This document shows, one piece after another, positions 1 through 64,000 of a DNA stretch of 64,000 bases. A model generated the notes under the pieces. That model saw only the letters and a program-made list of their open reading frames with translations, was not told the origin of the DNA and ran no database searches. This stretch comes from Halobacteriales archaeon QS_9_68_17. GTDB lineage: Archaea; Halobacteriota; Halobacteria; Halobacteriales; Natronoarchaeaceae. The stretch's first letter is position 1. Every line of letters begins with the position of its first letter. A program made the position numbers and the translations under genes. The stretch spans positions 1-64,000 of the forward strand of contig PXSA01000037.1 of NCBI GenBank assembly GCA_003023565.1. The letters run 5' to 3'.

Positions 1-828
1 GAACCGGTCGCGGCGACTGCCGAACCGCTCGGACAGCGCCTGATAGACGACCGGGAGCGGCACTTCCTGTTTCAACGCCTCCTGGACGGTCCACGTCCCG
101 GTCGACCCGCCGGCGACGCGGTCGGCGACGTCGCCGAGGTCGTTGCCCTCCTCGCGGAACGCCCCCTCGCAGAGTTCGAGCAGCCACGAGCGGATGACCG
201 CGCCGTTGTTCCACGTGCGGGCGACCGCTTCGAGGTCGAATTCGTAGCGGCCGTTCGCGAGCAGTTCGAACCCTTCGCCGTACGCCTGCATCAGCGCGTA
301 CTCGACGCCGTTGTGGACCATCTTCACGTAGTGGCCGGAGCCCGCGGGACCCATGCGGTCGTGGCCGTCCGGACCGGTGGCGACGGCGTCGAAGACGGGC
401 GTCAGTTCCTCGTACGCCCGCTCGGGACCACCGACCATCAGGGAGAAGCCGAGTTCCGCGCCGGCGGGGCCGCCGCTGGTGCCGCAGTCGAGGTAGGCGG
501 CGGGCGTCGCCTCGGCGCGGCGGACCGAGTCCTCGAAGTGGGAGTTCCCGCCGTCGACGACTACGTCGTCGCCGTCGAGGTGCGGGTCGAGGTCGTCGAG
601 CGCGGCGTCGACCGCCTCGCCCGCGGGGACCATCAGCCAGACCCGCTTCTCCTCCCCCAGTCGCCCGGCGAGGTCGGTGACGGAGTCGGCGGGCGTCGCG
701 CCCGCGTCTGCCGCCGTCGCGACCGCTTCCTCGTCGAGGTCGAACGCGACGACGTCGTGGCCCGCGTCGAGCGTCCGCTCGACGACGATCCGTCCCATGC
801 GCCCGAGTCCGATGACGCCCAGTTGCAT
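1..828 (-). CDS. gnd: 6-phosphogluconate dehydrogenase, decarboxylating (3' end outside window)
   Basis: The product would oxidise and decarboxylate 6-phosphogluconate to ribulose 5-phosphate with NAD(P)+ in the cytoplasm. The gene reads leftward from an ATG at 826-828. The protein opens MQLGVIGLGRMGR, a Rossmann glycine-rich loop (GxGxMG), and 276 codons lie inside the window. The short haloarchaeal form of this family is about 300 residues, so only the C-terminal tip should be missing. The frame is open throughout. In haloarchaea this enzyme serves an oxidative pentose phosphate route. The family could also include a beta-hydroxyacid dehydrogenase, but the N-terminus fits 6PGDH best. Confidence 0.85.
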   Translation of the reverse strand, partial: MQLGVIGLGRMGRIVVERTLDAGHDVVAFDLDEEAVATAADAGATPADSVTDLAGRLGEEKRVWLMVPAGEAVDAALDDLDPHLDGDDVVVDGGNSHFEDSVRRAEATPAAYLDCGTSGGPAGAELGFSLMVGGPERAYEELTPVFDAVATGPDGHDRMGPAGSGHYVKMVHNGVEYALMQAYGEGFELLANGRYEFDLEAVARTWNNGAVIRSWLLELCEGAFREEGNDLGDVADRVAGGSTGTWTVQEALKQEVPLPVVYQALSERFGSRRDRF

Positions 829-899
829 GCGGTGTGCTGTCGCGCGGGCGCAGGTAGGGGTTGCGGTTCGGTCGCGGCGCGGTCAGCACCGACCGACGG

Positions 900-1325
900 T
901 CACTGCGGGAGGCTACCGATGCGTTCCCAGCCGACCGCCGTTACGACGACAGTCGTGTCGCCGTATTCGACGTAGACGCCGCTCTCGTGGGTCTCGCCCG
1001 GCGAGGAGACGTAGTACGGCAGGTCGTTCTGGACCAGGTCGACGAGTTCGAGCGCGTCCCGCCCGTCGATGTCGACGCCCCGCCACTCGTCGCGAGCGTC
1101 GGTGCGGACGGCCCGCCGGATCGCATCGGTGACGCCGGGAACCCGTTCGAAGAAGCCGTCGTCGGAGAGGACCGTCGCCCGGTCCGGTGCCTGGTCGACG
1201 ACGCGCGCTGCGACGCTCGTGGTTGCCGTCTCGTTCTCGGAGTCCTTCCGCCGGAACAGTCCGTACGCGGCCGTTGCCGCGACGACCCCCAGCGAGAGGA
1301 GCAGATCCCTCACGTCCCGATTCAT
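900..1325 (-). CDS. hypothetical haloarchaeal protein, one N-terminal membrane segment
   Basis: This 141-residue acidic protein starts MNRDVRDLLLSLG. One hydrophobic stretch (about residues 8-22) is followed by the basic pair FRRK, so it is probably anchored by its N-terminus with a soluble domain of about 115 residues. I do not recognise the domain. It is transcribed in the same direction as the 6PGDH gene downstream, with a gap of about 70 bp. Codon use and acidity match neighbouring real genes, and shadow frames in the region are Arg-rich, which supports the coding call. Confidence 0.6.
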   Translation of the reverse strand: MNRDVRDLLLSLGVVAATAAYGLFRRKDSENETATTSVAARVVDQAPDRATVLSDDGFFERVPGVTDAIRRAVRTDARDEWRGVDIDGRDALELVDLVQNDLPYYVSSPGETHESGVYVEYGDTTVVVTAVGWERIGSLPQ

Positions 1326-1408
1326 ACCGGACGCATGTAATTATCACACAAGTATCTTTCGACGGGGGTAATCGCACGAAGAGAGACGCGAATCCCGGAT
1401 ACGAAATC

Positions 1409-1867
1409 CTACACGAGCGCGTTCGTCGTGATCGCGCCGGCGACGAGCAACAGGAGGACGCCGACGGCGGTGGCCGCGCGGAACAGCGGGAGCGCGTCCT
1501 GCGCCGGCGCGCGGACCTTCTTCATCCGGAGGCCGTCGGTCAGCTTCGAACTCCCGACCTCGACGAGCGCCGCGAGCGCCGCCCACAACACCAGCATCGC
1601 GATCACGAGGTTACCGTTCGTGGTCGACAGCAGGTCGTCGCCCGGGTAGCCGTTGGCCGCCATGTGACCGCCGGTGACGAACAGCAGGAGAGCGCTGGCA
1701 CGCGACACCGTCGTCAACCGGCCGGCGACCCGCTCGATCGGGTCGGCGTTGACGTCGCCGTCCCGGGCCAGCGGGAGTATCGCGACCGTAACGAAGAGCA
1801 CGCTTCCGACCCATATCGCCCCGAACAGGAGATGCGTCGTCCGCATCGCCGCATCGACGAGACTCAT
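1409..1867 (-). CDS. CopD-like integral membrane protein
   Basis: This 152-residue membrane protein has four hydrophobic segments, at roughly residues 8-30, 52-70, 84-100 and 130-150. The first carries a His and the WVG motif (RTTHLLFGAIWVG), as in the CopD/copper-resistance D and related haem- or copper-associated membrane families. A second His lies in FVTGGHMAANG. I chose the ATG at 1865-1867 because upstream codons in this frame lie in Arg-rich, non-coding-like sequence. It diverges from the ABC-2-type permease gene. A role in copper or haem handling is only a family inference. Confidence 0.6.
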   Translation of the reverse strand: MSLVDAAMRTTHLLFGAIWVGSVLFVTVAILPLARDGDVNADPIERVAGRLTTVSRASALLLFVTGGHMAANGYPGDDLLSTTNGNLVIAMLVLWAALAALVEVGSSKLTDGLRMKKVRAPAQDALPLFRAATAVGVLLLLVAGAITTNALV

Positions 1868-2116
1868 GATAGTATCGTCCGGTCCGAGGGGTTTCAGCGT
1901 TTCCACCTCGTCGGGCCGACGGGCCGCGTCGTCGCCGGCGCACGGGGCTGCTCCCCCGAACAACCGGCTCCGACACCGCTCCGCCCGCCGTCGCAACGTC
2001 GGGTCGCTTATGCCGACCGACGTTATGTTCGAACGCATGGAAGTATTATCGCCGCCCTCGGACGGTATCCCGTCGGGGGCCGCCGCTCCGACCGCCGTCA
2101 GCGAGGTGACCCGGCC

Positions 2117-3721
2117 GTGAGCGTCGTCCCCTCGCCGCGTCGGAGCGCCCTCATCGCGCGGACCGAGGTCAGGCGGTCGTTCCGCACGTTCACCGACAAC
2201 CGGACGCGTCTGGCGCTGACCGCGCTGTCGGCGCTCGTGCTCGCGGCCGTCGTCGCCGGAGGCACGTACGGCGTCTACCTCGCCGGCCGCGCCGTCCGTG
2301 ACGGCGGTCTCGCCGAGTTCGACGTCCTGCCCGCGCTCCGCGGTGTCGTCGGCCTCGCGTGGGTCGGCGTGACGGCGCTCGTCGCCGCCCGCGCGGTGGC
2401 CCAGCGCGGGGAGGTCGACGAACCGGAGGGGCTGCTGACCGCCGTCCCGACGCGGGACGCCCTCGGCGGGGTGCTCCTCTCCGAACTCGCCTTCGTCCTG
2501 CTGTGGGGGCTGCCGGCGGTGTGGGTCCTGACCGCCGGTTTCTCCTACGGCGCGGGGACGCCCGGCCCGTTGCTGGCGACGCTGCCGGTCGCCGTCGCGC
2601 TCGCCGCGCTCGCCGTGGCGGTCGGCTACGGCGTCGGCCTGCTGGTCCGACAGCTCGTCACGCGCTACGAGTTCCTCGCACGCCACCGGCAGGCGCTGTT
2701 CGCGCTCGCCTTCCTCGGCTACTTCGCGCTGGTGTTCAGCGGCGGCCTCAACGTCCTCGGGTCGACCCTGTTCGACCCGCTCTCGCGGACGCCCGTCGGG
2801 TGGCTCGCGGACCTCCTCCTCGTCGGGACGCCCGGGGTCGACCCGTCGCTCGCCCGCGCCGCCGCCGCGCCGGTGCTCGTCCTCGCCGCCGTCGCCCCGG
2901 CGTTCGTCGGCACCCTCCGGATCGCCTCGGTGCACTGGTTCGCGGACCCGGCGACCTCGTCCGCGGAGCCGGAGGAAGCGGACGGCGCGACCGGCAGCCG
3001 GCTCTCGGCACCCGACCTCGCGCTCCCGATGCCGTCGTCGCTCTCGCGGCCGACGCGGGCGGTCGCGACGGCCGCGTGGCGTCGGGCGGTCCGAGCGCCG
3101 ATCAAACTCGCCTACGTCGCCTACCCGCTGTTCGGCGTGGTCCCGATCGCCCAGATCGCCGTCGAACAGGGGCAGGTGCCGGCGGAACTCCCCTACGTTC
3201 TCGTCGTTTACGGCGGCTGGGCGGCGGGGGTGCTCGTCACGCTGAACGTCTTCTACATCGGGTTCAACACGGCGCAGGTCGAGAAACCCGCGCGGCAGGC
3301 CGCCGCCTACGCGATGAACCAGCAACAGGTCATCGAGCACTCGCGGGTCGCGACGCTGACTGTCGCTGGGGCCGCGCTCGCCACCGCCACGCCGCTACTG
3401 GCGACCGGGATCGGCGCGGTGTTCCCCCGTCAGGGGGCCGTCCGGGTCGTCGGGAACCGCGCCGCGGTGATGCCGAGCAAGCGGGCGTTCCTCACCTACA
3501 CCGCCGCGATCGCCGCCGCCGTGGTCGCCGGCGGCCTCGCGGTCGAGGCGACGCTCCGGCAGTTCGTCGCCGGGGTGCTCCCGCTGTTGCACTCGGCGCT
3601 CACGGTTTCGCCCGAAACGCTGCGGACCGCCGGGACCGTCGCGCTCGTCGTCCTGCTCGCCTCGCCGTTCGCGTCGGTCGCCTACGCCGCTCGCCGGTTC
3701 GAGTCGTACACGCTCGACTAA
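2117..3721 (+). CDS. ABC-2-type multi-spanning membrane protein (putative transporter permease)
   Basis: This 534-residue protein has about ten hydrophobic segments. The frame is open far upstream, but sequence before the GTG at 2117 is Arg-rich, so I start there. An N-terminal cytoplasmic stretch (RTEVRRSFRTFTDNRTRL) precedes the first membrane span, as in haloarchaeal ABC-2 permeases. Such permeases normally lie beside an ATPase gene, but no ATP-binding subunit gene is next to this one. After VTLNVFYIGF (about residue 380), a polar stretch rich in Gln and Lys replaces the hydrophobic sequence I would expect, so the region may have been rearranged. The substrate is unknown. Confidence 0.6.
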   Translation: MSVVPSPRRSALIARTEVRRSFRTFTDNRTRLALTALSALVLAAVVAGGTYGVYLAGRAVRDGGLAEFDVLPALRGVVGLAWVGVTALVAARAVAQRGEVDEPEGLLTAVPTRDALGGVLLSELAFVLLWGLPAVWVLTAGFSYGAGTPGPLLATLPVAVALAALAVAVGYGVGLLVRQLVTRYEFLARHRQALFALAFLGYFALVFSGGLNVLGSTLFDPLSRTPVGWLADLLLVGTPGVDPSLARAAAAPVLVLAAVAPAFVGTLRIASVHWFADPATSSAEPEEADGATGSRLSAPDLALPMPSSLSRPTRAVATAAWRRAVRAPIKLAYVAYPLFGVVPIAQIAVEQGQVPAELPYVLVVYGGWAAGVLVTLNVFYIGFNTAQVEKPARQAAAYAMNQQQVIEHSRVATLTVAGAALATATPLLATGIGAVFPRQGAVRVVGNRAAVMPSKRAFLTYTAAIAAAVVAGGLAVEATLRQFVAGVLPLLHSALTVSPETLRTAGTVALVVLLASPFASVAYAARRFESYTLD

Positions 3722-3767
3722 GCAGCCGTCGCCGCGCGCACCGGACCGGCGACCCCCACGGGACCGC

Positions 3768-4322
3768 CTACTCTATCCACTCCGGTGCCCACTCCACGAT
3801 CCGCTTCCTGAGCGCGGTGTAGAGCAGCGACCCGGCGAGCGCGGCGAGTACGAGCGAGCGGGTCCGACCGTCGAACGTCACCAGCGCCGGCACCGCGAAC
3901 AGCGCGCCGACGAGGAAGTCCTCCGGCGACCCGTCGTAGCGGACCCACCGGCGCGGCCGGACCCACGTCCGAATCGGGTGGACGTACACCGCGCGGTCGG
4001 ACCTGCCCTCCCACGGCCTCAGTTCGAGGCCGCCGCCGAACATATCGCTCGCGGAGTGGAGCGCCGCGGAGACGAGAAACAGCGCCGCGCCGACGGACAG
4101 CGCCCCCGGCGCGAGCGCCGCCCACGCGGCGGCCGGCACCGCGAGCACGCTGTAGTAGACGGGGTAATGCAGCGTCTTGCGGTGCGCGCCCACGAGGTCA
4201 AGGTCCGGAAACAGTCCGCCCGCGGCACCACCGACCGCCGCGGGAACGGCGAGTTCCGGCGCGACCGCGGCGACCGCGCTCGCCAGCGCGAGGCCGACGA
4301 ACGCGTGCGTCGTCGCCATCAT
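3768..4322 (-). CDS. membrane-bound metal-dependent hydrolase-like protein (YdjM/DUF457 type)
   Basis: This 184-residue membrane protein begins MMATTHAFVGLALAS. It has the family pattern of an early His (THAFVG), a Pro-Asp pair in GGLFPDLDLVGAH, and a later LHSASDMF motif (about residues 88-95). These His/Asp residues define the YdjM/LexA-binding-type inner-membrane hydrolase family. About five hydrophobic segments are visible. It converges on the permease gene with about 45 bp between stops. The enzymatic activity of the family is unproven, so function is not assigned beyond the family. Confidence 0.7.
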   Translation of the reverse strand: MMATTHAFVGLALASAVAAVAPELAVPAAVGGAAGGLFPDLDLVGAHRKTLHYPVYYSVLAVPAAAWAALAPGALSVGAALFLVSAALHSASDMFGGGLELRPWEGRSDRAVYVHPIRTWVRPRRWVRYDGSPEDFLVGALFAVPALVTFDGRTRSLVLAALAGSLLYTALRKRIVEWAPEWIE

Positions 4323-4400
4323 GTGCCGCGAGTAGGGGCAGGACGGGCAAAACGCTGTTCGTTGCGGCGTTCGCGTCTCCGGGCGGTCGCGTTCGGACGC

Positions 4401-5426
4401 TCACTCGTCGACCGTCTGCCGCGCCCACGCCGGGTCGGTCGGTGCTTCGAGGCGCGCCGTCTCCTTGCCGGTCAGGTCGATCCCCAGCGCCGCGACGTTC
4501 TCCTCCAGTTGCGGGACCGTCTTGGGGCCGACTATCGGCGCGGTGACGACGTTCCTGTGCAGCAGCCACGCGAGGCTCACCTGCAGGGGACTCGCTCCCT
4601 TCTCCTCGGCGACGGCGCGGACCTCGTCCAGCACCGCCCACGCATCGTCGCCGTACTCCTCGGCCGGGTCGGCGTCTCGCTGTGCCAGCCGCGACCCCTC
4701 GGGCGCGGGCTCGCCGCGCTCGTACTTCCCGGTGAGGAAGCCGCCGGCCAGCGGCGACCACGGGATGACGCCGAGGCCCTGGTCCTCGGCGACGGGGAGC
4801 GCGTTCAGTTCCTCGTGGCGACGCGTCAGGCTGTACTCCGGCTGGACCGCGACGAACCGCTCGTAGTTCTCGGCGTCGCTCCGTTCGAGTGCCTTCATTA
4901 GCTTCCGGCCCGCCATCGTGCTCGCGCCGACGTAGCGGACCGTCCCCTCCTCGACGAGGTGGTCGAGCGCGGACAGCGTCTCCTCGGCCGGCGTCCCGTC
5001 GTCCCACCGGCGGACCTGGTAGAGGTCGATGTAATCGGTGCCGAGGCGGTCGAGGCTCTTCGCCGCCTGCTCCAGCACGTGTTTGCGCGACAGGCCCATC
5101 CCGTTCGGCCCGTCGCGGGTCCGGTGGTACGCCTTCGTCGCGACGACGAGTTCGTCCCGGTCGTGCTCGGCCAGCGCCTCCCCGACTATCTCCTCGCTCT
5201 CGCCCTGCGAGTAGAGGTTCGCCGTGTTGCCGGACTACGTCCGGCAGCTAACCAGAACGCGAAGCGTTCTGGTGATGTCGACGACGTTGATCCCCATCTC
5301 GACCGCGCGGTCGATCACCTCGATGCAGTGCCCGTGGTCGTCGATCCCCCACTCCTCGAAGTTCATCGTCCCCAGACAGAGCCGCGACACTTCGAGGCCC
5401 GTGTCGCCGAGATACGTGTACTCCAT
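4401..5426 (-). pseudogene. aldo/keto reductase gene interrupted by a 51-bp double-hairpin insertion
   Basis: The gene encodes an NADP-dependent aldo/keto reductase of the Tas/YajO type. The N-terminal part starts MEYTYLGDTGLEVSRLCLGT at 5426 and reaches the catalytic Asp (GINVVD). Reading then enters an insertion with an in-frame TAG stop. After the insertion the sequence resumes exactly at TANLYSQGES, which carries the catalytic Tyr, and continues uninterrupted to TVDE at 4401. Removing the 51 bp (5226-5276) restores one 324-codon frame of normal family length with no other lesion. The later part has the catalytic Lys region (VVATKAYH) and the C-terminal NADP-binding GPKTVPQLEEN. As the sequence stands, the gene makes only a fragment of about 63 residues. 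Confidence 0.85.
5226..5276 (+). mobile_element. 51-bp double-hairpin insertion (element copy A)
   Basis: The insertion lies between the Asp and Tyr motif codons of the aldo/keto reductase gene. It contains two perfect stem-loops, each with a 3-nt loop. Stem 1 has 8-bp arms (5228-5235 TGCCGGAC and 5239-5246). Stem 2 has 10-bp arms (5251-5260 ACCAGAACGC and 5264-5273). The 4-nt spacer is GCTA, the left end is GT and the right end is GAT. No clear target duplication is seen beyond an ambiguous GT. It shares its architecture with the copy at 8237-8291. It has no coding capacity, so it would need a transposase in trans. Confidence 0.75.
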
Positions 5427-5506
5427 CTCGTTCCATGCTCGCCGCGTTTCGCCGCCGGAGTGCTAAGAGCTTCGACGGCGGCAGGAGGCGGCCCGGGGTG
5501 CGCCGG

Positions 5507-6463
5507 CTACAGGTCGGCGAGCCGACGGTCCATCTCCGCGTCGACCCACGCCGCGAACGCCGCGACGGGTTCGCCGACGAACTCGGCCGTCTTCTCGACG
5601 AACCCGGAGGTCCCGAGGAACTCGACGGCACGGTAGACCGGGCGGCGCTCCGCGAACCCCGGCGGGAGGCTCCCGGCGCGGTCCCGGTACCCCTCCCGGA
5701 GCGCCGTCACGACGCGCTCGTCGCCGGGATCTCGCGATCCGTCTATCGCTCGCGCCCGGAAACAGTGGAGTTCCCGCGCGGGGTCGCCGACGTGCGCGGC
5801 CTCCCAGTCCACGAACCCGACCCCCGCTTCACCGCGGAAGCAGTTCGGCATCGCCGGGTCGCCGTGGACGAGCGCGGCCGGCGCGTCGTCGAGCAGGTCG
5901 CGGTTCGCCTCGACGGCGGCGATCACCTCGTCGTAGTGGCGGTCGAAGCGGTCCGCGGGAGCGAGCGCCCGCATCGCCTCGATCCGGTCGACGAGGACCT
6001 CGGTCCACGGCGCGGTATCGAGGGTGAGCCCCCCGGCCCCGCCGCCGGTGACGTGCCCGTGGGCGTCGAACGTCGCCGCGTGGACGCTCGCCAGCGCCCG
6101 GCCGATCCGCCGCGCCGCCTTGGCCCGTTCCTCGACGCTCCACTCGCTCCACCGTTCCGCGACGCTCTCGCCCGGAAGCGGTGCCGTGGCGAGGTACGGG
6201 ACATCGCCGCCGGCGTCGCTCGAAAGCACCGTCGGCGCGGGGACGTCGCGGTTCGCGCTGACGTAGTCGGTCACCGTTCGCTCCCGGGCGATCCGGGTGC
6301 CGTCCCCGTCGACGGCGATCTTCAGGTAGGCGGCCCCGCCGTCGGTGAAGTCGACCCGCACGGTCCGGTTGGTCGGGTTCCACGACGGCCCCGCGGGGGT
6401 CGTCTCCGCCGCCTCGCGGTCCGGAAACGCGGCGGCCAGCGCCGCGGCGATACGGTCGTCCAT
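5507..6463 (-). CDS. aminoglycoside phosphotransferase (APH/choline kinase) family protein
   Basis: This 318-residue kinase-like protein has the APH fold. The N-terminal lobe carries the ATP-binding Lys (GAAYLKIAVDGDGT). The catalytic Brenner motif is LVHGDPAMPNCF, and the following GFVDWEAAHVGDP supplies the metal-binding Asp. I start at MDDRIAAALAAAFPD (ATG 6461-6463); the longer frame upstream is not supported by composition. Homologues phosphorylate small hydroxyl substrates such as sugars, choline or aminoglycosides. In a haloarchaeon a metabolic role is likelier than drug resistance, but the substrate cannot be read from sequence. It diverges from the MazG-like gene. Confidence 0.75.
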   Translation of the reverse strand: MDDRIAAALAAAFPDREAAETTPAGPSWNPTNRTVRVDFTDGGAAYLKIAVDGDGTRIARERTVTDYVSANRDVPAPTVLSSDAGGDVPYLATAPLPGESVAERWSEWSVEERAKAARRIGRALASVHAATFDAHGHVTGGGAGGLTLDTAPWTEVLVDRIEAMRALAPADRFDRHYDEVIAAVEANRDLLDDAPAALVHGDPAMPNCFRGEAGVGFVDWEAAHVGDPARELHCFRARAIDGSRDPGDERVVTALREGYRDRAGSLPPGFAERRPVYRAVEFLGTSGFVEKTAEFVGEPVAAFAAWVDAEMDRRLADL

Positions 6464-6575
6464 ATTGGTCCCCCGTCGATGCGCGGCAAGTGCTTTGCGG
6501 CGGGTCGCCACCGACCCCCACACCATCGACCCGGCCATCGAAACGCTTTTTCCGCCGCCGCGAGCGCAACCACTT

Positions 6576-6881
6576 ATGGACGAACAGCAACGCGTCGCGG
6601 CGTTCGTCGAGGAGCACGGCCTGCACGCGGACCCCGCGTATCGAGTCCTCGACCTGGAATCGGAGGTCGGCGAGATCGCGAAGGACGCCGCCGAATCGAC
6701 CGATTACGGCGATGCGCCCGGAAACGTCGACGTGGCGAGCGACGAGGTCGGCGACGCGCTGTTCGCGCTGCTCGCCCTCGCGGACTCGCTGGAGGTCGAC
6801 GCCGCGGCGGCGCTGGACGAGGCGCTCGCGAAGTACCGCGACCGGCTGGGCGAGACCGGGTCGGCGGCGTCGGGCGAGTAA
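6576..6881 (+). CDS. MazG-like nucleotide pyrophosphohydrolase
   Basis: This 101-residue helical protein has the pattern of the all-alpha NTP pyrophosphatase superfamily. Helix 1 carries LESEVGEIAKD and helix 2 carries SDEVGDALFALLALAD, giving the ExxE...ExxD metal-binding set. Such enzymes hydrolyse (deoxy)nucleoside triphosphates to monophosphates and diphosphate, which cleans the nucleotide pool. The ATG at 6576 follows an A/T-rich patch. The next gene (glutaredoxin) is 77 bp downstream on the same strand. Confidence 0.75.
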   Translation: MDEQQRVAAFVEEHGLHADPAYRVLDLESEVGEIAKDAAESTDYGDAPGNVDVASDEVGDALFALLALADSLEVDAAAALDEALAKYRDRLGETGSAASGE

Positions 6882-6957
6882 GCGCCGCTCGCCACCGCAA
6901 CCGGCACGTGCCACCGTGTCCCGCGGCTTTTTGCCCGGTCCACCCCAACGCTCCCTC

Positions 6958-7200
6958 ATGAGCGACATCACCCTGTACGAACTCGACGGCTGCCCATACT
7001 GCGAGAAGGTCCACGAGCGCCTGCAGGCACTCGATATCGACTACGAGAGCGTCTGGGTTGACGGCCTCCACTCCGAGCGCGACGAGGTGGCCCGCGTCTC
7101 CAACCAGCGCTCGGTGCCCGTCCTCGTCGACGAGGAGTACGGCGTGACGATGGGCGAGTCCGAGCGCATCCTAGAGTTCATCGAGACGACGTACGCTTGA
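6958..7200 (+). CDS. glutaredoxin-like protein
   Basis: This 80-residue protein has a glutaredoxin fold. The redox motif CPYC sits near the N-terminus (YELDGCPYCEKV), the cis-Pro loop is RSVPVLVDEE, and the GESERILEFI region fits the C-terminal glutathione- or thiol-binding side. Haloarchaea use gamma-glutamylcysteine instead of glutathione, so it probably reduces mixed disulfides with that thiol or with proteins. It starts at the ATG 6958-6960 and is complete. It lies just downstream of the MazG-like gene. Confidence 0.85.
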   Translation: MSDITLYELDGCPYCEKVHERLQALDIDYESVWVDGLHSERDEVARVSNQRSVPVLVDEEYGVTMGESERILEFIETTYA

Positions 7201-7320
7201 GCGGACGCGGACCTGTCGGTTTCGCGTCGCCGCCGGAAGCGGTGCCCCATTGTTCTCGACCACGACGAGCTGGACCGAACGCGGCGAAGCTATTTGCTGC
7301 TCGTCGGGCAACGACGGCGC

Positions 7321-7686
7321 ATGGAGAAAGTGAACCTCGAAGACGCGTTCGCGTCGTTCGACGAGCGCTGGTCGCCCCGCCTCGCGGGCGAGCTCAACGG
7401 ACAGGCGGTCAAGCTCGCCAGAGCCGAGGGCGAGTTCGTCTGGCACGAACACGGGGACGCGGACGAACTGTTTCTCGTCGTGTCCGGCGAACTGCGGATC
7501 GAGTTCCGGGACGAGTCCGACGTGGTGCTGCGGGAGGGGGAACTCGTCGTCGTCCCTCGGGGCGTCGAACACCGCCCGGTCGCCGAGGAGGCGGCGGAGA
7601 TACTGCTGTTCGAACCGACCGACACGCGGAACACCGGGAACGTCGAGACCGAGCGGACGGAGACGGATATCGAGCGGATCGAGTGA
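7321..7686 (+). CDS. small cupin-domain protein
   Basis: This 121-residue protein consists of one cupin barrel. Motif 1 reads EFVWHEHGDADELFLVVSGE, with the two His and the Glu of the metal site. Motif 2 is VVVPRGVEHRPVAEE, which supplies the third His. All metal ligands are present, so metal binding is likely. The last 20 residues are very acidic and probably disordered. The substrate is unknown. It starts at the ATG 7321, 120 bp after the glutaredoxin gene. Confidence 0.8.
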   Translation: MEKVNLEDAFASFDERWSPRLAGELNGQAVKLARAEGEFVWHEHGDADELFLVVSGELRIEFRDESDVVLREGELVVVPRGVEHRPVAEEAAEILLFEPTDTRNTGNVETERTETDIERIE

Positions 7687-7718
7687 CGCGCTGACGCTCG
7701 CGCTCGCTCCGCCACCGC

Positions 7719-8834
7719 TCAGAACTCCGTCACGATGGGGATGCCGACCGTGTCGAAGTCGCTCATCGAGGCGATCCGCTCGGGAACCTGGTCCAGCGAC
7801 ACCGTCTCCGAGACGATCGCGCCGGGGTCGAGCGTGCCGTGCTCGACCATGCGGAAGACCTCGTCGTACGGTTCGGCGGCATGCCGAACGACCCGAGGAA
7901 GTCGATCTCCTGCATCACCATCGCGTCGGTCGGCAGGGGCACCTGTCCGCCCTCGTCGCTCGTGGTGAGGCCGATCTGGAGGTGCTGGCCGTGCGTGCCG
8001 AGGCTGTCGAGGGCGTTCCGACAGGTCTCGGCGATGCCGAGCGCGTCGACCGCGACGTTCGCGCCGCCGCCCGCGAGCGCCTGCACCTCGCTGCCGACGT
8101 TCTCCGCGCCGGACGCGTCCAGCGTCTCGTCCGCGCCGAGGTCGCTCGCGGCGTCGAGTTTCGACTGCTCGACGTCGACCGCGACCACGTTCGCGCCCAG
8201 CGCGTCGGCGATGTGGACCGCCGAGAGGCCGACGCCGTCATCAGAAATCAGAGATTTCTGATCGGCTCGCAAGAGCGAAGCTCTTGCGAACGCCGCAGCC
8301 GTGGACGGCGACCCAGTCGCCGGCGTCCAGGTCGGCGCGGTGGGCGAGGCCGTGGAAGGCGGTGGCGAACCGGCAGCCGAGGCCGGCCATGTCGACCGCG
8401 TCCACGCCGTCGGGGAGCTTCACGGCGTTGTAGTCGGCGGCCCGCACCGGGAACGCCTCCGCGAACGCGCCCGGCGCTATCTCCGTGAAGCCCAGCGGGA
8501 CGACCGTCTCGCAGACGTTCGCGTGCCCCGCACGGCAGCGGGGGCAGGACCCGTCCGAGAGCGTGAAGGGGACGGCGACGCGGTCGCCCTCGCGGAGCGT
8601 CTCCACGTCCTCGCCGACCGCCTCGACGACGCCCGCGGGCTCGTGACCGAGGACCTGGCCCGGCTGGGCCTGCGCGCCGATCCACTCCCAGTCGCCCTGC
8701 TACGCGTGCCAGTCGCTCCGGCAGATGCCGCAGGCCTCCGTCTCGACCACGACCTGGTCCGGCGCGGGCTCGGGCCGCTCTACGTCGTCTATCGCCAGCG
8801 GTTCGCCGTGCTCTCCGAGGACAGCGGCTCTCAT
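7719..8834 (-). pseudogene. zinc-dependent alcohol dehydrogenase pseudogene (nonsense, 55-bp insertion, frameshift)
   Basis: This is a medium-chain zinc alcohol dehydrogenase of about 353 codons starting MRAAVLGEHGEPLAI at 8834. Three lesions are visible. A TAG at 8700-8702 replaces the Trp expected after GICRSDWHA. A 55-bp double-hairpin element (8237-8291) splits the coenzyme-binding GCGGVG motif. A base is missing near 7880, so FGMPPN is followed by an out-of-frame tail. Between the lesions the frame is conserved, including the structural-zinc cysteine cluster CPRCRAGHANVC and the catalytic GHE region. The C-terminus can be followed to PIVTEF and the stop at 7719. Several lesions make loss of function near certain if the sequence is correct. 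Confidence 0.85.
8237..8291 (-). mobile_element. 55-bp double-hairpin insertion (element copy B)
   Basis: The insertion lies in the Rossmann glycine-motif codons of the alcohol dehydrogenase gene. On the minus strand it reads GT, then a 10-bp-arm stem (8280-8289 with 8267-8276, loop TTC), spacer GCCG, a second 10-bp-arm stem (8253-8262 with 8240-8249, loop TCT), then GAC. The second stem (ATCAGAAATC arm) matches that of copy A (ACCAGAACGC) except at three positions, each compensated on the opposite arm. A CGCC tetranucleotide occurs at both junctions but need not be a target duplication. It has no coding capacity. The assigned strand is the one giving the same hairpin order as copy A. Confidence 0.75.
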
Positions 8835-9004
8835 ACGGCACACGTCGGCATCTATCGTTATAAACTCCCGACTCCCGCCGACTCCCGCCGGATCCCCCGC
8901 GGCGGCCGCGAACCGGCCGTTTCCGGGCGGCCGGGCCGCCGCGAACCGGCGTCGCCCGCCCGGGACCGCACGCGTTAAGAGCGCTCCGTGCGCCACGTCT
9001 CCCA

Positions 9005-10816
9005 ATGCGACTAGAGGAGTACTGGGGCGTCGGCCCGAAGACGCGCGAGCTACTGACCGAGGAGCTCGGCGTCGAGGCCGCCGTCGAGGCGATCGAGTCC
9101 GCCGACGTGCGGACGCTGACCGAGGCGGGACTGAGCCGCGGCCGGGCGACGCGCATCCTGCGCCGCGCGACCGGTGAGGCGGGGATGGACGTGCTGGCGA
9201 CGAGCGACGCCCGGTCGGTGTACAAGGAACTACTGGACCTTGCGCGGGAGCACGCCGTCACGCGGGACGCCGCCGACCGGATCCAGGTGCTCACCCCGAC
9301 CGCGGACCACGAGACGCGCGAGGACCGACTCGACGCCGTCCTCGCGGCGCGGGACATCTGGACGGCGCTCGACGACGACACCCGCGACACCGTGCTCGCG
9401 GCGTTCGAGGAGTACGACGGGACGGGCGGCGGCGAGCGCCCCGCGGTCGAGGCTGTGCTGGCGCTCCGCGAGGCGGGCGTCACCGCGGGCCCGTTCGCGC
9501 CCATCGCGGACGTGGACCCGGACGCGCTGGCGGACGCCGCCGAGGCGCTCGCGGCGCTGGACGACGGGCGGGTCCGCGAGGGCGTCGACGACGAGCTCGA
9601 CGACCTCCGGGCGGCGCTCGCGGCGGCCGAGTCCATGTCCGCCTCCCCCGTCGAGGTGGTCGACGGGGTGCGCGAGTCGTTCGTCGACCGCGTCGTCGAC
9701 GAGACGGGCGTCACCGTCGACCGGGTGCGCGACGCCATGCCCTCGGACGCGGCGGACGCGACGGACTTCGCCGCCCGAACGCTCCGGGGGCTGGTCGACG
9801 ACCTCCGGACGGCCGTGGACGAGCGCGAGCGTGCCGTCGCCCGCGACCTGCGCGGCGAGGTGGCGGCCGCTCGCGAGGACGTCGACGTCGCCGTGGCGGC
9901 GGTCGACGACATCGCTTTCCGCCTCTCGCTGGCGCGCTTCGCCGAGGCGTACGGCCTGACCCGCCCCGAGTACGCCGACGACGCCGACACGGTCGCCGTC
10001 CAGGGGGCGCGCAACCTCTCGCTCGCGGCGGGCGACGAGGCGGTTCAGCCGGTCACCTACGCGCTGGGCGACCACGGCATCGAGGCGGTAGCCACCGTCG
10101 CACGCGACGTGGCCGCCGATGAGGTGGGCGTCCCCGGCGGGGAACGCGTCTCCGTCCTGACCGGGGCCAACAGCGGCGGGAAGACGACCCTGCTCGAAAC
10201 GCTGTGTCAGGTCGTCCTGCTGGCGGCGATGGGCCTGCCCGTCCCGGCCGACCGCGCCCGGGTGGCGACTTTCGACGCGGTCGTGTTCCACCGTCGGCAC
10301 GCGAGCTTCAACGCCGGCGTGCTGGAGTCGACGCTGCGCTCCATCGTCCCGCCGCTGTCGGAGTCCGAGCGAACCCTGATGCTCGTCGACGAGTTCGAGG
10401 CCATCACCGAACCCGGGAGCGCCGCCGACCTCCTGTACGGTCTCGTCCGCCTCACCGTCGACGAGGGGGCGCTCGGCACGTTCGTCACCCACCTCGCGGA
10501 CGTCATCGAGCAACGCTCGACGGCTCGTCACGCCTCGCGTGACGGTGACCTCGACCCGCTCCCCGACGCCGCGCGGACCGACGGCATCTTCGCCGAGGGG
10601 CTGACGCCGGAGCTCGAACTGCGCGTCGACTACCAGCCGCGGTTCGGCACCGTGGGGCGCTCGACGCCGGAGTTCATCGTCTCCCGGCTCGTCGCCGACG
10701 CGGGCGACCGGCGCGAGCGCGCGGGGTTCGAGACGCTCGCCGAGGCGGTTGGCCACGACACGGTCCAGCGGACGCTCGCGGAGGCGTGGGACGAACGACC
10801 GGCGGGCGGGGACTGA
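9005..10816 (+). CDS. MutS-family DNA repair ATPase (MutS5-like) with N-terminal helix-hairpin-helix
   Basis: This 603-residue protein belongs to the MutS superfamily but lacks the mismatch-recognition domain I of MutS1. Residues 1-60 look like helix-hairpin-helix DNA-binding repeats (EEYWGVGPKTRELL). A long acidic helical middle part resembles the lever/clamp. The C-terminal ATPase has Walker A GANSGGKTTLLE (about 382-393), Walker B LMLVDEFEAIT and the signature-like SFNAGVLES. Related haloarchaeal proteins are annotated as MutS5 or endonuclease-MutS2-like. The function is likely recombination or repair rather than canonical mismatch recognition. It diverges from the broken alcohol dehydrogenase gene, with a promoter-like gttataaac near 8858. 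Confidence 0.85.
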   Translation: MRLEEYWGVGPKTRELLTEELGVEAAVEAIESADVRTLTEAGLSRGRATRILRRATGEAGMDVLATSDARSVYKELLDLAREHAVTRDAADRIQVLTPTADHETREDRLDAVLAARDIWTALDDDTRDTVLAAFEEYDGTGGGERPAVEAVLALREAGVTAGPFAPIADVDPDALADAAEALAALDDGRVREGVDDELDDLRAALAAAESMSASPVEVVDGVRESFVDRVVDETGVTVDRVRDAMPSDAADATDFAARTLRGLVDDLRTAVDERERAVARDLRGEVAAAREDVDVAVAAVDDIAFRLSLARFAEAYGLTRPEYADDADTVAVQGARNLSLAAGDEAVQPVTYALGDHGIEAVATVARDVAADEVGVPGGERVSVLTGANSGGKTTLLETLCQVVLLAAMGLPVPADRARVATFDAVVFHRRHASFNAGVLESTLRSIVPPLSESERTLMLVDEFEAITEPGSAADLLYGLVRLTVDEGALGTFVTHLADVIEQRSTARHASRDGDLDPLPDAARTDGIFAEGLTPELELRVDYQPRFGTVGRSTPEFIVSRLVADAGDRRERAGFETLAEAVGHDTVQRTLAEAWDERPAGGD

Positions 10817-10895
10817 CGGCGGTAGGGGCCGCGCTCGGCGACGCCGCCGCTGGCGGACGGGTACTCGAAAAGCGGTCCCGGTCAGCGCCGACCGC

Positions 10896-11144
10896 TCACC
10901 GCTTGTACGTCCGCAGGCGCGAGTGGTCGACGTCCGGGCGCTCCGTGCCGCTCGGCGTGACGAGTTTCTTCGTGCTCCAGACGAGCATCATCGCTCCGAT
11001 GACGAACCACGTCCCCGCGCCGACGAGGTGCAGTCTCGGCGGGAGCGCCTCACCGAGCAGCGGCGCGCGCAGGATGAACCACGCGGCTATAACGGTCACT
11101 AGCAACCCCACGATGCTGACGAATCCACTGATGTACTTGCCCAT
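10896..11144 (-). CDS. small two-span membrane protein
   Basis: This 82-residue protein starts MGKYISGFVSIVG, with hydrophobic spans at about residues 5-25 and 42-60 and a basic polar tail (LRTYKR). I do not recognise a named family. It converges on the mutS5-like gene, 80 bp beyond its stop. The membrane topology, coherent frame and start support a real gene. No function is assigned. Confidence 0.6.
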   Translation of the reverse strand: MGKYISGFVSIVGLLVTVIAAWFILRAPLLGEALPPRLHLVGAGTWFVIGAMMLVWSTKKLVTPSGTERPDVDHSRLRTYKR

Positions 11145-11347
11145 AGTTGTGCTACCCCCCGCGACGGCCGCCCCTGACCGCCGCTTGAGTCAACTGAGGT
11201 GTATGTGATAACCGCATGTAAATGTATTGGTGATTGTAGTTCAAGAACACGAACCAGGTTTCTCGGGTAAGTCGGATCGCGTATCCGTTCGAGAAATTGA
11301 AAACCTCGGGTCCGTTTACGGCGAGAGCGAGCGCCGGGACCCGGAAC

Positions 11348-11455
11348 TCACCCCTCGATTTCGATGGCGCGGCCGCGGTCGGCGTCGTCCGACGCGGGGA
11401 GCCGACCTTCGAGGACGCCGTTGCGGTAGGTCGCGCTGACGGCGTCGTCGGGCGA
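11348..11455 (-). pseudogene. Hsp20/alpha-crystallin C-terminal remnant
   Basis: Read leftward, the last 33 codons spell the end of an Hsp20 small heat-shock protein: VSATYRNGVLEGRLP followed by an acidic linker and AIEIEG. This is the conserved last strand pair of the alpha-crystallin domain. Upstream the frame turns into Arg/Pro/Ser-rich sequence without the rest of the domain, which should be about 60 residues longer. I read it as a decayed gene. A second Hsp20 remnant lies at 61782-62000. Confidence 0.6.
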
Positions 11456-11540
11456 CCGTCCCCGGCTCCGCGGTCGCCGGTCGCCAGGGGACCTCGAGGG
11501 TCCGACGCCCTCACGCTCGAAGGAACCGACCGGCCGGCCC

Positions 11541-11642
11541 GGCATCGCCGAGGCGAGCGCCATCGCGGCCGGTGCCGAGCACGAACCCCTGCTGGGGAAG
11601 ACCAGTTACGACGACGCAGTGACGGTCGCAGTCGGACGGTAG
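11541..11642 (+). pseudogene. C-terminal remnant of a cobalamin-synthesis protein, probably CbiG
   Basis: Thirty-three codons plus a stop read GIAEASAIAAG, then LLGKTSYDDAVTVAVGR. The pattern of an accessory Ala-rich helix followed by a Lys-containing strand and VTVAVxR is how cobalt-precorrin-5A hydrolase (CbiG) proteins end. Nothing upstream continues the fold. The neighbouring sequence is the Hsp20 remnant on the other strand. The call is tentative because the piece is short. It gains weight from the CbiE and CbiX remnants 6-7 kb downstream. Confidence 0.4.
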
Positions 11643-12169
11643 CGGCGGGCCGCCGCGCCCTGTACCGAGGACTTCGTTTTCCGTCCGGCTCTACACGGTC
11701 TCGTTTTCCATCGCCCCTCGACCGAGGGTGTTCCCCCGGGATCACGCGCTCGAACTGTGTCGACGACCTGTAGCACCGCTTTGATGCCCGAACAGGCGAC
11801 GCCGACCGGAACGAGTGCCGGTCCCATGCCTACGCCGTCGACCCGGAAAACGAGCGTACTCCCGGTCAGCGCCCACGGCGTCGTTAGCGCGTGCTGCCCG
11901 ACGAGCCGGACCACCGCGCCGCCGGCGGCGGCCCCAGCGGTGAGCAGTCGCCGCGGCCACTCGTTCGGCGTCGCCGTCCGCTCGACGAGACACAGCAGTC
12001 CCGCTCCGGCGACCGCGCAGACGACGAGGATCCCCCCGAGTCCCGCCGCGACCCCGTCGCCGGACGGCGTTTCGGGGGTCCGCGAGGAGACGATGCCCGC
12101 GGTGGCGACACCGACCGCGCCGAGGCGGGCGGTTGCGAGCGCGACGAAGCGGGGATTCGGGTTCCACAC
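11606..12169 (-). CDS. hypothetical multi-span membrane protein
   Basis: A GTG at 12167-12169 gives 187 residues with five hydrophobic stretches (for example GLGGILVVCAVAGAGLLCLV and a later VGMGPALVPVGVACSG). The last 45 residues are basic and do not look like the rest, so the true end may have been lost or altered. It lies just downstream of the DCC-family gene on the same strand (57 bp). It overlaps the CbiG-like remnant on the opposite strand by 37 bp. I do not recognise the family. Confidence 0.4.
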   Translation of the reverse strand: MWNPNPRFVALATARLGAVGVATAGIVSSRTPETPSGDGVAAGLGGILVVCAVAGAGLLCLVERTATPNEWPRRLLTAGAAAGGAVVRLVGQHALTTPWALTGSTLVFRVDGVGMGPALVPVGVACSGIKAVLQVVDTVRARDPGGTPSVEGRWKTRPCRAGRKTKSSVQGAAARRYRPTATVTASS

Positions 12170-12225
12170 GATTCCGGCACCCGGTTGGCGTACGCACCGA
12201 CGGGCTGCGAAAACTCCGCGCAGCG

Positions 12226-12636
12226 TCACTCCAGCAGTCGCGACTGCACGTCGCCGTCCGGGACCTCGCACCGGTCTTTCTTCCCGAACACCCGGTAGCG
12301 GTTCGCGGCGACGACGTCGTAGACGCGGTCGCGGACCGACCGCGGGACGACCCGGAACGGCGCGAACAGGGCGTAGGGACCACCGAGATACTCGGCGATC
12401 CGGATGACGGCGTTCGACTTCACGTAGCAGTCGTCGCCCTCTACCAGGACGACCGACTCCAGGTCGTCGGTCGGGAGGCCGTGTTCGGCGAGCAGTTCCC
12501 GCCCCGCGTCGGACTGGAGCGACGCGAAGCGGAACCGCCCCTCCGGGTCCCGCGGCGCGACGAACCGGACGAAGCCGCTACAGAGGTTACAGACCCCGTC
12601 GAAGAGGACGACCGGACCGTCCGGACCCGCGGTCAT
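12226..12636 (-). CDS. DCC-family thiol-disulfide oxidoreductase-like protein (DUF393)
   Basis: This 136-residue protein carries the family-defining N-terminal motif VVLFDGVCNLCSGFVRFV, with the C-x-x-C pair in a thioredoxin-like fold. A later FASLQSDAGRELL and the C-terminal VYDVVAANRYRVFGKKD are also characteristic. The biochemical role of the family is unknown. The gene diverges from an HTTM-domain gene. This pairing recurs in many organisms, and in some genomes DCC and HTTM domains are fused, so the two proteins probably act together. Confidence 0.85.
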   Translation of the reverse strand: MTAGPDGPVVLFDGVCNLCSGFVRFVAPRDPEGRFRFASLQSDAGRELLAEHGLPTDDLESVVLVEGDDCYVKSNAVIRIAEYLGGPYALFAPFRVVPRSVRDRVYDVVAANRYRVFGKKDRCEVPDGDVQSRLLE

Positions 12637-12766
12637 CGAGTACGTCTCGGTTGGGCGAGGCGACAGTTGAGTGTTTCGACCGGTCGCGCAGCGACTTCGT
12701 TTCAGCGTACAGAAAGCTTATCTACCGCCGGTCGGGATACCGGCGAACGAACCGCCCCGTTCACGC

Positions 12767-14317
12767 ATGTCTCGTCGCTCCCCCTCCACGCTCTCCGAGA
12801 CGCTGGACCGACTCTCCGCCGCGTTCGCGCGTCGAGTCGCGGTCGATCGCCGCGCGCTCGCCGCGTTCCGCGTCGCGCTGGGGACCCTCGTGATCGCCGA
12901 CCTCGCGCTCCGGTCGCGGGACCTGGTCGCGTTCTACACCGACGCGGGCGTCCTCCCGCGCTCGGCGCTGTTCGCGGATTACGGACCGGTGTCGCTCCAC
13001 GCTGTCTCCGGCGCGGCGTGGGTCCAGGGCCTCCTCTTCCTGCTCGCGGGCGCGGTCGCTCTCGCGCTGGTCGTCGGCTACCGGACGCGGACCGCCACGG
13101 CCGTCACGTGGATGCTGCTCGTCTCGCTCCACATGCGCAACCCGATGGTGCTCAACGCCGGCGACACCCTGTTACGCATGCTGCTGTTCTGGGCGATGTT
13201 CCTGCCGCTCGGCGACCGGTGGGCGGTCGATGCCCGGGACGGGGACCGAACGCGAACCTCGGTCCGCTCCGTCGCGACGATGGCACTGCTGCTTCAGGTC
13301 GTCCTGATGTACGGGACGAACGCCGTCCACAAGACCAGAAGCGACGCGTGGACGAGCGGCGAGGCGGTCGCTTACGTCTTGCAGGCCGACCACCTGACCG
13401 TCCTGCTCGGCGACGTACTCGCGGCGTATCCCGGGGTCCTCGAACTCCTCACCTATCTCTGGATGGCGACGGTTCTCGCCTCGCCGCTGTTGCTCGTCCT
13501 CACCGGCCCGCGGCGGGCGGCGCTCGCCTCGATATTCGCCGGCATGCATCTCGGCATGCTCGTCACGCTCCGGATCGACCTGTTCCCGCTGGTCGCCATC
13601 GCCGGGCTGGTCCCGTTTTTCCCGCCGGTCGTGTGGGACGCGGCGAGCGCGCTGGCCGACCGGACGGGCGTCGCGGACGGGCTGGAGGTCGCGTCGAAAC
13701 GCGTCGGCTCGCTCTCCGTTCCCGCCGCCGACACCGTTTCACCCCCTGTCGCGCCCGCGAAGCTCGCGGACGGACTCGCTGACGGTCTCGACCGAGCGCG
13801 CGGGGCGTTCCTGACGGTCGTCCCCTGCGTGTTCCTCGTGCTGGTCGTTACGTCCAACGCCGCGGCGGTGGACTACGCGTCGATGCCGGACCCCGGCGAC
13901 CGGGCGCTGGACGCCATCCAGGGCGACCAGAACTGGCGCATGTTCGCCCCCACCCCGACGCGGACCACGAAGCGGTTCGCGGCCCCGGCGACGCTGGAGA
14001 ACGGCTCCGAGGTCGACGCACTCTATCGGTCGCGCGTTGACTTCGACGGACCGGAACGAGCGCAGGACGCGTACCCCACCTCGCGCTGGCGGAAGTACCT
14101 CGTGAACATGCGGTTCGCGGACAACGAGAAACACCGGTCGTACTTCGCGAACTACCTCTGTGAGCGCTGGAACGGGGAGCGCGACACCGATGCCGAATCG
14201 GTCACGGTCTACTACCTGTACGAACGCACCGATCCGTACGACGGCACCTCGACGTCGGGCGAAACGGCGATACTGACGTACGACTGCTCCGGGGAGTTCG
14301 TGCAGAACGAGCGGTGA
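12767..14317 (+). CDS. HTTM-domain membrane protein (vitamin-K-dependent gamma-carboxylase-like)
   Basis: This 516-residue protein has an N-terminal HTTM (horizontally transferred transmembrane) domain. Several spans begin around AFRVALGTLVIADLALRSRD, with the conserved LHMRNPMVLNAGDTLLRM. A second group of spans occupies residues 220-310, and a C-terminal soluble domain after about residue 390 contains NWRMFAPTP. I start at MSRRSPSTLSETL (ATG 12767) because the 32 upstream codons of the frame look non-coding. The family is related to the membrane part of gamma-glutamyl carboxylase, but haloarchaeal members are uncharacterised. The DCC gene lies divergently upstream. Confidence 0.85.
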   Translation: MSRRSPSTLSETLDRLSAAFARRVAVDRRALAAFRVALGTLVIADLALRSRDLVAFYTDAGVLPRSALFADYGPVSLHAVSGAAWVQGLLFLLAGAVALALVVGYRTRTATAVTWMLLVSLHMRNPMVLNAGDTLLRMLLFWAMFLPLGDRWAVDARDGDRTRTSVRSVATMALLLQVVLMYGTNAVHKTRSDAWTSGEAVAYVLQADHLTVLLGDVLAAYPGVLELLTYLWMATVLASPLLLVLTGPRRAALASIFAGMHLGMLVTLRIDLFPLVAIAGLVPFFPPVVWDAASALADRTGVADGLEVASKRVGSLSVPAADTVSPPVAPAKLADGLADGLDRARGAFLTVVPCVFLVLVVTSNAAAVDYASMPDPGDRALDAIQGDQNWRMFAPTPTRTTKRFAAPATLENGSEVDALYRSRVDFDGPERAQDAYPTSRWRKYLVNMRFADNEKHRSYFANYLCERWNGERDTDAESVTVYYLYERTDPYDGTSTSGETAILTYDCSGEFVQNER

Positions 14318-14335
14318 CCCGTCGGGACGAGCCCA

Positions 14336-16258
14336 TCATTCGCGGCCGGTCCCTATCTCGAACCGCGCACCGCCTGCCTCGCCGTCGGTCACGTCGAGAC
14401 GCCAGCCGTGCGCGTTCGCGACGTCGCTCACGATGGTGAGACCGAACCCGGTCCCGTCCGCGCTCGTCGTGTAGCCGTGTTCCAGCACCTCGTCGCGCTC
14501 GTCCTCGGGGATCCCGGGACCGTCGTCTTCGACGTAGAAGCCGCCGGCAGCGCTTCGCTCGTTCCGAGGTCGAAGCTCATCGGACTGTCCACCACCGTCG
14601 CTTCGGGACGGGCGGGCGTCAGCGCCCGAAGCATCAGGCCGTTCGATCCCGTCAAAGGTCCCGACGCGCACCGTCACGTCGTCTTGCCCGTGTTCCACGC
14701 TGTTGCGAAAGAGGTTCTCGAACAGGGTCAGCAGTCGGTCCCGGTCGGCGTCGATCTTCCAGTCCCCGGCGGGCGCGAGCGTTCCCTCGGCAGTGTCGAC
14801 GTTCCCCCACGCTTCCTCGGCGACCGTCGAGAGGGTCACCCGTTCCGTGGCGGTGATCGCTTTCCCCTGACGGGCGAGGGTGAGAGCGTCGTCGATGATG
14901 TCCTGCATCCGACCGTGGGACGCCCCGATCGCCTCGATGGTCCCGGCGTCCACCGTGACGGCATCGCCGTCGCCGAGGTCGTCGGAGACGTTCCGGAGGT
15001 GACCCTGTGCGACGTTGAGCGGGTTTCTGAGGTCGTGAGAGACGATGCCCGCGAAGCGGTCGAGGCGCTCGTTCTGGTGTTCGAGCTGGCTCTTCTGGGT
15101 TTCGAGGCTCTCCTTCTGTCGCTCTAAGGCCAGTTCCCGATCCCGGAGCGCCTCCTCCCGGCGCTTCTGCTCGGTGAGGTCGTGCAACAGGACGACGCGG
15201 CCGGCGGAGTTCCCGCCGCCGTCGGTCAGCGTGGAGATCTGCACGTCGTAGCACCGCTCGCCGACCGGCGTGTCGACCCAGACCTCGTCGTGGATCCCGT
15301 CGAGCTCCGCGCTCTCCTCTCTCTCCAGCGCGCCGGCGAGGTCGTCGGCCTCGACGATCCGGTCGACGGAGACGACATCAAAGACGCGCTTACCGACGGC
15401 CCGGTCGACGCCCAGCATCTTCTTTCCGGTCCCGTTGATGTCGACGACTCGCCCGTCAGTGTCGAGGACGACGATACCGTTGTCGATCTCCTCGACGACG
15501 AAATCGCGCGCGAGCGCAGTGACGTCGGACCCGGCGACCGCGAGGAGGCGGTCGACGGGGATCGCCCGGACGAACCGGGTACTCACGGTCGTCAGTAGGA
15601 GGACGACGCCGAAGAAGAGGTAGGCGAGCGGCATCAGGGTGAAGTGGGGGAACGGGCTTCGCCCGGCGACCGAAACGGCGGTCGCGACCGTGAGTATCGC
15701 TATCGACGCGAAGAGGACGAAGCTTATCCGCCGGTAGACGTTCCGTGACCGCAGGACCTTGAGGAGCAGCAGGCTTAGGTAGACCATGACGATGACGTAC
15801 TCGACGGCCGTGAAGGCGTAGAACGCCGGTCCGAGCCCGTACGCGAGGCGGAGGAACGACCCGCTGGCGTCGAGACGCGGACCGACGAAGACGAGTCCGT
15901 GAGCACCGTTCGTCACGCTCGTCAGCAACACGACGACTGGAAGCGCGAGGAGGAGGGCGCAACGTCGGCGGGAGAGCCAGTGCCCTCGACCCGTGTAGTG
16001 GACGGTGAATCCGAAGATACCGACGGCGAGGAGCGCGGCCACGGGGGGAAAGAGCAGCAACGGGTAGAGTTTCGACTCGTAGGACGCTCCCGACAGTACG
16101 ACGCCATGAAGCCCCGCCCACAGCATCAACGCGACCTGTACGACCGCTCCCCACGCCTCGGCACTGCTGTTCCCGCCTCGGTACACCACGACCGCCGCAG
16201 CAGCGCTGACGATCGTCGTGAGCGCGAGCGGGAGGGTGTAGGGGGTGTACTGGAACAT
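14336..16258 (-). CDS. membrane sensor histidine kinase (7TM-type N-terminus, PAS, HisKA, HATPase_c)
   Basis: This 640-residue sensor kinase starts MFQYTPYTLPLAL (ATG 16256-16258). Residues 1-215 form about seven membrane spans of the HisKA_7TM sensor type. A PAS domain follows (about 230-345, DNGIVVLDTDGRVVDING), then a coiled coil rich in Glu/Gln/Arg. The H-box is GIVSHDLRNPLNVAQGHL, with phospho-acceptor His, and the catalytic domain has N-box ENLFRNSVEHG, G1 VEDDGPGIP and G2 GTGFGLTIV. About 35 extra residues (RPDASGADARPSRS onward) sit between the N-box strand and G1. No response-regulator gene is adjacent, so the partner is unknown. Confidence 0.9.
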   Translation of the reverse strand: MFQYTPYTLPLALTTIVSAAAAVVVYRGGNSSAEAWGAVVQVALMLWAGLHGVVLSGASYESKLYPLLLFPPVAALLAVGIFGFTVHYTGRGHWLSRRRCALLLALPVVVLLTSVTNGAHGLVFVGPRLDASGSFLRLAYGLGPAFYAFTAVEYVIVMVYLSLLLLKVLRSRNVYRRISFVLFASIAILTVATAVSVAGRSPFPHFTLMPLAYLFFGVVLLLTTVSTRFVRAIPVDRLLAVAGSDVTALARDFVVEEIDNGIVVLDTDGRVVDINGTGKKMLGVDRAVGKRVFDVVSVDRIVEADDLAGALEREESAELDGIHDEVWVDTPVGERCYDVQISTLTDGGGNSAGRVVLLHDLTEQKRREEALRDRELALERQKESLETQKSQLEHQNERLDRFAGIVSHDLRNPLNVAQGHLRNVSDDLGDGDAVTVDAGTIEAIGASHGRMQDIIDDALTLARQGKAITATERVTLSTVAEEAWGNVDTAEGTLAPAGDWKIDADRDRLLTLFENLFRNSVEHGQDDVTVRVGTFDGIERPDASGADARPSRSDGGGQSDELRPRNERSAAGGFYVEDDGPGIPEDERDEVLEHGYTTSADGTGFGLTIVSDVANAHGWRLDVTDGEAGGARFEIGTGRE

Positions 16259-16352
16259 GCGGGCGTTCGAAATCCACGAACAAGAATGAATCGTGACATG
16301 AAAAGACTGTCGGTGGAAAACGTCGGTACGTACCCGACCAAACGTCCTCCTG

Positions 16353-16538
16353 GTGCTACGTCGCCGCGTCCGCCGCCGTACCGCCGACCCCATCGCCGAG
16401 GCGGGGTCGTCCGACCTGTCGGCGACCCAGCGCGACTTCGCCGAGCGCTGGCGGGCGGTGAACCGGCGCGTGTTCGCGGCCGCTCTCCTCCTCCCGGTCG
16501 CCGCCGGGGTCGGGGCTGGCGTCGCGGTAGTCGCCTGA
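16353..16538 (+). CDS. possible small single-span membrane protein
   Basis: This frame of 61 residues begins MLRRRVRRRTADP and ends with a hydrophobic Ala/Val-rich segment (about residues 41-60, FAAALLLPVAAGVG). The middle (LSATQRDFAERWRAVNRR) looks like a genuine amphipathic sequence. It is divergent from the histidine kinase gene. Shortness and the Arg-rich start leave doubt, and a GTG just upstream could also serve. Confidence 0.35.
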   Translation: MLRRRVRRRTADPIAEAGSSDLSATQRDFAERWRAVNRRVFAAALLLPVAAGVGAGVAVVA

Positions 16539-16664
16539 GGGCCGGCGGGGCGCTGCGCTCGCCTCGCCAGTGAGCGACCGCACGGCGTTCCCGGCGTTCA
16601 CTGGTCGCACGACGTTCTTTCACCGACCGCAACCCTTGTAATCGCCGGCGAAGTAGCTCGTTAC

Positions 16665-17453
16665 GTGCAACTACCGACGGTCGAACGGATCCGGATCTAT
16701 CCGATCAAGTCGCTGGACGGCGCGGAGCGCGAGCGGGCGGCGCTGGTGTCGGGCGGCTGTCTCGCCGGCGACCGCGAGTTCGCTATCGTCGACGACGAGG
16801 GCGAGTACGTCAACGGCGTGCGGACCGACGCGGTCCACGGGCTGACCACGGCGGTCGACCGCGACGCGGGGACGGTGCGAATCGGCGAGCGCGGGGCGGA
16901 CGAGCGCCGCGAGTTCGACCTCGACGACCGGACGGCGCTGGGCGACTGGCTCTCGGACTACTTCGGGTTCGACGTCAGCGTGGTCCGCGACGAGCGCGGG
17001 ATGCCGGACCGCGCCGCCGGCGGCCCGACGGTCGTCAGCACTGCGACGCTGCGGGAGGTCGCGTCGTGGTTCGACGGCGTCACCGTCGAGGGCGTGCGCC
17101 GGCGCTTCCGGACGAACGTGGAGGTCGGCGGCGTCCCGGCGTTCTGGGAGGACAGGCTGTACGGCCCCGACGACCGCCGCGCGTTCGAGGTCGGGGACGT
17201 CCGCTTCGAAGGCGACGGCCCCTGCGGTCGCTGCGTGGTGCCGACCCGCGACCCCGACACCGGCGAGCGGACCGAGGGGTTCCAGGAGACGTTCGTCGAC
17301 CGCCGCGAGGCGACGCTCCCGTCGTGGACCCCCGAGGAGCGGTTCGACCACTTCTACAAGCTTACCGTCTCGACCCGCGTGTCCGGGCCGGTCGAGGGCG
17401 CGTCGATAGCGGTCGGCGACACCGTTCGCGTGCTGGACGACGAAGCGGAGTGA
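16665..17453 (+). CDS. MOSC domain protein (MOSC N-terminal beta-barrel plus MOSC)
   Basis: This 262-residue protein starts at a GTG, QLPTVERIRIYPIKSLDGA. Residues 1-110 match the MOSC N-terminal beta-barrel and 115-260 the MOSC domain, with the conserved cysteine in FEGDGPCGRCVVPTRDPDTG. The family includes mARC and YcbX, molybdenum-cofactor enzymes that reduce N-hydroxylated compounds. The conserved Cys is the proposed Mo ligand. The length is normal, and redox partner proteins are not encoded next to it. Confidence 0.85.
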   Translation: MQLPTVERIRIYPIKSLDGAERERAALVSGGCLAGDREFAIVDDEGEYVNGVRTDAVHGLTTAVDRDAGTVRIGERGADERREFDLDDRTALGDWLSDYFGFDVSVVRDERGMPDRAAGGPTVVSTATLREVASWFDGVTVEGVRRRFRTNVEVGGVPAFWEDRLYGPDDRRAFEVGDVRFEGDGPCGRCVVPTRDPDTGERTEGFQETFVDRREATLPSWTPEERFDHFYKLTVSTRVSGPVEGASIAVGDTVRVLDDEAE

Positions 17454-17464
17454 CCGCCGCGTCG

Positions 17465-17674
17465 TCACTCACCGGAGTCGAGGACCTCCTCGAACGACCG
17501 GTCCTTGCTGTCGGCGTCGGCGAACGCGTCGCCGTCACCGTCGACCGACGCGCCGCCACGGTCGCCCGGAACGCTTCCGCTGGCGTCCGTCTCGTCCACG
17601 TCGGTCTCGAAGTCGTCGAGCATCTCGCTCGGCCGCCGTGCCCGGCCGCCGAGACCGGCCGCGGAGGGCGACAC
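17465..17674 (-). CDS. possible small acidic protein
   Basis: This frame of 69 residues has an acidic, disordered-looking second half (MLDDFETDVDETDAS through FEEVLDSGE) typical of haloarchaeal composition. The first 17 residues are basic and unlike it, so MLDDFETD could be the true start. It converges with the MOSC gene. I recognise no domain, and it may be the tail of a decayed gene. Confidence 0.3.
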   Translation of the reverse strand: MSPSAAGLGGRARRPSEMLDDFETDVDETDASGSVPGDRGGASVDGDGDAFADADSKDRSFEEVLDSGE

Positions 17675-17685
17675 GTGTTCCCGGC

Positions 17686-18081
17686 ATCCCGTCGCTTCAG
17701 GTCGCCGCCAGTAGGGCGCGCACGCCGATGGAGGACGCCGAGTTCGTCGCGCTGCACGAGAGCGGCGGCCTGACCGATGACCTCGACCGGCTACGGGGGG
17801 CCGTCGGCGACCGCCACCTGTTCGTCCTGCCGCGCCCGTTCGACCCGATGCCCGGCGACGTGGCGGCCGAACTGTTAGACGCCGGCGCGGACCCGTCGCT
17901 CGCGGCGCTCGTGCTGGAGCGGCTGCCCCACGACGACGAGTCGATCACGCGGACCTCGCTGGGGTCGCTCGCGGAGCACGCCGGCGGGAGCGGCCCCGAG
18001 TCGACCCCGTTCTCGGACCTGTCGGCGCTGGCGTGCGGCGGTAGGGGAAACCCGTTCCTCGCCCCCGCGGCGTGTCCGTGA
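17686..18081 (+). pseudogene. cbiE: CbiE (cobalt-precorrin-7 methyltransferase) C-terminal remnant
   Basis: From about 17686 the frame reads PSLQVAASRARTPMEDAEF, then LFVLPRPFDPMPGDVAAELL and HDDESITRTSLGSLAEHAGG, ending STPFSDLSAL. This is the second half of a CbiE/CobL-type tetrapyrrole methyltransferase, which methylates C5 of the corrin precursor. The N-terminal half, with the SAM-binding GxGPGxxxxLT motif, is absent: the sequence upstream is Arg-rich and does not resemble it. The end also departs from the family (CGGRGNPFLAPAACP). I read it as a truncated relic of a corrin-ring synthesis cluster. Confidence 0.65.
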
Positions 18082-18165
18082 CCCACGCTACCCCTCGCGA
18101 CCGGCGACATGAATTCTCTCTCACAGTTGCCTAGGACTACCCGTGTCCGCGCCCTGTCTCCGGGT

Positions 18166-18576
18166 ATGGTTCAAGAGGACACCGGACAGGCGACTATCGT
18201 GTACGAGGGTCCGGACGGCGACGCCGTCGAGCGGACTGTCGACAACGAGCACGTCGCGTACTTCCAGGACCACTGGATCGTCAAGATAGACGACGAGGCC
18301 TACGAGGAGGAAGAGCGGATGGAGGGCCGGGACACGGTCCGGCGCATCCCCGCCCAGCGCGTCTACTACGTCGAGCGCTCCGTCGAGGAGTTCGAACAGG
18401 AAGTCAAGACGCTCCGGGACCAGTTCCAGTCCATCACGGAAGACCTCCGCTCGAAGCTCATGGGCGGCGGTGGCGAGACTGACCGGACCGAGACGGAGCC
18501 CCACCGGATCGAGGTCGAACGCGGTGACCGAGGCAGTGGGAACCGGGGCGATGGCGACCGGGGCGACGAGACGTAA
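18166..18576 (+). CDS. hypothetical acidic coiled-coil protein
   Basis: This 136-residue protein starts at the ATG 18166 (MVQEDTGQATIVYEGPDGD). The first 55 residues look like a small beta domain (VDNEHVAYFQDHWIVKI). Residues 70-100 form an amphipathic helix likely to coil (VEEFEQEVKTLRDQF). The tail is a Gly/Asp/Arg low-complexity stretch. This type is common in haloarchaea with no assigned function. It is intact although both neighbours are decayed cobalamin genes. Confidence 0.65.
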   Translation: MVQEDTGQATIVYEGPDGDAVERTVDNEHVAYFQDHWIVKIDDEAYEEEERMEGRDTVRRIPAQRVYYVERSVEEFEQEVKTLRDQFQSITEDLRSKLMGGGGETDRTETEPHRIEVERGDRGSGNRGDGDRGDET

Positions 18577-18649
18577 GACGGCCACGAACGACCGGACGGG
18601 GCGACGTGACGCGGATCGCTCCGGACGAGTGAGGCGTGACCTCGGCCGG

Positions 18650-19090
18650 CGAAGGGCGCTCCGTTCCCGCGGCGGGGTCGCGGCGACAGTTCTTCGACCG
18701 CCGCGGCCGTCGGTCGCCATCGGCCGGGCGTTCATCGTCAGCGTGGTCTCGAACGACGGCGGGTGCGCCCCGTCGACCATGACGCGCTGGGTTTCGACCG
18801 CCGCGCGGATGACGTCGGTGACGCGCTCGTGCGCGCCGAGCGCGTCGGCTAAGAGAGGCCGCCGCGGTCGAGTTCCAGTTTTCGCGGGATCTCCTCGGTG
18901 GCCGGCCCGCCGGTGAGAAACAGCGGCACGGCGACCGCGTCGTCGCCGAGTTCGTGGACGGGTCGTGCTCGTAGTAGGCGGTGCGAACGTCGTCGGCGAC
19001 GCCGGTCGACCGCAGTCGTCGAGCGCGTGTCCCGACGACCTCGCGGGCCTGCGTCGTGTCGCGGGCGATGAGGAGGAGCGCGTCCGTCAT
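18650..19090 (-). pseudogene. cbiX: CbiX-type sirohydrochlorin cobaltochelatase pseudogene
   Basis: Read leftward from the ATG at 19090, the sequence opens MTDALLLIARDTTQAREVV and reaches YYEHDP, the start of a CbiX protein. After a frame change come VPLFLTGGPATEEIP and LELDRGGLS. After another shift come ALGAHERVTDVIRA and FETTLTMNARPMATDG. These are the N- and C-terminal pieces of the haloarchaeal two-domain CbiX, which inserts cobalt into sirohydrochlorin. The middle of the protein is missing and at least two frameshifts separate the pieces, so no active enzyme can be made. Confidence 0.7.
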
Positions 19091-19222
19091 CGTCCTTTGC
19101 TCAACCGCGTTTGCTTTCTAGCAACCAATTTTTACTAACGGACCGACGGAACCGGTTAATCAACTCGCGTCTCGGGGGGTTTCAGTGAGCGACCTCGCCC
19201 ACGTCGGGCGATCCGACGCTCG

Positions 19223-20623
19223 TCACTCCCGGACACGGTCGGACGCCTCGCGGAACAGGCCGTCGAGGATCTCGGGCGTCGTCGGGTGGTACGCCCGGTC
19301 CGGCAGGTCGCGCACGTCCAGTTCCGTCTCGACCGCGACCTGCATCGTCTTCGCCATGACGTCCGCGTGGTAGTGCAGGCCCTGGTAACCGAGCACCGTC
19401 CCGTCGCCGGGGTCGACGACGAGCGTCGCGCGCCCCTCGGGTACGTCTTTCGATTTGAACACCCCGTCATCGCTCGCCTCGCGCGTGACGGCGACGTGGT
19501 CGACCCCCTTCGCCTCGGCGGACTCGACCGAGTGCCCCACGCGGGCGAAGGGGTAGACGCCGAGCCCCGAGAAGATGACGTGGTGATGGACGTTCTCGTA
19601 GGGCGACAGCGTCTGCCCGCGCCAGTGCGACAGGGCGTTGTCGGCCGCTTTGATCCCCTGCTCTTTCGCGACGTGGAGGACCGGCTCGTGGCCGTTGACG
19701 TCGCCGACGACGAACACGCGCTCGTCGTCGCGGGCCTGCATCGTGTCCCGTACCCACCCCGACCCCGGATCGAGCGCCGTGTTCTCCAGGCCGAGGCCGT
19801 CGACGTTCGGCCGGCGGCCGGTGAAGAGGAACAGTTCGTCCGCCTCGACGGCGTCGCGCTCGCCGCCGCGGTCGAGATGCAAACGCACGCCCCCGTCGCC
19901 GGTCGGTTCGAGCCGTTCCTCGTCCGTCTCCGTCAGCACGTCCACGTCCCACTCCTCCTCGTAGAGGTCGAGGAGTTCGTCGCCGTACTCGGGGTCCGCC
20001 TCGTCCAGCGGTCGCTCGGCGTGTTCGATCACGGTGAGCGAGGTCCCGGCCTCGGCGATGTACGGCACCAGTTCCAGTCCGACGTAGCCGAACCCCATCA
20101 CGACCCCCGACTCCGGGAGCTCCGTCGCGTCGAGCACGTCCGCGCTCGTCGCGTAGTCCACGTCGTCGATCCCGTCGATGTCGGGCGTGTTCACCGTCGA
20201 CCCGGTCGCGATCACGACGTAGTCGGGCTCTATCGTCCGGTCGCCGACGGCGATGGCGCGGTCGTCGACGAACCGCGCCGTGTCGTGGACGAACTCCACG
20301 TCGTCGCGCTCCGCCATCCCGTGGACCGACTCGCGGCGGTGTTCCGCGAACCCGAGTACGTGGTCGTCTTTCGTCTCGACGACCCGCTCTAGGTCCACGT
20401 CCGGTAGCTCTCCGGTCAGCCGGTCGTCGTGGCGCGCCCTGAAGCGGTGCGCGCCGGCCGAGATGACCTCCTTCGAGGGCATACAGCCCCGCAGGATGCA
20501 GAGGCCGCCGCCGGGGTCCCCGTCGTCGATCAGCGTCAGTTCCACGTCGGGCTCGTCGACGAGTTCGCCCGCGGCGGCGACGCCGGCGCTCCCGTACGCG
20601 CCGATGATGGCGACGTGTGGCAT
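19223..20623 (-). CDS. FAD-dependent pyridine nucleotide-disulfide oxidoreductase (dihydrolipoamide dehydrogenase-like)
   Basis: This 466-residue flavoprotein has the FAD-binding N-terminus (MPHVAIIGAYGSAG) and redox-active disulfide LCILRGCMPSK (C-x4-C). The NAD(P)-binding motif is VVMGFGYVGLELVPYI, the second FAD motif is DDERVFVVGDVNG, and it has the C-terminal dimerisation domain (KTMQVAVETELDVRDL). The first glycine motif reads GAYGSAG instead of the usual GxGxxG, and the catalytic HPT-type motif near the end appears as AYHPTTPEI. E3 partner genes of a 2-oxoacid dehydrogenase are not adjacent, so it may act on a different disulfide. It is complete. Confidence 0.8.
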   Translation of the reverse strand: MPHVAIIGAYGSAGVAAAGELVDEPDVELTLIDDGDPGGGLCILRGCMPSKEVISAGAHRFRARHDDRLTGELPDVDLERVVETKDDHVLGFAEHRRESVHGMAERDDVEFVHDTARFVDDRAIAVGDRTIEPDYVVIATGSTVNTPDIDGIDDVDYATSADVLDATELPESGVVMGFGYVGLELVPYIAEAGTSLTVIEHAERPLDEADPEYGDELLDLYEEEWDVDVLTETDEERLEPTGDGGVRLHLDRGGERDAVEADELFLFTGRRPNVDGLGLENTALDPGSGWVRDTMQARDDERVFVVGDVNGHEPVLHVAKEQGIKAADNALSHWRGQTLSPYENVHHHVIFSGLGVYPFARVGHSVESAEAKGVDHVAVTREASDDGVFKSKDVPEGRATLVVDPGDGTVLGYQGLHYHADVMAKTMQVAVETELDVRDLPDRAYHPTTPEILDGLFREASDRVRE

Positions 20624-20723
20624 ACGTGGGTGGTGCGTCGGCTGTCGGGTTCAAGCTTCGGGCGGCCGTGCGTCAGACGCGGGAAGGCGGAAAGCGAGAA
20701 ACGGGAACCGAGTAGTTACGGGC

Positions 20724-21896
20724 CTATCCGCGGATCCGGGCGGCCGCGAGCGACAGCAGCGCCGCGAGCGCGGCCGTCACGCCGAACCCGGGCTGGCCGC
20801 CACCGTCGCTGGTCTCGCCGTCTGACTCGTCGTCACCGCCTTCGGTCGTCGTCTCCTCGCTCGCGCCGTCATCGGCGACGACGATCTCCCGCTCCGAGAA
20901 GTGGTTCACGGCGACGAGCACGTCCGCGCTCGCCTCGGCGCTGCCGGACTGGCGCACTGCGTAGGCCGAACTGTTGCCGCCCTCCGCGGCGTTCCGGAGT
21001 TCGGCGTACGAGGAGGCTTCGGCGGCGGCCTCGCCGTCGATGGTCACGGTGAGGGAGTCGCTCGCCGCGAGCGCCGCGTCGGAGACGCTCGCGATGACGA
21101 CCGTCCCCTCCTCGGTGGCGCGCTCGGCGGTCATGCGGACCTCGCTCTCGCTCCGCTCGGTCACCTCGACCGCGGTGTCCTGCCCGTACTCGATGGTGTC
21201 CGCGACGGCCTCGCCGTCGCGCTCGGTCAGGTACACCTCGGCGGTCGCGGTGCCGTTGGCGATGAACGCCTCCGTCCGCTCGTCGTCCTCGCCGCGCTCG
21301 TCGTACGAGCGCGTGACGAGCTTGGCGTCGTCGCCGAGCGAGGCGGTGACGTTGCCGTCCTCGTTGGTCGTCACCTCGCCCTCGCCGACGACGACGAAGG
21401 CGGTCTCCGAGCCGTTGGCGGTCGTCACGGCGACCCGCGAGTCGCTCTCCTGCTCGGCCTCGGCGTCGGACGCGAGACCGACCTCGACGTACTGGGACTC
21501 GCCGCCGGCGTCGACGATGAGCACGCCGTGCTCGCTGTCATGGGCCGTCATCTCGGCCGACCCGCCGATGTCGACGCTCGCGCGCGTCGAGGACTGTGCG
21601 GCCAGCGACGTCTCCGCGCCGGCCACACCGGTCACCGTCGAGAGCTCGACGTCCGCGCCGGCGTCGACACCGGTACGGCTCTCGTGGTCGGACTGGGACT
21701 CGACCGCGACGGTCTCCGCGACCACGTCGCCGTCGACGGCGTAGTCGGTCATCGCGCTGTTCTCGACTTCGAAGGACACGTGCGCGCCGCTGTACGCCTC
21801 CGCCTCCTGCTCGGCGGGGCCGCTCGCGGCGACGCCCGCAGGGGTGACGCTCGCTATCACGAGCAGCGCTGTCAGGGCAGCTGCTATCTGTTTCAT
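20724..21896 (-). CDS. secreted PGF-CTERM surface protein
   Basis: This 390-residue protein has a signal peptide (MKQIAAALTALLVIASVTPAG, cleavage near AAS) and a beta-rich, very acidic ectodomain with few aromatics and scattered N-glycosylation sequons (NGSE, NGTA, NSSA). A Thr/Glu/Asp-rich stalk (EETTTEGGDD) precedes the C-terminal GQPGFGVTAALAALLSLAAARIRG. That PGF motif plus hydrophobic segment and basic end is the PGF-CTERM signal, which ArtA removes while attaching the protein to a membrane lipid. I start at the ATG 21894-21896, which places the signal peptide at the start. The function of the ectodomain is unknown. Confidence 0.85.
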   Translation of the reverse strand: MKQIAAALTALLVIASVTPAGVAASGPAEQEAEAYSGAHVSFEVENSAMTDYAVDGDVVAETVAVESQSDHESRTGVDAGADVELSTVTGVAGAETSLAAQSSTRASVDIGGSAEMTAHDSEHGVLIVDAGGESQYVEVGLASDAEAEQESDSRVAVTTANGSETAFVVVGEGEVTTNEDGNVTASLGDDAKLVTRSYDERGEDDERTEAFIANGTATAEVYLTERDGEAVADTIEYGQDTAVEVTERSESEVRMTAERATEEGTVVIASVSDAALAASDSLTVTIDGEAAAEASSYAELRNAAEGGNSSAYAVRQSGSAEASADVLVAVNHFSEREIVVADDGASEETTTEGGDDESDGETSDGGGQPGFGVTAALAALLSLAAARIRG

Positions 21897-22046
21897 TGCA
21901 TCTCTGCCAGAGACCACGCCGCCGTATACGCTTTGTGGCCACTCGTTATACTGATAACTAAAAGTCCGCCCATCAGCGATCGAAAGTGATCACTGGTGGA
22001 CGAGACTATGAAACCCGGGTCGCGAAAACGGGATAGCCGCCGAGGC

Positions 22047-23000
22047 TTACCGCGAGATCCGGTTCAGGTCGTCGCCGATGACGGACTCGACCTCCTTCTT
22101 CGTCACCGTGGCCACGTCGCCGGGGATCGTACGCTTGAGCGCCGCCGTCGCGGAGGCGTACTCCAGCGAGCGGGCGACGTCGTCGCCGGAGAGGCGGCGA
22201 CCGAGGAACGCGCCGATGAAGGCGTCGCCCGTGCCGATGGCGTCGACCGTGTCGGCCTCGTAGACGTCCTGCTCGTGGACGACGTTGTCGTGCCACGCCA
22301 GCGAGCCGTGCTCGCCCTGCGTGACGACGACCGTCTCGAAGTCGTACTTCGAGGCGAGGTGGTGCGCGAGTTCGGGGGCGGAGCCCTCGTAGTCCAGCAC
22401 CGTCTCGGCGTCGCGGAAGGGGATGACCAGCACGTCGACGAGCTGGAACAGCTTCGTCACGGTCGCCCGGGCCTCCGACGGCGACCAGAGCTTCGAGCGG
22501 TAGTTCACGTCGAACGCCGTCGTCGTGTTGGCCTTCTTCGCGACCTGGAGGAGGTTCGCGGTCGCGTCGCGCAACGAGTCCGACAGCGCGGGCGTGATCC
22601 CACTGGTGAAGAAGGCGCGGGCGTCGCGGACCGTGCTCAGGTCGAACTCCTCGGCGCTGGCCGTGGTGACGGCGGCGTCCTCGCGGTCGTAGATGACGTT
22701 CGTCCCGCGGGGGCTGCCGGCCTGTTCGAGGTAGTAGGTCCCCTGCCGGCCCTCCTCGGACCAGACGATATCCGTATCGATGCCGTAGCCCCGCAGGCCG
22801 TTGTCCACGCGCCGACCGAGCGGGTTGTCCGGGAGCTTCGACAGCCACGTCGACACCGCGCCGAGGCGCTCGGCGGCGACGGCGACGTTGCTCTCCGCGC
22901 CGGCGGCGCGGAACTCGAGTTCCGGCGTCGTCTCCAGGCGCTCGTTGCCCGGCGGCGAGAGCCGCAGCATCGTCTCGCCGAAGGTGACAAGGTCGTTCAT
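22047..23000 (-). CDS. kdgK: 2-keto-3-deoxygluconate kinase (PfkB family)
   Basis: This 317-residue sugar kinase of the PfkB/ribokinase family phosphorylates 2-keto-3-deoxygluconate in the semi-phosphorylative Entner-Doudoroff pathway used by haloarchaea. The N-terminal [18 protein letters not shown] is the KDG-kinase-type opening. The substrate glycine pair lies in [12 protein letters not shown]. The catalytic [17 protein letters not shown] contains the anion hole and the Asp base. The length is normal and the frame intact. It lies upstream of mutL on the same strand with a gap of about 140 bp. Catabolic genes for related sugar acids lie at 26-31 kb. Confidence 0.88.
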
Positions 23001-23138
23001 CGGCTCACCCCGGGCCTGTCGGTCGGTTCCTGTCGTGGGGACGGACGGTTCATACCTCCGTCAATGAACGGGATCGGTATAAGTTCCCCCGTTCGACGCG
23101 CCGCCGGTCGCGACACCGCGATCGGCGTCGCTGGCCCG

Positions 23139-25397
23139 TCACGGTTCGCGTCGGCCGCCGTGGCCGGGGTAGTCCCGCTCGAACCGCTCCGCCAGTTCGT
23201 CCTCGTCGAGTTCGATCACGACGGGCCGCCCGTGCGGACAGGCGTACGGGTTCTCGCAGCCGTCGAGCGCGGCGAGCAGTTCCGTCACCGCGCCCTCCGT
23301 CAGCGACGTGTTCCCCGTCATCGACGGGTAACAGGCGAGGTCGGCGATGAACTCGTCGGCGAGCGACTCGACCGTCTCCCGTCCGGACGCCTCGTCGGCC
23401 GTCGAGACGAACGAGGCGAGCACGTCGCGCAGGCGCTCCGGGTCGAGCGTCTCGTCGAAGACGGCCGGCACCGTCGTCACCTCGACGGTCCGGTCGTCGG
23501 CCCGGGTCGCGTAGAAGCCGAGCCCGGCGAGCGCGTCGGCGTAGTCCTCGAACAACGCCGCCTCGCCGGCGGTCAGCCCCAGTTCGACCGGTTCGGCCAG
23601 CGACTGCGCCGTCGTGTCGCCCTCGAACGCCGCGTGCAGGCGCTCGTAGTTCACCCGCTCGTCGGCGGCGTGCTGGTCGACCAGCGCCAGCCCCGTCCCC
23701 GTCTCCGCGACGACGTAGGTGTCGCTGAACTGCCCCAGCACGCGCATCGGCGGGAGGCTGTCGTACTCGCGCGTCCGGTCGACGGCGTCGCCGGTCAGCG
23801 TTCGCTGCTCGCTCGCGCCGGCGAACTTCGACGCGCCGGCGGCGTCGCTGTCGGCCGGCGTCCGTCCGTCGTCGGAAGCGGTGGACTCCGCGGTTTCTGC
23901 GGTCTCTTCGATTTCTGCGGTCTCTGGATCCGACACAGCCTCTCCCGTCTCTCTGCCGCTTTCGCCGCCTTCAGTGGTTGGTCTCTCTTTCTCGTTTCTT
24001 TTTTCTGTAGTTTCTACAGAGTTCGCAGAGCTACTCCCGTCGACGGATCCGCTCGCCGCGCTCTCGGTCGTCGCGTCGCCGTTCGCCGCGTTCCGAGTCT
24101 CGTTCGCCGGTCCGCCGTCCGCCCCGGCCGATCCGTCACCGCCGGCCGACGACGACTCGGCGGCGCGGTCCGACGCCCCGCCCGAACCGTACGCCGCGTG
24201 GTCGGCGGCCGGTTCGCGGTCGCCGGACGCGTCACCGCCCGTCCCGTCGTCGGACGAGTCACTCGCTCCCTCGTCTCTCCCGTCGTCCGCCTCGGCGGAC
24301 GCGGGTTCGGGCCGAACGTCGGCCTCGTCGGGGGCCGAGCGCCCCCGCGGCGCGCCGGAGCGGACCAGGCCGTGGTCGAGCAGCGCGCTCTCGACGGCCG
24401 CCTCGACCTGTCGGCGCAGTCCCGCCTCGTCGTCGAACCGGGCCTCCATCTTCCGCGGGTGGACGTTCACGTCGACGGCGGCGGCGGGCACGTCGAGAAA
24501 GAGGACGACGAAGGGGTACCGATCCGCGGCTAACTGGCCGCCGTACGCCTCCAGCACGGCCTCGCGGACGGCGCTCACCGTCACGTAGCGGCCGTTGATG
24601 AACGTCGAGACGTACTCGCGGCTGGAGCGGTTCGTCTCGGGGTGGCTGACGTAGCCGGTTCCCGCCTCCAGCGGGCCGGGCGGCAGGTCGACCGCGTCGA
24701 CCTCGATCATCGACTCGGCAACCTCGCGGCCGTAAACCGAGAGCATCGCGGAGCGCAGGTCGCCCCGGCCCGTCGTCGAGAACGTCTCGCGGCCGTCGTG
24801 TTCGAGCGACACCGCGACGTCGGGGTTCGCCAGCGCGTAGCGCGTGACGATCCGGTTCACGTGGGCGAACTCCGTCGCCTCCGTCTTCAGGTACTTCTTC
24901 CGGGCGGGCGTGTTGTAGAAGAGGTCGGTCACCTCGATGGTGGTGCCCGCCGGGCGGCCCGCCGGCGAGACGTTCGTCACCTCGCCGCCCTCCAGTCGGA
25001 GTTCGGTCGCCGCGCCGTCCGCGCCGCGGGCCTTCGTCGTGACGGTCGCCCGCGACACCGCGCCGATGGTGTGTAGTGCCTCGCCGCGGAACCCGAGCGT
25101 CGTCAGCCCGGACTCCAGATCGTCGAGGTCCCGGATCTTGCTCGTCGTGTGCTCGCGCACCGCCGTCCTGACGGCCTCTTCGGTCATCCCGACGCCGTCG
25201 TCGCTGACACAGACCCGGTCGATGCCGCCGCTCTCGACCTCGACCCCGATGCGCGAGGCGTCCGCGTCGATGCTGTTCTCGACCAGTTCCTTCACGACGC
25301 TGGCCGGGCGCTCCACCACCTCGCCGGCCGCGATGCGCCGGACCGTCGACTCGTCCAGTTCGCGGATCTCGTCGTCAGCGGCGTCCGCGTCGCTCAC
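23139..25397 (-). CDS. mutL: DNA mismatch repair protein MutL
   Basis: This 752-residue MutL homologue starts at a GTG, SDADAADDEIREL. The N-terminal GHKL ATPase (about 10-340) shows VVKELVENSIDADAS, SDDGVGM, and TLGFRGEALHTIGA, with the transducer lobe ending at VDVNVHPRKMEARF. A long acidic low-complexity linker (about 365-575) follows, then the dimerisation domain with LALVDQHAADERVNYE, a DQHAxxER metal-site motif. The C-terminal ACPHGRP motif also fits an endonuclease-type MutL. The linker is locally AT-rich and has short repeats. It cooperates with MutS in mismatch repair, and mutS lies 7 kb away across an apparent island. Confidence 0.92.
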   Translation of the reverse strand: MSDADAADDEIRELDESTVRRIAAGEVVERPASVVKELVENSIDADASRIGVEVESGGIDRVCVSDDGVGMTEEAVRTAVREHTTSKIRDLDDLESGLTTLGFRGEALHTIGAVSRATVTTKARGADGAATELRLEGGEVTNVSPAGRPAGTTIEVTDLFYNTPARKKYLKTEATEFAHVNRIVTRYALANPDVAVSLEHDGRETFSTTGRGDLRSAMLSVYGREVAESMIEVDAVDLPPGPLEAGTGYVSHPETNRSSREYVSTFINGRYVTVSAVREAVLEAYGGQLAADRYPFVVLFLDVPAAAVDVNVHPRKMEARFDDEAGLRRQVEAAVESALLDHGLVRSGAPRGRSAPDEADVRPEPASAEADDGRDEGASDSSDDGTGGDASGDREPAADHAAYGSGGASDRAAESSSAGGDGSAGADGGPANETRNAANGDATTESAASGSVDGSSSANSVETTEKRNEKERPTTEGGESGRETGEAVSDPETAEIEETAETAESTASDDGRTPADSDAAGASKFAGASEQRTLTGDAVDRTREYDSLPPMRVLGQFSDTYVVAETGTGLALVDQHAADERVNYERLHAAFEGDTTAQSLAEPVELGLTAGEAALFEDYADALAGLGFYATRADDRTVEVTTVPAVFDETLDPERLRDVLASFVSTADEASGRETVESLADEFIADLACYPSMTGNTSLTEGAVTELLAALDGCENPYACPHGRPVVIELDEDELAERFERDYPGHGGRREP

Positions 25398-25498
25398 GGC
25401 CGTTCCACCTCCGACCTGTCGCGCGTGGGAGTCATCGGCGGTAGTTTCGAGCGCCGGTACTTGAACGTGCGGGACGAACGGCGACGGGCGCGGCGCTG

Positions 25499-25843
25499 TT
25501 GGTGACCGGGGGCGTCGCGCGGACCCTCGTCGCCGCCGACCCATGGCGAGCGCCGGTAACGGTCGCGTTCGCGGTGCTCGCATGGGACGCCGCGAAGACG
25601 GGCCTCGTCGACGGCGAGCGCGCGCCCGACGGACCCGGAACGGCGGCGCTCTCGACCGTCCACACGGCCGGGAACGTCGGGGTGGAGTGCGTCGCCGTCG
25701 GGGCCGCGCTCCTCCCCTACGGGCGCGCCCCGACGTCGCTTCCAGTCGCGGCGCTCGGCGCGCTGGTCGCCGCGGCGCTGGTGCGACGGCCGCACTGTTC
25801 TCTATTGCACAGTGGCACAATAGTCAATAGCGTACGTATGTAA
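25499..25843 (+). CDS. hypothetical membrane protein, C-terminus altered at an AT-rich junction
   Basis: This 114-residue protein has three or four hydrophobic segments (for example PVTVAFAVLAWDAAKTGL and PVAALGALVAAALV). It starts at a TTG or the following GTG, divergently from mutL. Through about 25796 the sequence is GC-rich and coherent. After RRPH it enters AT-rich DNA and encodes an unrelated tail (SLLHSGTIVNSVRM), so the natural C-terminus has probably been replaced. This junction is the left edge of the putative 25.8-31.8 kb island. Confidence 0.45.
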   Translation: MVTGGVARTLVAADPWRAPVTVAFAVLAWDAAKTGLVDGERAPDGPGTAALSTVHTAGNVGVECVAVGAALLPYGRAPTSLPVAALGALVAAALVRRPHCSLLHSGTIVNSVRM

Positions 25844-26149
25844 GATATGTTCTATTCGATTCTTGTAGGAAACAGAGCTGACCGGTACAGAACGACTAAG
25901 AGAAGCCATGAGTTCGCCTCGTCCGGTATAAGCCTCCATGGAGCAAAAAGTCTTGAACAGGATCGAGCGTTCGAGCGCCCGAGAAGGATCGTATCGAGAA
26001 ATAATTGAACCTCGAATATAGTCAGTATTTGAACCATTCTTCGATATTGTTCTTCCAGCAGAACATCTATTGGTGTTCGGACGCGCCCCGATCCGGGAGC
26101 AGCTACCCCGTCCCGAGAGACTAAGATCGTGGTACTTACAGACGCACTC
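25797..26149. other. AT-rich intergenic segment, left flank of putative island
   Basis: This stretch is markedly AT-richer than its surroundings, with many TAT/AAT runs. A 6-bp-arm inverted repeat (ctattg ... caatag, 25803-25824) lies at its left end. I find no convincing gene: the long minus-strand frame through it has no recognisable pattern and an unusual composition for this genome. It ends at the ATG of the hydroxyacyl-CoA dehydrogenase gene and presumably holds its promoter. Confidence 0.5.
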
Positions 26150-27290
26150 ATGTCAGTCACAGCTATCGATCACGTGACCGTGATCGGTGCCGGCAACATG
26201 GGCCACGGCATCGCCGAGGTGACCGCGATAGCGGGCTGCGACGTGACGCTCCGAGCCATCGAGGGGGACCTCGTGGAAGACGGCTACGAGGACGTCGAGT
26301 GGAGCCTGCGGAAACTCGACGAGAAGGGACGGCTGGACGAGTCGCCCGAGAGAGATCCTCTCGCGCGTCGACACCGCGGTCGACCTAGAGGAGGCGGTGT
26401 CGCACGCGGACCTGGTGGTCGAGGCCGCGCCCGAGCGGATGAGTATCGAGAAGGACCTGTTCGCGGATCTGGACGAGTACACCGACGAGGACGCCATCCT
26501 CGCGTCGAACACGTCCAGCCTCTCGACCACGGAGACAGCGACGGCGACCGACCGCTCCGGCCGGGACGTCGGGACGCACTTCTTCAACCCGCCGGTGAAG
26601 ACGGACCTCGTCGAGGTGATCTACGGCGAGGAGACCAGCGACGAGACGGCGGAGACGGCCCACGACTGGGTCGAGTCGATCGACAGGACGCCAATCTACG
26701 TCCGGAAGGAGGTGAACGGCTTCGTCATCAACTCGGTGCTGGGGCCGTTCGGCGACGAGGCCGCGTGGATGGTGTCAGAGGGCGAGGCGACGGTTCGCGA
26801 GGCCGACGCCGCGATGGTCCACCGCCGGGGCTACCCGATGGGACCGTTCGAACTCGCGACCTGACGGGGATCGACGTGGGCTATCACGTCCGCAAGGAGC
26901 GCGGCCAGTCGATCCCGCCGGTCGTCGAGGAGAGGGTCGAGGCCGAGGAACTGGGTCGCAAGACCGGCGAGGGCTACTACGAGGACGGAGAGACGTCTCA
27001 GGCGGACGGCGAAGCCGTCAACGGCGACGACTACGAGGCCGGGCAGGGCGAGGGGTTCAACACGCTCCGCGTCGAGACCCGGATGATCAACGAGGCGGCG
27101 AAACTGGTCGGCGACGACGTGGCGACGCCGGACGCCATCGACACCGGGATGCGCCTCGGCGCGGGCTTCCCGGAGGGCACCTGCCGCCGCGCGGACGAGA
27201 TCGGCCTCGACCGCGTGCTGGAGGAACTGGAGACGCTGTACGAGGAGACCGGCGTCGAGCGCCGCCTCGACGGTCGCGCTCCCCTCGTCG
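26150..27290 (+). pseudogene. 3-hydroxyacyl-CoA dehydrogenase (Hbd-like) with two frameshifts and no natural end
   Basis: The enzyme would oxidise 3-hydroxyacyl-CoA with NAD+ in fatty-acid beta-oxidation. It starts at the ATG 26150 (MSVTAIDHVTVIGAGNMGHG, a dinucleotide-binding motif). Near 26350, within a GAGAGAGA run, an extra base shifts the frame. The protein continues in another frame from SHADLVVEAAPE through the catalytic VGTHFFNPPVK. Near 26863 a missing base before CTGACG shifts it back (FELAD then LTGIDVGYHVRKERG). The C-terminal domain follows to LEELETLYEETG, after which the family's last 35 or so residues are not recognisable. The open frame runs on into the next gene without a stop. 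Sequencing error could explain the two single-base shifts. Confidence 0.75.
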
Positions 27291-27448
27291 CCGGTCAGAC
27301 TGCACGTGTCGAAGCCGAGCCGGGTCTCTCCGTCGAACGCGTCGCGGACTTCCCCGCCGAGGGGGAAACCTGTAACGGCTCTGGCGAGGCGCGCGGGTCT
27401 CGCAGCCCCACGATAACGACTAAATACGAGTGCGGTAAGCATCCCCCC

Positions 27449-28603
27449 ATGGAAGCGCTCGTCATCGACGCGGAGTGGGCACCGTGCGACGACTACGACC
27501 CGACCGAGACGGAGCGAGAGCAGCGCCGCGCGGCGGACAGTTCCGCCGTCTGGCAGCACCCGGAACTGCGCGTGGAGGAGCGCGAACGCCCCGAACCGGC
27601 CGACGACGAGGCTCTGGTCCGGGTGGAGTACGCCGGCGTCTGCGGTAGCGACGTCTCGATGGTCGAGACGGACGACGACGGCTACGTCCACTACTCCGCG
27701 TACTCGTCGTTCCCGAACGTGCTGGGCCACGAGTTCTCCGGCGAGGTCGTCGAAACCGGCGGCGACGCGTGGCTGTTCGAGCCGGGCGACCTCGTCACCG
27801 CTGAGGTGACCGACTACTGCGGGCGCTGCGACGCGTGCCGCAGGGGGTCCGAGGGCCACTGCGAGAACTTCGAGCAGGTCGGCTTCACGATCCCCGGCGG
27901 GTTCGCGGAGTACGTCGCCGTCCCCGAGAAACTGCTCTGGGACGTCTCGCCGCTCGGAGACGCATACGACTCCCGCGACGACCTGCTCAAGGCCGCCGCG
28001 ACGGTCGAACCGAGCACCATCACCTACCACGGCCTGTTCGGGCGCGCCGAGGGGATCCGGCCGGGCGACTACTACGCGTTCCACGGCGTCGGACCCGTCG
28101 GCCTCACGGGGATGAACGTCGCTCGCGCCGCCGGAGCGGGGAAAGTGTTCGCGTTCGAACCGTCGGACGAGCGCCGCGCCGTCGCAGTGGACCTCGGCTT
28201 CGAACACGTCTACGACCCGATCGAGACGTCTCCGACAGAGGTCGTCGACGAGGTCACCGACGGCGAGGGCGTCGACGTTCACGTCGAGACCGCCGGCGCG
28301 GTCGGGGCGACCTACCCCGTAATCCAGAACACGCTCGCGGAGGGGGCGAACGTCGTTCACATCAGCAACGCCGCCGAACCGGCAGCGGTCGACACGCGGA
28401 AGTTTCAGGGCAACGCCGCCCAGGTCTACGGCGCGGAGGGCCACACTGGCGACAGCATCTACCCCGGCGTGATCCGCCTGATGGCGGCGGGCCACCTCGA
28501 CAACCTCCCGGTCGTCACGTCGACGTTCGACCTCTCGGCGGCCGACGCGGCGATCGAACGGGCCGCTCAGCGCGTCGACGGGAAAGTGCTTATCGACGTT
28601 TGA
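27449..28603 (+). CDS. zinc-binding dehydrogenase (threonine/sorbitol or inosose dehydrogenase-like)
   Basis: This 384-residue medium-chain dehydrogenase starts at the ATG 27449 (MEALVIDAEWAPCDDYD). The catalytic zinc site is in AGVCGSDVSM with LGHEFSGEVVE. The structural-zinc cysteines are CGRCDACRRGSEGHC, and the coenzyme motif GVGPVGLTGMNVA is intact. The extended N-terminus before the zinc domain recalls sorbitol- or scyllo-inosose-type dehydrogenases. It probably oxidises a polyol or sugar acid in the same pathway as the aldolase and Gfo/Idh genes nearby. Its frame is continuous with the upstream hydroxyacyl-CoA dehydrogenase remnant, but it has its own start and full length. Confidence 0.8.
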   Translation: MEALVIDAEWAPCDDYDPTETEREQRRAADSSAVWQHPELRVEERERPEPADDEALVRVEYAGVCGSDVSMVETDDDGYVHYSAYSSFPNVLGHEFSGEVVETGGDAWLFEPGDLVTAEVTDYCGRCDACRRGSEGHCENFEQVGFTIPGGFAEYVAVPEKLLWDVSPLGDAYDSRDDLLKAAATVEPSTITYHGLFGRAEGIRPGDYYAFHGVGPVGLTGMNVARAAGAGKVFAFEPSDERRAVAVDLGFEHVYDPIETSPTEVVDEVTDGEGVDVHVETAGAVGATYPVIQNTLAEGANVVHISNAAEPAAVDTRKFQGNAAQVYGAEGHTGDSIYPGVIRLMAAGHLDNLPVVTSTFDLSAADAAIERAAQRVDGKVLIDV

Positions 28604-28914
28604 ACAGAACGTCCCCGTCCTCAGGGTTCGAGTGCGGTCCGCTAACGGACGCTGGCCCCGCCGCCGGAGCAACTGTCACCCGGGAAGTGCCAGCGGTGCC
28701 CACCGGTGATCGACGACGTTGCGCTCCTCGATCGCGTTACCACGGCTCGTTCGGAAGCGCCGAACGGGAATCCGGCCGGACCGGGCGTCGGTCGACATCC
28801 GACCGCCCCCAACCCTCGGGTGACGCAGGTGATTGCAGCACCGTCCCTGTAATAACTGTCGTGAGTCGTCCGAGCGTCGGGTGAGTCGGCGAGGGAACGG
28901 ATGTCATTACAGCA
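28604..28914. other. intergenic, no gene recognised
   Basis: This 311-bp stretch lies between convergent genes. It contains a short stem-loop, GTCCG-CTAA-CGGAC (about 28637-28650), just after the dehydrogenase stop, which could aid termination. No frame here has a recognisable domain or haloarchaeal-type acidic composition. Confidence 0.5.
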
Positions 28915-29379
28915 CTACGACTGTAAGGGGATCGCCGAGAGGCCGTCGTCGATCGTCCCGACGCTGTCGTTCGCGTTCTCGACGCACTCCCTGAACTCGA
29001 GCCCGTAGCGGGAGGCGTGGCCGCCGGCGATGCCGCGGTTCCCGTCCGGCGGGTAGCGGACGGCCTCCGCGGTCCGCTCCGCCTCGTCGGCCGGTCCCAC
29101 CGTCACGCCCGCCGCGCCGGTGTCGAGGACGCGCTTGATGCGGGTCGGACCGTTGCTCGGGACGCGGATCACGGCGTCGGCCGGCCCGTCGGCGGCGTCG
29201 ACCGCGCGGACGTGGTTTTCGACCGTCTCGAAGCTCATCGTCGTGTGCTCCGTGTCGACGAGGACGAAGTCGAACCCCAGTTCCGTGCTGACCTCCGAGA
29301 GCGACGGATGACCGATGGAGATCCAGTTCCCCGCGGGACAGTCGCCGTCCGCGAGGACGCGTTTCAGGCACCCGCTCAT
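28915..29379 (-). pseudogene. HpcH/HpaI aldolase, C-terminal half missing
   Basis: The family cleaves 2-keto-3-deoxy sugar acids or related 4-hydroxy-2-oxo acids with a divalent metal. The protein starts MSGCLKRVLADGDCPAGNW and shows the family core FDFVLVDTEHTTMSFETV, GAAGVTVGPADEAERTAEAV and RYPPDGNRGIAGGHASRYG. It then ends after ENANDSVGTIDDGLSAIPLQS, at 154 residues instead of about 260. The rest of the TIM barrel, including the metal-binding Glu and Asp that follow QIE, is absent. It is therefore probably non-functional. It diverges from the Gfo/Idh gene across a 240-bp promoter region. Confidence 0.75.
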
Positions 29380-29498
29380 GCTTGCCCCCCTTGTGCCGCG
29401 CGACCCGGCGCGAATCGCGACTCGATCGCGGCAGCGCGCCGATGCGTCTGCCGTCCCCGGGGAGGACGAACTTTACGTATGTGATACTGATACGGAGC

Positions 29499-29510
29499 AC
29501 CTGTACAGGT
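29499..29510. promoter_or_regulatory. perfect 12-bp palindrome ACCTGTACAGGT in a divergent promoter region
   Basis: The palindrome lies between the aldolase gene (start 29379) and the Gfo/Idh gene (start 29623). It follows an A/T-rich patch (tttacgtatgtgatactgatac). A symmetric site in a divergent promoter of catabolic genes suggests an operator for a dimeric regulator. No regulator gene is adjacent, so the protein is unknown. Confidence 0.35.
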
Positions 29511-29622
29511 CTTTGTGCGGAGTGCAGTTCGGACACAGGACCGTGCGAGGACCCGCGTCACCGGTGCCGCGAGGCCCCGGCACCGGAAGCTATAACACCG
29601 ATTCCCGGCGATCGTTTGCGCG

Positions 29623-30705
29623 ATGCGTTTCGGAATCATCGGGTGCGGCACGATCGCCCAGATAATGCACGTCCCGTACGTCGCCGAGTTGCCCGACGCC
29701 GAGCTACACGCGCTCGTCGACCCCGCGATCGACCGCGCGGAGGCGCTCTGCGACCGGTACGGTATCCCCGACGCGTACGAGACGACGGAGAACCTCGTCG
29801 CGGACGTCGGCGACGAACTCGACGCCGCGGTCGTCCTGACGCCGCCGCACACGCACGTCGACGCGGTGGCTCGGACGGTCGAGGCGGACATCCACACGCT
29901 CGTCGAGAAGCCGCTGGCCGTCTCGCCGGCGGACGCCGACCGGATGGTCGAGATCGCCGAGGAGGGCGACGTAACCACGATGGTCGCGTACATGAAGCGC
30001 TACGACCCCGCATACGAGCGGGCGAAGGAGGAGGTCGCCGACCTCGACGAGATCGACCGGATCACGGCGTACGACGTGGACCCTGACCACTTCCGCGTCA
30101 TCGAGGAGGTGTACGACCTCGTGCCCGGCGACCTACCGGAGTCGTTCGTCGAGGAGAGCGCGGCGGCGCGCCACGAGGACGACCTCGCGGCGGTCGGGAC
30201 GAACGACGACGACCTCGCCGAGGACTACGACTGGCACCTCGAACACGTCTGTCACGACGTGAACGCCCTGCGGGGCCTGTTCGGCGACGTCGAGCGCGTC
30301 GACCACGTCGACGTGTACGCCGACGGGCGGTACGCGACCGCCCACCTCGTCTACGAGGGGGGCCACCGCTGCACGCTCGACTCCGGCCTCTCGAAGCGCA
30401 AGTGGTTCGAGGAGTTCATCCGGGTAGACACCCCTGAAAGCGCCCTTACCGTCGACTTCACGAACCCCTTCCTCAAAAACTCGCCGACCGAACTGACGGT
30501 CAAGGAGGGAATCGAGGAGCTGACCGAGACGACGTACACGCCCTCGAACGCCGAACCGTTCAAGCGCGAACTGGAGCACTTCGTCGACTGCGTCCGCGGC
30601 GAGGCTGAGGTCCGCACCACGTTCGCCGAAGCGCGCGACGACGTCTACCTCATCGCGGACCTGTTCCGCGAGTACGGCGGCGTCGAACCGATCGGAGGAC
30701 ACTGA
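29623..30705 (+). CDS. Gfo/Idh/MocA family NAD(P)-dependent oxidoreductase
   Basis: This 360-residue protein starts MRFGIIGCGTIAQIMHVPYV, the Rossmann motif of the family. The conserved HTLVEKPLAV provides the catalytic Lys of the E-K-P motif, and the substrate domain has HLEHVCHDVNALRGLFG with the usual D..H pair. It ends normally. The family oxidises sugars, inositols or sugar acids. With a polyol-type dehydrogenase, a KDG-type aldolase and an SDR nearby, it belongs to a sugar-acid or polyol degradation cluster. It is one of the few intact genes of the 25.8-31.8 kb region. Confidence 0.85.
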   Translation: MRFGIIGCGTIAQIMHVPYVAELPDAELHALVDPAIDRAEALCDRYGIPDAYETTENLVADVGDELDAAVVLTPPHTHVDAVARTVEADIHTLVEKPLAVSPADADRMVEIAEEGDVTTMVAYMKRYDPAYERAKEEVADLDEIDRITAYDVDPDHFRVIEEVYDLVPGDLPESFVEESAAARHEDDLAAVGTNDDDLAEDYDWHLEHVCHDVNALRGLFGDVERVDHVDVYADGRYATAHLVYEGGHRCTLDSGLSKRKWFEEFIRVDTPESALTVDFTNPFLKNSPTELTVKEGIEELTETTYTPSNAEPFKRELEHFVDCVRGEAEVRTTFAEARDDVYLIADLFREYGGVEPIGGH

Positions 30706-30707
30706 CC

Positions 30708-31079
30708 GTGTACGAGGACTTCGCGTCGAAGCTCGCGGCCGTCAAGTCGACCACACGCGGTTCGCCGGCGTCGGTGCTGTCGCTCGCGCTCTCCCCTCGT
30801 ACCCGCCCTTCGTGCGCACAGGACTTCGACGTACCCCGAAGAGCGAGTCCGCGTTCGCCGTCGACGCCGCGCCGGAGTTCAGCGGCCCCATTAACGCGCT
30901 CGCCACCGGCGCCTCACGGCGGCATCGCAGCAGTGCTCCTCGACCTCGACGCCGACCGGTACGACATCCGCGCCGCCCTCGGTCTGCTCCTCCTCGGACT
31001 GGTCGCGTTCGTCGGCGTCGCGGCGGCGACCCGCCGGACGACCGGCCCCGACCCCGCCCCCGCCGCGGCGGGCAACTGA
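30708..31079 (+). other. degenerate or hypothetical coding region after the Gfo/Idh gene
   Basis: A frame starts at a GTG 3 bp after the Gfo/Idh stop (YEDFASKLAAVKSTTRG), suggesting a translationally coupled gene. After about 20 codons it turns into Ser/Pro/Arg-rich sequence that looks shifted out of frame. Its last 55 codons are coherent again (LLDLDADRYDIRAALGLLLL then a membrane span and a short Pro/Ala tail). I read it as remnants of one or two genes, the second perhaps a small membrane protein. No family is recognised. Confidence 0.35.
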
Positions 31080-31086
31080 GCCGCCC

Positions 31087-31423
31087 TCAGAACGCTTGCC
31101 ACCCGCCGTCGACGTACAGCAGTTCGCCCGTCACGTAGCCCGCGTCCTCGCCAGTGAGAAAGAGCACCGCGCCCGCGATGTCCTCGGGGACGGCGTCGCC
31201 GTCCATCACGTCGCACTCGACGAACGCCGCCTCCCCCGCCCTCGTCCCCGATCCTCTCGCGTGTCGGTTCCTCCGCCCCCTCGTCTTTCGGGGTCGCCCG
31301 CAGGTCGGCGCTGACGACGGCCGCGCCCGCCGCGCCGAACCGGAGCGCGATCGCTTCGCCGATGCCGGAACTGCCGCCGGTGACGACCGTCTCCCCGCCG
31401 AAGTCGTAGCTAACGCTGCCCAT
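31087..31423 (-). pseudogene. short-chain dehydrogenase/reductase with large internal deletion
   Basis: The N-terminus starts MGSVSYDFGGETVVTGGSSG with the SDR coenzyme motif TGGSSGIGEA and continues through ADLRATPKDEG. After a frame change near 31235 the sequence reads GEAAFVECDVMDGDA. It then jumps directly to the end of the family, IAGAVLFLTGEDAGYVTGEL then VDGGWQAF. The whole middle, including the NNAG motif and catalytic Ser-Tyr-Lys (about 130 residues), is missing. The deletion and the frameshift make it a clear pseudogene. Confidence 0.8.
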
Positions 31424-31465
31424 GGCGGTTCCGCCTTGGTCCACCGAAGCCTCAGTTCCAAGCAC

Positions 31466-31841
31466 CGCAAGGGAACCAACCGCGATCGTCCCGAGTGGTA
31501 CGCTCCGTTGTCTCGATATCCCATAATGAATCTATCTTGATTAGAGAAGAGAAATATAACAAATCAACAAATAACGAGTCCCGTTTCGCCGCTCCGTCAG
31601 AGAGAATATCATATTTCGGCACCCAGTAGCCTCTGCGGCCGGAATACGAAGGGAACAACGTTCACCGACCGGCCGTTCGAGATCCCGGATTCCAGGCTCC
31701 GAGCGAAAAACACTGAATTACACCTTCAGGCCGCAGGTACCGCTTCATGGGGGGAATCGGACGGCAAAACACGTAGCGGGGATATTAGGAGCGGTCGTCA
31801 ACACATAATATAAAAATAATACATATAGAAATTACTTTTCC
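31466..31841. other. AT-rich intergenic segment, right flank of putative island
   Basis: This segment has long A/T runs, densest at about 31505-31560 and 31795-31840. I see no recognisable gene. A minus-strand frame at 31452-31658 contains an aromatic-rich peptide (WVPKYDILSDGAAKRDSLF) that I cannot place. The segment ends where a truncated protease gene begins. Together with 25797-26149 it brackets the catabolic cluster. Confidence 0.5.
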
Positions 31842-32140
31842 CGGGCGACACCGATGAGCGACCGAGTTCGTGTAGCAGAACGCTCACGGACAGGCCGACG
31901 GCGGCCGCGACGTCGATGACCCACGGCGTCGACCCCGTAGCACGCCCGGGCCGGACGCGACGCCGGTCAGCCCCTCGATGATCCCCTCGTAGTCGGCGGT
32001 CTGTCTGTCGCTCCCGATGAGCTACGCCAGCACGGGGAGGAAGACGAGCAGCGACGCGTCGGTCCCGATCGGGATCCCCCGGATCCGGGCGATGCCAAAA
32101 GGATCGAGTCGCGGACGAGTCGTCCCTCTCGGCGAGTCAT
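31842..32140 (-). pseudogene. M50 (site-2 protease-type) metalloprotease, N-terminal fragment
   Basis: Reading leftward, the sequence gives GIARIRGIPIGTDASLLVF, a stop in place of a Trp after LPVLA, then LIGSDRQTADYEGIIEGLTG. After a frame change it reads VAAAVGLSVSVLLHELGRS. This is the start of a site-2-type intramembrane protease, whose first zinc-ligand motif should be HELGH. Here the second His is Arg (HELGR), and the gene ends within a few codons at the AT-rich segment. It has a nonsense codon, a frameshift, a lost ligand and a truncation. It begins by overlapping the mutS stop codon. Confidence 0.65.
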
Positions 32141-34818
32141 TCGTCGAGTCGCCCCTGCCACTCCTGGACCTTCGCCAGCAGTTCGACGGGCGGCGTCTCG
32201 TCGATGTCGACGTCCGCGAGGTCCTCCAGCACCGCCTCGGTTTCGGGGTCGAGCGCGTCGCCCGCGTCCGCCTCCGCGCCGTCCCCGTCGGTCTCGGCCT
32301 CGCTCGCCGCTCCGCCGTCCGCCGTCGCCGTCTTCATCCGTCCGCTGCCCACGTCGAAGACGACCTGTTTCGGGTCGCCGCCACCGCCGCCGGTGTCGCC
32401 TTTCGCCTCCACGGCTTTCTCCTCGCGGAGGCGTTCGAGCACGTCCCGCGAGCGGTCGACGACGGGGCTCGGAACCCCGGCCAGGTCGGCGACGTGGATG
32501 CCGTACGAGCGGTCCGTCGGGCCGTCGCGGAGCGTCCGCAGGAAGGTGACGTCGCCGTCCGTCTCGTCCGCCGCGACGTGGACGTTGGCGACCCGGTCGA
32601 GGTGGTCCGCGAGCGCCGTCAGCTCGTGGTAGTGCGTGGCGAACAGGGTTTTTGCGCGGACCTCGTTGTGCAAGTACTCCGTCGCGGCCCACGCGATGGA
32701 GATGCCGTCGTACGTCGCCGTCCCGCGGCCCACCTCGTCGAGGATCACCAGCGAGTCCCCGGTCGCGGAGTGGAGGATGTTCGAGAGCTCCTGCATCTCG
32801 ACCATGAACGTCGACCGGCCCTGCGCGAGTTCGTCCAGCGCGCCGACGCGGGTGTAGATACCGTCGACGAGGCCGATTTCGGCCTCGCGGGCGGGAACGA
32901 AGCTCCCTATCTGCGCGAGCAGGGTGATCAGCGCCACCTGCCGCATGTACGTCGATTTTCCGCTCATGTTCGGCCCCGTCACGAGGAGGAAGCCGCGGTC
33001 CTCGTCCATCGCCGCGTCGTTCGGGACGAACTCCGTCGTCTGCTCCACGACGGGGTGGCGACCCTGCTCGACCCGAAGGGCGTTCCCGCGGTGGAGCGTC
33101 GGGCGCGTCCAGTCGTTGTTGACGGCGTGGGCGGCGAGACTCCCGAGCGCGTCCACCGTCGCCACCGTCCGGCCGACGTCCTGCAGGAGTTCGGCGCGGT
33201 CGGCGATCTCGCGGCGCAGGCGCTTGAACAGTTCGTACTCCAGTTCGCCGCGGCGCTCTTCGAGGCGGAGGATCTCCCGCTCTTTCTCCTCCAGTTCGTC
33301 GGTGACGAAGCGCTCGGAGTTCTTCAGCGTCTTCACGTTCTCGAAGCGGTCCGGCACCTGACCGGCCTCGCTCTTGCCGACCTGCACGTAGTAGCCGTCG
33401 GTCTTGTTCCGGTCGACGGTGACGTGGGTGAGGCCGTGCTTCGACTTCACCCGGCCCTCCAGCGTGTCGAACCACTCCTGCAGTTCCCCGTGGCGGGCGA
33501 TCACCTCGTCGAGTTCCTCGTCGTAGCCGCGGGTGAGCAGGCCGCCCTGCGTGACGGTCGACGGCGGGTCCTCCGCGAGCGCCTCGTCGAGGGTGTTCCG
33601 CAGTTCCGCCGCCGCCGCGCGGTCCGGCCGCGTGACGATGTCGGTCAGCGGCGAGTCGGCGAGTTCCGGGTCGTTCTGCACCGCGTCGACGAGGTCCGGG
33701 AGCACGCCGAGCGTGTCCCGCATCCGGAGCAGGTCGGTCGCGTCCGCGGTCTCCGAACTCGCCTTCGACGCGAGGCGTTCGAGGTCGTACGCCTCATTCA
33801 GCGTCTCGCGCAGCGCCTCGCGGGCCATCACGGCGCGGGTCAGCGCGGCGACGCTCGCCTGCCGCCGCTCGAGCACCTCGACGGCGCGGCGGGGGCGCTG
33901 TATCCACTCTTTGAGCAGGCGGCCGCCGGGGCTCGTCACCGTGTGATCGATGGTCGCGCACAGCGACCCCGAGCGGTCGCCCTGCATCGTCTCCGTGAGT
34001 TCGAGGTTGCGCTGAGTTGTCGCGTCGAGTTCGACGTGGTCGTCGCCGTGGTACGGCTGGAGGCGCGTCATCGACGCCATCACGCCGGTTCCCGTCTCCT
34101 CGACGTACGAGAGGACCGCGCCGGCGGCGCGGACGGCGGGGCTCTCCTCCTCGACGCCGACGCTGTCCAACGTCTCCGCGCCGAACTGCTCGCGGGTCGC
34201 GTGACGCGCCCGCCCCGGCGCGAACGCGGCGGCGTCGTGGAGCGTCACGGCGGCGTCCACCCGGTCCCGAACCGCGGCGAGGAAGTCGTCGTCGTTGCGC
34301 ACGTCGGGACCGGGCAGGACCTCCGCCGGGTCGAACCGGTACAGTTCCGTCAGCGCCTGCCCCGTCGCGTCGTCGCCGTCGACCGCCGTGACGAGGAAGC
34401 GCCCGGTGGTCACGTCCGCGAACGCCAGTCCGTACCCGTCGCCCTCGGCCACGACGGCCGCGAGGTACTGCGCGTCGGCGGAGGTCGTCTCCAGCAGCGT
34501 CCCGGGGGTGACGACCCGCGTTATCTCGCGGGCGTGGCCGTGGTCGGTCTCGTGCTGGTCGGCGACGGCGACGCGGTAGCCGCGCTCGACCAGCGCCTTC
34601 AGGTACGGCGTCAGGTCGTCCAGCGGCACGCCCGCCATCGGATAGGACGACCCGTGTGAGGACTTCTGGGACACCTTCAGGTCGAGTTCGTCGCTGACCG
34701 TCTCGGCGTCCTCCGCGAAGAACTCGTAGAAGTCCCCGCACTGCATCGCCAGCAGGTCGGCGTCGGTCCCCTCCTTCAGGGAGAGGAACTCGCCGACGAT
34801 CCCCGTCGCCTCTGTCAT
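32137..34818 (-). CDS. mutS: DNA mismatch repair protein MutS (first MutS1 paralogue)
   Basis: This 893-residue MutS starts MTEATGIVGEFLSLKEGTD. Domain I carries the mismatch-reading Phe motif near AMQCGDFYEFFAEDAE (F-x-E), followed by connector, lever and clamp domains. The ATPase has Walker [19 protein letters not shown], Walker [17 protein letters not shown] and the HYHELTAL switch. The C-terminus is acidic and ends in the helix-turn-helix-like ELLAKVQEWQGRLDE. This paralogue resembles haloarchaeal MutS1A. A second full MutS lies at 41457-44216. Confidence 0.92.
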   Translation of the reverse strand: MTEATGIVGEFLSLKEGTDADLLAMQCGDFYEFFAEDAETVSDELDLKVSQKSSHGSSYPMAGVPLDDLTPYLKALVERGYRVAVADQHETDHGHAREITRVVTPGTLLETTSADAQYLAAVVAEGDGYGLAFADVTTGRFLVTAVDGDDATGQALTELYRFDPAEVLPGPDVRNDDDFLAAVRDRVDAAVTLHDAAAFAPGRARHATREQFGAETLDSVGVEEESPAVRAAGAVLSYVEETGTGVMASMTRLQPYHGDDHVELDATTQRNLELTETMQGDRSGSLCATIDHTVTSPGGRLLKEWIQRPRRAVEVLERRQASVAALTRAVMAREALRETLNEAYDLERLASKASSETADATDLLRMRDTLGVLPDLVDAVQNDPELADSPLTDIVTRPDRAAAAELRNTLDEALAEDPPSTVTQGGLLTRGYDEELDEVIARHGELQEWFDTLEGRVKSKHGLTHVTVDRNKTDGYYVQVGKSEAGQVPDRFENVKTLKNSERFVTDELEEKEREILRLEERRGELEYELFKRLRREIADRAELLQDVGRTVATVDALGSLAAHAVNNDWTRPTLHRGNALRVEQGRHPVVEQTTEFVPNDAAMDEDRGFLLVTGPNMSGKSTYMRQVALITLLAQIGSFVPAREAEIGLVDGIYTRVGALDELAQGRSTFMVEMQELSNILHSATGDSLVILDEVGRGTATYDGISIAWAATEYLHNEVRAKTLFATHYHELTALADHLDRVANVHVAADETDGDVTFLRTLRDGPTDRSYGIHVADLAGVPSPVVDRSRDVLERLREEKAVEAKGDTGGGGGDPKQVVFDVGSGRMKTATADGGAASEAETDGDGAEADAGDALDPETEAVLEDLADVDIDETPPVELLAKVQEWQGRLDE

Positions 34819-35150
34819 ATATCCTCCCAGGCGCGACGGCGGCTAAAACCCTGCGGGTTCGCCGTCCCGGTCCGTCCTCTCGTCGCGGCGACCACGCGAC
34901 GAGTCTCCCGGCCGGATGATTCGATAGGGAAAGGATCAGCAGGCGGGCAGGGACGCCACGCGACCGGAAACGCCGCGTCGCGACGTGCCGTCCTCGCCGC
35001 CGTCGTGGCCGCGACGGCCGCCGGCTGAACCGGCCGCTCTTCCCACGGCCTGGCCACCGGGACGTCGACGAGGCGGCGTTCGCCCCGTCCGCGACGTCGA
35101 ACCGGCGGTTCGTGCGACGGTCGAACCGCTCTCCGAGCGAGTCGCGCCCT
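34819..35150. other. intergenic, no gene recognised
   Basis: This 332-bp GC-rich gap lies between the broken thiDN gene and mutS, both leftward. A short plus-strand stretch ending near 35028 (RRAVLAAVVAATAAG) looks signal-like but has no gene body. The region must hold the mutS promoter. Nothing else is supported. Confidence 0.4.
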
Positions 35151-36480
35151 TCAGCGCTCGACCGCCCCGTCCAGCGCCAGCGCCCGCTCGATCACCGCCT
35201 CGGCGTCGGGCGCGAGCAGTTTCACGATGGCCTCCTTGCCGACCTCGCCGCGGTCGATCACGGCGGCGGGCGTCCCCTCGACGGACTCGAACGCCCGGCG
35301 AGCGCCCCAGCCCATCGTGCTGCCCTCCGTCTCCTTCACGTCCTCCGGCTCGGCGTCGCGGTCGTACTCCGCGACCGCCCAGTCCACGCCGCTGAGCGCC
35401 GTCTCCACGTCCCCGTCGAACCGGCAGTTGATGGCGAAGCGGAGGTCGGCGTCGTACTCGCGGGCCGACAGCAGGAAACGCGCGACGTGGCTCGACGCGC
35501 CGAAGCGCACGCCCCGGTTCGGCTGGACGCCGCGCATCGTCCGGGTGAGCCGCCCCTCGACCGCGGCGGTCTCGCCGACCCGCTCGGCGTACGGCGTCGC
35601 GCCGACGACGTTCATTCCGACCTCGGGCACGAGTGCGCTCACGTCGGCGTCGACGAACGCGTCGACCACCGCCTCGACGGTCTCGGCGGTCGGCTGGCGG
35701 TCCGCGCGCTCGCGCAACCCCGCGAGGTGGTGGACCGCGCCCGGCCCCTCCCCCGCGTCGTGGTGGTAGCGGATCGCCCGCTCCATGAACGCCGTTGCGT
35801 CCGCGACGGCGTCGCGGAGCGGTTCGCCGCCGGCGAGGCCGGCGGCGATCGCCCTCGACCCGCGGGTGTTCGAACGTCTCGACGCCGTCCGCGGTGACGA
35901 GCACGTCCCGGACGCTGTCGTCGTCCGTCGCGACGTGGCCGCCTTTCACGAGCGCCGCGTCCGCGCCCGTCGCGACGAGTTCCTCGCCGGCCTCGCGGGC
36001 GCTCGCGGCGTCATCGGGGTCGACGCCAGTCAGCACGGCCGCCTCGTCGGCGTTCGGCGTCACGAGCGCCGCCTCGGCGACGAGGCCGTCGTAGGCGCTC
36101 TCCGCCTCGCGTTCGAGCAGGCGGTCGCCCGACGCGGCGACCATCACCGGGTCGACGACCGCCGGCGCGGCGTCCGCCGCCACGCGCTCGGTCACTGTCT
36201 CGATCACCGGCGCGGTGGCGAGCATCCCCGTCTTCACCGCCCGCACGTCGAAGTCGTCGCGGACGGCGTCGTACTGCGCCGCCACCTCCTCGACCGGCAG
36301 GACGTGCGTGCTCTCGACGCCGGTCGTGTTCTGCGCGGTGACGCTCGTCACGACGCTCGTCCCGAACGCGCCGCGGGCCTCCATCGTCTTTAGGTCCGCC
36401 TGAATTCCCGCGCCGCCGCCCGAGTCGCTCCCCGCGACGGTGAGCGCGACCGGGCGGTCGACTGGTGCTGGCTGTCGCAT
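35151..36480 (-). pseudogene. thiD: ThiD-ThiN fusion (HMP/HMP-P kinase plus thiamine-phosphate synthase), ThiD active site deleted
   Basis: ThiD phosphorylates hydroxymethylpyrimidine, and the archaeal ThiN domain joins it with the thiazole phosphate to make thiamine phosphate. The gene starts at the ATG 36478-36480, with VALTVAGSDSGGGAGIQADL as the ThiD start. It proceeds normally to ETFEHPRV at about 35875. The expected segment with the catalytic GSGC motif, about a dozen residues, is missing and the frame shifts, resuming at AIAAGLAGGEPLRDAVADA. The ThiN domain then reads intact to the stop at 35151 (GMNVVGATPYAERVGETA, SSHVARFLLSA, VSALVPEVG). An ATG at 35786 could allow ThiN alone to be made. 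Confidence 0.8.
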
Positions 36481-36488
36481 GCGCGGTG

Positions 36489-36505
36489 GTATCACCTGGT
36501 GATAC
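36489..36505. promoter_or_regulatory. 17-bp palindromic operator-like site upstream of thiDN
   Basis: The site is a perfect inverted repeat, gtatcacc-t-ggtgatac, lying 8-24 bp upstream of the thiDN start codon. Haloarchaeal thiamine genes are reported to be controlled by ThiR, a helix-turn-helix protein with a ThiN-type sensor domain that binds palindromic operators. The position over the expected start of a leaderless transcript fits a repressor site. The identity with the ThiR motif is inferred and was not compared with known sites. Confidence 0.5.
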
Positions 36506-36584
36506 AAAGCGGTGATGGACTGGGCCGTGCTGGGAAGTCTCACACCGCCCGAGTCTTTAGGTGGCCGGTGGGAGACACGCCGGT

Positions 36585-37826
36585 ATGGTCGAAGAGTGGC
36601 CGTTCAAGCGGCGGGACGCGGCCAACACCGCGTCGACAGCCGCAAGGGGGCCGGAACGAGACCCGGAACTGTGCTGGCAGTATGACGCAGGCTCTCGGAT
36701 CTACGGGACGCCCGTCGTCCGCGACTGCGTCGTCTACGTAGGGACGCAGGAGGTGGTCCCCGGTACCGCTGCGGTCCACGCGGTCGACGCCGAGACGGGC
36801 GAACGCCGGTGGGCCAGTGCCGAGGACGGCTTCGAGATCCGCGGAACGCCCGCAGTGGCGGGTGGCCGCGTGTACGCCGCTGACTTCGAGTGGAGACGGT
36901 TCACGCTTTCGGCGGCGGACGGCGAGGTGATCGATCAGGACGAACTCGGCCATGCCCCGCGAGACGGTATCGATCCGCTGGTCCACGACGGGACGCTATA
37001 CACCAACCGTTACCAGGTCACCGCCCGGGACCCTGCGGACTGGTCGGTCCGTTGGCAGACCGAGGACGGATGTTTCGTGCGAATGCCCGCCGTCGTCGAC
37101 GGAACCGCGTACTGTGCAGGCTTTCGGGAGGCTGAGGGCCGCGTCTACCTCGGACGGACTGATTTTGGCGTCCCGAAGTCCCTCGAAGCGCAGCAGGGTT
37201 TCGTTCGGGCCGTCGACCGCGAAAGCGGCGACCGGAACTGGGAGGCGACCGTCGACGGGTATCCCCGGACGCCGGCCGTGGCAGACGGGACGATGTATGT
37301 CGGCACCGAAGCGACGTATCCGCCGGAGACCAACGCGGGGAGAGAAACGCTCGACATGCCGGACACGCTGGACGGGATCGGCCCGGCCTTCGGTCCTCTC
37401 GACATCCCGGACGGGGAGCCTCGAGACCCGGAGGATGTCGGAGCCGTCCACGCCATCGACGCGACGACCGGCGACGAACGCTGGTCGGTGCGGCTGAGCC
37501 ACCCGGTCAGGGCTGCTCCGGCAGTCAGAGACGGCGTCGTCTGCCTCAGCGCGGGCGACAGCGTGGTCGCGTACGATGCCGCTACCGGAGCCCACCGCTG
37601 GACGTCCGAGACGGGCGACACGACTGTCTCGTCGCCCGCCATCGCCGACGGCGTCGTTTACGTCGGGAGCCGAGACGAGCACCTCTACGCAGTAGATCTG
37701 TACGACGGCACCGAACTGTGGCGGTTCGAGACGGACCACAGCGTCGACTCGAACCCGTCGGTCGTCGACGGGACGGTGTACGTCGGCGACAACGGCGGAA
37801 ACGTCTACGCCGTCGAGGAGGCCTGA
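36585..37826 (+). CDS. PQQ-type beta-propeller repeat protein
   Basis: This 413-residue protein starts at the ATG 36585 (MVEEWPFKRRDAANTASTAA). It consists of repeated blades with the signature of PQQ/BamB-like propellers: TPVVRDCVVYVGT, AVHAVDAETGERRWAS, TPAVAGGRVYAAD, AIDATTGDERWSVRL, AYDAATGAHRWTSET, SPAIADGVVYVGS and AVDLYDGTELWRFET. About eight blades are visible. There is no signal peptide, unlike many haloarchaeal relatives that are secreted, so it may act in the cytoplasm as a binding scaffold. Enzyme activity is not implied. It converges on the AIR-synthase-like gene with no gap. Confidence 0.85.
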   Translation: MVEEWPFKRRDAANTASTAARGPERDPELCWQYDAGSRIYGTPVVRDCVVYVGTQEVVPGTAAVHAVDAETGERRWASAEDGFEIRGTPAVAGGRVYAADFEWRRFTLSAADGEVIDQDELGHAPRDGIDPLVHDGTLYTNRYQVTARDPADWSVRWQTEDGCFVRMPAVVDGTAYCAGFREAEGRVYLGRTDFGVPKSLEAQQGFVRAVDRESGDRNWEATVDGYPRTPAVADGTMYVGTEATYPPETNAGRETLDMPDTLDGIGPAFGPLDIPDGEPRDPEDVGAVHAIDATTGDERWSVRLSHPVRAAPAVRDGVVCLSAGDSVVAYDAATGAHRWTSETGDTTVSSPAIADGVVYVGSRDEHLYAVDLYDGTELWRFETDHSVDSNPSVVDGTVYVGDNGGNVYAVEEA

Positions 37827-38834
37827 CTACTTCACCGAAAGCCGTTCGTACACCGGCCACGAGGAGTCGCCCTCGGGTTTCGGTACCGCCTTGCCGTCCG
37901 CGACGACCCCCTCGCCGTCCGTTATCCGTCCGGCGTCCGCGGCCGCCAGCCCTTCGCCCCGGAGCGCCTCCAGCACCCGGTCCGCGGCCTCGGGCGGCGC
38001 GGTCACCAGCAGCGTCCCCGAACTCGTCGCGCGCCACGGGTCGAAGTCCAGCGCGTCGGCGACCGCCCGCACGTCGTCGGGCAGGGGGACGGCGTCGCGG
38101 TCGAACTCGACCCGGACGCCCGCTCCGTCGGCGAGTTCGTGGAGCGCGCCGTGGAGACCGCCCTCGGTCGCGTCGTGCATCGCGGTGACGGGGCCGGCCG
38201 CGGCCGCCGCGCCCGCGCCGCGGACGTGGGCGACGCCCGGCAGGCGCGCGGCCGCGGCGTCGATAGCCGCCTCGTCCGCGGGGATCTGTTCGGGGTACAG
38301 CGAGGCGAACAGCGCCGCCGCCTCGACGCCCGCGCCGGTCGTGACGATCAGGTGGTCGCCGGGGCGCGCGCCGTCCGGGCGCACCACGTCCTCGCGGTCG
38401 CCCACGGCCATCGCCGTCGCGCCGCCGACCCACGGGAACGCGCACCCGGAGTACCGCGCCGTGTGGCCCGTGACGACCGCCGTGCCGAGCTCCGACAGCG
38501 TCTCGTCCATCGCGGCCCAGACCGCGGCGAACGCCCCGTCGTCCATCTCGGGCGGCAGGTGAAAGGAGACGGCGAGGTGAGAGGGCGCGAGACCCGAGAC
38601 GGCCACGTCCGCGAGGACGACGCCCAGCGCGAAGCGGGCCGCCCGCTCCCACCCGAGACCGGGGAGGACCGAGACGGGGTCGGTGGCGGTCACGAGGGCG
38701 GTCCCGTCGACATCGACGACGCCGAAGTCGACGCCGTGGCGGGGTCCGACGGCCACGTCCTCGCGGTCCGCCCCGAGGTTCGGGGAGATGTACTCGTCGA
38801 AGAACGCGCGGTCTACCTTCCCGAGGTCGCTCAT
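37827..38834 (-). CDS. AIR synthase-related protein (PurM/HypE superfamily)
   Basis: This 335-residue protein starts MSDLGKVDRAFFDEYISPNL (ATG 38832-38834). It shows the PurM-like ATP-binding fold, with DFGVVDVDGTALVTATDPVS, an Asp-rich metal site and VLADVAVSGLAPSHLAVSFH in the N-terminal half. The C-terminal half has MHDATEGGLHGALHELADGAG. The closest named families are HypE (hydrogenase maturation) and selenophosphate synthetase. No hydrogenase genes are present and the C-terminal Cys of HypE is absent, so it is an AIR-synthase-like protein of unknown substrate. Confidence 0.75.
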   Translation of the reverse strand: MSDLGKVDRAFFDEYISPNLGADREDVAVGPRHGVDFGVVDVDGTALVTATDPVSVLPGLGWERAARFALGVVLADVAVSGLAPSHLAVSFHLPPEMDDGAFAAVWAAMDETLSELGTAVVTGHTARYSGCAFPWVGGATAMAVGDREDVVRPDGARPGDHLIVTTGAGVEAAALFASLYPEQIPADEAAIDAAAARLPGVAHVRGAGAAAAAGPVTAMHDATEGGLHGALHELADGAGVRVEFDRDAVPLPDDVRAVADALDFDPWRATSSGTLLVTAPPEAADRVLEALRGEGLAAADAGRITDGEGVVADGKAVPKPEGDSSWPVYERLSVK

Positions 38835-38958
38835 ACCCCCGACTCCGTCCGGGGCTGGCAAAGTCGTGGTGGTCGCGACCGGGGTCGCTCCCGTGACGGC
38901 CGAGCGTCGGCGGCCGTCCCACTCTTTTTGTACGAGAGCGAGGCCACGTCCCGGTCCC

Positions 38959-39504
38959 GTGGCCCACAGAGCCCTCGTCGCCTACGAGCGTCCGGACGGC
39001 GACTACGACCTGCACCACTCCCGCTGGGGCGGCACCGACCTCTCGCTGGCCCGCCGCATCACCGCCGAAACGCCGTTCGGCGGCCCCGGCGGCGTTCGTG
39101 CTCGGCGCGGCCCCTCCCCCGAGGTCGGTCCGCGGCCGGTCGAGCGCCGCCCGACCGACGTCGGTCTCGACTTCGACGGCGTCCTCGACGCGGTCGACGT
39201 CCGGCGACACGAGGCGCTCTACGTCGTCGGCGAGGACTACGCGGTCACCGCCTACCTCCCGCTGTGGTTCGGCCTGCCCGGCGTCGCGCCCGACGTGACC
39301 GCGGGCGCACTGGTCGCCGTCGACCCCGACGGCGGCCCCTACGGCGGACCGCGGATCCGCCGGTGGTTCCGCGCGACGAAGGGCGTCGTCGCCGACGCGG
39401 TCGACTGCGGCGCGCTCACCCGCGACGAGGCCGTCGCCTATCTCGCCGGGCGGGTCGAGGAGCGGGCGGGCGACTCCCGGGAGGTGGTCCTCGTGGTTCC
39501 CTGA
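38959..39504 (+). CDS. haloarchaeal hypothetical protein (DUF6735-like)
   Basis: This 181-residue protein starts at a GTG followed by AHRALVAYERPDGDYDLHHS. The frame is conserved-looking throughout (HHSRWGGTDLSLARRI, YAVTAYLPLWFGLPGV, GPRIRRWFRATKGVVADAV). The first 20 residues match what I recall of a haloarchaeal family of unknown function. There is no membrane segment. A short Arg/Pro-rich insert at about residues 45-65 may be variable. It lies just upstream of nucS on the same strand. Confidence 0.55.
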   Translation: MAHRALVAYERPDGDYDLHHSRWGGTDLSLARRITAETPFGGPGGVRARRGPSPEVGPRPVERRPTDVGLDFDGVLDAVDVRRHEALYVVGEDYAVTAYLPLWFGLPGVAPDVTAGALVAVDPDGGPYGGPRIRRWFRATKGVVADAVDCGALTRDEAVAYLAGRVEERAGDSREVVLVVP

Positions 39505-39564
39505 CCGCGAACCGCTGCTTCTCGCCGCCCCGACGCGGTCCGCTTTTGTCCGCTCGTCCCGTAC

Positions 39565-40314
39565 GTGCGTGCGGTGACCACGAGCGGACGACGGACGGCG
39601 GGCGTGACGCTGCGAGCGCCGACCCACGAGGAGGCGCTGGCGACGGTCGAGGACGGGATCGACCGGGGCGCGCTGGTGACGCTGCTCGGTCGCTGCACCG
39701 TCGACTACGACGGGCGCGCGTCGAGCGAACTCGGCCCGGGCGACCGCCACGTGATGCTCAAGCCCGACGGGACCATCCTCGTCCACACCGACGAGGGGCA
39801 ACAGCCCGTCAACTGGCAGCCGCCGGGCTGTACGCACGAGCCGTCGCTGACCGACGACGGCCGGTTCCGCGTCCGGAGCCTCCGGTCCTCGCCGAACGAG
39901 GAGTTGCTCGTCGCGTTCGAGCGCGTCGACCAGGTGTCGGCCTTCGACCTCACCGACGGGAGCGACCTCGCGCTCGAAGGCACCGAGGAGGACCTCCGCC
40001 AGCGCGTCTTGGAGGACCCCGACCTGATCGAACCGGGCTTCGCCCCGCTGGCGACCGAGCGCGACACCCCCGCCGGCGCGGTCGACATCTACGGCGAGGA
40101 CGCCGACGGCCGCACGGTCGTCGTCGAACTGAAGCGCCGCCGCGTTGGCCCCGACGCCGTCGGCCAACTCGACCGCTACGTCGACGCGCTGGAGCGGTCG
40201 CTCCACGCCGAGGCGAGCGTCCGCGGGGTCCTCGTCGCGCCCTCCGTCACCGACCGGGCGCGGCGACTGCTCAACGAGCACGGGCTGGAGTTCGTCGCGC
40301 TGTCGCCGCCGTGA
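39565..40314 (+). CDS. nucS: endonuclease NucS
   Basis: This protein of about 249 residues starts at a GTG at 39565 or, three codons later, at 39574. The N-terminal domain shows DGTILVHTDEGQQPVNWQPPG. The C-terminal RecB-like nuclease domain has the metal site in GAVDIYGEDADGRTVVVELK (D...ExK), and RRVGPDAVGQLDRYVDAL follows. NucS/EndoMS cuts both strands at certain mismatches (G-T, G-G, T-T) or acts on branched DNA, and in many archaea and actinobacteria it replaces MutSL. Here it coexists with MutS and MutL, as in several haloarchaea. Confidence 0.9.
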   Translation: MRAVTTSGRRTAGVTLRAPTHEEALATVEDGIDRGALVTLLGRCTVDYDGRASSELGPGDRHVMLKPDGTILVHTDEGQQPVNWQPPGCTHEPSLTDDGRFRVRSLRSSPNEELLVAFERVDQVSAFDLTDGSDLALEGTEEDLRQRVLEDPDLIEPGFAPLATERDTPAGAVDIYGEDADGRTVVVELKRRRVGPDAVGQLDRYVDALERSLHAEASVRGVLVAPSVTDRARRLLNEHGLEFVALSPP

Positions 40315-40316
40315 CG

Positions 40317-40754
40317 TCAGGCCCGTCGGAGGCCTCGTCCCACGACGTAGCCGACGACGCCGAAGACGACGCCGTACAGCAGCCCCATCTCCAGCGGGAA
40401 GGTGGCCGCGTACTGCGGCGTGATCGGCGCGGCGGTGTGGTTCACCGCCCACCCGAACGCCGGCGCACCGGCCAGCAGGACCGACGGAACGACGCCGCCC
40501 CCGAGCGCGGCGGCGACCGCCCCGATGGCGACGAGCGCCGTCCCCGCGAGGAGGAAGACGCCGGTCACCTCCCCGGCGTACGTCGGGAGCGCGTGTTCGA
40601 TCCGCAGGTACGCGCCGCTAGACGCGACCTGTCGGGCGACGACGCCGGCGAGCGCCGCGGCCGCCACCGTCGCAACGGCGGCGACGCGCGGTCGCCCCAC
40701 GAACGTCGTCCGAAGGGCCGCTGTGAGTCGGTCGATCGCTCTGTCCGTCCGCAT
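40317..40754 (-). CDS. hypothetical four-span membrane protein
   Basis: This protein of about 145 residues starts MRTDRAIDRLTAAL (ATG 40754; an ATG seven codons earlier is possible). Four hydrophobic segments are visible, including VAAVATVAAAALAGVVA, GVFLLAGTALVAIGAVAAAL and MGLLYGVVFGVVGYVVG. The C-terminus is basic (GRGLRRA). I do not recognise the family. Its stop lies 2 bp from that of nucS, with which it converges. Confidence 0.55.
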   Translation of the reverse strand: MRTDRAIDRLTAALRTTFVGRPRVAAVATVAAAALAGVVARQVASSGAYLRIEHALPTYAGEVTGVFLLAGTALVAIGAVAAALGGGVVPSVLLAGAPAFGWAVNHTAAPITPQYAATFPLEMGLLYGVVFGVVGYVVGRGLRRA

Positions 40755-40980
40755 CGAGGTTCCGTTCGTAGACACTGTACCCCTCTGCCGACCGGTTCGG
40801 CAGGGGCCGTGAAAATTTTACCCCTTACACCGACATGATATACTTCTCCGCCGATCCGTCGTCTCTCGGTCGGTGGAACGTCGGGGAACGCCGGATATGC
40901 GTCTCCGCGGTGTCGGTAAGCCGTCGCCTTCGGATCCGGAACTCCGGCAACTAGGAGCGCGGCCGTCGACGTCTCGACCG

Positions 40981-41394
40981 ATGACCGACAGTCCCCCGCG
41001 AGCGGGCGAGACCCACACGTTCGAGCGCACGTTCACGACCGAGGACGTCCGACAGTTCGCCGACGTCTCCGGCGACGACCAGTCGCGGCACACGGACCCC
41101 GACGAGGAGGGCCGCCTGCTGGTCCACGGTCTGCTGACCGCGACGCTCCCGACGACGGTCGGCGGCGACCTGGACGTGCTCGCCCGGACGATGGAGTTCG
41201 AGTTCGTCGCCCCCGTCTACACGGGCCGGCGGGTCACCTGTACCTGGACCACCGAGTCCGTTGACGAGCGCGAGGACCGCTACGACCTCTCGGTGGACGC
41301 GGTGTGCGAGAACGGCGACGGCGAGGTGGTCCTGACGGGAACGATCACCGGTCTGGTCCGGAAGGACGAGGCGTCAGTCGATAGGAGAAACTGA
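40981..41394 (+). CDS. MaoC-like hotdog-fold hydratase/dehydratase
   Basis: This 137-residue protein starts at the ATG 40981. The MaoC-type hydratase motif is present as FADVSGDDQSRHTDPDEEGR, with the catalytic Asp and His (DxxxxH), followed by LLVHGLLTATLPTTVGG. Such proteins hydrate enoyl-CoA thioesters to (R)-3-hydroxyacyl-CoA. The single-domain size fits a dimeric (R)-specific hydratase. No fatty-acid genes are adjacent. Confidence 0.75.
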   Translation: MTDSPPRAGETHTFERTFTTEDVRQFADVSGDDQSRHTDPDEEGRLLVHGLLTATLPTTVGGDLDVLARTMEFEFVAPVYTGRRVTCTWTTESVDEREDRYDLSVDAVCENGDGEVVLTGTITGLVRKDEASVDRRN

Positions 41395-41456
41395 AACTGT
41401 TCACACATCGAACGGCCCCGAGTGCCGTTCGAGCGTGTCACTGCGTTCGATCTCTG

Positions 41457-44216
41457 CTATAGCTCCCGCTTGAGTTCGTCGAGCAGTTCGAGCGCCTCCA
41501 GCGGCGTCGTGTCGGCGATGCTGGTCGAGCGCAGGCGCTCGGCCACCGAGAGCGGGACGTCCGGATCGCCGTCGGCGGCGACGGCGGGCGACTCGCCGGT
41601 GTCGGCGCGCGCGTCGGTCCGGTCGTCGGTCTCGCCGCCGTCGCGCCGGTCGGCGTCGCCGGTGTCGCCGGCCGCGGCGTCCGCGTCGCCGGCCTCGCGC
41701 TCGTCTAAGAGCGCCCGCGCCCGGTCGACGACGGCGTCGGGAACACCGGCCATGCTCGCCACTTCGACGCCGTACGAGGCCGTCGCCGGGCCGGGACGGA
41801 TCTCGTGGCTGAACGCGACGTCGCCGTCCGCCTCCTCCCGGTCCGCGGCGAAGTGGCGGTTGAACGCGCCGGGGAGGTCGTCGGCGACCGCCGTGAGGTC
41901 GTGGTGGTGGGTGGCGAACAGCGTCGTCGCGCCGACGCGGTCGTGGACGTACTCGGTGACGGCCCGCGCGATGGCGAACCCGTCGGTCGTGCTGGTGCCC
42001 CGTCCCACCTCGTCCAGCAGGACGAGCGAGTCCTCGGTGGCGGCCCGCAGGATCTCCGAGAGCTCGGTCATCTCGACCATGAACGTCGACTGGCCGCCGG
42101 CGATGTCGTCGCTCGCGCCGACGCGGGTGAACACGCGGTCGACGACCCGGAGTTCGGCGGCGTCGGCGGGGACGAAACTGCCGACCTGCGCGAGGACGCA
42201 GACCAGCGCGACCTGTCGCATGTACGTCGACTTCCCGCTCATGTTGGGACCGGTGATGACGGCGACGCACGACTCCCCGTCGAACGCGGCGTCGTTGGGC
42301 ACGAACGACTCCTGCGTGCGCTCGACGACGGGGTGGCGACCGCCCTCGATCCGGACGCCGTCTCCGCCCATCTCGGGGCGCGCGTAGCCATGTTTCGCCG
42401 CCACCTCCGCCAGCGAGACGAGGGCGTCGAGTTCGGCGACGGTGTCCGCGAGCCGCTGGATGCGCTCGGACTCCGCGCCGACCCGGGAGCGCACCCCGCG
42501 GAACAGGTCGTACTCCAGGTCGTCCGCGCGCTGCTCGGCGCGGATGATCTCGTCCTCTCGCTCCTTGAGCTCGGGCGTGTAGTACCGCTCGGAGTTCTTC
42601 AGCGTCTGCCGGCGGGTGTAGTCGTCCGGCACGCGGTCGAGGTTGGCGTCGGTCACCTCGATGTAGTAGCCGTGGACGGCGTTGTGCCCGACCTTCAGCG
42701 AGTCGATGCCGGTGCGCTCGCGCTCCTGCGCTTCGAGGCTGTCTATCCACTCCTTGCCCGAGCGTTCCGTCTCGCGCAGTTCGTCCAGTTCCTCGTCGTA
42801 CCCCTCCCTGACGAGGTCGCCCTCGGTGATCTCGGCGGGCGGACTCTCCCGGATTGCGTCGCCGATCAGGTCGCGGACGTCTGCGAGTTCGTCGAGGCTC
42901 TCGCGGATCGCCCGGAGCCTCTCGGTCTCGGCGTCCGCGAGCGACTCCTTCAGGTCCGGCACCACGTCCAGCGTCTCCTCGAGCGAGCGCAGGTCGCGGG
43001 CGTTCGCCCGGCCGCGGGAGACGCGGGCGATGAGCCGTTCGATGTCGTACACGTCCCGCAGGCGGTCGTGGACCGCCTCGCGCGTCCGGACGCGCTCGGT
43101 CCACTCCTCGACGGCGGCGTGGCGGTCCTCGATGCGCTCGCGGTCGATCAGCGGGCGTCGGAGCCAGTCCTTGAGCTTCCGGCTCCCGATGGCGCTGGCC
43201 GTCTCGTCGACCACGTCGACGAGCGTCGCGCCCTCCGCGCCGTGGACGCCGCGGCGCTCGAACAGTTCGAGGCTCCGGAGCGCCACCGCGTCCATGAGCA
43301 TGTACTCCCGCGGGTCGTACCGCGTCAGGTGGTTGAGGTAGTCCAGACAGCCGTCCTGCCCGCCCGGAGAACTCTCCGAGTTCTCCTGTGCCCGCAGGTC
43401 GTCGGCCGATTTGCCACCGCCGCGGGTGTACTCCGCGTAGGCGAGCAGCGCGCCGCAGGCCCTGACCTCGGCGTCGGAGGCGAGCAGGCGGTCCGGCGAC
43501 CCGAAGTACGCCGCGACCGTCTCGCGGGCGCGGTCGCTCTCGAACGCCGCCTCGTCGTAGGGCGTCACCATGCAGTCCGCGCCGAACGCCTCCGCCGCGC
43601 CGACGCGCACGCCCGGGCCGACGATGGCCTCCGGCGGCGCGAACCGGCCCACCTCGTCGGCGACCGTCGACAGCGAGTTCGTCCCGGTCACGTAGAAGTC
43701 GCCGGTGGAGACGTCGAGCAGCGCGAGGCCGTACTCGGCGTCCGCGCCCGGGCCGTCGCTCCCGCCGGCGTCGCCCGCCGACTCCGTCAGGCAGGCGACG
43801 AAGTTGTTGTCGTCCGTCTCCAGCAGTTCGTCCTCGGTGAGCGTCCCGGGCGTGACGATGCGGGTCACCGCGCGGTCGACGACGCCCGAGGCCTCCTCCG
43901 GCGCTTGCACTTGGTCGGCGACGGCGACGCGGTAGCCCGCGTCGAGGAGGGTCTCGACGTACGACTCAGCGTTGTCCATCGGGATGCCGGCCATCGGGTA
44001 CGTGCCCGTGCTGTCCTCCCGTTTCGTCAGCGTTATCTCCAGCAGCCGGGAGACGGTCTCCGCGGCCTCGCAGAAGGTCTCGTAGAAGTCCCCGACCTGA
44101 AACAGCACCAGCGAGTCGTCGTACCGCTCGCAGAGGTCGTGGTACTGACTCATCATCGGCGTCAGGTCGTCGCTTCGCTCCGCCATCTTCTCGGGCGGTC
44201 CCAGCGCCGGGTCCAT
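41457..44216 (-). CDS. mutS: DNA mismatch repair protein MutS (second MutS1 paralogue)
   Basis: This 919-residue MutS starts [20 protein letters not shown]. The mismatch-reading Phe motif lies in [20 protein letters not shown]. The ATPase has Walker [21 protein letters not shown], Walker [18 protein letters not shown] and the [11 protein letters not shown] switch. A Gln/Ser/Gly-rich stretch in the connector region ([18 protein letters not shown], near 43380) contains a perfect 9-bp-arm hairpin at the DNA level. The acidic tail before the C-terminal helix ends [14 protein letters not shown]. This paralogue resembles haloarchaeal MutS1B and diverges from the thioredoxin-like gene. Confidence 0.92.
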
Positions 44217-44349
44217 ATGCAGTCACCGTCTCCCCGGGCAGATATACCTCTCGAAACCCGCCCTCCGACTCCCGCCCGATCGACGCGGCCGTGCGCCCGC
44301 CGGACCGACCCCCGAAAGCCGAAAGAACCGGGACCGCCTACCGTCGGTA

Positions 44350-44988
44350 ATGACCGACACCGCGACCGCCGACCGCTTCGACACGCCCGTCAGCGTCGAC
44401 ACCGGGGACGAACTCGACGCCCTCGTCGCCGAACACGAGGTCGTCCTCGTGGACTTCTACACGAAGGGCTGTCCCCTCTGTCAGGCCGTCGAACCCGTCG
44501 TCGGCAACGTCGCCCGCGCGACCGAGGCCGTCGTCGCGACGTGCAACCCCCGGGCCGACCTCGACCTCGTCGACGAGTACGACGTGTGGAGCGTCCCGAC
44601 GCTCGTCCCGTTCGCCGACGGCTTCGTCGACACCGACGATCTCGATGGTCGAACGGCACGCCTGAGCGCGGTTACCGAGAGCCGGAAGACTTCCGCTCCC
44701 CGCGGCGAGAAAACCGAGACCGGCCGTAGCCGAACTACCGTCGCCGCCGCAGGGCGACCAGCGCCGCGGCGACCAGCGCGACCAGCGCGGCCGAGAGGCC
44801 GAAGCCGGGCTGCCCGGTCGTCGACGCCTCCTCGGCATCGTCGGTGGTCTCGTCGGTCTCGTCGTCGTCGGTCGTCGTGGGATCGTCGGCGGTCTCGCTC
44901 GCCGCCGCCTCGACGGTCACGTTCGCCGTCGCGTCGCCGACGGCGATGGTTCGCTCGCCGGTCTGCTCCAGTTGCGGGCCGAACGTGA
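44350..44988 (+). CDS. thioredoxin-like protein with lost or altered C-terminus
   Basis: The first 95 residues form a thioredoxin domain: VLVDFYTKGCPLCQAVEPVV has the C-x-x-C active site (CPLC) and VWSVPTLVPFADG the cis-Pro loop. The sequence then shortens to GFVDTDDLDG, lacking the usual Glu-rich strand between DG and GF. It reads on as an Arg/Pro/Ser-rich tail of about 110 residues, antisense to the surface-protein gene. That tail is not believable as protein. I think a small deletion removed about 8-10 codons and the natural stop, so real protein probably ends near 44650. Confidence 0.5.
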   Translation: MTDTATADRFDTPVSVDTGDELDALVAEHEVVLVDFYTKGCPLCQAVEPVVGNVARATEAVVATCNPRADLDLVDEYDVWSVPTLVPFADGFVDTDDLDGRTARLSAVTESRKTSAPRGEKTETGRSRTTVAAAGRPAPRRPARPARPRGRSRAARSSTPPRHRRWSRRSRRRRSSWDRRRSRSPPPRRSRSPSRRRRRWFARRSAPVAGRT

Positions 44989-47158
44989 CGACGACGGAGC
45001 CGTTCGCGGGCACCGCGACCTCGCGGTCGAGCCGCGCCTCGCCGTCGACCTGTAGGGTGACGGTCGCGGTCCCGTCGACCGCGCCGTCGTTCGCGAGCGT
45101 CGCCTGCACGGTGACCTCGTCGCCCGCCTCGACGTTCGACTCGGCCGCGTCGAGGGCCGCCACGCCGACGGCCGGCCGGTCGACGCCGACCGCGAACACG
45201 GAGAAGCCGTCGGTGTCGACGCTGACGACCGCTTCGCCGTCGGTCCCGCTAACGTTCGCCTCGACGGGCCGCCACCCGCCGTCGCGGTACACCTGCACCG
45301 TCACGTTCTCGGCGTCGACCGCGCTCCCGTTCAGCGCGAAGCTGAACGCGCCGTCTTCGAGCGCCCCGTCGCCGAGGTCGCTCGTGACGGCGAGGTAGGT
45401 CACCGGTTCGTAGCCGGCGGCCGCGGCGTCGTCGGACAGGGGCGACGCCTCGGTCGCGTCGACCGACAGGTTCCCGTCCGCGTCCTCGGCGAGCGTCGCC
45501 GACAGGTTCTCGAACGCGACCGCGGACGTGCCGACCTCGTGGCCGGACAGGTCGAGGGCGACCGTCTCGCCGGACTCGCCGTTCTCGACGGTCGCGGTGA
45601 CCTTGCCGTCCTCGCTCTCGACGTCGACGGTCATCTCGTCGTCGCTGTCGTCGCTGTCGTCGCTCGGAGCGGGCGGGGCACCGCCGCTCGGGGCGGGCGC
45701 GCCGCCGCCGGTGTTGCCGCCGTCGCCCCCGTCGCTGTCGTCACCGCCATCACTGCTATCGCCGCCGTCGCTCCCGTCGCTTCCATCGCTGCCATCGCCG
45801 CCGTCGCCGTCACCGTCCGCGTCGGTCACGGTGACGGTTGCGTTCGCGGCGTCCTCGCGGTCGCCGTCGACGACGGTGACCGTCGCGGTGTAGTCGCCGC
45901 TCTCGGCGTACGCGTGCGTCGTCGTGGCGTTCTCGGTGGTTTCGTCGACCGTTCCGTCGCCGTCGACGTCCCACTCGTACGTCGCGTCGCCGCCGGCGGT
46001 CGACCCGCTGGCGTCGAGCGTCACCGTCTCGTTCACCGCGGCCTCACCGGGGTCGGCGTCGAGCGACGCGTTCGGGTCGACGCCGTTGCTCTCCTCCCCG
46101 AGCGGCGCGACGACGACCGAGCCGTCGTTCACGTCGCTGGTCACGATCCCTTCCGCGGTGACGGCGTTCGCGGACGGGTCCGCGTCGTTCGGGTCGTCGA
46201 ACTCGGTCCACGACCCGCCGTCGTGCTGCCACAGCGTCAGGGTGGACTCGTCGACGTCCGCCCCGCCAGCGTAGCGGACGGTGAACGCGTCGAGCGTCGT
46301 GCCGCCGCCCTTCGTCATGCTGAGCTCGACGTGCGCGCCGGCGTCGGTCAGGTTACCGGGCGCGGCCGGCGGGTTCTCGGTCGGTCGGAGGGCGGTGCTG
46401 CGTCCCCCTTCGAAGTCCACTGCGACGCGCGCATCGCCCTCGCCCATGGTGAGGTTCTCGACGGCGTAGTTCGCCGGCTCCTCCACCTCGTTCGTGTAGA
46501 TGGCGTACTTGCTGTTCCGCGCGGCGTAGTTGTCCACGAGCCTGTGGCCCGTGCTGTTGTCCTCGAAGTGGTAGCCCCACTTGTTCTCGACGGCGGAGTT
46601 GTTCCGGTACGTCAGGTTCTCCGACTGGCGGTCGGTGACGCCGAGGGAGTTGTACCGGACCTCGGAGTCGGCGACCGTCAGCCCCTCCGCGTAGAGCGTC
46701 CGGACGCCGTAGAGGTTGCCGAGCGACCGCACGTCGCTGACGGTGCCGCCGGACGTGCGCTCGTAGTAGACGCCGAGCCGCCAGTTCTCGACGGTCATGT
46801 TCTCGACCGTGACGTTCGTCACCGACCTGTCGGTCGCGTTGACGTACACGCCGTCGGTCGACGTGTTCTCGGGGTACGGACCGGTCTGGCTGAGGAAGTG
46901 GCCGTTCCCGTCGAGCGTCACGTCGCTGGCCCGTATCTCGATACACGGCCCGCTCTCGTTGGTCGCGATATCGCCGGTGAACTCGTAGGCCCCGGGTTCG
47001 TCGATGACGGTGCAGCCGTCGACGCTCGCCGCGTTCGCGGCGGGCGCGGCCGCCCCGCTCGTCAGCGCCGCGCCGACGCCCGCAGTCGCGGCCGAGAGAA
47101 CCATGACCGCCGCGGCGCAGAGCGCGCCGAGCCGTCGCGCGCTCGTCACGCCCCCCAC
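44735..47158 (-). CDS. secreted beta-helix (NosD-like) and PKD domain protein with PGF-CTERM
   Basis: This 807-residue surface protein has a signal peptide (MGGVTSARRLGALCAAAVMV onward, cleavage near residue 43). A right-handed parallel beta-helix with NosD/CASH-type repeats spans about 50-260 (VTNVTVENMTVENWRLGVYY, DSEVRYNSLGVTDRQSENL). A PKD domain lies at about 365-450 (TLDASGSTAGGDATYEWDVD). A Gly/Ser/Asp low-complexity linker is encoded at about 45700-45820, then come CARDB-like strands and a Thr/Asp/Glu stalk. The C-terminus TGQPGFGLSAALVALVAAAL with RRRR is a PGF-CTERM signal. Many N-glycosylation sequons are present. It probably binds or cleaves an extracellular polysaccharide. Confidence 0.85.
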   Translation of the reverse strand: MGGVTSARRLGALCAAAVMVLSAATAGVGAALTSGAAAPAANAASVDGCTVIDEPGAYEFTGDIATNESGPCIEIRASDVTLDGNGHFLSQTGPYPENTSTDGVYVNATDRSVTNVTVENMTVENWRLGVYYERTSGGTVSDVRSLGNLYGVRTLYAEGLTVADSEVRYNSLGVTDRQSENLTYRNNSAVENKWGYHFEDNSTGHRLVDNYAARNSKYAIYTNEVEEPANYAVENLTMGEGDARVAVDFEGGRSTALRPTENPPAAPGNLTDAGAHVELSMTKGGGTTLDAFTVRYAGGADVDESTLTLWQHDGGSWTEFDDPNDADPSANAVTAEGIVTSDVNDGSVVVAPLGEESNGVDPNASLDADPGEAAVNETVTLDASGSTAGGDATYEWDVDGDGTVDETTENATTTHAYAESGDYTATVTVVDGDREDAANATVTVTDADGDGDGGDGSDGSDGSDGGDSSDGGDDSDGGDGGNTGGGAPAPSGGAPPAPSDDSDDSDDEMTVDVESEDGKVTATVENGESGETVALDLSGHEVGTSAVAFENLSATLAEDADGNLSVDATEASPLSDDAAAAGYEPVTYLAVTSDLGDGALEDGAFSFALNGSAVDAENVTVQVYRDGGWRPVEANVSGTDGEAVVSVDTDGFSVFAVGVDRPAVGVAALDAAESNVEAGDEVTVQATLANDGAVDGTATVTLQVDGEARLDREVAVPANGSVVVTFGPQLEQTGERTIAVGDATANVTVEAAASETADDPTTTDDDETDETTDDAEEASTTGQPGFGLSAALVALVAAALVALRRRR
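45695..45825. repeat. GA/TC-rich trinucleotide-like repeat tract encoding a Gly-Asp-Ser linker
   Basis: Within the beta-helix/PKD gene, imperfect 6- to 9-bp units built from GGC, GAC, AGC and GGC codons repeat for about 130 bp. They encode runs of the DGSDGSDGGDSSDGG type. The tract is prone to length change by slippage and explains the spacer between the PKD and C-terminal parts. Confidence 0.7.
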
Positions 47159-47447
47159 CCCTGTCTCGCGCCGGTCCCGGTCGGGACGTCGCCCCGTCCG
47201 CCGGTCCGGCGGGTCCGTTCAGTCGATACCGCGTCGCGATACGGTTGCATCGTGACCGGTTCGACGTCGGTCGCCGCCGCCCTTTGTTACGTCCGCCATT
47301 CGAGACCGTCAGCCACCTCCTTCCGCGTCGGTGCCGTCGCTCAGCCGCCGCCTACGGCTGCGAAGCCGTCGTATACGGCGCGGACTGCCAGCAGCGTTGA
47401 CACGTCGTCAGGTTCATAGGTGACCTCGTCGAACCGACCGGTGAACG

Positions 47448-48572
47448 ATGTCAGCACCTGACGCGGGATCGGCGGACGTGATCCGACGGCTCTTCGACCG
47501 GCACCTCGAAGCGGGCCTGCACCACGGCGGGCAACTCGCGGTGTACAGCGACGGCGACCTCGTCGTGGACGCGGCCGGCGGCCGGACCGGCCCGGACGGC
47601 GGCGAGACGACGGCGGACCGACGGCACCTCCTGTTCTCCTGTACCAAGCCGTACGCCGCCGTCTGCCTCCATCAACTCGTCGAGGACGGCGACGTCGACT
47701 ACGACGACCCGGTCGTCGAGCACTGGCCCGCGTTCGCCGACGACGGCACGGCGAAGGCGGGCGTCACCGTCCGGCAGGTGCTCAGCCACCAGTCGGGCCT
47801 CAACGAGAGCGGGTTCGACGACCGGCCGGACCTCTGGGGCGACTGGGACGAGGCCGCCGCGGCGATGGCGGACGCCGACCTCGCGCTCGACCCCGGAACC
47901 CCGGCGTACCAGACGCTCACGTTCGGCTGGCTGGTCGGCGAACTCGTCCGACAGGTCGCCGGGACGCGCATCGACGACTACGCCGCGGAGAACCTGTTCG
48001 GCCCGCTCGGGATGGACGACACCTCTATCGGCGTCGACGACCCCGACGCGGTCGCCACGCTGGTCGGCTTCGACGAGTTCGACCGCTGTCGCGACCCCGG
48101 CGAGGGGTTAGCGGACATGACCGAGAAGGAGGCCGCGGCGGCGTTCAACGAACCGGGCGTGCTCGGGGCCGTCGTGCCCGCGGCGACCGGCGTCGGCACC
48201 GCCCGGGACATGGCGCGGTTCTACGCCTGCATGGCGAACGGCGGCGAACTCGACGGGACGCGGGTTCTCGAACCGGGGACCGTCGAGGCGATGACGACGC
48301 TTCAGGCCGAAACCGAGGACGACGGCACGCTGTCGCGGCCCGCGCGATACGGCCTCGGCGTCTGGATCGGCGGCGGCGTCACCGACTCCTTCGGTACGGT
48401 GAGCGCTCCCTCCACGTTCGGGCACCTCGGCCTCGGGAGCATCGCGGGCTGGGGCGACCTCGATTCGGACCTCGGGTTCGCCTACGTCACGAACGGCATC
48501 CGCGAGGAGTCGTTCGAGCACTGGGCGCGGGTGAACACGATGACGGACGCCGTGAGGCAGGTGTTCGGGTAG
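47448..48572 (+). CDS. serine hydrolase, beta-lactamase class C/esterase family
   Basis: This 374-residue protein starts at the ATG 47448 (MSAPDAGSADVIRRLFDRHL). The catalytic S-x-x-K is LLFSCTKPYAAVCLHQLV. The second motif Y-x-N region is in PAYQTLTFGWLVGEL, and the HxG-like third motif fits FGHLGLGSIAGWG. The fold is that of class C beta-lactamases, but archaeal members are esterases or peptidases such as EstB. There is no signal peptide, so it is cytoplasmic. It converges on the polB2 gene (1 bp between stops). Confidence 0.85.
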   Translation: MSAPDAGSADVIRRLFDRHLEAGLHHGGQLAVYSDGDLVVDAAGGRTGPDGGETTADRRHLLFSCTKPYAAVCLHQLVEDGDVDYDDPVVEHWPAFADDGTAKAGVTVRQVLSHQSGLNESGFDDRPDLWGDWDEAAAAMADADLALDPGTPAYQTLTFGWLVGELVRQVAGTRIDDYAAENLFGPLGMDDTSIGVDDPDAVATLVGFDEFDRCRDPGEGLADMTEKEAAAAFNEPGVLGAVVPAATGVGTARDMARFYACMANGGELDGTRVLEPGTVEAMTTLQAETEDDGTLSRPARYGLGVWIGGGVTDSFGTVSAPSTFGHLGLGSIAGWGDLDSDLGFAYVTNGIREESFEHWARVNTMTDAVRQVFG

Positions 48573-48573
48573 G

Positions 48574-50796
48574 CTACCCGTACGCGGTCACCGCGGCGTC
48601 CTCCCGGTCCGCGAGGTAGGCCGCGATCCGCTCGCGGTCCCACTCCACCGGCGAGAGGACGCTCTCTGCGGCGCGGAGGGTCCGCTCGCGGTAGTACCCC
48701 GCGTCGTAGCTCTCGGGGTCCTCCGCGGCGAGCGCGACCCGTTCCCGCGTGTCCTTCTCGTCGTCCACCACCACGTAGTCGACGGACTGGCCCGGTTCGA
48801 CGTCGATACCGGCGTCGTCCGCGCGGTCGAGCGCCGCCGTCGACCGGGTGTAGCGCGCGTACTCCCCCGGCTCCTTCGAGACGCGGTTCGTGACGGCGAG
48901 GGCCGCGGGGTCGACGCGGCCGGCGTCGAGGCGCTGGAGGAACTGCGCGAGGACGCCACAGACCGGTTCCGGCTCGCGGTACTCGTCCAGCGCCGCGATC
49001 AGGTCGCGTTGGACGCCGGCGACCCACTCGGGGGTCGAGCGCTGGCGGCACTCGATCCCGCGGTACTTGAACGCGTTTCCACCGCCCCCCGCGCCGTCTC
49101 CGGCCTTCGCACCGCCCTCCGCGTCGCCCGCGGCCTCCGTGCCGTCCCCGTTCGCCCGCTTCCCGAAGTACTTCGTGAGCGCCCCGGCGTTCGACTCCCG
49201 CTGGGGGACGAACGCCACCCAGTCGTACGCTGCCTCGCACTCCAGTCGGACGCCCGCGTCCTCGGTGATCGCCCGCGCGAGGTCGTCCAGGGGTCGCCGC
49301 TCGGCCCCCGCCCGCGGCGTCACCCAGACGCTGTCGACGATGCCGTGGACGACCTCCCAGCCCCCGTCTTCGAGGGTCTCCTTCGCGTCGAGCAGGACCT
49401 CGCGGGCGAAGGCGTTGATCGCCTCGTGACACTCGATCCGGCCGAACTTCGCGTTGCTGAACCCCTGGTAGCCGAAGCAGGCGACGAGGATCCACTTCAG
49501 CGCGGACGACCGGCCCGAGAGCGTCGCCCGGCGCTCGGGGTCGTCCGTCTCGCGGAGCGCCCGCTTGATCCCGTCCCGCGCGGCGACCAGTTCCCCCAGC
49601 ACGTCCGGGAGATAGCCCCTGTCGTCGCAGACCGCGTAACCCAGTCCGGGCACGTCCGCGCGGTCGGCGTGGCAGTCGCACCGCACCGTCTCGGGGCTGA
49701 CGTTGCGCGTGACGATGACGTTCGGGTACAGCGACGAGAAGTCGAGTTCGTGGACGTCCTCGTGGAGGCCGACCCGCGGCGAGAGCGTGTAGCCGCCGCG
49801 GTCCGCCGCACTCAGTTGACGCATCGACTTGAAGAACTCCGCGCGCCACGACCGCCACGGGACGAGCACGCCGCGGGCCTTCGCCTCGCGGACCTGGATC
49901 GCCGTCAGCACGTTGCCGATGGAGGCCCACGCCAGTTCCTGTAGCGGCTTGCCGGACCGGCCGACGAGGTCGAGACACCCGGCGAGGTTCGTCTCGCGGT
50001 AGAAGAAGGTGTTCTCCCGGTCGATCACCGCCCGCCCGGGGACGCCGTACCGCGCCGGCGAGTGCCCAACCTGCCCGTAGCTCTCGTACGTCGACGCGCC
50101 GGCCCGCTTCCGGTAGCCGGGGCGGCGGCCCAACCGGAAGTCGACCCCCGCCTCGCGGGCCGCCTCGAACAGGGCCGGGACGATCCGGGCGGTGTCCAGC
50201 ACCAGCACGTCCGGGTCCGCCGCGGCGACGCGCTCGCCGACCGCCGCCGCGACGGTCGCCGGGTCGCCGGTGACCGTCTCCGCCTCGGCCACCGCATCGG
50301 TCGCCGCGGCGCTCGCGCCGTCGGCGTCGCCCGGACCGACCGTGCACTCCGTGATCCGGGGCTCGTCGCCGGCGAGTTCCGCGGGCGGCACCTCGACCGA
50401 CAGCGTCCGGAGCGGGCTCTCCGGCGCGGGGTCCGTCCCCGTCTCCAGGCAGTAGCGAAACCCCGGCGAGAGGTCCACGTCGAACAGCCGGTACGTCCCG
50501 GTGCGCTCCCAGCCCCGGAGTTCGCGGGCCAGCGGACGGACGGCGTCGACGTCGCTCGCGTCGATCCGGAGCACGTCCGTCGGCTCCTCGCGGAACCCCG
50601 GTCGCCACTCCTCGCGGGCCGTCGAGACGACGCCCGGATGGCCCTCGACGTGGGCGCGGTTCGCGGCGATCGACGCCCAATCGTCCGCCGCGAGGTAGAG
50701 CGCCGGCGCGTACTCCTCGTCGCGCGCCACCTCGACCCCGTCGGCGGTCCGCGACCAGACGTCGACGCCGCCGTCCCGGAAGTCGAGAGCGAACAT
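48574..50796 (-). CDS. polB2: PolB2-type family B DNA polymerase homologue, catalytic residues partly lost
   Basis: This 740-residue family B DNA polymerase homologue is shorter than replicative PolB. Motif A is canonical (ELDFSSLYPNVIVTRN). Motif B is altered (SALKWILVACFGYQGFSN, lacking the NS-x-YG pair). Motif C reads VVHGIVDSVWVT, where the canonical DTDS has become IVDS, so one of the two metal-binding aspartates is gone. The exonuclease I motif D-x-E also appears absent (LRTLSVEVPPAEL). Inactivated PolB2 proteins are known in archaea, so the role may be structural or regulatory in repair. It overlaps the upstream small gene by one base in an ATGA junction, so the operon is translationally coupled. 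Confidence 0.85.
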   Translation of the reverse strand: MFALDFRDGGVDVWSRTADGVEVARDEEYAPALYLAADDWASIAANRAHVEGHPGVVSTAREEWRPGFREEPTDVLRIDASDVDAVRPLARELRGWERTGTYRLFDVDLSPGFRYCLETGTDPAPESPLRTLSVEVPPAELAGDEPRITECTVGPGDADGASAAATDAVAEAETVTGDPATVAAAVGERVAAADPDVLVLDTARIVPALFEAAREAGVDFRLGRRPGYRKRAGASTYESYGQVGHSPARYGVPGRAVIDRENTFFYRETNLAGCLDLVGRSGKPLQELAWASIGNVLTAIQVREAKARGVLVPWRSWRAEFFKSMRQLSAADRGGYTLSPRVGLHEDVHELDFSSLYPNVIVTRNVSPETVRCDCHADRADVPGLGYAVCDDRGYLPDVLGELVAARDGIKRALRETDDPERRATLSGRSSALKWILVACFGYQGFSNAKFGRIECHEAINAFAREVLLDAKETLEDGGWEVVHGIVDSVWVTPRAGAERRPLDDLARAITEDAGVRLECEAAYDWVAFVPQRESNAGALTKYFGKRANGDGTEAAGDAEGGAKAGDGAGGGGNAFKYRGIECRQRSTPEWVAGVQRDLIAALDEYREPEPVCGVLAQFLQRLDAGRVDPAALAVTNRVSKEPGEYARYTRSTAALDRADDAGIDVEPGQSVDYVVVDDEKDTRERVALAAEDPESYDAGYYRERTLRAAESVLSPVEWDRERIAAYLADREDAAVTAYG

Positions 50797-51104
50797 CAGT
50801 CGCCGTCGGGGGCGTCGCGGACGCCGTCGGCCGCGCCGGCCTCGCCGTCGTCGCTCTCCACCTCATCGAGGCGCGCGCCGAGTTCGTCGATCCGCCGCTG
50901 ATGTTCGAGCGCCATCGAGAACAGCGCCGGGACGACGGGGTCCGGGTGGTTCAGCAGGCCGCTCGCGTCGGCGTGGCGGTGGGCGTGCTCCCACAGTTCG
51001 TCGAAGCGACGGCGCTCGTCCCGGCGGAGGCCGCGCCGGAACGTCTCCCAGCGCTCCGCGGTGCGCCGGAGCAGGTCTCGATAGGTGGGGTTCGTGCGGC
51101 CCAT
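50796..51104 (-). CDS. small helical protein of the polB2 operon
   Basis: This 102-residue mostly helical acidic protein starts MGRTNPTYRDLLRRTAERWE. The middle reads LRRDERRRFDELWEHAHRHA, followed by PVVPALFSMALEHQRRIDEL and an acidic disordered tail. No catalytic motif or zinc site is visible. Its start overlaps the stop of the RecA-like gene, and its stop overlaps the polB2 start. The three proteins are therefore probably made in fixed ratio and interact. It may be an adaptor, with no named function. Confidence 0.75.
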   Translation of the reverse strand: MGRTNPTYRDLLRRTAERWETFRRGLRRDERRRFDELWEHAHRHADASGLLNHPDPVVPALFSMALEHQRRIDELGARLDEVESDDGEAGAADGVRDAPDGD

Positions 51105-51853
51105 CACCGACCACCCGCGTCCGCGGCCGACGCGGTCGGTCCGCGGCGCTTCGCGTCCGTCTCGGCCGTCGCGCCGTGGAGCGGGTTCCGCGCCCGCAGG
51201 ATCCGCGTCCAGTACGCGAGCGTCGTCTGTGCGGTGCCGTCCGGGCCGCCGGGGTAGACGAGCGTCTCGAACTCGTCGGAGCGAAAGCGCGGGCCGAACT
51301 CCGTCCGCTCGCAGGCCAGCGTCGCGTCGGCGGCGCTCGACAGCGGCGCGGCGAACCCGTCGTCGCGGTGCCGCGTCACGAGCACCGGCAGGTCGCGCTC
51401 GCGGGCGACGCGGGCGACCGTCGCGAGGCTCCGCAGGAAGAGTTCGCGGGCGTCCTCGGTCGGTAGCTCGTCGCCGCGGTACTGGCCGTCCATCGCCGGC
51501 AGGACGACCAGCGACGTCTCCGGCGCGACCCGGTCCGGCAGGCGCTCGACCAGCGTCGCGTGCTGGGTGGGCGTGAACCCGCGGGCGACGTGCACGCGGT
51601 CGAGCACGCGCCGGCACGGCGCGAGGCGAGCGAGCAACCCCGACTGTGCGTGGCCGTGGCTGTCGACCCACAGCGCGTCGCCGCCAGCCAGCAGCAGGTG
51701 GTCGAGGACGAGCGCTTGCAGGGGACCGGTCGCCCGCTTCTCCGTGTCGAGGAGCGTGATCCCCGGGTCGAGCGTCGGCAGTTCCGGCACGTCGAGTCGG
51801 TCGTCGCGGGTCGCCGTCAGGTCGCGACCGTCGGGCGGTGGCGTTCGAACCAT
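51104..51853 (-). CDS. RecA/KaiC-like fold protein lacking Walker A, first gene of polB2 operon
   Basis: This 249-residue protein starts MVRTPPPDGRDLTATRDDRL (ATG 51851-51853). Strand and helix order resemble the RecA/KaiC core: LPTLDPGITLLDTEKRATG occupies the P-loop position without a GxxxxGKT/S motif. GGDALWVDSHGHAQSGLLAR follows, SLVVLPAMDGQYRGDEL sits in the Walker B position, and LPVLVTRHRDDGFAAPLSS forms the L2-like region. It is therefore unlikely to hydrolyse ATP. A nucleotide-binding-defective RecA homologue next to a catalytically damaged polymerase recalls bacterial ImuA-ImuB mutasome genes, but that comparison is inference. Confidence 0.7.
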   Translation of the reverse strand: MVRTPPPDGRDLTATRDDRLDVPELPTLDPGITLLDTEKRATGPLQALVLDHLLLAGGDALWVDSHGHAQSGLLARLAPCRRVLDRVHVARGFTPTQHATLVERLPDRVAPETSLVVLPAMDGQYRGDELPTEDARELFLRSLATVARVARERDLPVLVTRHRDDGFAAPLSSAADATLACERTEFGPRFRSDEFETLVYPGGPDGTAQTTLAYWTRILRARNPLHGATAETDAKRRGPTASAADAGGR

Positions 51854-51895
51854 GCGATCGAGTTCCTCGGCGGCCCGGATAAGTCGAGGCGTGGT

Positions 51896-51998
51896 GTTGC
51901 CAGAAGTTCCAAAAGTCGATTCGACCGCGGGAAACCGCAAGACCGCGACGGGACCGAAGCCGGCACGACCCGTTGCCAAAAGTTCCGAAAGCCGTTCC
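51896..51998. repeat. pair of 27-bp direct repeats upstream of the RecA-like/polB2 operon
   Basis: Copy 1 (51896-51922) and copy 2 (51972-51998) share the pattern gttgccaraagttcc followed by raaagycgwtyc, with 22 of 27 bases identical. The copies are 76 bp apart, start to start. They lie 43 and 119 bp upstream of the operon's first start codon, in the only sizeable gap of the region. TTG and CAA ends give each copy a weak dyad. They are likely operator or activator sites for the operon. Confidence 0.5.
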
Positions 51999-52079
51999 GG
52001 ACCGGGTCGATCGACGGTCGGCGCGCGGTCGTCGAGAGCCTCACCCGCTCGGGCCAACCACGACCGACGGCCCGAGGCG

Positions 52080-52493
52080 TCACTCGGGGCCGACGACTTC
52101 GACCTTGACCCCTTCCGGGTTCTCGCAGTAGAGCGCGTAGTAGCCGCCCGCGAAGGGGTGGCGGTCCTCGTACAGCACGGTCGCGTCGCCGCGCTCGCGG
52201 ACGCCCGCGGTGAGTTCGTCGACCTGCTCCCGCGAGGCGGCGTGGAAGGCGAGGTGGTTCAGTCCCGGGGACCGGCGGTCGAAGGGGCGGTCGATATCTG
52301 CCGCCTGCACGAGAACGACGTACGTCGGCCCGTTGACCCACGAGCGGCCGCCGTCCCACTCCTCTTTCGGCTCGTAGCCGAGTTCGCCGAGCAGCCAGTC
52401 CCAGAAACCGACTGACGCGTCGAGGTCGGACGCGTACAGTTCGACGTGGTGGAGTTGCCCGGCGCGCTCGGGGTCGGCGTGGTCGTGGTCCAT
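52080..52493 (-). CDS. VOC-superfamily (glyoxalase-like) protein
   Basis: This 137-residue protein starts MDHDHADPERAGQLHHVELY. It has the beta-alpha-beta-beta-beta pattern of one VOC module pair: LHHVELYASDLDASVGFWDW with the first His ligand, GLNHLAFHAASREQVDELTA with the second His, and YYALYCENPEGVKVEVVGPE with the Glu ligand. It probably binds a divalent metal. The substrate is unknown. It sits between the orc1 gene (upstream, 23 bp gap) and the polB2 operon, on the same strand. Confidence 0.8.
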   Translation of the reverse strand: MDHDHADPERAGQLHHVELYASDLDASVGFWDWLLGELGYEPKEEWDGGRSWVNGPTYVVLVQAADIDRPFDRRSPGLNHLAFHAASREQVDELTAGVRERGDATVLYEDRHPFAGGYYALYCENPEGVKVEVVGPE

Positions 52494-52516
52494 GGAGTGT
52501 CGTGCCGTTTCGGCGG

Positions 52517-53527
52517 TTAGCCCCGGTCCGGGTGCCGGTACACCCGGTCGCGGGTCGATCCCTCGATCTCGATCAAGTCGTAGTGGGCCATCTTCTGCAT
52601 GTAGTTCCGAACCGTGCGGTCCGCCTTCGCGTCATCGACGCGGCCCTCGTACCGCTCGTACAGCGCCCCCGGCGCGATCTCGCCGGCGTCCTCGACCACG
52701 TCGTACAGGATCTCCTGGTGGCGGGTGAGGTTCTCCAGGTTCTCCCGGTGGACCGCCTCGCGGGCGTCCGGGATGGCCGCCTCGACCACCTCGGCGGTGA
52801 TCCGGTCGTTGCCCTCGCGGTCGGCGCGGCGGGCCGCGCTCCGCAGGACGCTGATCGCGACGCGGGCGTCGCCGGCGGCCGCGTCCGCGATGCGTTCGAG
52901 TTCCGCCGCGCCGACGGCGTCCTCGGCCAGTCCCGACCGCGCGCGGGCCTCCAGAACGGCGACTAACTGGTCCAGCGTGTACTTCTCGAAGCGGATGCGC
53001 TCGCTCCCGCGGAGGCGGCTGGTCATGCGCTCGCCGATCCGGCCGAACAGCTCCGCCTCGCGGTTGGCGATGAGCACCAGCGCGAACCGCGGCATCGAGT
53101 GGAGGTCGTACAGCAGGCTCAGGTCCTCCAACTGGTCGACCTCGTCGAGGACGAGCACGCGTGGCGGCCCATCGTACTCCTCCAGTCGCGCGAGCAGTTC
53201 GTCCCGCGGCGTCGACTGCCGGTGGACGTCCATCGTCTCGTTCATCCCGTCGAGGACGGCGTAGGCGCAGCGGAAGAAGGTGTAGTGCCGCCAGCAGTTG
53301 ACGTACTGGAACGCGACGTCTAAGGTCTCCTCGCGCAGGCGCTCGCCGACGAACCGCGTCACGCAGGTCTTGCCCGTCCCCGTCGGCCCGGTCACGATCA
53401 CGGTGTCCGCCGGCTCGCCGTCGGTCAGCGGCCGGAGCACGCCGGAGAGGTGCGTCACCTCGTGGTCGCGGTGCTCGACCTCCCGCGGGACGAAGTCGGT
53501 GCGGAGGACCCGAGCGTCGCGGATCAT
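52517..53527 (-). CDS. orc1: Orc1/Cdc6-type AAA+ replication initiator homologue
   Basis: This 336-residue protein starts MIRDARVLRTDFVPREVEHR, the typical N-terminus of haloarchaeal Orc1/Cdc6. Walker A is VIVTGPTGTGKTCVTRF, Walker B VLVLDEVDQLED, sensor 1 ALVLIANREAE and sensor 2 DARVAISVLRSA. The C-terminal winged helix (ENLTRHQEILYDVVEDAGE) completes it. It is shorter than origin-encoded Orc1 proteins (about 400 or more). No origin recognition boxes are visible in the 236-bp upstream gap, so it is probably one of the many orphan paralogues, with a role in replication control or repair. Confidence 0.88.
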   Translation of the reverse strand: MIRDARVLRTDFVPREVEHRDHEVTHLSGVLRPLTDGEPADTVIVTGPTGTGKTCVTRFVGERLREETLDVAFQYVNCWRHYTFFRCAYAVLDGMNETMDVHRQSTPRDELLARLEEYDGPPRVLVLDEVDQLEDLSLLYDLHSMPRFALVLIANREAELFGRIGERMTSRLRGSERIRFEKYTLDQLVAVLEARARSGLAEDAVGAAELERIADAAAGDARVAISVLRSAARRADREGNDRITAEVVEAAIPDAREAVHRENLENLTRHQEILYDVVEDAGEIAPGALYERYEGRVDDAKADRTVRNYMQKMAHYDLIEIEGSTRDRVYRHPDRG

Positions 53528-53714
53528 GCTCGTGGGATGGTCCCCGGAGCGTCATAAAACGGCCGGGCGTCGCGGCGAGTGCGAGCGAACGGCGAACCGC
53601 CTGTCGGACTCCCCGCTGACTGCCGGCGGAGCAGGGCTGTCGGTCCCGCTCTCTCCGTTCGGATCCCGGTGCTGGCGATCGGGCGATAGAACGGTATCGG
53701 GGCGTGGTTACTGA

Positions 53715-53727
53715 ATAGAAATATAAA
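53715..53727 (+). promoter_or_regulatory. TATA-box-like element aatagaaatataa
   Basis: An A/T-rich hexamer-like TATA element stands out of a GC-rich gap about 40 bp upstream of the ATG at 53764. The spacing suits an archaeal TATA box with a short leader. It is also possible that the divergent orc1 gene uses part of this region. Confidence 0.4.
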
Positions 53728-53763
53728 CTCGAACGACCGAGTGTCGAACGACGGTTTCCACCG

Positions 53764-54108
53764 ATGACAGCGTCCGACATCTCCCGCTGGTTCTCCGAGA
53801 ACGCGTGGCGGATCCTCGCCGTTCACTTCGTCGGCGAGGTGGCGCTCGTCGCGTTCGTGTCGCTCTATCTGGACACCGGCCTGTCGACCGTCGTTCCCCT
53901 GTCCGTCTATCGGTGGAGCTTCTACGCGTTTCTGGGGTTTCTCCCGGTCGTCGCGGTCGCGCTTCACTACGACCGGGAGGTCTGCGCCGCGCGGGGCGAC
54001 TGGACGCCGTCGACGTTCTACTACCTGGTGACGCTGCCGTTCGTGTTCAACGTCCCCATCGCGGCGCTCTACTTCTACCGCCGACACAAGCGCCTCGGCG
54101 TCCCGTGA
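53764..54108 (+). CDS. hypothetical three-span membrane protein
   Basis: This 114-residue protein starts at the ATG 53764 (MTASDISRWFSENAWRILAV). Hydrophobic segments lie at about residues 15-35, 48-68 and 86-106, with a basic end (YRRHKRLGVP). The upstream patch gaatagaaatataaactcg contains a good haloarchaeal TATA-like box. No family is recognised. It converges on the hydantoinase B gene. Confidence 0.65.
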   Translation: MTASDISRWFSENAWRILAVHFVGEVALVAFVSLYLDTGLSTVVPLSVYRWSFYAFLGFLPVVAVALHYDREVCAARGDWTPSTFYYLVTLPFVFNVPIAALYFYRRHKRLGVP

Positions 54109-54131
54109 CGCCGGGGCGGTCCGCCCGACCG

Positions 54132-55708
54132 CTACTCCTCCGTTTTCCCGTCCCGCCGGTCCCGCTCTCGCGCGTCCGGCTCGCGGTCGGCGGGGTCGCC
54201 GTGGCCGCCGCCGCCGGGCGTCCGGACGGTGACGGTCGTGCCCGCCGACACGTCGACGGTCGCCTTCGCCGGCACCGAGTCGCCGCCGACGAGGTTCTCG
54301 CCGGTCGCGCCGTCCCCGCCGCCGGCGACGCCGCGCGGGCGGGTGCGCCGGCGCTCGGTGAGCAGGGACACCGTCGCGTCGCGCTCGACGGTGAGCGAGC
54401 GTTCGAGGCCGAGGCCGCCGCGGTGTTCGCCGTCGCCGCCGGTGCCCGGGCGGAAGGCGTAGCGCTCGACGCGGAGCGGGTACTCCGCCTCCAGCACCTC
54501 GACGGGGGTGTTCAGCGTGTTCGTCATTCCGACCTGCACGCCGTCGGTCCCGTCGCCGGCGGCGGTCGCGCCCGCGCCGCCGCCGATGGTCTCGTAGTAC
54601 GCGAAGTCGCCCTCGCGCGAGCCGACGATCAGGTTGTTCATGGTGCCCTGGCCCTGCGCCGGGGCGCGCTCCGGCACCGCCTGCGCGAGGGCGGCGAACA
54701 CCACGTCCGTGACGCGCTGGCTCGTCTCGACGTTGCCGCCGACGACCGCGGCCGGCGGTTCGGGGTTCAGGAGCGACCCCTTCGGAGCGTCGACCGTCAC
54801 CGGGTCGTAACAGCCCTGATTCGGCGGGATCTCGGGGTCGGTGAGACAGCGCACGACGAAGTAGACGGCGCTTTTCGCGACCGCGAGCGGGGCGTTGACG
54901 TTCCCGCTCACCTGCGCGGCCGTCCCCGAGAAGTCGACGCGGAGGTCGGTGCCGTCGACGGTGACGGCCACTTCGATCGGCACGTCGTCGTCGGTGACGC
55001 CGTCGCCCTCCATCACGTCGCGGGCCTCGTAGGTACCGTCCGGCACTTCGGCGAGTTCCGCCTCGATCCGGTCGCGGGAGTAGTCGGTCACGGCGTCGAA
55101 CGCCGCGAACAGCGTCTCGCCGTGTTCGCCGAGCAGGTCGCCCAGTCGCTCCTCGGCCCGGTCGTGGGCGGCCAGTTGCGCCCGGAGGTCGGCCCGGCGC
55201 TCGTCCGGCGTCCGGACGTTCGCGAGGAACAGGTCCATCACTTCGTCGTCTATCTCGCCGTCACGGACGAGACGAACGCCCGGCAGGCGGACCCCCTCCT
55301 CGTAGATCTCCCGCGCGCCGGCGGGCATGCTCCCGGGCGTCGACCCGCCCACGTCGGCGTGGTGCGCGCGCGAGACGGCGTAGCCGACGACCTCGCGGTC
55401 CTCGCCGTCACCGCCACCCCCCTCGCCGCCGGGCGCGACACCTCGCCGGGTCGGGGGTCTTTCTCGGCGACGGCGTCGACGGCCTCGGGCATCGCGCCGA
55501 GGTGGACCGGGATGTGTTCGGCCTGCGCGACCATCCGGCCGTCCGCGTCGAACAGCGCCGTCGAGCAGTCCTGCCGCTCCTTGATGTTCGGCGAGTACGC
55601 GCCGCGGATGAGCACCTGACCCATCTCCTCGGCGACGCCCTCCAGTTGGTTGCGAAGGATCTCCAGCGTGACGGGGTCGACACGCCCGTCGGCGTCGGTT
55701 CCCGTCAT
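54132..55708 (-). pseudogene. hyuB: hydantoinase B/oxoprolinase subunit (HyuB) with internal deletion and frameshift
   Basis: HyuB works with HyuA in ATP-dependent opening of hydantoins or 5-oxoproline. The gene starts MTGTDADGRVDPVTLEIL at 55708, overlapping the hyuA stop (ATGA), and runs normally through NIKERQDCSTALFDADGR and AVAEKDPRPGEV. The expected FLVNDPFEGGTHLPDV segment, about 20 residues with conserved metal or substrate residues, is missing. The frame is then shifted: the continuation VGYAVSRAHHADVGG is in a different frame and reads intact to the end at 54132 (PGGGGHGDPADREPDAR). The deletion is not a multiple of three, so HyuB should be truncated. Confidence 0.8.
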
Positions 55709-57720
55709 GCGTCTCCCCCCGTGAGGACGAGCGCGCCGTCGGCGCGCACCTCGGCGTCCCACGCGGGCGGGACGACGACGGTGCTCGCGGTCTGTTCGAC
55801 CACCGCGGGGCCGCCGACCGTCCGACCGGTCGGCAGCGCGGCGTGGTCGTACACCGGCGTCTCGTACGCGGCCCCGTCGCCGAACCGCGCCTCGCGGCGG
55901 TCGGCCAGCGCTTCGCCCGCCGCCGAGCGCGAGGCGGCGGGGCCGCTCCGACCGGCCGTCGCGGTCGCGCGCAGGTTCACGAGGTCGACCGGCTCGTCCA
56001 TCCGGTAGCCGTACGTCGACTCGTGGGCGTCGTGGAAGCGCTCCGCGGCGCGGGTCGGGTCGAACGACCCCGCCACGTCCACGGTGAGTTCGAAGCTCTG
56101 GCCGGCGTAGCGCAGGTCGGCGTGCCGCCGGACGACGCTCGACGCCGGGGCGCGGGCGTCGGCGAGCACCTCGCGTTCGAGGTCGTCGTACAGGTCGTCG
56201 ATCCGGTCGGGGTCGGCGTCGTCGAGCGCGACGCGGTGGGTCCGGACGGCGTCGTGCTTCTCGTCGGCCGCGAGGAGGCCGTAGGCCGAGAGGACGCCCC
56301 CCTCCGGCGGGACGACGACCGTCCCGACGCCGAGGTCGGCGGCGAGCGCGCCGGCGTGCATCGGCCCCGCGCCGCCGAACGCGACGAGGCCGAACCGCCG
56401 CGGGTCGTGGCCGCGCTCGACCGTCGCCGAGCGGATTGCCCGCGCCATGTTCGCGTTGGCGACCCGGTAGACGCCCCGTGCCGCCTCGACCGGTCCGTCG
56501 AGGCCCGCCTCCCCCGCGAGCGCCGCGAGCGCGCCGTGCGCGGCGTCGACGTCAAGCGAGAGTTCGCCCCCGAGTTCCGTGCTCTCGCCGATGTAGCCGA
56601 GCACGAGGTTGGCATCGGTGACCGTCGGTTCGGTGCCGCCCTTGCCGTAACAGGCCGGTCCGGGTTCAGCGCCGGCCGAGCGGGGGCCGACGCGGAGCGC
56701 GCCGCCCTCGTCAACCCACGCGATAGAGCCGCCGCCCGCGCCCACGGTCGTCACGTCGACCATCGGCGTGTGGACGGGCCGGCCGTTGATCTCGGCGTCG
56801 GTCGTGCGCTCGGCCTCGCCGTCGCGGACGAGGCTCACGTCGCTGGACGTGCCGCCCATGTCGAAGGTGACGAGGCCCCGGAGGCCGCGCTCCTCGATAG
56901 GGTCGCTCGCGGCCGCGTTCGCGCCGACGACGCCCGCCGCGGGGCCGGACATCGTCGTGGTGACGGCGTTCTCGCGGACGGTCTCGGCGTCGGCGACGCC
57001 GCCGTTGGCCTGCATGACGAGCGGTTCCGGCAGGCCCTCGTCGACCGCCTCGCTGGTGAGTCGGCCGAGGTAGCTGTCGATCGTCGGCGTGACGTAGGCG
57101 TCGACGACGGTGGTCGACGCGCGCTCGTACTCGCGGAACTCCGCGAGCACCTCGTGGGAGGCCGAGACGGGCGCGTCGAGTTCCTCGTCGAGGACAGCGA
57201 CGACCCGCCGTTCGTTCCCTGCGTCGGCGTAGGCGTGGAGCAGGCACACCGCGACGCTCTCGGCGTCGGAGTCGCGGACCCGCGCCGCGAGGTCTCGGAC
57301 GGCCGCCTCGTCGACCGGGTCCTCGACGCCGTCGGGCGTCGCCCGCTCCGGCAGTTCGAAGCGGCGGCGGCGCGGCACGAGCGGGTCGGACCGCCGCCCG
57401 TCGAGGTCGTAGAGGTCCGGCCGGTCCTGCCGACCGATCTCCAGTACGTCCCGGAAGCCCTCGGTCGTGACGAGCGCCGTCTTCGCGCCCGTCTCCTCCA
57501 GCAGGGCGTTGACCGAGACGGTCATCGCGTGGGTGAACTCGTCCACGTCTCCGGGGTCGACCCCCGCCTCGGCGCAGGCCTTCCGCACGCCGTTCATCAC
57601 GCCGACGCTCTGGTCGGCGGTGCTCGGGACCTTCGCCGTGACGAGGTCGTCGCCGGTGGCGAGCACGACGTCGGTGAACGTCCCGCCGACGTCCGCGCTG
57701 AGCCTGATCTCTCCCGTCAT
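55705..57720 (-). CDS. hyuA: hydantoinase A/oxoprolinase subunit (HyuA)
   Basis: This 671-residue protein starts MTGEIRLSADVGGTFTDVVL, the ASKHA-type phosphate-binding loop of the hydantoinase/oxoprolinase A subunit. Other conserved parts are EFTHAMTVSVNALLEETGAK, MSGPAAGVVGANAAA, VTFDMGGTSSDVSLV, VGAGGGSIAWVDEGGALRVG and FGGAGPMHAGALAADLG. All look intact and the length is normal. The subunit binds ATP and substrate together with HyuB, whose gene follows but is broken, so the complex may be non-functional. The Nramp-like gene lies just upstream (1 bp gap, same strand), suggesting one operon. Confidence 0.9.
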   Translation of the reverse strand: MTGEIRLSADVGGTFTDVVLATGDDLVTAKVPSTADQSVGVMNGVRKACAEAGVDPGDVDEFTHAMTVSVNALLEETGAKTALVTTEGFRDVLEIGRQDRPDLYDLDGRRSDPLVPRRRRFELPERATPDGVEDPVDEAAVRDLAARVRDSDAESVAVCLLHAYADAGNERRVVAVLDEELDAPVSASHEVLAEFREYERASTTVVDAYVTPTIDSYLGRLTSEAVDEGLPEPLVMQANGGVADAETVRENAVTTTMSGPAAGVVGANAAASDPIEERGLRGLVTFDMGGTSSDVSLVRDGEAERTTDAEINGRPVHTPMVDVTTVGAGGGSIAWVDEGGALRVGPRSAGAEPGPACYGKGGTEPTVTDANLVLGYIGESTELGGELSLDVDAAHGALAALAGEAGLDGPVEAARGVYRVANANMARAIRSATVERGHDPRRFGLVAFGGAGPMHAGALAADLGVGTVVVPPEGGVLSAYGLLAADEKHDAVRTHRVALDDADPDRIDDLYDDLEREVLADARAPASSVVRRHADLRYAGQSFELTVDVAGSFDPTRAAERFHDAHESTYGYRMDEPVDLVNLRATATAGRSGPAASRSAAGEALADRREARFGDGAAYETPVYDHAALPTGRTVGGPAVVEQTASTVVVPPAWDAEVRADGALVLTGGDA

Positions 57721-57721
57721 C

Positions 57722-58942
57722 TCAGAGGAGAGTAACGCCCGCGATGGACAGAAGCGTTCGGATGCCGAGCCAGACGACGACCAGCGTCACGACCGCGCCG
57801 AGGACGTTCGACCAGGTGCCGTTGGTGTACTCGCCGAGCGTCGCCTCGTCGTTCATCACGTAGATGAGAAAGACCGCGACGATGGGCAGGAGGATCCCGT
57901 TGGCGACCTGCGCGAAGACGATGACCTCGACGGGGCTGTAGTCGAGCGCGGAGAACACGATACCCGTCGCGATGATGGTGCCCCAGACCGCGCGGAACTT
58001 CGTCGAGGTGAGGTCCTCCTCCCAGCCGAGCGCGCCGGCGGTCGCGTACGCCCCGGCCAGCGGGGCGGTCGCGGCGGAGGTGAACCCCGCGGCGAACAGG
58101 CCGACGCTGAACAGCCACTTCGCGTGGGTTCCCGCGAGCGGTTCGAGCTGTCGGGCCATCTCCCCCACGTTGTCGAGTTCGGTCCCGGCCGGGAACGCGG
58201 CGGCCGCGGTCACGATGACCGTGATGGTGATGAGGCCGCCGACGGCGATCGAGAGGACGGTGTCCGTCCGGGACTCCGGGAGGTCGCCCGGGCCGTCCCA
58301 GCGGTCCTGGACGCTGGAGGCGTGGAGGAAGAGGTTGTAGCCGACGACGGTCGTCCCGATGAGGCCGGTCACCAGATACAGCGCCCCGTCGGGGATGCCC
58401 GGGACGAACCCGCGCGCGAGGGCGCTCCAGTCGGGGCCGACGAGGACGGCGTCGAGGACGAACGCGACGACCATCACGCCGACGAGACCGACGAGCGCCC
58501 TCTCGATGTACTCGTACTTGCCGGTCCAGAGCAGCGCGCCGGCGCAGAGACCGAGCACCGGCCCCCAGACGTTGGCGCTGATGCCGGTGACGACTTCGAG
58601 GCCGGCCGCCCCACCCAGGATGTTCCCCGCCTCGTAGGCGGCGGTGCCCACGCCGATGGCGGAGACGACGAGCACGACGCTGACGAACTGCGGCACTCTA
58701 CTGTCGAACTGCTCGCGCAGCCCTTCGCCGAGTCCCTCGCCCGTGACGAGACCGAGGCGGGCGCTCATCTCCTGCAGGACGACCGTCGCGGCGACCGAGA
58801 ACACGATCGTCCAGACCAGCGAGTAGCCGAAGGAAGCGCCCGTGACGCTCGCGGTCGTCACGGTGCCCGGCCCGATGAAGGCCGCGGCGACCATCGCACC
58901 GGGGCCGATCGAGCGAAGCCGTTCAATGAGACCGCTTGTCAT
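57722..58942 (-). CDS. Nramp-family transporter with non-canonical metal motif
   Basis: This 406-residue protein has about eleven membrane spans. The first span has the Nramp fold signature MVAAAFIGPGTVTTASVTGA, but the metal-binding DPGN of canonical Mn/Fe transporters is GPGT here. Later spans include VGTAAYEAGNILGGAAGLE and FASAATAPLAGAYATAG-like text. The loss of the Asp and Asn means Mn2+ or Fe2+ transport in the usual way is unlikely. Related archaeal genes next to hydantoinase genes may carry an organic substrate or another ion; this is inference. It is the first gene of the hyuA-hyuB strand run. Confidence 0.75.
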   Translation of the reverse strand: MTSGLIERLRSIGPGAMVAAAFIGPGTVTTASVTGASFGYSLVWTIVFSVAATVVLQEMSARLGLVTGEGLGEGLREQFDSRVPQFVSVVLVVSAIGVGTAAYEAGNILGGAAGLEVVTGISANVWGPVLGLCAGALLWTGKYEYIERALVGLVGVMVVAFVLDAVLVGPDWSALARGFVPGIPDGALYLVTGLIGTTVVGYNLFLHASSVQDRWDGPGDLPESRTDTVLSIAVGGLITITVIVTAAAAFPAGTELDNVGEMARQLEPLAGTHAKWLFSVGLFAAGFTSAATAPLAGAYATAGALGWEEDLTSTKFRAVWGTIIATGIVFSALDYSPVEVIVFAQVANGILLPIVAVFLIYVMNDEATLGEYTNGTWSNVLGAVVTLVVVWLGIRTLLSIAGVTLL

Positions 58943-59029
58943 GATGAAACCTATCGATAGCCATCCGCCTCTCCACCAAAAACGCTGTTAAGAGCGGTGC
59001 ATAGGCGTTCACACGCTGTCATACGGCGT

Positions 59030-59600
59030 GTCAGGTACCCACGACCAAAGTCGTGGGCTTGCTCCGCCGGTGGCCACCCATGAGAGCAGATTTAATTGAC
59101 CGTAGACTCGCGCTCTACCGCCACGGTGGCGGGGGAGCATGGAGCTACCACTCGCGGTCGGCGTCTCGGTCTGCGCGAGTCCGCCGGGTGGCGGACTCGC
59201 ATGGGCCTCCTGACGGGTTGCCCAACCCACGGGGAGCGCGTCTCTCGCGCGGACATGGCCGAACCAGCGTCCACCGCTCGAACGCGAAGGGAGCGCAACC
59301 GCTTGCGGCTCGTTTGCCCCGTGGTACAGTTCGCATCCATGCTGGACTTCGGATGTCTCCCCGGAGAGGGCGCGCCCTCTCCGGACGGAGCGGTTTTCAC
59401 GTCGCTCATTGAGCGCCCGCGACGTGTGCCTTTGTCCGGAGAGGTCCCCGAGGTGCGCCATCCCAATCAGCCGCCTTATCGTTCAAAGCCCGCGGGTATA
59501 GTGGTTTCGGGGGGTTGGCGTCTCGGCCATCGGCGGCAGTCGTACCACGGGACGCACGCGCTTCCTCCCGCGGCTAAAGCCGTGGGCTTCCGCGCTGTTC
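59030..59600 (-). mobile_element. IS1341-type (IS200/IS605 family) transposon remnant, TnpB coding region lost
   Basis: Two similar hairpins in the same orientation bound about 560 bp. One is 59038-59057 (cccacgac caaa gtcgtggg) and the other 59567-59586 (cccgcggc taaa gccgtggg), both followed by ctt. These are the end structures of haloarchaeal IS1341-type elements, which encode only TnpB. The interior has no intact TnpB frame. Several overlapping minus-strand frames look like the shifted tail of one plus non-coding end sequence. The right end lies inside the ribbon-helix-helix gene's C-terminus. It is probably a non-autonomous or decayed copy. Confidence 0.65.
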
Positions 59601-60106
59601 AGCGGTGGTCGGACCTCGAACGGGACCTCGGTCGTGCTCTTGCGGACGAACCGCGTCATGAACCAGCGCATCGACTCCGACGGGAACACCACGTGGTAGG
59701 TGTCGCCCTCGGCGTTCCGGACGGTAAGAAACCCACACAGCGAGAGCCAGTCGAGCAGTTCGCCGACGTCGTCGAAGCGTTCCGCGTACTCGTGGGAGTG
59801 GTAGTCGGAGACGCGGTCGACCGCCTCCATGAACTCGTCGTCGGGGTCGTCGGTGTCGATCCGGTCGAGAAAGCAGTGGAGGAAGTCGACGTCCAGCAGG
59901 ACGTGTTCGCCCCCGGCGAGCATTCGGTGGTAGTCCGCGAGGTTCCCCCCGCTCCCGGCCGACGTGGCCGCCTCGAAGTTCGCCGCGTAGAAGGTCAGCG
60001 CCCGTCTCACGACCTCGCTCTGGCCCGCCCCCGACCGCTCCGCGAGGTCGTCGAGGGCCGCCTTCGCGTCGTCGTCGAGCGAGACGGTGACGCGGTCCCG
60101 TGACAT
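59483..60106 (-). pseudogene. ribbon-helix-helix (CopG-type) regulator truncated by the IS1341 remnant
   Basis: The protein starts MSRDRVTVSLDDDAKAALDD (ATG 60104-60106), a CopG/RHH DNA-binding domain. A ligand or dimer domain follows (LLDVDFLHCFLDRIDTDDPD, SHEYAERFDDVGELLDWLSL, YHVVFPSESMRWFMTRFV). At TTEVPFEVR the native sequence stops and the reading frame continues into transposon DNA (NSAEAHGFSRGRKRV onward), so the last residues are foreign. The RHH domain and most of the C-terminal domain remain, and it may still function. Its targets are unknown. Confidence 0.65.
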
Positions 60107-60166
60107 GCGCGAGGACACGCGCTCTCTACGTCTATATCTCACGGATCCGACCCGAGGGGTGCTCGG

Positions 60167-60898
60167 TTACGCGGACGGCGGCGACCGGTCGAACAGGCGA
60201 CCGAGGGCGCTCGTCGGCGTGACCTCCGCGTCGAGGTGCCCGAGCGCGTCCCACAGCGTCGCCTGATCGCTCGTGACGACGGGCTTGCCGAGGTCGCGCT
60301 CCGCGTCGGCGACCATCTCGAAGGTGCGGTAGTTCGTACAGGAGACGAACACCGCGTCGGCCTCGGGGTCGTCCGCCTCGCACGCGGCGTCGGCGGCGGT
60401 TTCGGGGGTCTGCGCGCCTATGTCGGTGTTCGAACCGATGCCGAGACCCCGCATCGCGACCACGTCGTAACCGGCGGCGGCGTCGAGAAACGCCGCCTCG
60501 CGCTCGTTCAGGTCGTCGACGTAGGGCGTCGTGACCGCGAGCGAGTCCGCATCGAGCGCGTCGAACGCGCGCTTCGCCGAGGCCGCGGTGGCGACCGCGG
60601 GGACGCCCGCCGCCTCCTCGATCCGGGCTTCTATCTCCTCGTCGTAGCCCGGCCCGTGGACGAGGCTCCCGGTCGTACGGCCGTACGCGACGACGTCCAC
60701 GTCGGCCGTCGCCAGCAGGTCGGCGCACCGCTCCACGTCGTCGACCATCGCCGAGAGCGAGTCGGCGTCGACGCCGTCGAGACGCATCCGCGCGGCGTGC
60801 AGCGACACGCCCGACGGGAGCGCGCCCGCGAACTCCGGTTCGTTCGTCGTGCTCGACGAGGGGACGATCAGACCGATCCGGCCGCGGTCGCCGTACAT
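60167..60898 (-). CDS. maleate isomerase/Asp-Glu racemase superfamily protein missing one catalytic Cys
   Basis: This 243-residue protein starts MYGDRGRIGLIVPSSSTTNE. The family uses two Cys in a symmetrical active site. The second is present (DAVFVSCTNYRTFEMV). The first, normally in a GCT(T/S)GS motif, is Arg: VDVVAYGRTTGSLVHG (codon CGT where TGT would give Cys). The rest of the fold is intact (VVAMRGLGIGSNTDIG, KPVVTSDQATLWDALG). Families with one Cys, such as arylmalonate decarboxylase, exist but keep a Gly or Ser rather than Arg, so activity is doubtful. It is convergent with no immediate operon partner. Confidence 0.75.
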   Translation of the reverse strand: MYGDRGRIGLIVPSSSTTNEPEFAGALPSGVSLHAARMRLDGVDADSLSAMVDDVERCADLLATADVDVVAYGRTTGSLVHGPGYDEEIEARIEEAAGVPAVATAASAKRAFDALDADSLAVTTPYVDDLNEREAAFLDAAAGYDVVAMRGLGIGSNTDIGAQTPETAADAACEADDPEADAVFVSCTNYRTFEMVADAERDLGKPVVTSDQATLWDALGHLDAEVTPTSALGRLFDRSPPSA

Positions 60899-61036
60899 GG
60901 CCGTCGGTACGTCGGAGGAGACGCTCAAACGCTCGCCCGTCCGATCGCCCGCCGAGCGTCGCCCGGCCGCCGTGGCTGTGCGCGGCCGGCACACCCGAAC
61001 GCCCGCCTTTTCCGTCCGGATCGCCTACCGGAGGAC

Positions 61037-61672
61037 ATGAGCCAACAGCGAGAGGAGGCCGCCATCACGGTGTTCGCCGACTACGTCTGTCCGTTCTGTT
61101 ACCTCGGCCGCGAGTCGCTGCGCCGGTATCAGGACACGCGCGAGGAGGAACTGCAGGTCGACTGGCACCCGTTCGACCTCCGGAGCCAGCAGCGCGACGA
61201 GAACGGCGAGATCGACCACGACGTCGACGACGGCAAGGACGAGGACTACTACTCGCAGGCCCGCGAGAACGTGAAGCGCCTGCAGGAGAAGTACGACGTC
61301 GAGATGGTCGACGAACTCGTCACCGACGTCGACTCGCTGGACGCCCAGACCGCCTCCTACTACGTAAAAGAGCACTACCCCTACGAGACGTGGGCCGAGT
61401 TCGACGAGTCGGTCTACGACGCGCTCTGGGAGGCGGGGCGCGACATCGGCGACGCGGACGTGCTCGCCGGTCTGGCCGAGGAAACCGGCATCGACGCCGA
61501 CGAGGTGCGGTCGGCGATAGGCGACGACACGCTCCGGAGCGAGGTCGAAGGGCAGTTCCGCGAGGCTCGCCAGCAGGGCGTCACCGGCGTCCCGACGTTC
61601 GCGTACGACGGCCACGCCGCTCGGGGTGCGGTCCCGCCCGAACAGCTGAAGCGGCTGGTCGAAGGGGCGTAG
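61037..61672 (+). CDS. DsbA-family (FrnE-like) oxidoreductase
   Basis: This 211-residue protein starts at the ATG 61037. It has the DsbA/FrnE thioredoxin fold, with C-x-x-C in VFADYVCPFCYLGRESLRRY, an inserted helical domain (residues 70-170, very acidic) and the cis-Pro loop QQGVTGVPTFAYDGHAARG. There is no signal peptide, so it is cytoplasmic like FrnE, which acts in disulfide exchange or polyketide isomerisation. It starts divergently from the maleate-isomerase-like gene. Confidence 0.85.
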   Translation: MSQQREEAAITVFADYVCPFCYLGRESLRRYQDTREEELQVDWHPFDLRSQQRDENGEIDHDVDDGKDEDYYSQARENVKRLQEKYDVEMVDELVTDVDSLDAQTASYYVKEHYPYETWAEFDESVYDALWEAGRDIGDADVLAGLAEETGIDADEVRSAIGDDTLRSEVEGQFREARQQGVTGVPTFAYDGHAARGAVPPEQLKRLVEGA

Positions 61673-61781
61673 CGACGCCCGCTCCGGTCCGTCTCTACAG
61701 CGCGCCGACGGACCGGTGACCTGAAACGAGCGACGGAGAAGTCGGCGAGTCGAACGCGCTACGGCGAGCCGGCGCGACCGT

Positions 61782-62000
61782 CAGCCCTCGATCCCGATAG
61801 ACTGGCTACGGGTGGTCGCGCCCTCGGTCATCGAGGGTCACTTCGAGGACGCCGTCCCGGTAGGTCGCAGTGCTATCGTCCTCTTCGATCCCTTCGGGCA
61901 TCCGGAAGCTGCGGTGGTCGGTCTCCTCGCGACCGCGCCCGGCGTCCTCGTGTTCCGCGGCGGCGTTCGGTCGGCTCTCGTACCAACTGACGCTCTACTC
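61782..62000 (-). pseudogene. second Hsp20-type remnant, frameshifted
   Basis: Read leftward, the sequence gives SVSWYESRPNAAAEHEDAGR, then REETDHRSFRMPEGIEEDDS and ATYRDGVLEVTL. This is the later half of a small heat-shock or GvpH-like protein. After VTL a frame change is needed to reach MTEGATTRSQSIGIEG and the stop at 61782. The first half of the domain is absent. Confidence 0.55.
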
Positions 62001-62009
62001 TATCGACCG

Positions 62010-62379
62010 TCCGCCCGGCTCGGTCGCCGCCGAAGAGCCGGTCGAGAACCCACAGGACGGCAATAAACGGTGCGAGGGGGATGGGCAGGAGCGCCGTCCC
62101 CGCGGCCGTCACTGCCGACGAAACGCGGACCGACGGGCACGCCTCGACCGCCCCGCGTGCCGAGCGTGACACAGAGCGACGGCCGCCGAGATATTTCGGC
62201 TTCGAGAGCAGCCAGTAGTACTTTCATCAGCGACGTTAAACTTCACTCACGCCCCGTCCGGCCGCCGCGTCGGCGCGACTCGGCGGGGACGGCCCGAGGA
62301 CCCTTGGACATATGCAACGGAACGCACGCCGTCGGACCGGGAGGATCGTTCGCTCATCGACGCCGGACGGAGGGCCGGC
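62010..62379. other. region with decayed small membrane-protein sequence, otherwise no gene
   Basis: On the minus strand a piece reading GTALLPIPLAPFIAVLWVLD resembles one membrane span. A start-like MKVLLAALEAEISRRPSLC is in another frame at 62227, so a small membrane protein may have been frameshifted here. The rest up to the inositol-phosphate synthase start is unstructured and should hold its promoter. Confidence 0.3.
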
Positions 62380-63605
62380 ATGACCACGGGCGTCTGGCTG
62401 ATAGGCGCGCGGGGAAACACCGCGACGACGGCTATCGTCGGCGCTCGCGCGCTCTCGACGGGCGCGACCGATGCGACGGGGCTCGTGACGGAGCGGCCGC
62501 CCTGCACCGCGCTCGACCTGCCCCGGTCGAGGAGTTCGTCTTCGGCGGCCACGACATCCGCGACGGCGACCTCGTCGACGACGCGGAGCGCCTCCGCGCG
62601 GCGAACGGCGTGCCCGACCGCGAGACGATAGACGCCGTCCGGGACGACCTGGCGGCGATAGACGACCGGATCGAGCGCGGGACGGCGCTCAACTGCGGCG
62701 ACAGGGTGGCCGACCTGGCGGACGGGGAGTTGCTCGAAGACGACCGGACCGTCGGCGAAACGGTCGAGCGCCTCCGGGCCGACTACGAGCGGTTCCGCCG
62801 CGAGAACGACCTCGACGAGGTCGTCGTGGTCAACGTCGCCTCGACCGAACCGCCGGTCGACGACCCCGAGCGGTACGACTCGCGCGACGCGTTCGAGGCC
62901 GCCGTCGCGGACGACGACCGCGACCTGCCGGCGAGCGCGCTGTACGCCTACGCCGCGCTCGCGGAGGGACACCCGTACGCGAACTTCACGCCGAGCGCCG
63001 GCAGTTCGCTCGGCGGCCTGCGCGGCCTCGCCGCCGCGGAGGGAGTCCCTCACATGGGCAACGACGGGAAGACCGGCGAGTCGCTGGTGAAGGCGGCGCT
63101 CGGCCCGATGTTCGCCGGACGGAACCTACGCGTCCGGTCGTGGGAGGGCCACAACATCCTCGGCAACACCGACGGTCGCGTGCTGGAAGACGAGGCGAAC
63201 AAGGCGGGGAAAGTCGAGAGCAAGGGGGACATCCTCGACGGCATCCTCCCGGACGTGGGCCACAATCGGGTGCGGATCGACTACGCGCCGTCGCTGTCGG
63301 ACTGGAAGACGGCGTGGGACTACGTCCACTTCGAGGGCTTTCTCGGCACCGAGATGACGCTGCAGTTCACGTGGGAGGGGTCGGACTCGGCGCTCGCGGC
63401 ACCGCTCGTCCTCGACCTCGTCCGTCTGCTCGCGGAGGCGGACCGCCGCGGCGAGGGCGGCCTCCAGACACACCTGGCTTCCTTCTTCAAGGCCCCGGTC
63501 GGCGTCGACGAACACGGTCTCTCCCGGCAGTTCGACATGCTGGACGAGTACGTCGACGCCCGCGTCCGGGGCGGCGACCCGCCGCGTCCCCCGTCCGCGG
63601 AGTGA
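62380..63605 (+). pseudogene. ino1: myo-inositol-1-phosphate synthase with a one-base frameshift
   Basis: The enzyme makes inositol 1-phosphate from glucose 6-phosphate and supplies archaeal inositol lipids. It starts at the ATG 62380 (MTTGVWLIGARGNTATTAIV, NAD-binding motif) and runs to TERPPCTALDL at about 62520. There one G is missing from the expected CTG-GCC-CCG, and the true continuation PVEEFVFGGHDIRDGDLVDD is in the next frame. From there to 63605 it is intact, with NFTPSAGSSLGGL, GNDGKTGESLVKAAL and SWEGHNILGNTDGRVL. If not a sequencing error, the gene is inactive. It is otherwise full length, about 408 codons. Confidence 0.8.
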
Positions 63606-63748
63606 GGCCGGTCGTTCGCCCGCCGCTCTCAGCGACGGCGCGTCCGCTCCACGATGCGGGGCCGCCCCAACTCTTTTGCGAAACCCGACTCGATAGACGG
63701 CACGGTTAGTCCGATCCCGACGATATCGGGCCGCCGGAGAGCTACACG

Positions 63749-64000
63749 ATGACTGATAACGACAGCCGCGACCGAGGGATCCTCACGCCGGCCGACAGGG
63801 CCTTTCTCCGCGGCGAGGCCGCGCACGAGAGCGACCAGTCGGCGTACGACGCCCGATACCGCATCCGCAAGCGCCTGCGGGACGCGGCGTTCGACCTCGC
63901 GCTCCTGTTCGAACACATGGAGCCGCGCGACCGCGACCGGGTGTTCGCCGACGAGGCGCTGGACGACCCGCTCGTCGACGCCCTCGCGTTCTTCTACCTC
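63749..64000 (+). CDS. haloarchaeal hypothetical protein, 3' end outside window
   Basis: The first 84 codons are in the window, from the ATG 63749 (MTDNDSRDRGILTPADRAFL). The opening ILTPADRAFLRGEAAHESDQ with YDARYRIRKRLRDAAFDLAL is a pattern seen at the start of an uncharacterised haloarchaeal family. The sequence looks helical and soluble, and no membrane segment is seen so far. Confidence 0.6.
   Translation, partial: MTDNDSRDRGILTPADRAFLRGEAAHESDQSAYDARYRIRKRLRDAAFDLALLFEHMEPRDRDRVFADEALDDPLVDALAFFYL

Follow-up and report, generated by a model that had tools for sequence, protein, structure and literature searches.

Two insertions in oxidoreductase genes

The window, a stretch of 64,000 nucleotides from the draft genome of Halobacteriales archaeon QS_9_68_17 (the source genome), contains two short double-hairpin insertions in oxidoreductase genes and a likely third, older copy in mutS:

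4401..5426, minus strand: host gene of copy 1, aldo/keto reductase (Pfam), open on both sides of the insertion
5226..5276, minus strand: copy 1, 51 bp, edges ambiguous by up to 3 nt, in the aldo/keto reductase gene (minus); covariance model match 49.6 bits, E 1.2e-9
5251..5273, minus strand: hairpin A of copy 1, ACCAGAACGC arm, 3-nt loop
5228..5246, minus strand: hairpin B of copy 1, 8-bp stem, 3-nt loop
about 7700..8840 (approximate limits), minus strand: host gene of copy 2, zinc-binding alcohol dehydrogenase (Pfam)
8237..8291, plus strand: copy 2, 55 bp, edges ambiguous by 1-2 nt, in the alcohol dehydrogenase gene (minus); model match 69.8 bits, E 5.1e-15
8240..8262, plus strand: hairpin A of copy 2, ATCAGAAATC arm, 3-nt loop
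8267..8289, plus strand: hairpin B of copy 2, 10-bp stem, 3-nt loop
43358..43424, plus strand: likely third copy, older, in frame in mutS (41457-44216, minus; Pfam MutS domains); model match 33.9 bits, E 1.6e-5

The plan that the first-pass annotation had described for copies 1 and 2 (GT, a perfect stem with a 3-nt loop, a 4-nt spacer, and a 10-bp AYCAGAANNC stem with a 3-nt loop) was found again on re-reading the sequence. The two copies lie on opposite strands, and the plan is common to both once one of them is reverse-complemented. Folded as single-stranded DNA, both form exactly two hairpins (z of -7.5 and -5.9), and none of 200 shuffled sequences folds as well.

In a congener (G001), the syntenic stretch, 83.5% identical over 5 kb, lacks exactly these 51 and 55 bp, all remaining indels in the alignment being at most 13 bp long, and orthologues show identical gaps at both sites. 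Together with the Pfam families of the hosts, these comparisons agree with the earlier reading of both copies as insertions with readable edges, and they confirm that neither is accompanied by a clear target duplication. Copy 1, whose canonical strand is the gene strand, adds an in-frame TAG to the aldo/keto reductase gene. Copy 2 is anti-canonical to its host gene and, at 55 bp, shifts the frame; this alcohol dehydrogenase gene is a pseudogene even apart from the insertion, with a TAG at 8700-8702 and the loss of 1 nt near 7870.

A family in Halobacteriales

The annotation spoke of a two-copy family and suggested a covariance-model search for more copies with the same plan. That search upholds the family but not its size, since there are dozens of copies in the genome and matches throughout the order Halobacteriales. 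The model finds 43 places in the source genome at E <= 0.01, with copy 2 as the top-scoring match of the whole genome, and matches 85 of the 98 genomes searched, the source genome included. In the phylum sample, 50 matching genomes belong to Halobacteriales and two weak ones lie outside; within this sample, the family is restricted to the order. The core pattern occurs at 14 places in the source genome and at none when read backwards. The strict pattern has no exact match in viral contigs. Twin perfect hairpins number 34 in the fetched contigs (1.14 Mb in total), whereas three sequences from a second-order Markov model yielded 0, 1 and 1; the count of 34 is to be read knowing that the contigs were chosen for known core matches, that arrays were counted several times and that some of the 34 are other hairpin families. 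The source genome is a draft in 42 contigs (89% complete), which leaves room for an assembly or sequencing artefact at palindromes. However, units are present in many named isolate genomes, including Halorubrum, Haloferax and Haloarcula, and the Kae1 and PurK insertions are common to the source genome and that of another species; the chance of an artefact is negligible.

Architecture of the unit

The unit consists of GTCN, hairpin A (YCAGAAxxC, a 3-nt loop, GxxTTCTGR), a spacer ending in GGC that is able to pair with the leading GTC, hairpin B with a variable stem of 8-10 bp, and then AAC, AC or GT. For the pairing tests, 80 units were picked by a pattern that leaves the scored features free. 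The free dinucleotide pairs are complementary in 76 of them, hairpin B lies directly downstream in 70 and upstream in 2, and a stem of at least 7 bp occurs within the next 27 nt in 67 (versus 19 of 470 control windows). In helix B, which was not used for selection, all 10 pairs vary on both sides, and 84.8% of cells are paired. The claim that the structure is kept by paired changes is thus borne out in the wider family. The figures from the rows of alignment A1, picked largely for perfect hairpins, are inflated; CGTC stands before hairpin A in 22 of the 23 rows of A1, and copy 1 has CATC. Directly after hairpin A, 79 of the 80 units have TTGGC, TCGGC or TGGGC (GGC being fixed by the search pattern), and only units of the GTCA form, 35 of the 80, could have an outer A-T pair. 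The 80-unit pattern itself fixes the 3-nt loop; when all three loop sizes were allowed, twin hairpins with loops of 3, 4 and 5 nt numbered 53, 5 and 4 in the fetched contigs.

Perfect stems, short loops and free stem letters could also come from one arm copied off the other, and units are also arranged in tandem and head-to-head arrays, as might be expected of a local origin by template switching or hairpin-primed copying, not transposition. However, the fixed letters GTC, CAGAA, GGC and AAC are found again and again at unrelated sites throughout the order, with exact edges. Since local events would import no fixed sequence, such an origin is distinctly improbable.

Insertion sites

When sites were set against uninterrupted orthologues, another comparison suggested by the annotation, all 11 had at least two empty orthologues, which indicates exact insertion of units of 51-57 bp. 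The units at these sites begin with GTC and end in AC or GT. By our reading, GTC belongs to the element and C to the target, and a C|GTC target fits all nine in-frame compared sites, against a background in the same genes of 199 in 4412 codon boundaries (4.5%); at GTC sites the edges could be shifted by up to 3 nt, and this placement is our choice. Both window sites lack C|GTC, and they also lack the fixed 3-bp GTC duplication that is possible at GTC sites. Terminal inverted repeats and target duplication, the traits of MITEs, were found neither at the 11 compared sites nor in the 5-kb congener alignment.

Copies 1 and 2 very probably belong to a mobile element that lacks a transposase, measures 51-57 bp in most cases and occurs across the order Halobacteriales, its mobility being inferred from differences between species. 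Units enter their sites precisely, without clear target duplication and mostly between C and GTC.

In-frame copies and their peptides

The annotation denied the insertions any coding capacity. As a general statement this is wrong: 13 sister copies in the source genome read in frame inside genes, all in a single orientation, and nine of them have empty orthologous sites. Their hosts include HisS, Kae1, PurA and, in the window, likely MutS. Solved homologues of host proteins lack the extra residues; in MutS, about 24 residues encoded at 43358..43424 have no counterpart in the solved T. aquaticus protein (1fw6). Among units with coding flanks, 9 of 11 are in frame and 11 of 11 anti-canonical, in a set that is not independent (Halorubrum copies share context, L151, L199 and L229 are alike, and L182 and L206 come from one species) and that missed some in-frame units visible by eye (L036, L141). 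Among units with non-coding flanks, the length is not divisible by 3 in 60 of 68. The window pair are disruptive exceptions, copy 1 by its other orientation and its stop, copy 2 by its length of 55 bp. Most other gene insertions would have been removed by selection.

Read antisense to the canonical strand, in-frame units encode a polar peptide rich in serine and aspartate; with a net charge of 0 to -4, the nine peptides measured are mildly acidic at most. The notion that open frames are confined to a single orientation is ruled out: one canonical frame is open in 59 of the 80 units and another in 52, so stops alone do not account for the orientation bias. Its cause is perhaps the character of the peptide, the canonical frames appearing by eye, uncounted, more basic and hydrophobic. 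The protein at L114, considered as RecJ-like, resembles HAN nuclease instead (345 bits, below the model cut-off of 840).

Relation to IS605-type elements and to known repeats

The annotation likened the insertions to mini-elements derived from IS200/IS605. A link to such elements stands, though in the one clean comparison it is that of a guest, not of a mini-IS built of their ends. Some units adjoin TnpB genes or IS605-type ends, and in genome G097 (L354) an IS605-type element has its left-end palindrome interrupted by a unit. As the related element of G033 (L364) has this palindrome whole, the unit is a guest in the G097 element; this is one clean comparison, and only some copies lie near IS elements. 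The interruption of an end palindrome disfavours an origin of the units from IS ends.

It bears in the same way on PATEs, which, in the part of PMC3119063 devoted to them, are palindromic, haloarchaeal and free of target duplication, and include 52-bp terminal-only forms in Haloquadratum. The units resemble them in size, palindromes, host and lack of target duplication, and together with the proximity of some units to TnpB genes this speaks for terminal-only remnants of IS605/IS1341-type elements, with ends fused once the core was lost. However, the end palindromes of PATEs are of the IS605 type, whereas at L354 the unit interrupts such a palindrome; core deletion, as that part describes it, yields a single 19-22 bp palindrome instead of two hairpins that differ; and at least 15 of the 31 places examined in the source genome lie in ordinary genes. 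An origin as such remnants is improbable.

The guest position is shared with the small mobile repeats SMR-A of Haloquadratum walsbyi (HqIRS42, 43 and 55), which the same paper describes in its relevant part as lacking target duplication and transposase and sitting inside near-terminal palindromes of IS605-type elements (PMC3119063). The units could be a short form of SMR-A moved by the same enzyme: their behaviour is alike (with one clean palindrome case here), a record titled Haloquadratum sp. (L193) carries one unit, and a head-to-head pair, of which the joint is seen in L007, would measure about 110 bp. By description, which is the basis of this comparison, SMR-A themselves measure about 110 bp, bear prominent inverted repeats at their termini and commonly have copies >95% identical, whereas the units have 51-57 bp, are diverse and lack terminal repeats. 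The units also show in-frame gene insertion, which the part of PMC3119063 on SMR-A does not mention. We regard the short-form reading as rather unlikely. HqIRS55 is named once in the available part of PMC11431627, without sequence.

CGTC-tagged REPs and the Rickettsia palindromic elements RPE-4/RPE-6 are, in the sections of PMC3733652 that treat them, short palindromic units with CGTC at one end, often dimers, some in frame in ORFs of several hosts, and with no known dedicated transposase. The haloarchaeal units share the CGTC motif and in-frame insertion in ORFs. By description, the bacterial repeats have an 8-9 bp stem with AT as the first two pairs, loops of 4-5 nt and mostly CCA tails, whereas the haloarchaeal units have mostly 3-nt loops, a GGC spacer instead, an unlike second hairpin, and hosts in the order Halobacteriales. 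Searched against Rfam at gathering thresholds, the window gave one match, away from both elements. CGTC-tagged REPs/RPEs and SMR-A are the nearest kinds; the annotation's view that no named family fits overlooked these names but holds in that neither fits fully.

REPINs are non-autonomous hairpin pairs with a GTAG tag, and their systems include a cognate Y1 transposase (RAYT). Hairpin pairs are common to REPINs and the units, but the latter lack the GTAG tag. Y1_Tnp (PF01797, IS200-type TnpA) has no match in the source genome (89% complete), nor was it found in several unit-rich genomes (G012, G035, G049 and G087, 95-99% complete), and across the 98 genomes its count does not correlate with that of the units (Spearman 0.13, p 0.20). 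Y1_Tnp as a resident mobiliser is thus rejected. It is quite possible, if short of probable, that movement takes place as single-stranded DNA, with an HUH-type Y1 transposase or similar enzyme recognising both hairpins of the unit in trans and cutting next to GTC/GAC at both ends.

Implications

We tentatively propose that the units form a separate Halobacteriales class of twin-hairpin mobile DNA that lacks a transposase and is moved in trans. A 51-bp branch of it may have grown compatible with coding sequence and may spread in frame through essential genes as polar, serine- and aspartate-rich loops of 17-19 residues; it would then be a natural source of the "halophilic peptide insertions" familiar from haloarchaeal enzymes. 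In a review, acidic peptide insertions count as an adaptation of halophiles; one in a tRNA synthetase has 20 residues, and insertions in CysRS and SerRS are named (PMC3787623). The units offer a testable route for extra peptides to enter proteins. In-frame palindromic insertions in protein genes are reported from bacteria, namely Rickettsia and some hosts of CGTC/GTAG REPs, in a paper on bacterial phyla that has the word "archaea" only in its references (PMC3733652). In the open-licence literature, no title or abstract opening among the matches listed (e.g. the best 20 of 434 and the best 15 of 53) describes haloarchaeal twin-hairpin units or archaeal coding palindromes. Such insertions, earlier known from bacteria, are now found in an archaeal order, in histidyl-tRNA synthetase, Kae1, PurA, a V-type ATPase subunit and other proteins. 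The named Halorubrum, Haloferax and Haloarcula genomes provide a cultivable system for finding the mover of REP-like DNA without a transposase.

The two copies in the window

Re-reading of the sequence bears out the existence of two insertions as described in the first-pass annotation:

5226-5276, canonical on the minus strand: copy 1, 51 bp, in an aldo/keto reductase (AKR) gene
8237-8291, canonical on the plus strand: copy 2, 55 bp, in an alcohol dehydrogenase (ADH) gene

The canonical strand is the one on which a unit reads GTCN, hairpin A (with a YCAGAAxxC arm), a spacer ending in GGC, hairpin B, and then AAC, AC or GT. Folded as single-stranded DNA, both copies form exactly two hairpins, and none of 200 shuffles folds equally well. 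When 5 kb of the window are aligned with the syntenic region of G001, a congener with 83.5% identity there, these insertions of 51 and 55 bp are the sole indels of more than 13 bp. Copy 1 brings a TAG into the AKR gene, which is open but for the insertion, and its orientation relative to the host gene is shared by none of the 13 in-frame copies discussed below. Copy 2, with its length of 55 bp, has the common orientation; because its host gene (window 7700-8840) has also lost 1 nt near 7870 and reads TAG instead of TGG at 8700-8702, the ADH gene is a pseudogene irrespective of the insertion. Within a family that is itself unusual, both window copies are ordinary members, and both are disruptive. 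Elsewhere in the window, positions 30171-30217 of the plus strand match the Guanidine-II (mini-ykkC) riboswitch with 33 bits, against an Rfam threshold of 32.

Size and distribution of the family

The two copies had been taken for the whole family, a view that does not survive a wider search. A covariance model (R1), built from an alignment of 23 units, finds 43 places at E <= 0.01 in the window genome, G000 (a 2.88-Mb draft assembly with 42 contigs and 89% completeness), and at E <= 0.001 it matches 85 of 98 genomes, G000 counted. Per-genome counts in this search (at least 36 in G000, 47 in G018, 46 in G026 and 37 in G087), like those in a phylum sample of 294 genomes, are lower bounds, because few candidates were scored per genome. 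In the phylum sample (G000 counted), 52 genomes match at E <= 1e-4, 50 of them from Halobacteriales; the two matches outside the order are weak (E 8.2e-5 and 7.2e-6), and at the same threshold three members of the order are without a match among the genomes listed, with 222 more matchless genomes not itemised.

The core pattern CAGAANNCNNNGNNTTCTG occurs at 14 places in G000, and its reverse at none; within the order, 42 of 59 genomes (G000 counted) contain the pattern, and a few contain the reverse. A stricter pattern occurs in at least 117 stretches of named genomes, and among the 80 matches listed, 79 come from records named as haloarchaea and the other from a record labelled simply Euryarchaeota archaeon. 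Adjacent perfect hairpin pairs number 34 in 1.14 Mb of G000 versus 0, 1 and 1 in three sequences generated by a second-order Markov model, in a scan for which contigs were picked for core matches, arrays were counted repeatedly and other hairpin families are included in the 34.

Paired structure

In the 23-unit alignment, 95.5% of cells are paired and there are 99 two-sided changes versus a shuffled mean of 31, figures that are biased because most rows were picked for perfect hairpins. The 80 listed stricter-pattern matches form a less biased set when scored for features that the pattern leaves free. Their free dinucleotides are complementary in 76 of 80 (about 5 expected), a second perfect hairpin starts within 6 nt downstream in 70 (2 in the mirror control upstream), and a stem of at least 7 bp lies within the following 27 nt in 67, versus 19 of 470 control windows. 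When the 80 are aligned, all 10 pairs of helix B change on both sides and 84.8% of its cells are paired, despite some rows being out of register. Paired changes keep the structure, as previously noted for the two copies. The loop of hairpin A is of 17 different kinds in these matches. The base after GTC tracks the spacer: 43 matches combine C with a TG spacer, 35 combine A with TT or TC, and 2 have other combinations. This coupling fits pairing of GTC with GGC next to one bulged base.

Copies inside coding sequence

Contrary to the earlier statement that the insertions have no coding capacity, if this is taken family-wide, 13 of the 31 G000 places examined (30 loci and a match in mutS) are in frame within genes, the mutS one likely; one more place (L131) reads through and is a candidate. 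All 13 are antisense to the canonical strand.

Hosts in G000 (families of in-frame hosts assigned by Pfam and NCBIfam) and insert lengths from orthologue alignment
51 bp, in frame: PurU, ArsA/Get3-type ATPase, PurA, TrxB, AtpI, GpmI
54 bp, in frame: HisS, PurK
57 bp, in frame: Kae1
51 bp: AKR (copy 1)
55 bp: ADH (copy 2)
Further in-frame hosts: HAN-nuclease-like protein, DUF7097 protein, SufD/SufB, likely MutS

The last of these hosts is encoded in the window:

43358-43424: likely old in-frame unit in mutS, an R1 match with a peptide style as in other hosts

Nine inserted peptides contain 25% S and 15% D and have a net charge of 0 to -4. The extra residues of HisRS and Kae1 are absent from the solved homologues 1wu7 and 8unk, respectively, and about 24 residues of MutS are without counterpart in 1fw6; for GpmI, the alignment with 1ejj is less clean around the insertion site. 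Further serine/acid-rich stretches, GERSSPNRSSGQSPREEGDED in TrxB (L123), ARSASDSASSAERRSAD in a SufBD protein (L127) and GADERRSSSHRG in GpmI (L132), look like additional inserted peptides.

We also measured 84 units from many genomes by pattern and sorted them by coding signal in their flanks, in a set in which the edge of one coding unit (L157) is misplaced, the classifier overlooks some in-frame units and related copies count as separate units. Coding signal is present on both sides of 11 units, all anti-canonical, of which nine are in frame and two shifted (window copy 2 and L222), and on one side only of five; among the 68 with non-coding flanks, 60 have a length not divisible by 3. Similar in-frame units of 57 bp occur in three genomes (L151, L199 and L229; 54 bp by edge call in L199), and the one at L151 lies inside a TnpB protein.

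Insertion sites

For the 11 genes with measured inserts, the alignments took in orthologues from Halostella and from other relatives; the alignment filter dropped one orthologue each for ArsA, PurK and TrxB, and two entered for AtpI. As the first-pass annotation had proposed to check, uninterrupted orthologues exist: at least two are empty at each of the 11 sites. The Kae1 and PurK insertions are also present in G001 and are therefore older than the split from it; the G000 Kae1 copy has a mismatch in hairpin B, and in the PurK copy both hairpins are broken. The remaining nine are missing from all congeners in the alignments.

On the canonical strand, manual reading gives C|GTC as the target of all nine in-frame copies, with edges ambiguous by up to 3 nt; in the same genes, 199 of 4412 codon boundaries (4.5%) fit. 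At these sites the element starts with GTC or a one-base variant and ends with AC, CC or GT. The window targets, GAC|ACG (copy 1) and GCC|GCC (copy 2), show that GTC is part of the element, so that no target duplication is needed, in agreement with the original reading.

Links with IS elements and a possible mechanism

At one locus (L354, genome G097), a unit splits the palindrome at the left end of an IS605-type element, CCCGCCG..CGGCGGG; in a related element of G033 (L364) this palindrome is intact. Among eight tnpA loci fetched for a nearby unit or core match, the unit plan can be read in the 330 bp preceding tnpA in L353-L356 and not in L357-L360.

Single-strand transposition of the HUH/Y1 type, as in IS608 and REP systems, would yield fixed-order hairpins, lack of duplication, an element end that repeats a short target motif, and insertion into a hairpin. 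The units show these features, the last in one case, and we propose that they may move in this way. That a Y1-like enzyme acting in trans moves them is possible, if somewhat doubtful. The search for a matching transposase tied no enzyme to the units: G000, in its 89% complete state, has nine matches to the TnpB C-terminal family and none to Y1_Tnp in a family search, and over the 98 genomes, 50 of which contain Y1_Tnp, its number does not track that of the units.

Comparison with known repeats

Two known kinds come close. SMR-A of Haloquadratum, described together with PATEs (PMC3119063), shares with the units a target preference and the absence of duplication, but is about 110 bp long and has inverted repeats. 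The bacterial CGTC-tagged REPs, which include Rickettsia RPEs with in-frame insertions, differ from the units in loops, tails and hosts (PMC3733652). The family is placed in neither. Its behaviour is RPE-like in genes and SMR-A-like in the IS end.

Arrays and larger repeats

Units also occur in tandem (L035) and in a six-hairpin array with a head-to-head joint GGAC.GTCC (L007). Another long-hairpin array, with GAAAAACGCCC and CAAAAACGGCGC stems, is found at three places in G000 (L034 2586-2685, L066 14846-14956 and L092 16703-16844) and does not seem to belong with the units. Core hairpins or units lie directly 3' of apparent tRNA genes in L057 (near 1460-1500) and L058. In Halorubrum (L164, L191, L209, L235 and others), the unit lies within a larger repeat, with ..GGTGCTTACGTC on one side and ACGCCTGCGCC..CCCCTTTGAGTCCC.. 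on the other, that contains further hairpins.
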